NCBI GenBank assembly: GCA_012728075.1
Contig: JAAYFV010000126.1
Location: forward strand, 1-37,133
Reading direction: 5' to 3'
Length of the DNA: 37,133 bases
Source: Tissierellia bacterium
Lineage (GTDB): Bacteria; Bacillota; Clostridia; Tissierellales; Tepidimicrobiaceae
Shown: positions 1 to 37,133 of the stretch, piece after piece
How the letters are laid out: each line of letters opens with the position of its first letter
How positions within the stretch are numbered: the stretch's first letter is position 1
Translations under genes and position numbers: made by a program
Notes under the pieces: model-generated
The model's database searches: none
What the model saw: the letters and a program-made list of their open reading frames with translations, nothing else
What the model was told of the DNA's origin: nothing

Positions 1-1180
1 ATTGTTCTAGTTCTAATTGTTCATCCTTTAATCTACATTTGGAGCCTATATAAGCTTCTCCCATATAAGTGGAGGCGTAAAACCATTCTTCTTTAATGGT
101 GGCAATAATAGACAAAGCACCAGAGGATAGACTTGGAGCTACATAGGGTTTAAATCCAAAATTTCTTATTTCCTTATTAGCTTCAATGGTTTTATATGTT
201 AAGTATTGGGATAGGTTTTCGTCATAATTTTCTATACTATTGGCTACTATTAGGCCTTGCCCATGGGGGCCAAAAACCCTACCCTCATCTAAATAGTGAA
301 GGGTTTCCTGGGATTTTTCTGCATAGAAACAGGCCCTACCATTCATAACTCCTAGCCCATAACCTATTATTCTGTCAGAAGGTATTCCCTTGAAATCTAA
401 ATGCCCATTTTTATCCTTATTGCTTTCTAAGAAAGCTACTTTACACAACAGATCTACTGGATCAGAAAGGACAGCAAATATTCCATTAAAACCCATATCC
501 CTTGCCATTAAAGCATATTCCTTTATAATATTTGAGTTAGATTTAAATTGGGCCATTCTCACATCTTGAACTCCACTTCCCACAGGTGGAATTCCTTTTG
601 AGGCACAAAATATGAACATATGACAATTGAATAAATTCTCTTTTTTCAAGGCTTCTACTGGAGGAAGAGCTTTTTCATGGAAAGGGATTCTAATTTGATT
701 TAACTCATATACCCATCTATTTAAACGATTTGTATCCCTATCATATAAACCAATTTTTTCTATACATTCTCCCCCTAAAAGCCTTAATCCTATAGCTAAG
801 GTACTACCCACATCCCCTAGGGCTAATATATTAACTTTCCATTTATTTTTCTTTTCTAAATATAAAACTTTTTCCCAATTGGGATATTGGGTGTTTATAG
901 ATATAACTAACCCCTTGTTAATTTTTTCTACTATCCAATAGGGAATTTTATCTGAATATTCATCATTCAGCAATAATAAATGTATTCCTTCATTTTTATT
1001 GAATAATAAGCTTGGATTATTAACCAAAAAACTTTTCCTTGATTTTTTAGGATCCAAATTGTTTAAAAAATAAAGTTTATCTATACTATTTTTAGCATCA
1101 TATTCGTGAATTCTTTCCAATGTATGATATTTTTCAAAAGAGAATAGATATTTATCCTTATATTTATAAAAGTAAAGCAT
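1..1180 (-). CDS. Lactate/malate dehydrogenase-like NAD(P)-binding protein with N-terminal extension (partial, C-terminus beyond the window)
   Basis: Not in the ORF track because it is open at the edge. Minus-strand translation from the ATG at 1180: MLYFYKYKDKYLFSFEKYHTLERIHEYD...KVNILALGDVGSTLAIGLRLLGG...(Rossmann)...PPVGSGVQDVRMAQFKSNSNIIKEYALMARDMGFNGIFAVLSDPVDLLCK...VFGPHGQGLIVANS. The pattern resembles LDH/MDH (GxxVGS, a DPVD block resembling LDH NPVD, GPHG resembling the LDH GEHG active-site His). Confidence 0.75.
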   Translation of the reverse strand, partial: MLYFYKYKDKYLFSFEKYHTLERIHEYDAKNSIDKLYFLNNLDPKKSRKSFLVNNPSLLFNKNEGIHLLLLNDEYSDKIPYWIVEKINKGLVISINTQYPNWEKVLYLEKKNKWKVNILALGDVGSTLAIGLRLLGGECIEKIGLYDRDTNRLNRWVYELNQIRIPFHEKALPPVEALKKENLFNCHMFIFCASKGIPPVGSGVQDVRMAQFKSNSNIIKEYALMARDMGFNGIFAVLSDPVDLLCKVAFLESNKDKNGHLDFKGIPSDRIIGYGLGVMNGRACFYAEKSQETLHYLDEGRVFGPHGQGLIVANSIENYDENLSQYLTYKTIEANKEIRNFGFKPYVAPSLSSGALSIIATIKEEWFYASTYMGEAYIGSKCRLKDEQLELEQ

Positions 1181-1200
1181 ATTTTCACCTCAAATTTTTA

Positions 1201-4200
1201 TTAATGGATAATATTTTCCAATCTTTTCAAATGTTCCAAATCCATTTCAATGCATGTGGAAGGCCCTAAATTTTTGTAGTCCATGGCTTTATATATGTCT
1301 GGCTTTCTAGGATACATCAATACTTCACCTAATCTCCATAAAGTTAAATTTTTTTCGTTTATATTTTGATAAGATTTTTCGATGGTTTCAAATATTTTTT
1401 TGCTATTTTCTAAGCAAGTTTTAGATAGATTGTATATAGCTTTTGGAGAGGTATTTTTAATAAAACTTGGTGAAGCATAAGGAAGTATTAGATTTATACT
1501 AGGTATCAAATAATCATCTTCCTCATTTTTCCTAAAGACCATATCTCCTCCAATAAATGGATATTGGCCACTTTCATTAAACCATAACTTTAGATTGGGA
1601 ACAAAATATGCACTATCTACTTGTATATTTTTAATATTTCCTATTTCTTTACCCTTGCCTGTAAGTATACCGACTATTATTTTTTTAATCTTTATTCCAG
1701 CATTTTTAAGTATAGGTTCTATTACATTTATTCTATACCCTTTATGGAGTAAATCATCAACTAGTATTATTGGTCTGTTAAAAGAGCTTAAAACTTTTGC
1801 TTGATTCTCTAAACTTAAATAGTTGGGAAAAGCTTGGATTGTAAAATTTGTGATACTAGAGTTAAATATCTTTTCAGTATGCATAGTTTTAGTTACTGTA
1901 TTAGGTAATATGGTTCCATTGAGTATAGTACCAAAAGGAACACACATATTAGGCCCCAATTTTTTGATTCTTCCTTGTATTGTAGATACTTGATTGGAAT
2001 CACATATCTTTTGGATTAACTTACTATATACCATATCTCTGTTAAAAGATAAAAGTAATTGTCCTGGATACAGATTGGATATGGCTTTCTTTAATTCTTT
2101 TCTAGTTTTATTTATTATATCTTTTATTTCAAAGTCTTCATCATAAGGGGGTTTCAATAGATTTTCCAAATCTTGATTTAAAGTTATTGGATTGTTCATA
2201 TCTACAACAAATATTGAGTTATAGTTATGTTTAAAAGGAGTTTTAATAAATCCCTGCAAGGGCAGGTTTTCTTCAAGGTAAAAATTACTATTATAATTTA
2301 GTTCATCTTTATAAATAGCATAGTTGTAGTCAGAAGCAACACAGTGGGCTAAAGTTTCATTTAATACTATATCCCAAATATATTCTTCCTTATTTTTACT
2401 ATATACTCCAGAGATGACTACTAATTTACCTTTAGCATGATTTCTTATATATTGAGTTATACTAGAATTTTCAAATTCATCAAATAGATTACCACTTTTA
2501 ACCCAGTAAAAGGTTGAAAATCCTAACATCTGGTTATTTTTAGTATCTTTAATCATAAGTATATTTGGTTCAAGTTTTTTCTTTAATCTAGATAGGAATT
2601 CAATATTCAATTTTCCCCTAAACTCCTTATATATATAGTTGAGTATATTATTGTCTATTTTATCTATTATTTCAATTTCTAAAGTTTTAGTTTGTACCAA
2701 TCTTTTGTATTGGGGTTCCCGTAGATATAAACCATATTTGTATATATATTGTTGAGCTAATGGATCTATCTGTTTTGAAATATCTCTATTTAAATCTATA
2801 GATTCTCTAATTTGAGTAGAGCTTATATCCTCGTATTGAGGAGGGAGGGACAACATTAGAATTTTCCCCTTAAGCATTTTAAGTTTTTCTTTAAGTATTA
2901 AGTCATCTCCCTCTTCTGATTGAAGGCTTTTTCGATGGAATATTATATGGGGAAATTGAGTTATTAATCCATCTTTACTATAAGCAGAAGCATTGATTAA
3001 TACATCTGTGCCTATAACTATATAAATTTCTTTTTTAGGGAATAAGTTTTTTAATTTTTTTAAATCTTTATCGTTGCTTATGTTTATAGGAATTTCGCTA
3101 GGGAACAAATATATATCCTTTTCATGGGCAATAGTCATATTTATTATATCCCTTCTAAATTTGTGGGCTTGGGTTCTCTTGGACCAGGAGAACTCATCTA
3201 CTGCTAGATAAACCTCATACCCTTTATCTCTTATTTCTAAAGCTATTTCTTTATGACTTAAGGAGAAGGGATCAAAACTACCAGGGAAAAAGGCAACGGA
3301 GCTTATTTGTTTTCCTTTTATAGCTCCATAGTAAAATTCATAATCGGAAATAAATCTATATATATGATTTAATGAAGCAGAATTAATTAGAAATAGAAAT
3401 TCATCATCTTCTTTTTGTGCTAATAAGGTCAATATTTTCTTTCCCATTAAAGAAAATATATGTTTTTTTTCTTTTAATGATAATTTATTGGAATTAAATA
3501 AGTGGCTACCAATAATCCTAAAAGATTCTGTATTTATTTCTTTGTCAAAGGAAGCCATACCATTTAATAGGATACCTAATAAACGATTTAATCTTTGATC
3601 CCTTATATATTTGTCTTCTTGAAATCTTGAATTATATCCAGAATAATTTTCAATACATATTCCAGTAGTTTTAAGCATTAAAAACACAATTTGAGTATTG
3701 GATTGTTTTACTTTATTTTCAAAATCATCTATTATTTCCTCTAGTTCATTTGGAGGAAGGAATAGTATCAATTTACCTAAATAGTCTGGTATATATTTAG
3801 TAAATTGATAATTTTGCATTTCTAATGCTCTTAACAATTCAATACATATATCATTTCTTTCCTCATAGGTTAAAAATTCAAATATATTTAAAAGGGTATG
3901 ACCTGCATAATTGCGAACCTTTTCAAAAGCACTTACCTTTAGTAGATTACAAAAATGCATTCCCGTATGGAGTCCAAGGGAGTGGGGTGATTTTTTTACC
4001 TGATCGTATAAAATATCTATATTTATTTTTTTGCTCATACAATCAGTAGCAGTTTTTAAATTTTTCAAGAATATATTGGATACATTTTCTTCATCTTTTT
4101 TATAATTATTTTTCAAAACTTGAAGTATGTGTTTTTCTAAATTTAGTTTAAGAGCTATTTTGTACTTTAAATAATTTTCTGCTGGATAGGGTGAAGCTAT

Positions 4201-6036
4201 TATATTTTTTAAAACCCATTTTTCTAATAGTTGAATAAAATGGATATTAGATTGGAGTTCTTCAAATATCTCATCTATTATATCTAGTGTGGTTAAACGG
4301 ATTTCTAGATAGTTTGAGTCCAACTGATTGAGTATATAGATATGAAATCTATCCAAATCTTTGTTGAGTAAATATTTTGTAGGTATATATTTAATAGTCT
4401 GAGCTAGATAAAATTGTCCTTTTGGAGCTATAGTAGAATAATTATCATAATATTTTAACATAACCTTTGAATATTTTTCATAATCCTCCCTAGGGGAGTT
4501 GTGAAACAAAGATTTTATAATAGTTTTAATATTATATTGCCATTCAATGGGCAATTCTGCTATTTTATGATCTGGATACAATATTTGGTCTAATATGTTT
4601 TCTAATATTTTATTGCTAGAACTTTGGAGATTTTCTTTATCTATATACTTGGGTAATTCTTTTCTATATTCTTCATCATATTGGCTAATTAAAAGGCCAA
4701 TTAATTCAGCAGCTTCTTTTCTTATATCCTCTTCCTTATGGAATAACAGATCTTCCAAAAAATGCAAAGTGATTAATTTTTGTTTTTGAGTTAAATAAGT
4801 GGAGTATTCATAAAATATTTGTAAATACATCCTTAGTTTTCTCCAATTATATTGACTTCTGGCTGTATCCAATATATTATTAAAGCTATTATCATCCAAC
4901 AGCTTGGCCATTAAATCTATATTGTGTTCAATAGCAAAATATTTAATATGTTCTACCACTTGATCATTATTCATCAAGGAGAAATATACGTCTTTACTAC
5001 TAGGAGTTAGCTGATCTTTAAGACTAATATCTACTCCTAAATATACCATATAGTCTTCAAAATCCTTTAATTTTCCATATACCTTTTCGTAGCGTTGTTC
5101 TTTTTTTTCATCTACATTATCTAATTTGTTTAGTATTACATCATAGGCTTCTTCTAAAGAGTATATATGCATTTTATCTTCTTTACCTATCTTTTTATTT
5201 TTAACTCGAAAATCTGCATATATCAATACTAAGGATTCTAAGGGTAAATTTTCTAATTCCAGATCCCAAGTAGAATGGTTGGTGGCTATATGGCCAATTT
5301 TTTCGATTCCTAATTTATTAAACCACTGTTCCGTATAATAATAGTGGAGATAGGGGACACGATGGATTTCATCTTGCTTAACTCCATATTTCCCAATATC
5401 ATGGCCTAATCCAGCTCCTACTATTAATCCTAAGTCTATAGGTAGATTCAATTTTTTTAGTTGTCGCCCAATATATAGGCTCAGATAATTTACTCCTACC
5501 ACGTGTTCTAGAGTATTGTGACCAGTTAAAGATAAATCCATCTTCATAAGTTCATATATCCAATTGTTTAAAAACCCATCTTTAAAGGCTAAATATTCCC
5601 GAAGGAATTTGGTATCTTGTTCCTCTTCTGTAGTTAAGAAACTAATAGGAAATTTATTTAAAAAGCTATTTTTATCATATATTATTTCTAATTTAGAAAA
5701 ATTTCTTAGCATGTTTAAATAGAATAAAACTAGTGGCTCTAATTTGTCATTAAAAATTATAGTGTTTTTTTCAGGATAGGATAGGTTTAAGACCCAATGG
5801 TATACATATTGAAGCCATTCTAAGCTATTTACATCCCAGTATTTAGTATATATTGGATGTAGTAATTCCATTAAACCCAGGGAGTCATATTGATTATTGA
5901 ATATCATATCTTTTAGATGGTTCCTAAACCTTTCATCTTCAATAATATAGTTTAAATCCCCTTTATATTTTTCAATATACTCCTTTTCCAATTCGTATAG
6001 CATATTTTTATATATTTTTTCATAAATTTCAATCAT
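1201..6036 (-). CDS. 1611-aa multidomain protein: HD phosphohydrolase (YqeK-like) + helical repeat region + NadD-like nucleotidyltransferase + possible GNAT + PRTase-like domain
   Basis: Long ORF. HD motif: TGHNTLEHVVG..GLGHDIGKYG..HIATNHSTWD..LIYADFRVK. Nucleotidyltransferase: VAFFPGSFDPFSLSHKEIALEI...IVIGTDVL...ISSTQIRESI. PRTase-like: RPIILVDDLLHKGYRINVIEPILKNAGIKIKKIIVGILTGKGKEI. The start overlaps the end of sdaAA by 4 nt. Confidence 0.85.
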   Translation of the reverse strand: MIEIYEKIYKNMLYELEKEYIEKYKGDLNYIIEDERFRNHLKDMIFNNQYDSLGLMELLHPIYTKYWDVNSLEWLQYVYHWVLNLSYPEKNTIIFNDKLEPLVLFYLNMLRNFSKLEIIYDKNSFLNKFPISFLTTEEEQDTKFLREYLAFKDGFLNNWIYELMKMDLSLTGHNTLEHVVGVNYLSLYIGRQLKKLNLPIDLGLIVGAGLGHDIGKYGVKQDEIHRVPYLHYYYTEQWFNKLGIEKIGHIATNHSTWDLELENLPLESLVLIYADFRVKNKKIGKEDKMHIYSLEEAYDVILNKLDNVDEKKEQRYEKVYGKLKDFEDYMVYLGVDISLKDQLTPSSKDVYFSLMNNDQVVEHIKYFAIEHNIDLMAKLLDDNSFNNILDTARSQYNWRKLRMYLQIFYEYSTYLTQKQKLITLHFLEDLLFHKEEDIRKEAAELIGLLISQYDEEYRKELPKYIDKENLQSSSNKILENILDQILYPDHKIAELPIEWQYNIKTIIKSLFHNSPREDYEKYSKVMLKYYDNYSTIAPKGQFYLAQTIKYIPTKYLLNKDLDRFHIYILNQLDSNYLEIRLTTLDIIDEIFEELQSNIHFIQLLEKWVLKNIIASPYPAENYLKYKIALKLNLEKHILQVLKNNYKKDEENVSNIFLKNLKTATDCMSKKINIDILYDQVKKSPHSLGLHTGMHFCNLLKVSAFEKVRNYAGHTLLNIFEFLTYEERNDICIELLRALEMQNYQFTKYIPDYLGKLILFLPPNELEEIIDDFENKVKQSNTQIVFLMLKTTGICIENYSGYNSRFQEDKYIRDQRLNRLLGILLNGMASFDKEINTESFRIIGSHLFNSNKLSLKEKKHIFSLMGKKILTLLAQKEDDEFLFLINSASLNHIYRFISDYEFYYGAIKGKQISSVAFFPGSFDPFSLSHKEIALEIRDKGYEVYLAVDEFSWSKRTQAHKFRRDIINMTIAHEKDIYLFPSEIPINISNDKDLKKLKNLFPKKEIYIVIGTDVLINASAYSKDGLITQFPHIIFHRKSLQSEEGDDLILKEKLKMLKGKILMLSLPPQYEDISSTQIRESIDLNRDISKQIDPLAQQYIYKYGLYLREPQYKRLVQTKTLEIEIIDKIDNNILNYIYKEFRGKLNIEFLSRLKKKLEPNILMIKDTKNNQMLGFSTFYWVKSGNLFDEFENSSITQYIRNHAKGKLVVISGVYSKNKEEYIWDIVLNETLAHCVASDYNYAIYKDELNYNSNFYLEENLPLQGFIKTPFKHNYNSIFVVDMNNPITLNQDLENLLKPPYDEDFEIKDIINKTRKELKKAISNLYPGQLLLSFNRDMVYSKLIQKICDSNQVSTIQGRIKKLGPNMCVPFGTILNGTILPNTVTKTMHTEKIFNSSITNFTIQAFPNYLSLENQAKVLSSFNRPIILVDDLLHKGYRINVIEPILKNAGIKIKKIIVGILTGKGKEIGNIKNIQVDSAYFVPNLKLWFNESGQYPFIGGDMVFRKNEEDDYLIPSINLILPYASPSFIKNTSPKAIYNLSKTCLENSKKIFETIEKSYQNINEKNLTLWRLGEVLMYPRKPDIYKAMDYKNLGPSTCIEMDLEHLKRLENIIH

Positions 6037-6899
6037 AAAATCCTCCTTTTAAGCTTTTCCCCTGTTGGGGTTGCTGCTATACCTCCTAAAGCGGTTTCAC
6101 GTAAGGATTCAGGCATAGATTTACCTACCTTGTACATAGCATCTACTACTTCATCAAAGGGAACTATAGAATCAATACCAGCTAAGGCTAAATCTGCTGA
6201 TATCATTGCATTGACTACTCCTGAAGCATTGCGTAATGCACAAGGAAATTCTACTAGTCCAGCTATAGGGTCACAAATTAATCCCATAATATTTAAAAGT
6301 GCAAAGGATGCTCCATTGAAAGAGGCTTCTACACTACCACCTAGCATTTCCACTATGGCAGCAGCTGCCATGCTACTTGCAGTACCACATTCAGCTTGGC
6401 AACCCCCTTCAGCTCCTGATATTGTGGCATTTTTAGCTATTATTTCTCCTATTCCTGCTGCAGTAAACAATCCGTGAATCATATCTTCATGGGATAGATT
6501 AAATTTTTCCTTTACAGATATGATAGCACTAGGCAATATTCCTGAGGCTCCAGCAGTAGGAGCTGCTACAATCTTACCCATAGAGGCATTAACTTCTGAA
6601 GTGGATAAGGCTTTTGCCATAGCAGAGTTAATTAATTGACCACTTATAGTATTTCCCTTATTTTTATAATCTTCCATTTTTTTAGCATCTCCTCCACTAA
6701 GACCACTAATGGAGATTACGCCTTTATCTAAAGCGGCATTGGCTGAATTTATCATAGTATCTAATACTGAATTCATATTATTCATAAGTTCCTCATAAGA
6801 GATTTGAGCATTATCTATCTCTTTTTCTACAACTATTTCCCATATTTTTTTATTTCGTGTTTTACATAAATTTAAAAGTTCTGAACCTTTATTAAACAT
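6033..6899 (-). CDS. sdaAA: L-serine dehydratase, iron-sulfur-dependent, alpha subunit
   Basis: Protein contains ...AAPTAGASGILPSAI...GAEGGCQAECGTASSMAAAAIVEMLGGS...LICDPIAGLVEFPCALRN..., typical of SdaAA. Confidence 0.95.
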   Translation of the reverse strand: MFNKGSELLNLCKTRNKKIWEIVVEKEIDNAQISYEELMNNMNSVLDTMINSANAALDKGVISISGLSGGDAKKMEDYKNKGNTISGQLINSAMAKALSTSEVNASMGKIVAAPTAGASGILPSAIISVKEKFNLSHEDMIHGLFTAAGIGEIIAKNATISGAEGGCQAECGTASSMAAAAIVEMLGGSVEASFNGASFALLNIMGLICDPIAGLVEFPCALRNASGVVNAMISADLALAGIDSIVPFDEVVDAMYKVGKSMPESLRETALGGIAATPTGEKLKRRIL

Positions 6900-6903
6900 T
6901 TCC

Positions 6904-7572
6904 CTACCTCCCTATGGGATTAATACCCGTAATATATATGATTTCATCTAAATTAGCTATATTATTTATTATATTATCTTTTATAGGATTGTCTATTTCC
7001 ATAATCATAGTTGCAATTTTTCCTTCTCTAGATACTTTCATAGTGGCTATATTTATATCTTCCTTAGCTAGTATGGAACTGATCCTACTAATAGATCCTT
7101 TTTGGTCTATATATCTTATCAATATAGTGGGATAGTTCCCAGAGAATTCCACTTTGTTTCCATTTACATCGGTTATTAAAATATTTCCTCCCCCTATAGA
7201 AGAACCTACTATATAATAATCTTCCTTATCGTAATAGGAGAAAACTATTTTTACCGTATTTGGGTGTTCATATCCTAAATCTTTTTCTATAAATTCAATT
7301 TGTATTCCCTTTTCTTTGGCGATGTTTAAAGAATCTCTAATCCTTTCATCGGAAGGCTCCATACCTAAGATTCCTGCTACGAGAGCTCTATCTGTACCAT
7401 GACCTTTGTAGGTTTTAGCAAAAGAACCATGAAGATAGAAGGTAACTTTATAAAAAGTATTATCAGCTATTTCTCTAGCCATTTTACCTAATCGAGTAGC
7501 TCCAGCAGTATGGGAACTAGAGGGACCAATCATAACTGGACCTAATATATCGAATATTCCATAATCTTTCAT
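6904..7572 (-). CDS. sdaAB: L-serine dehydratase, iron-sulfur-dependent, beta subunit (C-terminal ACT domain)
   Basis: FDILGPVMIGPSSSHTAGATRLG...LHGSFAKTYKGHGTDRALVAG...IGGGNILIT, with an ACT-like C-terminus. Directly upstream of sdaAA. Confidence 0.95.
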   Translation of the reverse strand: MKDYGIFDILGPVMIGPSSSHTAGATRLGKMAREIADNTFYKVTFYLHGSFAKTYKGHGTDRALVAGILGMEPSDERIRDSLNIAKEKGIQIEFIEKDLGYEHPNTVKIVFSYYDKEDYYIVGSSIGGGNILITDVNGNKVEFSGNYPTILIRYIDQKGSISRISSILAKEDINIATMKVSREGKIATMIMEIDNPIKDNIINNIANLDEIIYITGINPIGR

Positions 7573-7605
7573 TCTTTCTTATCCTCCTCATCTTTTAGTG
7601 TATTA

Positions 7606-7634
7606 ATTTTAGCATTTTATTTGAATATAAGCAA
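7606..7634 (-). promoter_or_regulatory. Sigma-A-like promoter for the sdaAB operon (TTGCTT-17 nt-TAAAAT)
   Basis: On the minus strand, TTGCTT (7634-7629), 17-nt spacer, TAAAAT (7611-7606), about 35 nt upstream of the sdaAB ATG. Confidence 0.55.
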
Positions 7635-7660
7635 TAAAAAATAGGAGGGCTAGCCTCCTA
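7633..7660 (-). terminator. Rho-independent terminator of the cis-prenyltransferase gene, overlapping its stop codon
   Basis: Minus strand TAGGAGGCTAGCCCTCCTA followed by TTTTTTATT. The stem includes the TAG stop (7652-7650). Confidence 0.7.
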
Positions 7661-8294
7661 AAGTGATATCTTGTCTGTCATACCATTCTAATGCGTCATA
7701 GAAATGTTCTTTTTTAAAATCTGGCCAATAATCATCTATGATATAGAAATCTGAATAAACTGATTGTAATGGTGGAAATCCGCTAAGCCTTCTTCTGCCA
7801 CCCCAGCGAATGATCAAGTCCACTCTTGAAACATCTCTAGATTTGATTAAATCAGTTATGTTTGTGTTTTCTTTAGCTAGAGATAGATAATCTTTTAAAT
7901 CCCATTGCCAACCATAGTTAACTAAAAAATTTACCTTTATTCCTCCAGAACCAAAGGTCTGTCTTTTTAACGTAAAGGGAACAAGGCTCCTTGGGAACAT
8001 ATCCGACTCTGTATTTCCTACTACTAGTAGTTCTGCATTTTCCCTGGAGAGCATTTTTACTGCTTCTACACAAGCTTTGGTGAAAGCTAATCTTTGATTT
8101 TTAGGTCTTTTGGTATTATCTACAGTAAATCCATAATAGGTAATTTCTTTAACTCCTTCTTTTTCACATAGTTTGAATAAATCCAATCCAGGTTTTAAAC
8201 CTTCTTTATAACCTTTCTCCTTGCTTAATCCATTTTCCATAGCCCATCTTCTATTGCCATCTGGTATAATACCTATATGGTTAGGTATTTTCAT
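7650..8294 (-). CDS. Isoprenyl (cis-prenyl) transferase / undecaprenyl diphosphate synthase family, divergent
   Basis: HIGIIPDGNRRWA, NYGWQWD, DLIIRWGGRRRLSGFPPLQSVYSDFYIIDDYWPDF match the UppS family pattern. Only 214 aa, with altered motifs. Confidence 0.85.
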   Translation of the reverse strand: MKIPNHIGIIPDGNRRWAMENGLSKEKGYKEGLKPGLDLFKLCEKEGVKEITYYGFTVDNTKRPKNQRLAFTKACVEAVKMLSRENAELLVVGNTESDMFPRSLVPFTLKRQTFGSGGIKVNFLVNYGWQWDLKDYLSLAKENTNITDLIKSRDVSRVDLIIRWGGRRRLSGFPPLQSVYSDFYIIDDYWPDFKKEHFYDALEWYDRQDITLGG

Positions 8295-8444
8295 TTTACA
8301 ACCTCCCTTATATTGCTTAATTCATATTATTACCATTTAGGAACAAATAATTCAAAACTTGGGAGGAGAACAAAAATTATATATATGAAATTAAGAGGTT
8401 CATAATATTTAAGAATAAAACAGAGGTGGGCCCTTGCTTGTTAT

Positions 8445-8843
8445 CTATCTTCTATTAGCTTGGTTGACAATGATATAAACACCAAAAATTATTAGGAGTA
8501 CTGGCCAATATTTACCAATATTCATAAATTTAAATGCAAATTGAGGCCAAATGACTTTTGCTAACATAACAGCACCTACAATTATTAGTGCAAGACCTAT
8601 AAACAAAGAAGTGTTACTGGTATTTATATTAGGGCTTTCGTCTTGGTATATAACTCCATCATCTTCAGGAATTATCAGTGCACATATTAAATAAGCTATA
8701 AAACCTGGTGAACCAGGCATAAAGGATAATAATACCCAAACTATACGAACTACTACTGGGTCTATATTAAAATATTCTCCTACGCCTCCACATACCCCAG
8801 CTATTATCCTATCACTCTTGGAACGTTTTAATTTCTTTCCCAT
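8445..8843 (-). CDS. PspC domain-containing membrane protein
   Basis: MGKKLKRSKSDRIIAGVCGGVGEYFNIDPVVVRIVWVLLSF, the PspC signature, plus a C-terminal TM segment. Start moved to 8843, preceded by GGAGGG; the ORF track start is 8861. Confidence 0.9.
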   Translation of the reverse strand: MGKKLKRSKSDRIIAGVCGGVGEYFNIDPVVVRIVWVLLSFMPGSPGFIAYLICALIIPEDDGVIYQDESPNINTSNTSLFIGLALIIVGAVMLAKVIWPQFAFKFMNIGKYWPVLLIIFGVYIIVNQANRR

Positions 8844-8939
8844 ACAATCCCTCCTCATCAATCCTATATTATCAGATTTTTATTAGAAATTAAATAGAAA
8901 CTATAATATAAATTGTTCACATTATTGTAGGTTTGTGAT

Positions 8940-8966
8940 AACATTTATTTGGAAAGAATAAATGTT
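8940..8966 (+). promoter_or_regulatory. 10-bp perfect inverted repeat abutting the ribosome-binding site of the FHA gene
   Basis: AACATTTATT-TGGAAAG-AATAAATGTT followed immediately by the GGAGGG SD. Confidence 0.45.
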
Positions 8967-8977
8967 GGAGGGCTAAT

Positions 8978-9415
8978 ATGTATAATATATTTTCTTTGAT
9001 ATTTAAATATATATTTATCATAATAATATATATGTTTATATTGAGCATAATACGTTTGATATATTTGGATATAAAGGGCATAGATACTTATTCTAAGGAT
9101 AATGGTGTATACTTAAAATTAGTTAACAGGAAGGACTCCTTACCCTTTAAGGTAAAAGAATATTATCCTCTAGTAGGACAGATTACTTTAGGTAGAGGGA
9201 ACGATAATCAAATAATATTAAAAGATCCCTATATTTCCAAAAAACATTTAAAAATAGTAGAGGATGAAGGGAAATTTTATTTAGAAGATTTAAATAGCTC
9301 TAATGGTACCTATGTAAATGGAGAGAGGATAATGGATGTAGTGGAGTTAAAAAATGGCGATAGGATTAGAGTAGGACAAGTGGAGTTTTTATATGTAAAT
9401 AGAGAGCAGGGATAA
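8978..9415 (+). CDS. FHA domain-containing membrane-anchored protein
   Basis: N-terminal TM segment, then ITLGRGNDNQIILKDPYISKKHLKIVEDEGKFYLEDLNSSNGTYVNGERI, the FHA signature. Confidence 0.92.
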   Translation: MYNIFSLIFKYIFIIIIYMFILSIIRLIYLDIKGIDTYSKDNGVYLKLVNRKDSLPFKVKEYYPLVGQITLGRGNDNQIILKDPYISKKHLKIVEDEGKFYLEDLNSSNGTYVNGERIMDVVELKNGDRIRVGQVEFLYVNREQG

Positions 9416-9416
9416 A

Positions 9417-10667
9417 ATGATGTTGAACAAGAAGGTTAACTATAGGATGCCTAGAAATCTATTAGTACTGTTTGAGTTAATGGCTTTATTGTTATTGTTT
9501 ATATATGATAAGGAAAATATTGATAAATTTACATTGATATCAGTAATTAGTCTTATTTTTATCATCTATATATCAAATTTTGTATTACTTAGAATATCCA
9601 CTGGGGATAACTATATATTTTTAATAGTTACTATGCTTATAAGTATTGGTGTTGTTATGATATATAGAATAGACTCTACTCTAGGTATGAAACAGGTAAT
9701 ATGGATTGGTATGGGAATTTTGGTTTTTTTTATAACCTATTTGCTAATAAAGAGAATAAAGGGTTGGGAAAATTGGGCTAAACTGTATGCAATAATTTCT
9801 ATTGGATTGTTTATAGCAACTCTAATATTAGGAACTAAAAGGAAGGGTTCTATCAATTGGATACAAATAGGTAGATTTAGTTTTCAACCTACAGAGATAA
9901 TAAAGATATTGACTATATTTATTATTAGTGCTTATTATTCTAATTATGAAAAGTATAAGGAAAAAAAATATGGTCCTTATTATCTAATGGGGATAATATA
10001 TATATTTATAGCTTTTTTGTTTCTACAGAGGGATTTAGGTACTGTGTTAATTTTTTATAGTGTATTTTTAGCTCTTCAGTTTATATATGAAGAAAACAGG
10101 AAGCTAATATTGTTTAATATATTATTATTTGTTATAAGTGGTATAGCTGGATTTTTTTTATTCGATCATGTAAGGGTTCGATTTGAAATTTGGATAGATC
10201 CTTGGAAATATATAGACAACAAAGGCTATCAGATAACCCAATCCCTATTTGCCATAGCTACTGGAGGTTTTTTTGGAACTGGAATTGGGCTTGGCCATCC
10301 AGATTTTATTCCTGAAGTACACACGGATTTTATATTCTCTGCCATATGCGAGGAGATGGGAATATTTACTGGAATAGGTATCATAATGTTATTTTTAATA
10401 TTGGTATATAGAGGTTTTAAAATCGCTATAAATCAAAAGGACAAATTTTTTAGAATAGTTGCCCTAGGGATAAGTATACTGTTTGGAATTCAATCCTTTA
10501 TTATTTTTGGAGGAGTTTTAAAGATGATACCCCTTACAGGTATCACTATACCTTTTGTTAGCTACGGAGGAAGTTCTATGATATCTAGTTTTATAGCGTT
10601 GGGAATTCTTCAAGTAGCTTCAGAAGAGTTGGATGTGGAGGAGAAAAGATATGGAGAAGGAACTTAA
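9417..10667 (+). CDS. FtsW/RodA/SpoVE family peptidoglycan polymerase
   Basis: Multi-TM protein with FQPTEIIKI, HTDFIFSAICEEMG, GITIPFVSYGGSSMI motifs of SEDS proteins. Confidence 0.93.
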   Translation: MMLNKKVNYRMPRNLLVLFELMALLLLFIYDKENIDKFTLISVISLIFIIYISNFVLLRISTGDNYIFLIVTMLISIGVVMIYRIDSTLGMKQVIWIGMGILVFFITYLLIKRIKGWENWAKLYAIISIGLFIATLILGTKRKGSINWIQIGRFSFQPTEIIKILTIFIISAYYSNYEKYKEKKYGPYYLMGIIYIFIAFLFLQRDLGTVLIFYSVFLALQFIYEENRKLILFNILLFVISGIAGFFLFDHVRVRFEIWIDPWKYIDNKGYQITQSLFAIATGGFFGTGIGLGHPDFIPEVHTDFIFSAICEEMGIFTGIGIIMLFLILVYRGFKIAINQKDKFFRIVALGISILFGIQSFIIFGGVLKMIPLTGITIPFVSYGGSSMISSFIALGILQVASEELDVEEKRYGEGT

Positions 10668-12051
10668 AAGGATCATAGCCATATTGGTAATAATTTGTAT
10701 ATTATTTATAAGTTTAATAGTTTATTTAAGTTATTTTCAAGTATTTAAGGCAGATAAAATTGTAAATAACAGTTATAATAAACGACTTTGGATTAATGAA
10801 GAGAAGATATTAAGAGGTTCTATAATTGATAGAAACGGAAAAATACTAGCATATAGTGAAAAAAGTGGAGATACCTACAATAGATTTTACAATTATGGAA
10901 ATCTATATAGTCATATAATAGGATATAGCTATAGGGAATATGGTAAAGTGGGGTTAGAATTAGAGTACAATAAGGCTTTATTGAACATATCGGAGAGTAC
11001 CCCATTAAAGGAACTAAAAAATGTAGTTATTCCCAACACAGAAGGCAATACCTTGAAACTTACCATAGATCATCATCTTCAAGCCTATTCTAGAGAAATG
11101 TTAAAGGGTAAAAAAGGTGCAATAGTAGCTATGAATCCCACTACAGGAGAGATATATTCCATGGTTAGTATGCCAGATTTTAACCCTTCTACCCTTAAGG
11201 AGGATTGGAATGATATAATGGAGGACGGGGAGAGCCCCTTTTTAAATAGAGCTACATCGGGATTATATACACCTGGTTCAGTATTTAAGGTGATACCTAC
11301 TATAGCTGCTTTAGAAACTCCAGGTTTAGATTTAGAATATGAATGTACAGGTAGTACCAAAATAGATGGATATGTGCTTAAGGATTATGGGGAAAAGGCT
11401 CATGGGAAAGTAAATTTAGAAGAAGCTTTGGTAAGGTCTTGTAATAGCTATTTTGCAGAGAAGGGTGTTCAAATAGGTAAGGATAAAATAGGAGAAGTAG
11501 CAGACAGATTTATGATAAATAGTCCTATACCTTTCGATTTGCCTACAGCTAAATCCACATTCCCCTACAAAGGGAATATAGGTAAAACGGATATTGCTGC
11601 TGCAAGTATTGGACAAGGTAAAGTACTGGTTACTCCTCTAAATATGGCGATGATAGCTTCAGGTATTGCAAATAAAGGAGAAATTATGAAGCCTATATTA
11701 GTAAAAGAAATTATTTCTCCAGAAGGAAGAATAGTAAGTACAAATCACCCTCAAGTTTTATCTAAAGGAACGGATATATTTGTTGCCAACGAAGTTAAAA
11801 ATATGATGGTAGAAGTAATTAAAAGAGGTACTGGTACTAATGCAAGCATAAAAAATGTAAGGGTTGCTGGGAAAACTGGTACTGCAGAAAATCCTTCAGG
11901 TAAAACCCATGCTTGGTTTATAGGATTTGCTCCAGCGGAGGATCCTAAAATTGCTATAGCTGTTGTACTAGAAGAAGATGGTACAACTGGTGGAAAATCT
12001 GCGGCACCCATAGCAAGAAATATAATTATAGAAGCTTTAAACAGTATTTAA
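10651..12051 (+). CDS. Penicillin-binding protein, class B transpeptidase (PbpA/PBP2-like)
   Basis: SGLYTPGSVFKVIPTIAALE (SxxK), SCNSYF, KTGTAENPSGKTHAWFIGFAP (KTG). Start moved to 10651 (preceded by GGAGG); the ORF track begins at 10633. Confidence 0.93.
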   Translation: MEKELKRIIAILVIICILFISLIVYLSYFQVFKADKIVNNSYNKRLWINEEKILRGSIIDRNGKILAYSEKSGDTYNRFYNYGNLYSHIIGYSYREYGKVGLELEYNKALLNISESTPLKELKNVVIPNTEGNTLKLTIDHHLQAYSREMLKGKKGAIVAMNPTTGEIYSMVSMPDFNPSTLKEDWNDIMEDGESPFLNRATSGLYTPGSVFKVIPTIAALETPGLDLEYECTGSTKIDGYVLKDYGEKAHGKVNLEEALVRSCNSYFAEKGVQIGKDKIGEVADRFMINSPIPFDLPTAKSTFPYKGNIGKTDIAAASIGQGKVLVTPLNMAMIASGIANKGEIMKPILVKEIISPEGRIVSTNHPQVLSKGTDIFVANEVKNMMVEVIKRGTGTNASIKNVRVAGKTGTAENPSGKTHAWFIGFAPAEDPKIAIAVVLEEDGTTGGKSAAPIARNIIIEALNSI

Positions 12052-12073
12052 AAATACAGAAAGGAGTTTTATT

Positions 12074-13879
12074 ATGGCAAATGAAAGAAAGGTTTTTAAA
12101 GAAAGAAAAGATATTCCTATGGAATATACTTGGGATTTACAATCTATGTATAAAGATAAAAAGGAATGGGAAGAGGATTTAAAAGTTGCACTGAAAAAAG
12201 CTGATGAATATCTAAACTATAAAGGTAGAATTGGAGAGTCAAGTGAAATCTTGTTAAATGCATTAAAGGATAGGGATGAAATATATAGACTTATATCCAA
12301 GGTATATTCTTATGCTAGTATGAAATTAGATGAGGATACTAGGATTGGAGAAAATCAAGCTTTAGCTGATAAGGCTCTAGGAGCTTATGTTCAAGTAGAG
12401 GAAAAAACTTCTTTTGTAGTACCAGAAATACTACAAATTGATGAGGAAACATTGAAAAGTTATTATGAGGAAAAGGAAGAGTTAAAGCTTTATAGACATC
12501 ATTTAGATGATATATTAAGACAAAAGGCCCATGTGTTGTCAGTTAGGGAGGAAAATCTATTGGCACAAATGGGGGAGATAGCTAATGTACCTCAACAGAT
12601 ATATTCTATGTTAAATAATGCAGATATTAAGTTTCCAACTATAGAGGACGAAGAGGGCAATGAGGTGGAGATTACACAAGGTAATTTTATCCCCCTTATG
12701 GAGAGTAAAGATAGAAAAGTGAGAAAGGCAGCTTTTGAAGGCCTATATCATACTTACGAAGGATTTAAAAATACCTATGCTCAAACTTTAAGTGGGAATA
12801 TAAAGAAAAACATATTCAATGCAAGGGTAAGAAACTATAATTCTAGTATGGAGGCATCTTTAGATAGAAACAATATACCTGTTTCTGTCTACGAAAATTT
12901 GATAAAGTCCGTCCATAATAATTTAGACAGTATGTACAAGTATATGGATGTAAGAAAGAGGGCTTTAGGAGTAGATGAGCTTCATATGTATGATTTATAT
13001 ACTCCAATAGTAAAAGATATAGAATTTAATATACCGTATAAAGAAGGTAAGCAACTAATATTGGAAGGATTACATCCATTAAAAGATGAGTACTTAAATG
13101 TGGTTAAAGAAGGATTTGAAAATCGATGGATAGATGTATACGAAAATCCAGGGAAACGATCTGGGGCTTATTCAGGAGGAGCCTATGATTCAAAGCCTTA
13201 TATATTGACTAACTATCACAATACTTTGGACTCGGTATTTACAGTAGCCCACGAGATGGGACATTCAGTTCACTCCTATTTTTCAAGAAAAAACCAACCT
13301 TTTATATATGGAGGATATAGTATATTTGTTGCGGAAGTAGCTTCTACAGCTAATGAGGCACTATTATTAGATCATATGCTAAAAAAAGCAGATGATAAAG
13401 GCAACAGATTATACTTACTTAATCACTATCTGGAACAGTTTAGAACAACAGTATATAGACAAACTATGTTTGCAGAATTTGAAAAAATTATATATGAATA
13501 TGTGGAAAAGGGAGGATCCTTAACAGCTGATTATCTGTCAGATATCTATAAGAAATTAAATGAAAAGTACTATGGGCCAGATGTAGTAATAGATGATGAA
13601 ATAGCCATTGAATGGGCTAGAATACCACATTTTTATTATAACTATTATGTATTCCAATATGCTACAGGATTTTCTGCTGCTGTCTCTTTAGCACAGCAGA
13701 TATTGGAAGAGGGAGATTCAGCAGTGGAAAGATACATCAATTTCTTAAAGAGTGGTAGTTCTGATTATCCAATTAATGTACTAAAAACTGCAGGAGTAGA
13801 TATGACCACAGTAGAACCGGTAGATAATGCGTTAAAATTATTTGCTCAATTAGTGGATGAGATGGATAGACTGATATAA
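12074..13879 (+). CDS. pepF: Oligoendopeptidase F (M3 family)
   Basis: Contains TVAHEMGHSVHSYFS (HExxH) in a typical PepF framework, about 601 aa. Confidence 0.95.
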   Translation: MANERKVFKERKDIPMEYTWDLQSMYKDKKEWEEDLKVALKKADEYLNYKGRIGESSEILLNALKDRDEIYRLISKVYSYASMKLDEDTRIGENQALADKALGAYVQVEEKTSFVVPEILQIDEETLKSYYEEKEELKLYRHHLDDILRQKAHVLSVREENLLAQMGEIANVPQQIYSMLNNADIKFPTIEDEEGNEVEITQGNFIPLMESKDRKVRKAAFEGLYHTYEGFKNTYAQTLSGNIKKNIFNARVRNYNSSMEASLDRNNIPVSVYENLIKSVHNNLDSMYKYMDVRKRALGVDELHMYDLYTPIVKDIEFNIPYKEGKQLILEGLHPLKDEYLNVVKEGFENRWIDVYENPGKRSGAYSGGAYDSKPYILTNYHNTLDSVFTVAHEMGHSVHSYFSRKNQPFIYGGYSIFVAEVASTANEALLLDHMLKKADDKGNRLYLLNHYLEQFRTTVYRQTMFAEFEKIIYEYVEKGGSLTADYLSDIYKKLNEKYYGPDVVIDDEIAIEWARIPHFYYNYYVFQYATGFSAAVSLAQQILEEGDSAVERYINFLKSGSSDYPINVLKTAGVDMTTVEPVDNALKLFAQLVDEMDRLI

Positions 13880-13885
13880 AAAAAC

Positions 13886-13924
13886 AAAAACCCTGCCCTT
13901 TACTTACTAGGGTAGGGTTTTTAT
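13886..13924. terminator. Bidirectional rho-independent terminator between pepF and nadK
   Basis: AAAAACCCTGCCCT-TTACTTACT-AGGGTAGGGTTTTT, with T/A tracts on both sides, between convergent genes. Confidence 0.85.
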
Positions 13925-13932
13925 TATATCTA

Positions 13933-14745
13933 TTATAAAAACTTACTTTTTAAATTATTCCAATACATATTTCTATCGAAGTTTAGCCTAGAAATGGTCT
14001 TTTCTGGTATTGTAAAGTTGATTTCTGTAATATTATCATATCGATGTTCAATTCCATCTACTATAACTAATATGGAGTTTTCATATCTATATTCTGGTCT
14101 TATAGTTATCTTTAATTCCCCTGGTATGACAGCACTATTAGTTAAAGAACGATAAGCTCTAGAACTAATAGGAGATAGGGGAGTTAATTGTAAAGTTTTT
14201 AAAGATGGATATATAATACTACCTCCACTAGAGAAATTATATGCTGTACTTCCAACAGGGGTAGATATAATCATTCCATCTCCACAAAACTTCTCTAAAT
14301 GGTTTCCATCTATAAACACTTCTAAATGTACTACTTTAGAATGGATACCTTTTACTACGATTTCATTTACTCCGTATAATTGAAAGCAGCTATCCTTAGT
14401 ACATATGTCAGCTTTAACTAAAAAAATCTTTTCTATTACATAATTATTTTGCATATATTTTTCTATAAAAATATCGATATTTTCTGGCAATATTTCCTGG
14501 AAAAAACCTAGATGACCAGTATTTATTCCTACAAAGGGTATATTTGTAAATTTATGACGATGAACTGTTCTTAGAAAAGCACCATCTCCGCCAATACATA
14601 TATTAAGTTCTGCATTGTTATCGAATTTTTCCGGAAGGACAAATCCTTTTAAAGTTAATTTATCTACTAGCAATCTATATGTTTTTTGTGATTCAGGATT
14701 ATTATTAGCAATAACATTAATAATCCTTGGTTTATTATCTGTCAA
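13933..14745 (-). CDS. nadK: NAD(+) kinase
   Basis: CIGGDGAFLRTVH, GINTGHLGFF, YGVNEIVVKG, GDGMIISTPVGSTAYNFSSGGSII motifs. Confidence 0.93.
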   Translation of the reverse strand: MTDNKPRIINVIANNNPESQKTYRLLVDKLTLKGFVLPEKFDNNAELNICIGGDGAFLRTVHRHKFTNIPFVGINTGHLGFFQEILPENIDIFIEKYMQNNYVIEKIFLVKADICTKDSCFQLYGVNEIVVKGIHSKVVHLEVFIDGNHLEKFCGDGMIISTPVGSTAYNFSSGGSIIYPSLKTLQLTPLSPISSRAYRSLTNSAVIPGELKITIRPEYRYENSILVIVDGIEHRYDNITEINFTIPEKTISRLNFDRNMYWNNLKSKFL

Positions 14746-14849
14746 AAAAACTCCCCTCCAAACTATACATGGTTTAAAAAAACTATATATTTGATATAAT
14801 TGTTTGTAGTTATATTATATAATAAAATATATGAAATTTGGAGGTACAA

Positions 14850-15746
14850 ATGGATTTATTGAATGAAAGTGAAGACTTAATATTTTTAAATGTTAAAGAT
14901 TCTGGTAAAACATTAGAGGAATTTATCTATAGTAATAATATATCTAATAGATTGTTTAGAAAATTATATAGGGATAAGAGCATATTGGTAAATGGAATTT
15001 TTCAGAGAAAAGATACAGTTCTTCAATTAGGGGACATAGTATCTCTAATCCTTAAGGAGGAAGATGAAGATATCCCTATAGAACCTGTACCTATAGATAT
15101 TATATATGAGGATATGGATTTACTTATTCTTAATAAACCTCCTTTCGTGGTAGTACATCCTACAAAAAGTCATCAACAAAATACTCTTTCTAATGGCATA
15201 GCTTACTACTATCATAATAAGGGAATTAAGAGGAAGATTAGATTTGTAAACAGATTGGATATGAATACATCAGGTATATTGATAGTAGCAAAATCCTCTT
15301 TTGCTCATCAACAAGTGGCTCTCCAATTTGAACAAAACCAAGTAGAAAAAAGGTACATGGCTGTGGTTGCAGGCATTATTGAAGAAGATGAGAATATTAT
15401 AGATTTGCCTATTGGAAAGGAAAAAGAAGACAGTATAAAAAGAATTGTTACCGAAAAAGGTAAAGAAGCTATAACTAGATATAAAGTAATAGAAAGATAT
15501 AGGAATGCCACTTTATTGGATATACAATTAATAACTGGTAGATCTCATCAAATAAGAGTTCATTTAAACCATATAGGCCATCCAATTATTGGAGACACAT
15601 TGTACTATGAACCTAGTGAATACATAGATAGGCAGGCATTACATTCTTATTACCTAAAACTAAGATTACCAAGAAGTAAGGAATTGATGGAATTTAAGGC
15701 AGGTCTACCCTGGGATATAAAAAAACTAATCCAATATATAAAATAA
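14850..15746 (+). CDS. RluA family pseudouridine synthase
   Basis: VNRLDMNTSGILIVAK (RLD motif), GRSHQIRVHLNHIGHPIIGD, N-terminal S4-like region. Start at ATG 14850 preceded by GGAGG; the ORF track uses TTG 14838. Confidence 0.93.
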   Translation: MDLLNESEDLIFLNVKDSGKTLEEFIYSNNISNRLFRKLYRDKSILVNGIFQRKDTVLQLGDIVSLILKEEDEDIPIEPVPIDIIYEDMDLLILNKPPFVVVHPTKSHQQNTLSNGIAYYYHNKGIKRKIRFVNRLDMNTSGILIVAKSSFAHQQVALQFEQNQVEKRYMAVVAGIIEEDENIIDLPIGKEKEDSIKRIVTEKGKEAITRYKVIERYRNATLLDIQLITGRSHQIRVHLNHIGHPIIGDTLYYEPSEYIDRQALHSYYLKLRLPRSKELMEFKAGLPWDIKKLIQYIK

Positions 15747-15790
15747 ATAATAGTAAACTACCCTCATTACAGGGGTAGTTTACTATTATT
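15746..15790. terminator. Bidirectional terminator, perfect 18-bp stem
   Basis: AATAATAGTAAACTACCC-TCATTACAG-GGGTAGTTTACTATTATT between convergent genes. Confidence 0.75.
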
Positions 15791-15792
15791 GT

Positions 15793-16419
15793 CTATTTGT
15801 TATTTAATTCAACTTTTTTAGTGTTTTCTAAATTATTCATTAATCCCAATATTTTAGCCATTTCCCTTATTTTGTCTTTTTCTTTTTCATCTACGCCTTC
15901 TAATAAGGGTTCTAATAAATGTAATATTTGGTTTGGATCTTTTAGATTATCAGGATTAGAAGTAATAGTGTTTAAGCTACTAAATATAGCTTTATACTTA
16001 TCCATATTTATTATTATATCTAAAATAGTACCTATATTTTGTGTATTTTCTTTTGGGAATTCCTTTTGTATAGTATTTATTATGTAGCTTAATCTTTCTT
16101 TATTATTTTCTACTGGGATAGGTTTATCTATGTAGGAAATATTAGATATATTTATAAATTCCATGGTTTCAAATAGTTTTATGATTTTTTCAGTAATGAA
16201 TATAGATTTGTTTAAAAGGGGTATGAGTTCTTCTGGAAAGTAAATACCAATATTTTTCAGTATATTTATCTTCTCTTTAGTATAAGGGATATTTAAACTT
16301 TTAGTCTTATTTTCAAATTCGTAGGATATGTTTTCTCCTTCAGTAGTGAAGATATTTGAAGTTTTTTCTTTCCTTTTGTAGAACAAGAGGAGTAATAAAA
16401 GTATTATTCCAATATCCAT
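15793..16419 (-). CDS. Uncharacterised protein with N-terminal membrane segment
   Basis: 208-aa ORF, MDIGIILLLLLLFYKRKEK..., terminator at the 3' end and plausible SD upstream; no recognised domain. Confidence 0.75.
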   Translation of the reverse strand: MDIGIILLLLLLFYKRKEKTSNIFTTEGENISYEFENKTKSLNIPYTKEKINILKNIGIYFPEELIPLLNKSIFITEKIIKLFETMEFINISNISYIDKPIPVENNKERLSYIINTIQKEFPKENTQNIGTILDIIINMDKYKAIFSSLNTITSNPDNLKDPNQILHLLEPLLEGVDEKEKDKIREMAKILGLMNNLENTKKVELNNK

Positions 16420-16481
16420 ATTTTTACCTCCATATTTAAATATATACTATTTTATTTTATGCAATGGTTTCAATAAAAGTT

Positions 16482-16495
16482 CCAAATTAATTTGG
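16482..16495. promoter_or_regulatory. 14-nt perfect palindrome in divergent intergenic region (candidate operator)
   Basis: CCAAATTAATTTGG between the divergent genes at 16419 and 16552. Confidence 0.35.
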
Positions 16496-16551
16496 TAATA
16501 TAATTTAACCAAAAGACATAGATTAGACTAGAATGTATGGGAGGTGTTAAT

Positions 16552-16833
16552 GTGAGCAAGGAAGAAGATATAAAAAAAGTTATGGAACAATTTCAACATT
16601 TTAATCCAAGTGAAGAACAGGTGGAGAAAATAGAGACTCTTAGGGATGCTTACGCTGACAAATCAGAAGAGGAGATATTCTTTGAGATAATTAATGTGAA
16701 TAAAAATATGGAAAAAGAGATGACAAAGGAGGAATATGAAGAGATATTTGAAAAGCTAAACAATATTAGGCCTTTGCTTAACGAAGAGCAATTAGAAAAA
16801 TTAGATAAAATACTTTATATACTAGGTAAATAA
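16552..16833 (+). CDS. Small acidic helical uncharacterised protein
   Basis: GTG start (16552) preceded by GGGAGGTG; about 93 aa, charged and helix-rich (SKEEDIKKVMEQFQHFNPSEEQVEKIETL...); followed by a terminator. Confidence 0.75.
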   Translation: MSKEEDIKKVMEQFQHFNPSEEQVEKIETLRDAYADKSEEEIFFEIINVNKNMEKEMTKEEYEEIFEKLNNIRPLLNEEQLEKLDKILYILGK

Positions 16834-16862
16834 GAGGCTGCTTTAGGCACCTCTTATTTTTC
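16830..16862 (+). terminator. Rho-independent terminator
   Basis: AAATAAGAGG-CTGCTTTAGGCA-CCTCTTATTTTTC. Confidence 0.8.
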
Positions 16863-16877
16863 TGGAAAAATTTGAAA

Positions 16878-16906
16878 TAGACATGGAGGATAGGAGATGT
16901 TATAAT
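16878..16906 (+). promoter_or_regulatory. Extended -10 sigma-A-like promoter for the ftsH-like gene
   Basis: TAGACA (16878-16883), 17-nt spacer ending TGT, TATAAT (16901-16906). Confidence 0.6.
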
Positions 16907-16942
16907 TTTAATAGTATTATGTAAACCGGAAGGAGATTTAAT

Positions 16943-18700
16943 ATGAAAATAAACAAAAAAATGAAATTATTAATAACTTTGGTTATATCCACGTTATTAA
17001 TATCTATAGTAATATACTACTATGGAGATAACGATAATGTATATAATGAAATTTCGTATAAATCTTTTTTAAACTATGTAGAGAAAGGTTATATTTCAGA
17101 GATAAAACTAAATGATAAATCTCAACTTATAGGGAAATTTAGTGATGAAAAGAAATTTATCATAGATAATCCTCGAAGGGAAGATTTTAAAGAATATCTA
17201 CTATTACATGATGTAAAAGTAATAGAAGATGGGGAAAGAGATGTATTAAGTCAAGCAATTGGTCTTATACTATTTTTGGTACCAATAGGGCTATTAGCTT
17301 ATATAATGAATAAAAATGGTTCTAAACAAATAGAAAAAGAAATGGCTTATATGCTAGAGATGGATACTGAGAATAATTTATCAGATATAATTACTTTTAA
17401 TGATGTAGCAGGAAATGAAGAAGCTAAGGAATCGTTGAAGGAGTTAGTGGATTTTATAAGAGATCCAGAAAAGTATATAAAATATGGTGCCAGATTACCA
17501 AAAGGGGTATTATTATATGGGCCTCCAGGTACAGGGAAAACTTTATTAGCTAAAGCAGTAGCTGGAGAGGCAAAAGTTCCTTTTTATCCAGTTTCTGGTT
17601 CGGATTTTGTACAAGTTTATGCTGGACTTGGTGCAAGTAGAATAAGGGAGTTATTTAAAAAGGCAAAAGAACATGGGAAAAGTGTAATATTTATAGACGA
17701 AATTGATGCATTAGGGAAAAAACGTACAGGTGGTAATGGTCATGGAAGCAGTGAAGAAGGGGATAGAACACTAAATGCGTTGTTAACGGAAATGTCAGGA
17801 TTTAAAGGAAATGAAGGTATAATAGTGATGGCTGCCACCAATAGGATAGATACTCTTGATGATGCATTATTAAGACCTGGAAGATTTGATAGGCAGATAG
17901 AAGTGGGACTTCCAGATGTAAAGGCAAGACATGATATATTAAAACTTCATAGTCGAAACAAACCTTTATCAAAGGATGTGGATTTAAAAAAAGTAGCTTT
18001 AGAGACTATTTATTTTAGTGGAGCTAAATTAGAAAATCTGATGAATGAGTCTGCTATGCTAGCAGCTAAAAGAAGGGATAAATTTATTACCATGGAACAT
18101 ATAGATAAAGCATACTATACCATATTAGTTGGAGAAGAAAAAAGGGATAAAAGCAGTATATCCTTTGAAGATAAAAAGATTACAGCATTTCATGAAGCAG
18201 GACATGCTCTAGTGGCGAAAAAAGTATCAAATGTTAATAGAGTGACCAAGGTAAGCATTATTCCAAGCACAAAGGGTATGGGAGGATTTAGCTTGAATCT
18301 ACCCCCTGATAGGATGTATCAGACTAAAAAGGATATAATAACTAATATTAAGATAGCACTTGGAGGAAGAGCAGCAGAGGAATTGATATTTGGAAAGGAA
18401 AATATTACGACAGGGGCTTCTTCTGATCTTCAAAAGGCAACTGAAATGACCTTATCTATGATAGGTTCTTATGGTATGGATAATAAGGTAGGATTAGTGA
18501 GTTATGATGTAATATTAAATAGTAACTTAAATACGGACATATCTTTGATGGAAAGAACAAAAGAGTTATTGGACAATCTATATAGGGAAACTATGGAAAT
18601 ATTAGAAGAGAATATATATTATTTGGAAAAGATTGCAGGAAGATTATTGGAGAAGGAATCTATTGGAGAAGATGAATTAGATAGTATTATTGCTTGTTAA
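16943..18700 (+). CDS. FtsH-like ATP-dependent zinc metalloprotease (AAA+)
   Basis: Walker A GPPGTGKT, Walker [39 protein letters not shown] zinc motif, [12 protein letters not shown]...[13 protein letters not shown]-terminal TM helices. Confidence 0.93.
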
Positions 18701-18730
18701 AAATTACTTTTTAAAACTTTAGGTGGTTAC

Positions 18731-18759
18731 TTGAATAATATATAAATAAAGGTTATAAT
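18731..18759 (+). promoter_or_regulatory. Promoter of 6S RNA (TTGAAT-17 nt-TATAAT)
   Basis: TTGAAT (18731-18736), 17-nt spacer, TATAAT (18754-18759), ending about 10 nt before the RNA closing stem begins. Confidence 0.7.
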
Positions 18760-18765
18760 ATTGAT

Positions 18766-18942
18766 GAGAAGTATTTCTGCGGTGTTCGTTAACCCAAATA
18801 ATTCAACCGACATAGAAAACACGGGAGTTCGAGTTCAGCAGTGTAGAACAGGCCTTAAATGGAAGTTCAAAGCTGTTGACAGGGCACCCACCTTGTAAGA
18901 GGCGGGTGTGAATTAATTGGGAGAACGGCACTGCGGTAATAG
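18766..18942 (+). ncRNA. ssrS: 6S RNA
   Basis: Closing stem CTGCGGTGTTCGTT pairs with AACGGCACTGCGG (about 14 bp with one bulge). Clostridial 6S-like internal elements: GGGCACCCACCTTGTAAGAGGCGGGTGTG 3' stem-loop and GAACGGCACTGCGG 3' end. No ORF; own promoter and terminator. Confidence 0.88.
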
Positions 18943-18976
18943 AAAACCCTTAGGTTAAACCTGAGGGTTTTTGTAT
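18943..18976 (+). terminator. Rho-independent terminator downstream of 6S RNA
   Basis: AAAACCCTTAGGT-TAA-ACCTGAGGGTTTTTGT, 12-bp stem plus T-tract. Confidence 0.88.
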
Positions 18977-19037
18977 ATTTATGATCTTTAAAGGTGATGA
19001 TAGATATTGATGAATTAATTGAAGGAGATGACTGAAT

Positions 19038-19280
19038 ATGAGAACCATATGCCCAGTTTGCAATGGATTATATAAGGTGGACTATAATTGTATAAATTGC
19101 AATGCTACTATGGTGGACAATGGGCCAGTGGTAAACTATATGGATGATTATAGCCCTTATCTATTAGATGATATAACTCATCTAGTAGATGGAGCAAGAA
19201 GGGATGAATGTGTTCATCTATATAGATGTCCAATTTGCAACGAGGAACAATTGCATTCTATTGAAAGAAAGAGGATTTAA
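19038..19280 (+). CDS. Small zinc-ribbon-like protein, uncharacterised
   Basis: Three CxxC pairs: CPVC, CINC, CPIC in 80 aa; GGAGATGA SD upstream. Confidence 0.75.
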   Translation: MRTICPVCNGLYKVDYNCINCNATMVDNGPVVNYMDDYSPYLLDDITHLVDGARRDECVHLYRCPICNEEQLHSIERKRI

Positions 19281-20077
19281 GCTATATGTATAGGATATTT
19301 TTTTCTTTCTTTATATATATAAATATACTTAAATCCCACATCCCTTAATAATTTTTCTGCAAATTTGTAATCATATCCTATAAACTCAGGACTGTGGGCA
19401 TCAGAGCCAATTGTCAATATTTCTCCTCCTAGAGCTTTATACAAATTTAATATTTCCACTTTGGGATGGTAATATTCTAAACCATATTTTTTGCCAGCAG
19501 TATTAATTTCTATGCCTTTACCTTTTTCAATTATTAGATTTAATATTTTTCTTACTATAAATTCATATTCATCAAAATCTGGTAACGAAGAATCATCTTC
19601 AAAGTATCTATCAATATAGTCTATGTGACCTAGTATATCGAAGTTGTCAAAGGATTCAACACATTGGTATAGATATTCATAATACTCTATTAATGCATCT
19701 ATTGGTTTTTTATTATGAGTAAATTTGTCAAAATGTATATCCTTTCCCTCAATAGAATGAATACTCATCAATACGAAATCGAATGGGTTGTTGCTTATAA
19801 GCTTATCATATCTTTTGTTGAGATGAGGTTGCATTCCAATTTCAACTCCTGCTAGTATTTCAATATGATCTTTATATTTGTATTTAACTTGTTTTACTTT
19901 TTTAAAATAGTCATGGGTTCTAAAATCAATATCTATTTTGTTTACAGTAACATCATAATCAACATGATCTGTAAAACAAATACTTTTCATATTGTTTTTT
20001 ATGGCTCCTTTTACCATTTCTTCCATTAAATATTTGCAATCCATTGAAAAATCACTATGGACATGAAAGTCGTACAT
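19277..20077 (-). CDS. PHP-domain phosphatase, histidinol-phosphatase (HisJ/HisK) family
   Basis: YDFHVHSDFSMDC, CFTDHVDYD, GVEIGMQPH, SIHSIEGKDIHF, GHIDYIDRY, GSDAHSPEFIG, a typical PHP metal-binding His/Asp pattern. Confidence 0.85.
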   Translation of the reverse strand: MYDFHVHSDFSMDCKYLMEEMVKGAIKNNMKSICFTDHVDYDVTVNKIDIDFRTHDYFKKVKQVKYKYKDHIEILAGVEIGMQPHLNKRYDKLISNNPFDFVLMSIHSIEGKDIHFDKFTHNKKPIDALIEYYEYLYQCVESFDNFDILGHIDYIDRYFEDDSSLPDFDEYEFIVRKILNLIIEKGKGIEINTAGKKYGLEYYHPKVEILNLYKALGGEILTIGSDAHSPEFIGYDYKFAEKLLRDVGFKYIYIYKERKKYPIHIA

Positions 20078-20141
20078 TTACAACACCTCTGTTTTATCAA
20101 TTTAGACTATTTTACTCTAAAAATTCAATTAAGTAAAGAGC

Positions 20142-22163
20142 TTAAGCTTCGTAAAAAGATTCTTTATATTGAAGTTTATAAAGATCATAGTAAATTCCTT
20201 CATTTTCCAAAAGCTCTTGGTGATTTCCCATTTCTTTAATTACTCCGTTTTTTAGAACTATTATTTTATCAGAATTTTGAATAGTAGATAGTCTATGGGC
20301 TACGGCAATAGTAGTTCTTCCATGGATCAATTTTCCAAGAGCATCTTGAATTAGTAATTCTGTTTCAGTATCGATACTAGATGTGGCTTCGTCTAATATT
20401 AAAATACTTGGATTAAAAGCTAGGGTTCTAGCAAAAGCTAATAGTTGTCTTTCTCCTGCAGATAAAGTAGCTCCCCTTTCCATTACTGGTTCGTCGTATT
20501 GTTTAGGTAGTTTTTCTATGAAATGGTGAGCATTGACATATCTGGCTATCTTCTTTATTTCTTCATCGGAAATATTATAATTACTTAATCTAATATTATC
20601 TTTGATAGTACCTGTAAATAGAAATACATCTTGAAGTACTACGCCAATATGTCTTCTTAGTTCGTACTTATCATATTCTTTAATATTTATTCCATCTATC
20701 AATATTTCACCTTTTTGTATATCGTAAAATCGGGTTATTAAATTTATAATAGAAGATTTTCCTGCACCAGTAGCTCCTACAAAGGCAACTACTTCCCCAG
20801 GTTCAATTGTAAAACTTACGTCTTTTAATACCCAATTTTCCCCTTCATAAGCAAACCAAACGTTTTTAAACTCTATTTTACCTTTCAGGTTATTGATAGG
20901 TACTGGGTTATTTGTGTTTTCTATTTTATCCTTTTCATCTAAAATCATAAATATTCTTTCACTTGAAGCCATGGCAGCTTGAAGAATATTATATTTTTCA
21001 GTTAGATCCATTATTGGTTGGAAAAATTTCTGGAGATAGTCAATAAAGGCGTATAAAACTCCAAATTCAATATATCCAGAGATAACTTGCCCGCTACCAT
21101 AGTATATTAAAATAGCTAGACCTAAGGACCGAATTACTTCAATAGATGGCCTAAAGACAGCATGTATATTGACCTGTTTCTTTGCTGTATTTAAATAAGC
21201 AGTATTAATTTCATCAAAGTGTTTAGATATCTTCTCTTCCTTTTTAAATATTTGAATAGTTTTCATCCCAGTTATATTTTCATTTAATGTAGAGTTTATT
21301 TTAGCTAATTGTATTCTACCTAATCTATATACCTCTCTAATTTTATTTCTAAATATTATAGACGCTATAAGTATTAATGGTATTAAGGAAAAAGAAATTA
21401 AGGCTAATTTAAAGTTCATTTTAAGCATTACTATTATTATTCCCGCTAGTATAAATATATCTTTAAATAGATTAACCAAAACTTCAGTATACATCTCATT
21501 TAAAGTTTCTGTATCGTTAGTTACTCTAGTTACCAATCTACCTACAGGATTTTTATCAAAATAGGATATGGATAGGGATTGAATATGGCTATATAGATCT
21601 TGTCTAATATTAAATACAATCCTTTGGCTAGTATAATTTAATATATATACTTGTATATAATTTAATACAAAAGCTATTATGATGGCTATAAGGAATAGTA
21701 TCCCTATTTTTGTAATTCCATTTATATCCTGTTCTGTGAAACTTACATAATCATCTTTTGATAGGAGAAGACCTTGGGAATAATCTTTTTCACCATAATT
21801 GACTAGAAGATATTTATTATCTTTTTTAACCAATACCTTTTTAGGATTGTTGGATAGTCTGTCTATATCTTTATCACTTAAGCTATCTAATCTTATGTAT
21901 TTTTTGTCATTTAATATTGTACCATCTATAGGTTCTGATACATCAACTTCATACATAGGTTTTTTGTATCCATTTATATAATCATCTATAGTAATTTTTA
22001 AAAGATAAGGTCTTAGAAGTTCCAATCCAGTGATTATCATCATAAGTATTATAGTAATAATCAAATAATGCCAATAGGGTTTAGCATATGTTAATAATCG
22101 TCTCATTAATCTTGAATCATATGCTTTACCAAGAATTTCATCGTTATTATAGTGTTTACTCAT
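20142..22163 (-). CDS. ABC exporter half-transporter, BmrD/YheH-like (with extracytoplasmic insertion)
   Basis: TMD plus NBD: Walker A GATGAGKSS, signature LSAGERQLL, Walker B ILILDEATSS. About 85-aa hydrophilic insert between TM1 and TM2. Start moved to 22163 with GGGGAGG SD. Confidence 0.92.
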   Translation of the reverse strand: MSKHYNNDEILGKAYDSRLMRRLLTYAKPYWHYLIITIILMMIITGLELLRPYLLKITIDDYINGYKKPMYEVDVSEPIDGTILNDKKYIRLDSLSDKDIDRLSNNPKKVLVKKDNKYLLVNYGEKDYSQGLLLSKDDYVSFTEQDINGITKIGILFLIAIIIAFVLNYIQVYILNYTSQRIVFNIRQDLYSHIQSLSISYFDKNPVGRLVTRVTNDTETLNEMYTEVLVNLFKDIFILAGIIIVMLKMNFKLALISFSLIPLILIASIIFRNKIREVYRLGRIQLAKINSTLNENITGMKTIQIFKKEEKISKHFDEINTAYLNTAKKQVNIHAVFRPSIEVIRSLGLAILIYYGSGQVISGYIEFGVLYAFIDYLQKFFQPIMDLTEKYNILQAAMASSERIFMILDEKDKIENTNNPVPINNLKGKIEFKNVWFAYEGENWVLKDVSFTIEPGEVVAFVGATGAGKSSIINLITRFYDIQKGEILIDGINIKEYDKYELRRHIGVVLQDVFLFTGTIKDNIRLSNYNISDEEIKKIARYVNAHHFIEKLPKQYDEPVMERGATLSAGERQLLAFARTLAFNPSILILDEATSSIDTETELLIQDALGKLIHGRTTIAVAHRLSTIQNSDKIIVLKNGVIKEMGNHQELLENEGIYYDLYKLQYKESFYEA

Positions 22164-22164
22164 A

Positions 22165-23919
22165 TTAATCCTCCCCATATACTTTTTCTTCTAATAATTG
22201 CTTTTCATATAGATATCTATATAATCCGTCTATTTTTAATAGGGACTCATGATTTCCTCGTTCTATAATTTTTCCATTATCTAGCACTATAATTTGATCT
22301 GCATTTTTAACCGTAGATATTCTATGGCTAATTATTATAATAGTTTTTTCTCCCATCATATTTTCTAGATTATTAAGGATTTTCTCTTCTGTTTCGGTAT
22401 CTACGCTAGATAGACTATCATCTAATATTAAAATTGGTCCATCCTTTGCTATTGCTCGAGCTATAGCAATCCTTTGTTTTTGCCCCCCAGATAAGGTGAC
22501 ACCTCTTTCACCTAATATGGTATCGAATCCATTGGGAAATTCAATAATATTATCGTATACTTCAGCTACTTTAGCAGCAGATATTATTTGTTCATCGGGG
22601 ATTTTTTCATCAAAGGCAAATCCAATATTATCTTTTATAGATGATGAAAATAGGAAATTATCTTGGGGTACATAGCTAATATTATCTCTTAAGGATTTTA
22701 TTTGAATATTCTTTATATCGATATCATCTAATAAAATAGTGCCTTTATCTGTTTCATAAAGTCTCAATAACAAATTAACTATAGTGGTTTTACCACTACC
22801 AGTTCTTCCAACGATGGCCAAAGTATTTCCTTCTTCAATGGTAAAATTTATATCTTCTAGGACATAGGATTGACTGTTAGGATATTTAAAGTATACATTT
22901 TTAAATTCAATTTTTCCTTTGACATTTGTCAAGGGTACTGCATCATGGGAATCTACTATTTCAGGTTTTTCCTCTAATATAGCATTTATTCTTTCCATAG
23001 ATGCTATACCCCTCTGGATTATGTTGATGACAAAACCTATAGCCATCATAGGCCATATTAGTAGGCTTAAATAGTTGTTAAAGGCAATGAAATCTCCTAA
23101 GGATATGGTATCTAATATTACTAATTTGCTACCATATACTATTACTACTAAAAAACTAAGGGATGCTACAAATTGTATTAAGGGATGAAATATACCGGAA
23201 ACTTTTACTAATTCCATATTTTTCTCTAAATTATTTTTATTAGCAGAACTAAATTCTTCCAAAGCTAACTCCTCTTGTACGAAGGATTTTATAACTCGAA
23301 TTCCTGAAAAATTCTCCCTAGTAGTATCTGTAAAATTGGAGAAAGCTTCTTGAACCGATCGGAAACGTTTGTGTATAATTTTTCCAAACTTTCCTACTGC
23401 TATAGTAATAAATGGTAAAGTAAATAGAGCTATTATGGTTAATTTTAAGTTAGTGGTCTTAATCATCATTATTACAGATAATGTAGTTAAAAATATTGCA
23501 TCTACGAACATAATAATTCCTTGACCTAATGAAGCTCTTACAGCATCTATATCATTTGTAGCATGAGCCATTAAGTCCCCTGTACTATGAGTATTATAAT
23601 AGTTTGGTGATAAAGTAAGTAGATGATTAAACAACATATCCCTTAGGTGATATTCAAGCTTTCTAGAATTTCCAAATATATATATCCGCCAAAAGTATCT
23701 ACCTATGGCAATTATCAAGCCTGTTAGTAGTATAAGTATACAGTATTTTATCAATATTTGAAAAGTCAATAGCCCTTGCTGAAGGAGATTGGTAACGTCT
23801 CTAAGGATTTGGGGAACTAGGAGTTGCACTGCATCTATTAATATCAACCATATAATCCCAAAAAAATAGTTTAATTTATGTTCTTTAAAAAAATCTTTAA
23901 GGGTTCTAAAAGCTTTCAT
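22165..23919 (-). CDS. ABC exporter half-transporter, BmrC/YheI-like
   Basis: TMD plus NBD: Walker A GRTGSGKTT, signature LSGGQKQR, Walker B ILILDDSLSSVD (degenerate catalytic residue). AGGAGG SD. Confidence 0.92.
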   Translation of the reverse strand: MKAFRTLKDFFKEHKLNYFFGIIWLILIDAVQLLVPQILRDVTNLLQQGLLTFQILIKYCILILLTGLIIAIGRYFWRIYIFGNSRKLEYHLRDMLFNHLLTLSPNYYNTHSTGDLMAHATNDIDAVRASLGQGIIMFVDAIFLTTLSVIMMIKTTNLKLTIIALFTLPFITIAVGKFGKIIHKRFRSVQEAFSNFTDTTRENFSGIRVIKSFVQEELALEEFSSANKNNLEKNMELVKVSGIFHPLIQFVASLSFLVVIVYGSKLVILDTISLGDFIAFNNYLSLLIWPMMAIGFVINIIQRGIASMERINAILEEKPEIVDSHDAVPLTNVKGKIEFKNVYFKYPNSQSYVLEDINFTIEEGNTLAIVGRTGSGKTTIVNLLLRLYETDKGTILLDDIDIKNIQIKSLRDNISYVPQDNFLFSSSIKDNIGFAFDEKIPDEQIISAAKVAEVYDNIIEFPNGFDTILGERGVTLSGGQKQRIAIARAIAKDGPILILDDSLSSVDTETEEKILNNLENMMGEKTIIIISHRISTVKNADQIIVLDNGKIIERGNHESLLKIDGLYRYLYEKQLLEEKVYGED

Positions 23920-24258
23920 AAGGACCTCCTAATTAAAAGTATTTCGACACTCAAAATAATATCTATAGTTTCTATTATAATAGAAAATAATTTATATTAA
24001 AGAGCAAAAGTTAATTAAAAGTAAAAAATTCATAATTTAGTATTAAATAAAGGATCCCTACTTATATAAAATTATAAAATATTTTAAGATTTTATTTACT
24101 TATTATATATACTGGTATAGGATTGTTTTAAACTTATAGCTTAGGGTATTCTATATTTAAAATTAAAGCCAATATTAGTTTTGTAAAGGAGATATATAAG
24201 AAAAAAGAGGGTATTTGTATTATTTGGTGAATTATATATAAAAGGAGTGTTAAAATTT

Positions 24259-24987
24259 ATGAATAGACCAATAATTTATGGGCATAGAGGTGCATCTCAA
24301 TATGCTCCAGAAAATACTTTTGCAGCTTATAAGAAGGCTATTGAAATGGGTGCTGATGGAATTGAAATAGATATTCATAAAAGCAAAGATGGCCATTTAA
24401 TAGTTTGTCATGATGAAAGGGTAGATAGGACTACTAATGGCAAGGGGTATATTAAGGATTTGACTCTGGAGGAGATAAATAGTTTAGATGGGGGTAGTTG
24501 GTTTTCTGAAGAGTTTCGCGGGGAAAAAATTCCTTTATTAGAGGAAGTATTGGAATTTGTGAAGAAGGAAAATATATTGTTGAATATTGAACTTAAAAAT
24601 GGACCTATATTTTATGATGGAATAGAAGAGGATCTTATTGAACTAGTTAAGGCTTTTAATCTAGTAGAACATACTATTATTTCTTCTTTTAATCATTATA
24701 GCCTTAATCATATTAAAAATATTGATAAACAATTTAAGATTGGTATACTATATATAGCAGGAATGATAGAACCTTGGGAATATGCAAAAAAAGTAGGGGC
24801 ATCCTATATACATCCCTTGTACTTGACCATAAATGAAGGAGTAGTTCTTAAAAGTCAAAAAAATGGTATTAAAGTAAATACTTTTACTGTCAATATAGAA
24901 GAAGAGATAGAATTGATGCAATCCTTTAAAGTGGATGGTATCATTACAGATTGCCCAGATGTATGCAAAAAAGTATTTCATATTTAA
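24259..24987 (+). CDS. Glycerophosphodiester phosphodiesterase
   Basis: IIYGHRGASQYAPENTFAAYKKAIEMGADGIEIDIHKSKDGHLIVCHDERVDRTTNGKG, the GDPD signature. ORF track start is GTG 24247; ATG at 24259 preferred. Confidence 0.95.
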   Translation: MNRPIIYGHRGASQYAPENTFAAYKKAIEMGADGIEIDIHKSKDGHLIVCHDERVDRTTNGKGYIKDLTLEEINSLDGGSWFSEEFRGEKIPLLEEVLEFVKKENILLNIELKNGPIFYDGIEEDLIELVKAFNLVEHTIISSFNHYSLNHIKNIDKQFKIGILYIAGMIEPWEYAKKVGASYIHPLYLTINEGVVLKSQKNGIKVNTFTVNIEEEIELMQSFKVDGIITDCPDVCKKVFHI

Positions 24988-25009
24988 TAGCTGTGAAAGG
25001 TTGATGTTG

Positions 25010-25897
25010 ATGAATAAAGTAAAAGTTATATGTAATCCATCTTCTGGGAGACAGATAATCCAAAGAAGAATAGATTATTTGATAAGCTTGCTAATTAATG
25101 AAGGGTATACAGTAGCTAAATTCAATACAAAGAATAAAGATGATGCAATGTTGGAGACTATGAGGAGTTGTAAGGAGGATTGGGACTTTATCATAGCTTG
25201 TGGTGGGGATGGTACTGTAAACGAAGTAGCCAAAGGGATAGCTATGAGTGATAGGAAAATTCCTGTAGCTATTCTTTCAGCAGGTACGGTAAATGATTTT
25301 GCTAACCACATGGGATTGCCTAAAAATATGGATGAGTTTTTTGAGATGATAAAAAAAGAAAATATTAAGGGTGTAGACTTAGGTAGGGTAAACGATGAAT
25401 ACTTTGTCAATGTAGCTGCCTGTGGACTTTTAACAAATGTAGGCTATCAAGTACAACCAGAAGCTAAGGCTTTATTAGGTAGGATGGCATATTATATTGA
25501 AGGGGTAAAAGAAATACCAAAACAAAAGTTTCAACCTTTTAGAGTACGTTTTGAGTCAGAGGAGTATAATGAGGAAGAGGATATTCTGCTGTTTTTAATA
25601 TCTAATAGTGCTGCAATAGGTGGTTTTAAACATCTAGCTCCTGATGCTAGTGTATCCGATGGATACTTAGATGTAGTAATAATCAAAAAATCAGAAGTAG
25701 GGGATTTAGCTCAAATATTTATAAATATATTTAAAGGAGAACATGTAAATCATCCAAATGTTACATATTTTAAGACAAAAAAGCTTAAAGTAACTACAGA
25801 AGAGGAAATTACCATAGATATTGATGGAGAATATGGAGGTGTATTGCCTGCAGTTTTTGAAGTGGTGTCCAATCAGTTTAATATATTTGTACCTTAA
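25010..25897 (+). CDS. Diacylglycerol kinase / YegS-like lipid kinase
   Basis: VICNPSSGRQ, IIACGGDGTVNEVAKGI, AILSAGTVNDFANHMGLP motifs. Track start 24935 overlaps the GDPD gene; MNKVKV start preferred. Confidence 0.93.
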   Translation: MNKVKVICNPSSGRQIIQRRIDYLISLLINEGYTVAKFNTKNKDDAMLETMRSCKEDWDFIIACGGDGTVNEVAKGIAMSDRKIPVAILSAGTVNDFANHMGLPKNMDEFFEMIKKENIKGVDLGRVNDEYFVNVAACGLLTNVGYQVQPEAKALLGRMAYYIEGVKEIPKQKFQPFRVRFESEEYNEEEDILLFLISNSAAIGGFKHLAPDASVSDGYLDVVIIKKSEVGDLAQIFINIFKGEHVNHPNVTYFKTKKLKVTTEEEITIDIDGEYGGVLPAVFEVVSNQFNIFVP

Positions 25898-25961
25898 TTA
25901 GAAGATAATGTTTTGTATTTTAAGTTTATTAATTAAGATAATTGGTTTGGAGGAGAATAAT

Positions 25962-26405
25962 TTGAAAGAAAAAAATACAAGGAATCATGTAGCTAACATT
26001 GAGAGATACTTAAGAAAGGTTGACTACATCATAAGATTAAAGGGTAGAGAGATATTGAAGGATTTTAATATTACCATACCCCAGTTTACTGCGTTGCAAA
26101 TACTTATTCATAATGGAGACTTAACCATTGGGGAATTAAGTCAAAAGATGGGATTAGCATGTAGTACCATTACTGATTTAATAGATCGTATGGAAAATAA
26201 TAAGTTAGTAGTAAGGAAGAAAGATCAAAAGGACAAAAGGGTTGTAAGAATTGAGGTCTTACCTGTTGGATATGAAATTGTAGAAAAAGTGTTAGAAGAG
26301 AGGATTAGATTTTTAGAATCAAAATTAGAGGGGCTATCTGAAGAGGAAAAAGAGGCTTTAAAGGAAGGACTTGAGTCTTTATATAATGCAATGAATCAGA
26401 ACTAA
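25962..26405 (+). CDS. MarR family transcriptional regulator
   Basis: wHTH pattern ...LTIGELSQKMGLACSTITDLIDRMENNKLVVRKKDQKDKRVVRIEVLPVG. TTG start at 25962 preceded by GGAGGA. Confidence 0.88.
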   Translation: MKEKNTRNHVANIERYLRKVDYIIRLKGREILKDFNITIPQFTALQILIHNGDLTIGELSQKMGLACSTITDLIDRMENNKLVVRKKDQKDKRVVRIEVLPVGYEIVEKVLEERIRFLESKLEGLSEEEKEALKEGLESLYNAMNQN

Positions 26406-26440
26406 TTTTTGTTGGGAGTATGATATAAAGGGGAATAATT

Positions 26441-29400
26441 ATGAAATTAATTGATAATAGGTACAGGGTAGATGAAATTTTAGAAGACTCCTTATATAGT
26501 AGTTTATATAGGGTTACAGATTTTTGGGATGATGATAAAAAGTTGTTTATGAAGTTATATAATACTGAAAGACAAGCAGATGTAATTTCATATTTTATCG
26601 AAAATTTTATTGCCCTATCCAATGTAAAACATAGATACCTATTAACTGCCAACCAGTTTGACATAATAAAAACAATAGATAGAAAAAAGGTTGATATAAA
26701 ACAATACTATTTAACTACGGAATATATTTCTGCACCAAGCCTGGATGAAGTGTATATGGATTTGAGTTTAGAGGATAGATTATATATAATATTACAGTTA
26801 TGTACAGTTTTAGATTTTATACATTATAGAGGATTAGTGTATAAATATTTAAGTCCTTCACATATATATGTCTTGGAAGATAATAGTATAAAACTGATGG
26901 ATTTGGCAACAATAAATGAGCGGACTATAAATAGATATTATGATGATTTGACTAGATATTTTATAGCTCCTGAAGTATTGCTAGAGCATGATGATATAAT
27001 CGACAAAGAAGCAGACAAGTATTCTTTAGGAATGATAATAGCATACCTTTTAACAGAAGATTTCTATAATTTTGATAATAATGATATAAGCTATATGGAG
27101 CATTTCCCATTAGGCTATGAACAGAAAAAACTTTTAAGCAGTGTTATAGCGGATTTTACAAAAAAAGATCCTGCTATAAGGAAACGTTCCTTAAGAGAAC
27201 TTATATATGATATTAATACTTTGTTTTCTATGAACTATAAATATGATTTGGTTGAAGAAAGAGGGACGCTAAATTTCAAGACCAAGATAGTTGGAAGAGA
27301 AAAGGAAATAAATGCCATATTATCCATAGATGATAATATATTTGACAATAAACTTAATGGTAAGATGATACTAGTAAAAGGAGATACTGGATTAGGTAAA
27401 ACTAGATTCTTAAAGGAAATAAGTTATCTGTTAAAGATGAGAGGTAGAAATGTTTATTTTACTGAGGTGCTTCATACTGGCAATACACCTTTAAAAGCTA
27501 TAGAAAATCTGTTGCGCCAAACCATTAAGGATACTCCTACTCATATAATGAGCAAATTTGGTAAGGAATTGGCTAGGGTTTTACCTGAACTAAAATATAT
27601 GTTGGATATAGATTATCATTATAATTTAGGTGAAGATAGGGAGAGATTACGATTATACGATAGGATAGCTAGTTATTTAGAGGAGCTTTCTAAAGATAAA
27701 CCTATATATTTGATTATAGATAGTGTAGATAATGGAGATCCACAGCTTCTATTTCTATTAGATTATATATTCAAGTCTTTAGATAAAGGGAGAGTAGTAC
27801 TTATACTAGCTATCAATGAAAATAAGATATCTAAAGATTATGTCAAGGAAGATATTATTAGGCAATGGAGTAATCATGGCGATGTAGAACAAATAAACAT
27901 GACTAATTTAGATTTATCAGAAATAGGGGAATTTATTCAATATATATTAGGAATAAGTTATAAGCCTTTAAAATTTTCTGCAGTTATGCTAAAGGAAAGT
28001 CAAGGTAATCCTAGATATATTGAATATATGATGAAGGATTTGCATGCAACAGGAGAGTTATACTTAAGTGCTGAAGGATATTGGGAAATTAAAACCAAAA
28101 AGTATTCGGACATATATTTTCTATCAAGTATAGATGAGGCTTTAAAAAGTCAAATTTATTATATGAAAAAGGAACATAGGGATATTATTGAGATTATATC
28201 CATATATGATAGCTCTGTATCTAAGAATACTTTATTAGATATATTGAATATGGATAAAGAAAAATTGGATAAAAACTTGGAAGAGCTAGTTGATATGGGA
28301 ATAATAGAAGAGAGAGTTGCTGATTGGGGTTATAGTTATAGCATCAGCAATATTCAGTTAAAGCGTATTATATATCATCAAATTCCTCAAGAACAAAGGA
28401 TGATGTTTCACAAAAGAATTGCTAAAATATTAGAATCTAAATACTCCCAAAATTATAAATCAATATTAGACGAGTTGACTTATCATTTAATGTCTTCAAA
28501 TCAAAGGGAAAAAGCACTAGAATATTTAGTAAAAGAAGCAGAGGAAGCTAATGCCTATAGCTCCAAGGGGACCCTTTTATGGGAAGAAGCTTATGAGATT
28601 GCAAGTACATTAGACTCAGAACATAAGATAAAAATACTTGAAAATCTTGGGAGAATCTATTCAATAAAAGGGGAAAACCAAAAGGCATTAAATATATACA
28701 AAGAATTGTTTAAATGTGGACAGGAACTAGATAAGATAGAATATTTAGTTATGGCAAAAATAGGAATGGGGGAAATATTTTTAAATAGAAGCTCCATAGA
28801 ATTAGCACTAAAAGAAGCTCAGGAGTCCATAGAAATATCTAAAGCAGAAAATTATATAGGAGGATTTATAAAAGCTTCTATATTGCATAATAAGATATTG
28901 CTAGATAATGGGAATTTTGAAGAAGTAAAAGAAAATATGAAGGAATTATTGGAGATTTGTTTTAGCAATGGTTTAGATATATATCTAGGTGATATATATA
29001 ATATTATAGGATTGAGCCATTACTATACAGGAGATATGGATAATGCTATAAATAATTATGAAAAAAGTATCCATAGTTTCCAGCAGGTAAACAATTTCAT
29101 CGATTCAACTAAACCTATAAATAATTTAGCCAATATTTTTATTCAACATGGTAAAATCGCTAAGGCTAATGAGTATTATGAAAAAGGCTTAGATATAGTT
29201 GATAGATATGGAGTTTTAAATTTAAAAATGATATTTTTAAATAATATAGGTTCTACCTATATTATTACCCATGATTATGAAAAAGGGAAAAAATACATAG
29301 AAGAGTCTAGGACAATAGCTATTGAAATAGAAGAAGCTAATATAGAGTTTTTAACTAATATAAACTTAGGACTAATACATCTATATATTGGAGAATATGA

Positions 29401-31834
29401 GCAAAGTTATAACTATTATATAATGTTAAAGGAGAAATATTCTAATAGTAGAGGATATAGCTATGAAGTAATTAGCTATTATTATAATTTTTTAAGTGAA
29501 TTTTATTATACCTTTGGAAGATGGAAAGAAGCTTTAAAATATTCAAATATGGCTATTGAAGCTTGCAAGGATTTTAGTAATGTAGAATTTATGATGTCCA
29601 AGGTAAGAAAATTAAGTATTAGATACTTGACAGATGGAGTATATGATAAGGATTCCATAGAAGAATTAAGAGAAGAACTTAAAATTATGAAATTAAGCTA
29701 TAATAGAAGAGATGGATTATTGCGGATGGCTATAATCCCCTATTTGGAAGGAGACTATGAATATGTACTAGATATCCTAAAAGAAGATATTAAGCTGAAA
29801 GAAAAATATTCAGCTCCCATATTAGATTATAAGAGCAAAATATTACTATACGGAATTGGCTATTATAAATTAAGTAAAGAAAATCTACTTGATATAGAGA
29901 AGAATATGAGAAAGTATGATTTACCCCATATAGATGTATATGCAAATATCATATTAGGATCAAGATCTATACAATATGGCAAACCTTATCAAGCCATTAA
30001 TTACTTGCTGGAAGCTTTGGATTTAATCTATGGACTAATTAAGAATATTCCTGACAGAGAACTTCAGATAGGCTATATAAAACGTCATAAAGGGGATGAT
30101 ATAAAACTAAAGATGACCCAAACAATTGAAAAAGCATTAGGGATTAAGGTGGATTCTATTTACATAAAGGATATAGATTTAGATCAAAACATTGAAAAGT
30201 ATTTTGATTATAGACCTTTGATTGCTATAATGGATGATGAAGATTTTAACAATATAATAGAATCTAATTATTATTATGGAGATATTAAGGATATTTCTAA
30301 TATAGAAACTTTGATATCAAATCTAACATCAGATTATGAATATAATTTGAATTTAATACTTAAGTACATTGGGAGGGAAACTTTAGCTGAAAAAGGATAT
30401 ATATTAGCTTATGATGATGAAAAAAGCAAATATTTACCTATTGCTAGTCTAAACAATAATGATATGTATTGGTTTCCTAATGAAAATTTATTATCTTTAG
30501 CCAATAGATATGAAGATGGGATATTGATTACTAATGGTAAAGAGGCAAATATTATAGGATTACATAGGGAATTCCTTTCTAAAGATATTAGGGCTTTAAT
30601 CTGTGTTCCAATCAAAGGGATTCAAAGGGAAGATAATTTTTTAGAAATAGAACGTCGTAGAAAAAACTGGATTACTTCTCAAAAAGTTGAAGGATATATA
30701 TATTTAGAGACAGGAAGGGTATTTAATCGTTTTGATAATAAAAGGCTTAGATTAACTAACTGTTTATCTCAAATATTATATATGAGTATAGAAAACTATA
30801 AGCTCAAGATATTATCAACTATAGATAAATTGACTGGTATCTATACTAGGAAATATTTTGAAAATCAGTTTAATAGAGTATTTGATGAAGCTAGGCTAAA
30901 TAGTGAAAACTTTGCAATACTCATGTTGGATATAGATAGGTTTAAAAATATAAACGATACTTATGGGCACAGAAAAGGGGATGAAGTGTTAAATAGGATA
31001 GGACAATGTATTAAAGATAGTGTTAGAAAAACGGATATAGTAGCTAGATATGGTGGAGAAGAGTTTATAATAATACTTAGAAATGTTGATTTAAAAGAAG
31101 CCAAGGATATAGGAGAAAAGATTAGGATAAACATACAAGAATTGAGAGTTTCCCATATAGAGGAGCCTATTACAATAAGTATTGGGATATCTCAATTTCC
31201 AAAACACAGTCAATTCAAAGAAGAGCTAATAGAAAAAGCCGATCAAGCTTTATACAATGCAAAAGAAAAAGGCAGAAACAAGGTAGTTGTTTGGGAACCC
31301 CATTTGGAAAACACATTAAATAGAGTTGACAAACTAGCAGGCATTTTATCTGGAAATATAAATCAAGATCAAATAAACATACTAGCTTTATTAGATATTA
31401 TAGAACTAATCAATAGTAATATTAATAAAGAGGAAAAAATACTTGAATTTTTGGGTAGATTAGTAGAAACAATAGAAGGAGAATATGCAAGTTTGATATT
31501 ATTTGATAAAAAAGGGGAACAAGGAGATGTACTTTCTCGATCTAGATTAAATCAGAAGGGTGAAAGAAAACCTTTTATTAATCAAGATATAGTAAATAGG
31601 GCCATTGCCAATAGAAAAGGAGAATTTTTAATAGATTGGGACAGTCTAGATGAGATGGATTTATTGATAACAGGCACTCCTAATTGGCAGTCGGTAATAG
31701 TGATTCCTTTGGAGTTTGAAGGGGAAATCAAAGGGATCGTATATATTTCAGTCCCATTAAAAGAGAAAGAGTTTGATTATAATGATTATAATATGGTTAG
31801 GGTTTTGTGTAGTGTTATTTCAGCTATAATATAG
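26441..31834 (+). CDS. 1797-aa signalling protein: (pseudo)kinase + AAA/STAND-like ATPase + TPR + GAF + GGDEF + GAF
   Basis: Kinase-like N-terminus (KLFMKLY..., VYKYLSPSHIYVLEDNSIKLMDLA, APEVL, DKYSLGMIIAYLLT); IVGREKEI...VKGDTGLGKTRFL Walker A; YLIIDSVDNGD Walker B; TPR-rich middle; DKLTGIYTRKYFE...LMLDIDRFKNINDTYGHRKGDEVL...RKTDIVARYGGEEF GGDEF; GAF-like C-terminus. Confidence 0.9.
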   Translation: MKLIDNRYRVDEILEDSLYSSLYRVTDFWDDDKKLFMKLYNTERQADVISYFIENFIALSNVKHRYLLTANQFDIIKTIDRKKVDIKQYYLTTEYISAPSLDEVYMDLSLEDRLYIILQLCTVLDFIHYRGLVYKYLSPSHIYVLEDNSIKLMDLATINERTINRYYDDLTRYFIAPEVLLEHDDIIDKEADKYSLGMIIAYLLTEDFYNFDNNDISYMEHFPLGYEQKKLLSSVIADFTKKDPAIRKRSLRELIYDINTLFSMNYKYDLVEERGTLNFKTKIVGREKEINAILSIDDNIFDNKLNGKMILVKGDTGLGKTRFLKEISYLLKMRGRNVYFTEVLHTGNTPLKAIENLLRQTIKDTPTHIMSKFGKELARVLPELKYMLDIDYHYNLGEDRERLRLYDRIASYLEELSKDKPIYLIIDSVDNGDPQLLFLLDYIFKSLDKGRVVLILAINENKISKDYVKEDIIRQWSNHGDVEQINMTNLDLSEIGEFIQYILGISYKPLKFSAVMLKESQGNPRYIEYMMKDLHATGELYLSAEGYWEIKTKKYSDIYFLSSIDEALKSQIYYMKKEHRDIIEIISIYDSSVSKNTLLDILNMDKEKLDKNLEELVDMGIIEERVADWGYSYSISNIQLKRIIYHQIPQEQRMMFHKRIAKILESKYSQNYKSILDELTYHLMSSNQREKALEYLVKEAEEANAYSSKGTLLWEEAYEIASTLDSEHKIKILENLGRIYSIKGENQKALNIYKELFKCGQELDKIEYLVMAKIGMGEIFLNRSSIELALKEAQESIEISKAENYIGGFIKASILHNKILLDNGNFEEVKENMKELLEICFSNGLDIYLGDIYNIIGLSHYYTGDMDNAINNYEKSIHSFQQVNNFIDSTKPINNLANIFIQHGKIAKANEYYEKGLDIVDRYGVLNLKMIFLNNIGSTYIITHDYEKGKKYIEESRTIAIEIEEANIEFLTNINLGLIHLYIGEYEQSYNYYIMLKEKYSNSRGYSYEVISYYYNFLSEFYYTFGRWKEALKYSNMAIEACKDFSNVEFMMSKVRKLSIRYLTDGVYDKDSIEELREELKIMKLSYNRRDGLLRMAIIPYLEGDYEYVLDILKEDIKLKEKYSAPILDYKSKILLYGIGYYKLSKENLLDIEKNMRKYDLPHIDVYANIILGSRSIQYGKPYQAINYLLEALDLIYGLIKNIPDRELQIGYIKRHKGDDIKLKMTQTIEKALGIKVDSIYIKDIDLDQNIEKYFDYRPLIAIMDDEDFNNIIESNYYYGDIKDISNIETLISNLTSDYEYNLNLILKYIGRETLAEKGYILAYDDEKSKYLPIASLNNNDMYWFPNENLLSLANRYEDGILITNGKEANIIGLHREFLSKDIRALICVPIKGIQREDNFLEIERRRKNWITSQKVEGYIYLETGRVFNRFDNKRLRLTNCLSQILYMSIENYKLKILSTIDKLTGIYTRKYFENQFNRVFDEARLNSENFAILMLDIDRFKNINDTYGHRKGDEVLNRIGQCIKDSVRKTDIVARYGGEEFIIILRNVDLKEAKDIGEKIRINIQELRVSHIEEPITISIGISQFPKHSQFKEELIEKADQALYNAKEKGRNKVVVWEPHLENTLNRVDKLAGILSGNINQDQINILALLDIIELINSNINKEEKILEFLGRLVETIEGEYASLILFDKKGEQGDVLSRSRLNQKGERKPFINQDIVNRAIANRKGEFLIDWDSLDEMDLLITGTPNWQSVIVIPLEFEGEIKGIVYISVPLKEKEFDYNDYNMVRVLCSVISAII

Positions 31835-31849
31835 TTTAAAACTATATTA
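31827..31849. repeat. 23-nt perfect inverted repeat (11-bp arms), candidate operator
   Basis: TAATATAGTTT-A-AAACTATATTA, overlapping the stop of the upstream ORF and preceding the LacI-family gene. Confidence 0.45.
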
Positions 31850-31912
31850 CATTAATTCAATATAATATAATCAAAGGATATTCGAAATAAACATTATGTG
31901 AGGTGGATTATT

Positions 31913-32920
31913 ATGTCAGTAACTATAAAGGATGTAGCAAAGTTGGCTGGAGTATCTATATCTACAGTTTCAAGAGTAATAAATAATTCTAAGCCTGTAA
32001 GTCCAGAAGTACGAAGAAAAGTACTAGATGCTATAGATGAGCTAGGTTATAAACCTAATCAAGTTGCAAGGAGCCTAGTTACAAAGAAATCTAATCTTAT
32101 AGGTGTAATTGTAACAGATATTGGTAACTCCTATGTAGCGCAGATGATACGGGGCATAGAAGAAGTTGGCAGAATGTACAATTATGACATATTATTATCC
32201 AGTAGCTATGGAAATCCAGATACGGAGATGAAATTTGCCGAACTGTTAAGAAGCAAGCAAGTAGAGGGAATTATTTTGATATCAGAGACTATTAATAAAG
32301 ACGTGATAGATGAAATAAAAGGATTTAATATACCCTTTGTATATTTAAACAAATTTTATAAGGCTTCAGGACTCCCCTCTGTCTCTATAGATAATTATGA
32401 GGCAAGTGCTATTATGACAAAATATCTATTGGAATTAGGTCATGAGAATATATTGTATGTAACAGCCCACGAAAACCAATTGGGTTCGGTAGAAGAGGAT
32501 AAGATAAAGGGATATAAGGAGATTATAAATAAATTTAAAAAAGATGAGTTAATATTATCAGCGGCAGGTTTTACCATAGAAGATGGATATAATATTGGTA
32601 ATGATTTAGAAAAAATTATAAAGGAGAAGAATATAACTGCTGTTTTTTGTTGTCAGGATGAAATAGCCATAGGGCTTATAAATTATTTTTATGACAATCA
32701 AATAAAAGTTCCAGAAGATATATCTATATGTGGTTATGGGGATACTAAAATGGCCTCTATTTATCGCCCAGAAATTACCACTATAAAGGAACCTTATTAT
32801 GATATAGGGGCGGTAGCTATTAGAAGGATAATAAAAGAATTAGAAGGTGAAAAAATAGAAGAAAAAAACACTTATTTACCAATTCAATTAATAGAGAGAA
32901 AAAGCTGTAGAAGAATTTAA
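31913..32920 (+). CDS. LacI family transcriptional regulator
   Basis: MSVTIKDVAKLAGVSISTVSRVINNSKPVSPEVRRKVLDAIDELGYKPNQVARSLVTKKSNLIGV, canonical LacI HTH. Start moved to 31913 (GAGGTGG SD). Confidence 0.95.
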   Translation: MSVTIKDVAKLAGVSISTVSRVINNSKPVSPEVRRKVLDAIDELGYKPNQVARSLVTKKSNLIGVIVTDIGNSYVAQMIRGIEEVGRMYNYDILLSSSYGNPDTEMKFAELLRSKQVEGIILISETINKDVIDEIKGFNIPFVYLNKFYKASGLPSVSIDNYEASAIMTKYLLELGHENILYVTAHENQLGSVEEDKIKGYKEIINKFKKDELILSAAGFTIEDGYNIGNDLEKIIKEKNITAVFCCQDEIAIGLINYFYDNQIKVPEDISICGYGDTKMASIYRPEITTIKEPYYDIGAVAIRRIIKELEGEKIEEKNTYLPIQLIERKSCRRI

Positions 32921-32936
32921 TAGTGGTGGTGTCTTT

Positions 32937-33503
32937 ATGAGAGCTTTTGTAGCACTGGATTTTGATTATAATTTGAGAATAACTTTACGTAGTATTCAAA
33001 ATAATATTAGGCTTAACGCTTTAAAGGGAAGTTGGGTTAAGGATGAAAATTTCCATTTGACTTTAAAGTTTTTGGGAGAAATTGACCAGTCCCAAATAGA
33101 TTTAATAGGGCAGGTTCTTGAACTTGTCCCTAAAAATTATTCTTCCATATATTTAAAATTAGATGAATTAGGTTATTTTAACAGAAGAAAAGATCAATAT
33201 GGTGTGATTTGGATAGGATTTAAAGGAGAAATTAACAAATTGAATAAAATATATGATATAATAGAAGAAGGTCTAGAACCTTTAGGTTTTAAAAAGGAAA
33301 AAAGGCCCTTTAGACCCCATATTACATTGGGAAGAAGAGTAGTACTGAATAAGTCCTTTAATCAAACGCAATATCTTAAAGATGTAAACATAGATCATAG
33401 TTTTTTGCTAGATAGATTGGTTCTTATGAGAAGTGAGGAGATTATGGGCAAGAGGATATATACTCCAATAAAATCCTATAAATTGATAAATGACCACAGA
33501 TAG
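32937..33503 (+). CDS. thpR: RNA 2',3'-cyclic phosphodiesterase (2H phosphoesterase)
   Basis: Two HxT motifs: FHLTLKFLGEI and PHITLGRRV, with the MRAFVALDF start typical of ThpR/LigT. Confidence 0.92.
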   Translation: MRAFVALDFDYNLRITLRSIQNNIRLNALKGSWVKDENFHLTLKFLGEIDQSQIDLIGQVLELVPKNYSSIYLKLDELGYFNRRKDQYGVIWIGFKGEINKLNKIYDIIEEGLEPLGFKKEKRPFRPHITLGRRVVLNKSFNQTQYLKDVNIDHSFLLDRLVLMRSEEIMGKRIYTPIKSYKLINDHR

Positions 33504-33519
33504 TATCTGTGGCTTTTTT
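33494..33519 (+). terminator. Rho-independent terminator overlapping the 3' end of thpR
   Basis: CCACAGA-TAGTA-TCTGTGG followed by CTTTTTTA; includes the TAG stop codon of thpR. Confidence 0.8.
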
Positions 33520-33531
33520 ATACACTTTATT

Positions 33532-33560
33532 TAGATAATGTATCAAATCAAAATTATAAT
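33532..33560 (+). promoter_or_regulatory. Candidate sigma-A-like promoter for hutH (TAGATA-17 nt-TATAAT)
   Basis: TAGATA (33532-33537), 17-nt spacer, TATAAT (33555-33560), just upstream of the hutH SD. Confidence 0.4.
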
Positions 33561-33579
33561 AATCATAGGAGGGAAGCCC

Positions 33580-35106
33580 ATGAACAAAGTATTAATAAAT
33601 GGTAATAATTTAACATTAGAAGATTTTATTAATGTAGTAAGGCATAATTACACAGTTGAACTAACTAATGAAGCAATAAAGAAAATTGAAAGATCTAGAC
33701 AAATAGTAGATAAATTTGTAGAAGAAGAAAAGATAGTATATGGTATAACAACAGGTTTTGGAAAGTTTAGTGATGTAAACATATCTAAAGAGGAAACTAA
33801 AATTTTACAGAAAAATCTTATTATGAGTCATTCTTGTGGAGTAGGCAATCCTTTAGATGAAGAAATTGTAAGAGGAATTATGCTCCTTAGAGCTAATGCG
33901 CTAGCTAAAGGACACTCTGGTATTAGATTATCAACATTAAACACTTTAATAGATATGTTAAACAAAGGAGTACATCCAGTAATTCCAGAAAAAGGTTCTT
34001 TAGGTGCTAGTGGAGATTTAGCTCCTTTATCCCATATGGTATTGGTCATGCTAGGTGAAGGGGAAGCGTATTATCAAGGAAAACGATTAAAAGGAATTGA
34101 AGCTATGAAAAGAGCAGAAATTCCAACAGTGGAATTAACATCAAAAGAGGGATTAGCATTGATAAATGGCACTCAGGTGATGACTTCCATTGGTGCATTA
34201 ACTCTTTATGATGGAATAAATTTAAGCAAAACTTCTGATATAATTGCAGCTTTAACTGTGGAAGCACTAAATGGAATAATTGATGCTTATGATATTAAAG
34301 TGCATGATGTAAGGAAACATATTGGGCAATTGAATACTTCAAAAAATTTACTTAAACTATTGAAAGATAGCAATATGACTACGAGGCAGGGAGAATTAAG
34401 GGTACAAGATGCTTATTCTTTACGATGTATACCCCAAATACATGGAGCTAGTAAAGATGCAATAGATTATGTAAAGGAAAAAGTTAATATTGAGATGAAT
34501 TCAGCAACAGATAATCCGTTAATATTTGATGAAACAGAAGAAGTAATTTCTGGTGGCAATTTTCATGGGCAACCTATGGCATTAAGTTTTGATTTTTTAG
34601 GAATTGCATTGTCTGAAATAGCAAATGTATCAGAAAGAAGATTGGAAAGACTTGTAAATCCAGCTTTGAGTGGATTGCCAGCTTTTTTATCTAGAAATGG
34701 AGGTTTAAATTCAGGATTCATGATAGTTCAATATTCTGCAGCTTCTTTAGTATCGGAGAACAAAGTTTTAGCTCATCCTGCTAGTGTAGATTCTATACCA
34801 TCTTCAGCAAATCAAGAAGATCATGTGTCCATGGGTACTATTGCTGCAAGAAAAGCAAAGAGCATATTAGAAAATACACGAAAAGTTTTAGCTATGGAAC
34901 TTTTAGCAGCTTGTCAAGGTATTGATTTAAGAGGGAAGAAAAAATTAGGAAAAGGTACTGAAATAGCTTATAATATAGTTAGAGATAAAGTTCCTACCAT
35001 AGAAGAAGATAGGATAATGTATGAATATATAAATATATGTGAAGATATGATTGAATCTAATATTATATTGGAAAAGGTAGAAGAAAAAATTGGAAAATTA
35101 TTATAA
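33580..35106 (+). CDS. hutH: Histidine ammonia-lyase
   Basis: GSLGASGDLAPLSHM (ASG motif forming MIO), YGITTGFGKF, FHGQPMALSFDFL, SSANQEDHVSMG. Start moved to 33580 (AGGAGGG SD); track start is 33538. Confidence 0.95.
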   Translation: MNKVLINGNNLTLEDFINVVRHNYTVELTNEAIKKIERSRQIVDKFVEEEKIVYGITTGFGKFSDVNISKEETKILQKNLIMSHSCGVGNPLDEEIVRGIMLLRANALAKGHSGIRLSTLNTLIDMLNKGVHPVIPEKGSLGASGDLAPLSHMVLVMLGEGEAYYQGKRLKGIEAMKRAEIPTVELTSKEGLALINGTQVMTSIGALTLYDGINLSKTSDIIAALTVEALNGIIDAYDIKVHDVRKHIGQLNTSKNLLKLLKDSNMTTRQGELRVQDAYSLRCIPQIHGASKDAIDYVKEKVNIEMNSATDNPLIFDETEEVISGGNFHGQPMALSFDFLGIALSEIANVSERRLERLVNPALSGLPAFLSRNGGLNSGFMIVQYSAASLVSENKVLAHPASVDSIPSSANQEDHVSMGTIAARKAKSILENTRKVLAMELLAACQGIDLRGKKKLGKGTEIAYNIVRDKVPTIEEDRIMYEYINICEDMIESNIILEKVEEKIGKLL

Positions 35107-35119
35107 AGGGGGAGTTTAA

Positions 35120-37133
35120 GTGTTAAATAATGATTTAATAAGCAAAGCTATGACTATTAAATTAGGAGACGAATTGCCTCCAGAACCTAAATTTCAAGAA
35201 GGAATTAGAAGAGCACCAAAGAGGGAATTCACTCTTACTAAAAGAGAAACAGAAATTGCTCTAAAAAACGCCCTAAGATATATACCAGAAAAATTACATG
35301 AAACATTAGCTCCAGAATTTTTAAAGGAACTATTAACTAGAGGAAGAATATATGGCTACAGATACAGACCAGAAGGGCCAATAAAAGGTAGACCAATAGA
35401 TGAATACAAAGGAAATTGCATTGAAGGAAAAGCATTTCAGGTAATGATAGACAACAATCTAGATTTCGATGTAGCCCTATATCCTTATGAATTAGTAACC
35501 TATGGAGAAACAGGACAAGTCTGTCAAAACTGGATGCAGTATAGATTGATAAAGAAGTATTTAGAGATATTAACAGAAGAACAAACCTTAGTTGTAGCCT
35601 CAGGTCATCCTGTAGGACTATTTAAATCCTCACCTAACAGTCCTAGAGTTATCATAACCAATGCTTTAATGGTAGGTATGTTTGATGACGACAAACATTG
35701 GAACAAAGCCCAAGCCATGGGTGTAGCTAATTATGGACAGATGACAGCAGGAGGTTGGATGTATATAGGACCTCAAGGGATTGTCCATGGAACCTACAAC
35801 ACCATACTAAACGCAGGTAGAATGAAACTAGGCATAGAAAAAGATGGAGACCTAAGAGGTCACATGTTTGTAAGCTCTGGATTAGGAGGTATGAGTGGCG
35901 CTCAAGGAAAAGCTACAAAAATTGCAAATGGAGTTGGAATAATAGCAGAAGTAGATTATTCAAGAATTAAAACCAGAGTAGACCAAGGTTGGATAGATTT
36001 AGTATTAGATGATTTAGAAGAAGTATTTAAAACAGCAGAAGAATATATGAAAAAAGGAGAACCTATTGCTATTGCTTACCATGGAAACATAGTAGATCTA
36101 TTAGAATATGCAGTAGAAAACAATATACACATAGAACTTTTATCAGATCAAACCTCTTGTCATGTACCCTACGATGGAGGATACTGTCCTCAAGGACTAA
36201 CCTTTGAAGAAAGAACCAGAATGTTAGCAGAAGACAAAGAAACCTTCATAAAACTAGTAGATAAATCCTTAAAACATCATTTTGAGCTAATAAAAGAATT
36301 AGTAAACAGAGGCACTTACTTCTTTGACTATGGAAATAGTTTCATGAAAGCAGTATTCGATGCAGGAGTAAAAGAAATAGCTAAAAATGGGATAGATGAA
36401 ACAGAAGGATTCATATTCCCATCCTATGTAGAAGACATAATGGGACCAATGTTATTTGATTATGGTTATGGACCCTTTAGATGGGTATGTTTAAGTGGAA
36501 AACATGAAGACTTAATAAAAACAGACAAAGCAGCAATGGAATGTATCAATCCCAATAGAAGAGGCCAAGATAGAGACAACTATATATGGATAAGAGATGC
36601 AGAAAAGAATCAATTAGTAGTAGGAACTCAAGCTAGAATACTATATCAAGACGCCCTAGGAAGATTAAAAATAGCCCTTAAATTCAATGAAATGGTAAGA
36701 AATGGAGAAATAGGGCCTGTAATGATAGGAAGAGATCATCATGACACAGGAGGAACCGACTCACCCTTTAGAGAAACAGCTAATATAAAAGATGGCAGCA
36801 ATATAATGGCAGACATGGCCACCCATTGTTTTGCTGGAAATGCAGCTAGAGGTATGAGCCTCGTAGCATTACACAATGGAGGAGGGGTAGGAATAGGAAA
36901 AGCCATAAATGGTGGTTTTGGTATGGTACTAGATGGAAGTGAAAGAGTAGATAATATATTAAAAACTGCAATACCTTGGGATGTTATGGGAGGTGTAGCT
37001 AGGAGAGCTTGGGCTAGGAATGAAAACTCTATTAAAACAGCTATTGAATATAATGAACAATTTAAGGATACAGATCATATAACTTTACCATATTTAGTTG
37101 ATGATGAATTAATTAAAGGATTGGTAGAGGAGG
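35120..37133 (+). CDS. hutU: Urocanate hydratase (3' end truncated by the window)
   Basis: GTG start at 35120 with GGGGGAG SD; translation contains GKAFQVMIDNNLDFDVALYPYELVTYGETGQVCQNW, VASGHPVGLF, YGQMTAGGWMYIGPQGIVHGTY, SDQTSCHVPYDGGYCPQGL, GRDHHDTGGTDSPFRET. Follows hutH. Confidence 0.95.
   Translation, partial: MLNNDLISKAMTIKLGDELPPEPKFQEGIRRAPKREFTLTKRETEIALKNALRYIPEKLHETLAPEFLKELLTRGRIYGYRYRPEGPIKGRPIDEYKGNCIEGKAFQVMIDNNLDFDVALYPYELVTYGETGQVCQNWMQYRLIKKYLEILTEEQTLVVASGHPVGLFKSSPNSPRVIITNALMVGMFDDDKHWNKAQAMGVANYGQMTAGGWMYIGPQGIVHGTYNTILNAGRMKLGIEKDGDLRGHMFVSSGLGGMSGAQGKATKIANGVGIIAEVDYSRIKTRVDQGWIDLVLDDLEEVFKTAEEYMKKGEPIAIAYHGNIVDLLEYAVENNIHIELLSDQTSCHVPYDGGYCPQGLTFEERTRMLAEDKETFIKLVDKSLKHHFELIKELVNRGTYFFDYGNSFMKAVFDAGVKEIAKNGIDETEGFIFPSYVEDIMGPMLFDYGYGPFRWVCLSGKHEDLIKTDKAAMECINPNRRGQDRDNYIWIRDAEKNQLVVGTQARILYQDALGRLKIALKFNEMVRNGEIGPVMIGRDHHDTGGTDSPFRETANIKDGSNIMADMATHCFAGNAARGMSLVALHNGGGVGIGKAINGGFGMVLDGSERVDNILKTAIPWDVMGGVARRAWARNENSIKTAIEYNEQFKDTDHITLPYLVDDELIKGLVEE

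Follow-up and report, generated by a model that had tools for sequence, protein, structure and literature searches.

A conserved giant protein with a NadD-type nucleotidyltransferase domain, encoded with two redox genes in anaerobic Bacillota

Results

The locus and its gene family

The window, by which we mean the whole 37,133-nucleotide stretch of a Tissierellia bacterium contig analysed here, carries near its start an uninterrupted reverse-strand open reading frame of 1611 codons with an ATG start (gene 0; Table 1). The initial annotation had read this frame as a fusion of HD, helical, nucleotidyltransferase, GNAT-like and phosphoribosyltransferase (PRTase)-like parts; both the single open frame and its coordinates proved correct, and the proposed domain order recurs, with the same motifs, in 40 homologues of about 34-79% identity, which is beyond chance. 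Directly upstream of the giant, overlapping it by 4 bp, lie the L-serine ammonia-lyase genes sdaA/sdaB (6033-7572), preceded in the same orientation by a gene for a 214-aa undecaprenyl-diphosphate-synthase-like protein that scores below the UppS cut-off (7650-8294). A conserved operon with sdaAB was considered and rejected, the linkage being confined to the nearest relatives. Further along, the window encodes a large signalling protein of 1797 aa that combines a Ser/Thr kinase and a diguanylate cyclase with AAA_16 ATPase, TPR and GAF domains (26441-31834; the cyclase as GGDEF), and an aromatic amino acid lyase of the HAL/PAL family, probably histidine ammonia-lyase (33538-35106; 680 bits), with a gene for a LacI-type regulator nearby.

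Table 1. Features of the giant protein and its partner genes, in window coordinates unless a contig is named.
Feature	Residues	Position	Strand	Basis
Gene 0, multidomain giant, first in conserved cassette	1-1611	1201..6036	-	ORF and full-length homologues
Poorly conserved helical N-terminus	1-145	5602..6036	-	alignment and AlphaFold model, low confidence
HD domain	146-330	5047..5601	-	Pfam match, invariant ligands
HEAT-like alpha-solenoid	357-905	3322..4968	-	AlphaFold model, Foldseek, weak HEAT matches in relatives
NadD-type nucleotidyltransferase; GSFDPFSLSH, DEFSWSK, GTDV...Y, ISSTQIR	912-1115	2692..3303	-	Pfam, NCBIfam, structure-profile and Foldseek matches
GNAT-fold domain, no conserved acyl-CoA pyrophosphate-loop motif	1117-1280	2197..2688	-	AlphaFold model, Foldseek
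PRTase-like domain; conserved PNTVTKxxHTEK, VDDxLxKGYR, WFNExxxYPFIGGD	1300-1611	1204..2139	-	weak profile matches
Atypical PRPP-loop-like motif IILVDDLLHKGYR	1423-1435	1732..1770	-	profile comparison and alignment
Gene 1, lactate/malate-dehydrogenase-like, N-terminal extension of ~110 aa		2..1180	-	Ldh_1_N matches, locus comparison
Gene 2, four-Cys FMN_red flavoprotein, after gene 1		G000:C202:8308-9354, outside the window		FMN_red matches

The nearest full-length relatives of the giant (61-79% identity) are found in Clostridium sp. Cult3, Clostridium sp. Cult2, [Clostridium] ultunense and a Tissierellia MAG. Among 392 sampled Clostridia genomes 32 carry it, with identities of mostly 40-50% along ~1600 aa, and a profile of its C-terminal part gave four matches in 300 genomes of the phylum, all inside open reading frames of 1573-1617 aa and two of them in other classes than Clostridia. 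Neither search encountered the C-terminal domain as a stand-alone protein. The architecture is that of an old, conserved family. All its domains are of familiar kinds; their combination and the gene cassette are undescribed in Pfam, NCBIfam, PADLOC and PMC open-access text, in agreement with the earlier statement that no characterised protein of this architecture was known. Pfam at present labels the giant just 'cytidylyltransferase-like' and 'HD', and its cassette context is now defined.

The distribution of the family was also weighed against other origins and functions. An anti-phage or conflict system might be expected from a large multidomain protein with nucleotide enzymes and a patchy distribution, but genes 0 and 1 had no PADLOC match at E<=0.1, no defence neighbours were seen, the family was absent from phage and viral contigs, and the sequence identities of the three cassette genes run largely parallel; we regard this reading as very improbable. 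A phage or mobile origin was rejected on the same lack of matches in phages and viral contigs, and the single 'plasmid' match, an Acetoanaerobium record of 2.6 Mb, is evidently chromosomal; it is on this chromosome-sized record that Acetoanaerobium noterae also carries the giant. A link to sporulation was likewise rejected: SpoIVA occurs in 23/32 cassette genomes and in 282/392 overall, 72% in both cases, and hence is not associated with the cassette.

Two redox genes form a cassette with the giant

A survey of genomes for conserved architecture and neighbours, suggested with the initial annotation, found the architecture kept across the family and the same two genes downstream, in the order 0-1-2, at 21 of 25 loci compared, while the remaining neighbourhood differs. 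These partners, overlooked in the first reading of the locus, are both redox genes. At the window start the contig ends within gene 1, whose C-terminus lies on a second contig (G000:C202) with a 127-bp overlap. The Ldh_1_N domain was found in 7/7 members tested, and R209, R283 and H307 (equivalent to LDH Arg109, Arg171 and His195) are retained, with an invariant Asp241 in place of LDH Asn140 and, in most members, Asn or His281 in place of LDH Asp168. Gene 2 carries FMN_red in 6/6 members tested, together with an extra N-terminal part of ~160 aa and four invariant cysteines (CxxCx4Cx8C), and is probably an Fe-S flavoprotein by its motifs; it matched no NCBIfam family and no solved structure at E 1e-3.

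Genes 0 and 1 mostly lie 1-24 bp apart, genes 1 and 2 overlap by 4 bp at most loci, and Acetoanaerobium and both genomes of other classes have the full cassette as well. Of the 392 Clostridia genomes 31 have gene 2, and each of these also has gene 0; just one of the 32 genomes with gene 0 lacks gene 2, and its assembly is fragmentary and 82% complete. Sequence identity, compared pair by pair, is correlated among the three genes (Spearman 0.65-0.83, over pairs that are not independent). At two loci (L041 and L042) genes 0 and 1 are separated by glutamate-synthase-like genes and, on the opposite strand, a gene resembling ammonium transporters, all named by eye, and genes 1-2 still follow downstream despite the insertion. 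That the giant is inherited with two redox proteins as a fixed unit suggests a nucleotide or cofactor pathway of anaerobic bacteria that is so far undescribed.

Domains of the giant protein

The claimed HD set is borne out: Pfam PF01966 (HD) matches residues 175-275 (nt ~5212-5514) above its cut-off (E 8e-6), and H178, H212, D213, H231, H254 and D275, as well as K216, are invariant in 40/40 homologues. With ligands assigned by motif, the domain is of the six-ligand H..HD..H..H..D type, the pattern of dinuclear HD proteins such as YqeK and HD oxygenases (PMC8177086). An Arg three residues before the first His is strictly conserved in HD phosphatases, YqeK included (PMC8177086), whereas the giant has Thr at this position (Thr175) in 38/40 homologues. 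The YqeK profile TIGR00488 did not match the giant at E<=1, the giant's HD profile showed no similarity to the YqeK of the same genome (hhalign probability 0.7%), and a profile search of solved structures with the HD segment returned nothing at E 0.1. AlphaFold runs with five sequences yielded no usable model of the HD and PRTase parts. The long helical region that follows was modelled confidently as an alpha-solenoid of ~550 aa, for which Foldseek matches HEAT proteins such as PP2A-A, and weak HEAT profile matches are present in relatives of the giant, so that the earlier claim of a helical region now stands as one of a HEAT-type solenoid.

That the next domain is a NadD-type nucleotidyltransferase, as had been claimed, is certain. 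Pfam PF01467 (CTP_transf_like) matches residues 916-1078 above its cut-off (E 2e-8), a profile of 24 members matches NadD structures (E 1e-8), Foldseek with the domain model finds NadD (E 6e-6, target TM 0.6), and the domain aligns with the NadD of the same genome at an hhalign probability of 95%. NCBIfam NadD models match residues 912-1105 far below their cut-offs, with 45.5 against 112.45 bits for TIGR00482 and 37.7 against 150 bits for PRK00071. On the ATP side, the (S/T)xxH and ISS(T/S)xIR motifs are kept in cassette copies with a complete nucleotidyltransferase domain. On the acceptor side, PPHK and the Trp after GxD of NadD, both present in the NadD of the same genome, are absent, and invariant DEFSWSK and Tyr1019 stand in their place; because of these replacements, the acceptor probably differs from that of NadD.

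These results bear on the initial interpretation of the giant as an elaborated NadD-YqeK system, here taken as one that would make NaAD and hydrolyse Ap4A or faulty NaAD. Its structural premise holds in that an HD domain, a NadD-type domain and a weak PRTase-like match do share one chain, and both the NadD matches of the nucleotidyltransferase profile and the YqeK-like ligand pattern favour it. The proposed identity, however, fares poorly: the same genome holds a separate canonical nadD (TIGR00482, 197.9 bits, cut-off 112) with yqeK beside it (TIGR00488, 138 bits, cut-off 70), the giant's HD domain lacks both YqeK profile similarity and the phosphatase Arg, and the nucleotidyltransferase falls below the NadD cut-off with its PPHK and Trp features changed. 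We therefore consider an elaborated NadD-YqeK improbable.

The possible GNAT-like stretch of the initial annotation is supported as a fold by modelling (pLDDT ~80 at residues 1117-1280) and by Foldseek matches to NatD, PCAF and bacterial GNATs (target TM 0.5-0.6); sequence-level support is marginal, and among 40 sequences no conserved Q/RxxGxG/A acyl-CoA loop was found at residues 1212-1224. The closeness of this fold to protein N-acetyltransferases such as NatD, like the size of the HEAT solenoid, would suit a machine for macromolecule modification, in which the solenoid holds an RNA or protein, the nucleotidyltransferase activates or adenylylates it and the other domains edit the mark. The tRNA-Met cytidine acetate ligase, with a related nucleotidyltransferase fold, activates a macromolecule in a similar way. 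The absence of a conserved CoA motif tells against such a function, as does the nature of the constant partners, which are redox enzymes, and no RNA-binding domain was found; we rate it unlikely, at roughly one chance in eight.

The C-terminus is plausibly PRTase-like. Pribosyltran (PF00156) matches 18/25 giant family members, the best at E 0.0012, and the Acetoanaerobium giant at E 7e-4 over profile positions 40-140, all below the Pfam cut-off; NCBIfam leaves just a trace of PRTase at residues 1423-1467. In profile comparison the PRPP loop aligned in register with HPRT-type enzymes at 30% probability, against about 1% or less for unrelated profiles; the GNAT profile scored 27.5% in the same comparison solely via 11 residues common to both alignments. 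Within the loop D1427 is conserved in 40/40, D1428 in 35/40 and G1433 in 39/40 sequences, and HKGYR (K, R) replaces xTGxT. AlphaFold with five sequences gave a pLDDT <50 here, and neither the PRTase nor the GNAT segment had a meaningful match among solved structures. A StiP-type PRTase (PF11202), suggested by a YLIPS-like motif, was rejected (hhalign probability 0.2%). We treat the PRTase domain claimed by the initial annotation as PRTase-like and putatively catalytic, a plausible assignment but a weaker one than those of the HD and nucleotidyltransferase domains.

Giant copies without the redox pair

Second giant copies without genes 1-2 occur in three genomes (G155, G199 and G311; loci L046, L053 and L098) and form one clade (support 100), and thus count as a single event. 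In all three the HD ligands and PRTase-like motifs are intact, the SSTxIR motif is lost and GNAT Arg1198 is exchanged for Tyr; two have also lost GxDV. Since nucleotidyltransferase residues are lost in these copies while those of the HD and PRTase-like parts are kept, adenylyl transfer, rather than either of the latter, appears tied to the redox pair. In the cassette of Clostridium sp. Cult2, the giant has an in-frame deletion of ~118 aa in the nucleotidyltransferase (L008:13007 region), and ~107 aa are deleted out of frame from gene 2 (L008:16345 region); this double deletion fits such a coupling, and may be decay or an assembly error.

Discussion

The present analysis identifies a nucleotide enzyme of five parts that is accompanied by two redox proteins, and so opens a hidden pathway to direct testing. 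As a tentative best explanation, to which we give somewhat less than even odds, the giant would handle the nucleotide side of a pathway of three genes, in which it makes an adenylylated nucleotide, removes it or does both, and the redox pair acts on that nucleotide. The NadD-type domain would take AMP, or a different NMP, from a nucleotide triphosphate and attach it to an acceptor that carries a phosphate; the product would be NppA-like or otherwise adenylylated. The presence of the PRTase-like domain suggests that the acceptor is phosphoribosylated, and this domain might bind or make it; the dinuclear HD domain might hydrolyse this product or its wrong and spent forms, and the HEAT solenoid would keep the domains in one assembly. 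Redox chemistry on, or with, the adenylylated product would fall to the NAD-type dehydrogenase-like product of gene 1 and to the putative Fe-S flavoprotein. What the data show directly is the set of domains, the conservation of catalytic-site residues in the HD and nucleotidyltransferase domains, the conserved cassette, the co-occurrence of its genes and the loss of nucleotidyltransferase residues in copies that stand without genes 1-2; the directions of the reactions, their substrates and catalysis by the PRTase-like domain are inferences.

A bolder version, which we hold to be a minority prospect, is that the cassette makes, proofreads and uses an undescribed adenylylated redox nucleotide, NAD-like or a base-modified dinucleotide, in anaerobic Bacillota. 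Here the PRTase-like and NadD-like domains would build the nucleotide, the HD domain would clear faulty or used forms, and genes 1-2 would encode dedicated redox enzymes. If the product is a new dinucleotide, then anaerobes would possess a further cofactor or signal besides NAD and Ap4A; if the system serves NAD damage control, it would show the extent to which HD-NadD proofreading has been elaborated outside mycoplasmas.

The atypical PRPP loop, the missing phosphatase Arg and CoA motif, and the Asp and Asn exchanges in gene 1 together suggest that several cassette domains may bind rather than catalyse. Foremost among the rivals, followed in turn by macromolecule modification, an elaborated NadD-YqeK and lastly a defence system, is a regulatory sensor, whose HD, PRTase-like and GNAT-like parts would bind nucleotides such as PRPP, NAD(H) or Ap4A-like molecules and set the activity of the gene 1-2 proteins. 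The first of these loop and motif features, the absent CoA motif and the altered LDH catalytic pair are what such a sensor might show, as are a large HEAT scaffold and a nucleotidyltransferase that is dispensable in the orphan copies. Mere binding, however, has no need of HD ligands invariant in every homologue, nor of nucleotidyltransferase motifs maintained in complete cassette copies, and we put the chance of a sensor at about one in five.

Among known systems, the nearest tested precedent for the mechanism we favour is the NadD-YqeK fusion of mycoplasmas (PRK07152; JCVISYN3A_0380), which likewise joins a NadD-type adenylyltransferase and a dinuclear-type HD domain in one chain; in JCVI-Syn3A the HD domain of such a fusion removes erroneous products of NadD by hydrolysis (PMC9426524). 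Those fusions are of about 360 aa, place the nucleotidyltransferase first, have an HD domain that matches YqeK, and are without HEAT, GNAT or PRTase-like parts or a redox cassette, whereas in the giant the HD domain is N-terminal, fails to match the YqeK of its own genome and is without the phosphatase Arg. Taken singly, NadD (TIGR00482) shares with the giant's nucleotidyltransferase its fold, GxFDPxxxxH and ISSTxIR, but the giant reaches 45.5 bits against 112 and carries DEFSWSK at the PPHK region and Tyr for the Trp after GxD; the YqeK Ap4A hydrolase (TIGR00488) shares the six-ligand dinuclear HD pattern (PMC8177086) but neither profile similarity nor the Arg before the first His, which is Thr in the giant. 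Type I phosphoribosyltransferases (PF00156) may share with the C-terminus a strand-DD-loop-helix PRPP region, alongside weak family matches, and differ in having xTGxT where the giant has HKGYR; the giant adds the near-invariant PNTVTK..HTEK and YPFIGGD. Of the redox partners, gene 1 resembles L-lactate/malate dehydrogenases in its Ldh_1_N domain and departs from them by two catalytic-position exchanges and an N-terminal extension, and gene 2 resembles FMN-reductase and iron-sulfur flavoproteins in FMN_red and departs from them by the ~160-aa N-terminal addition and the four-Cys motif.
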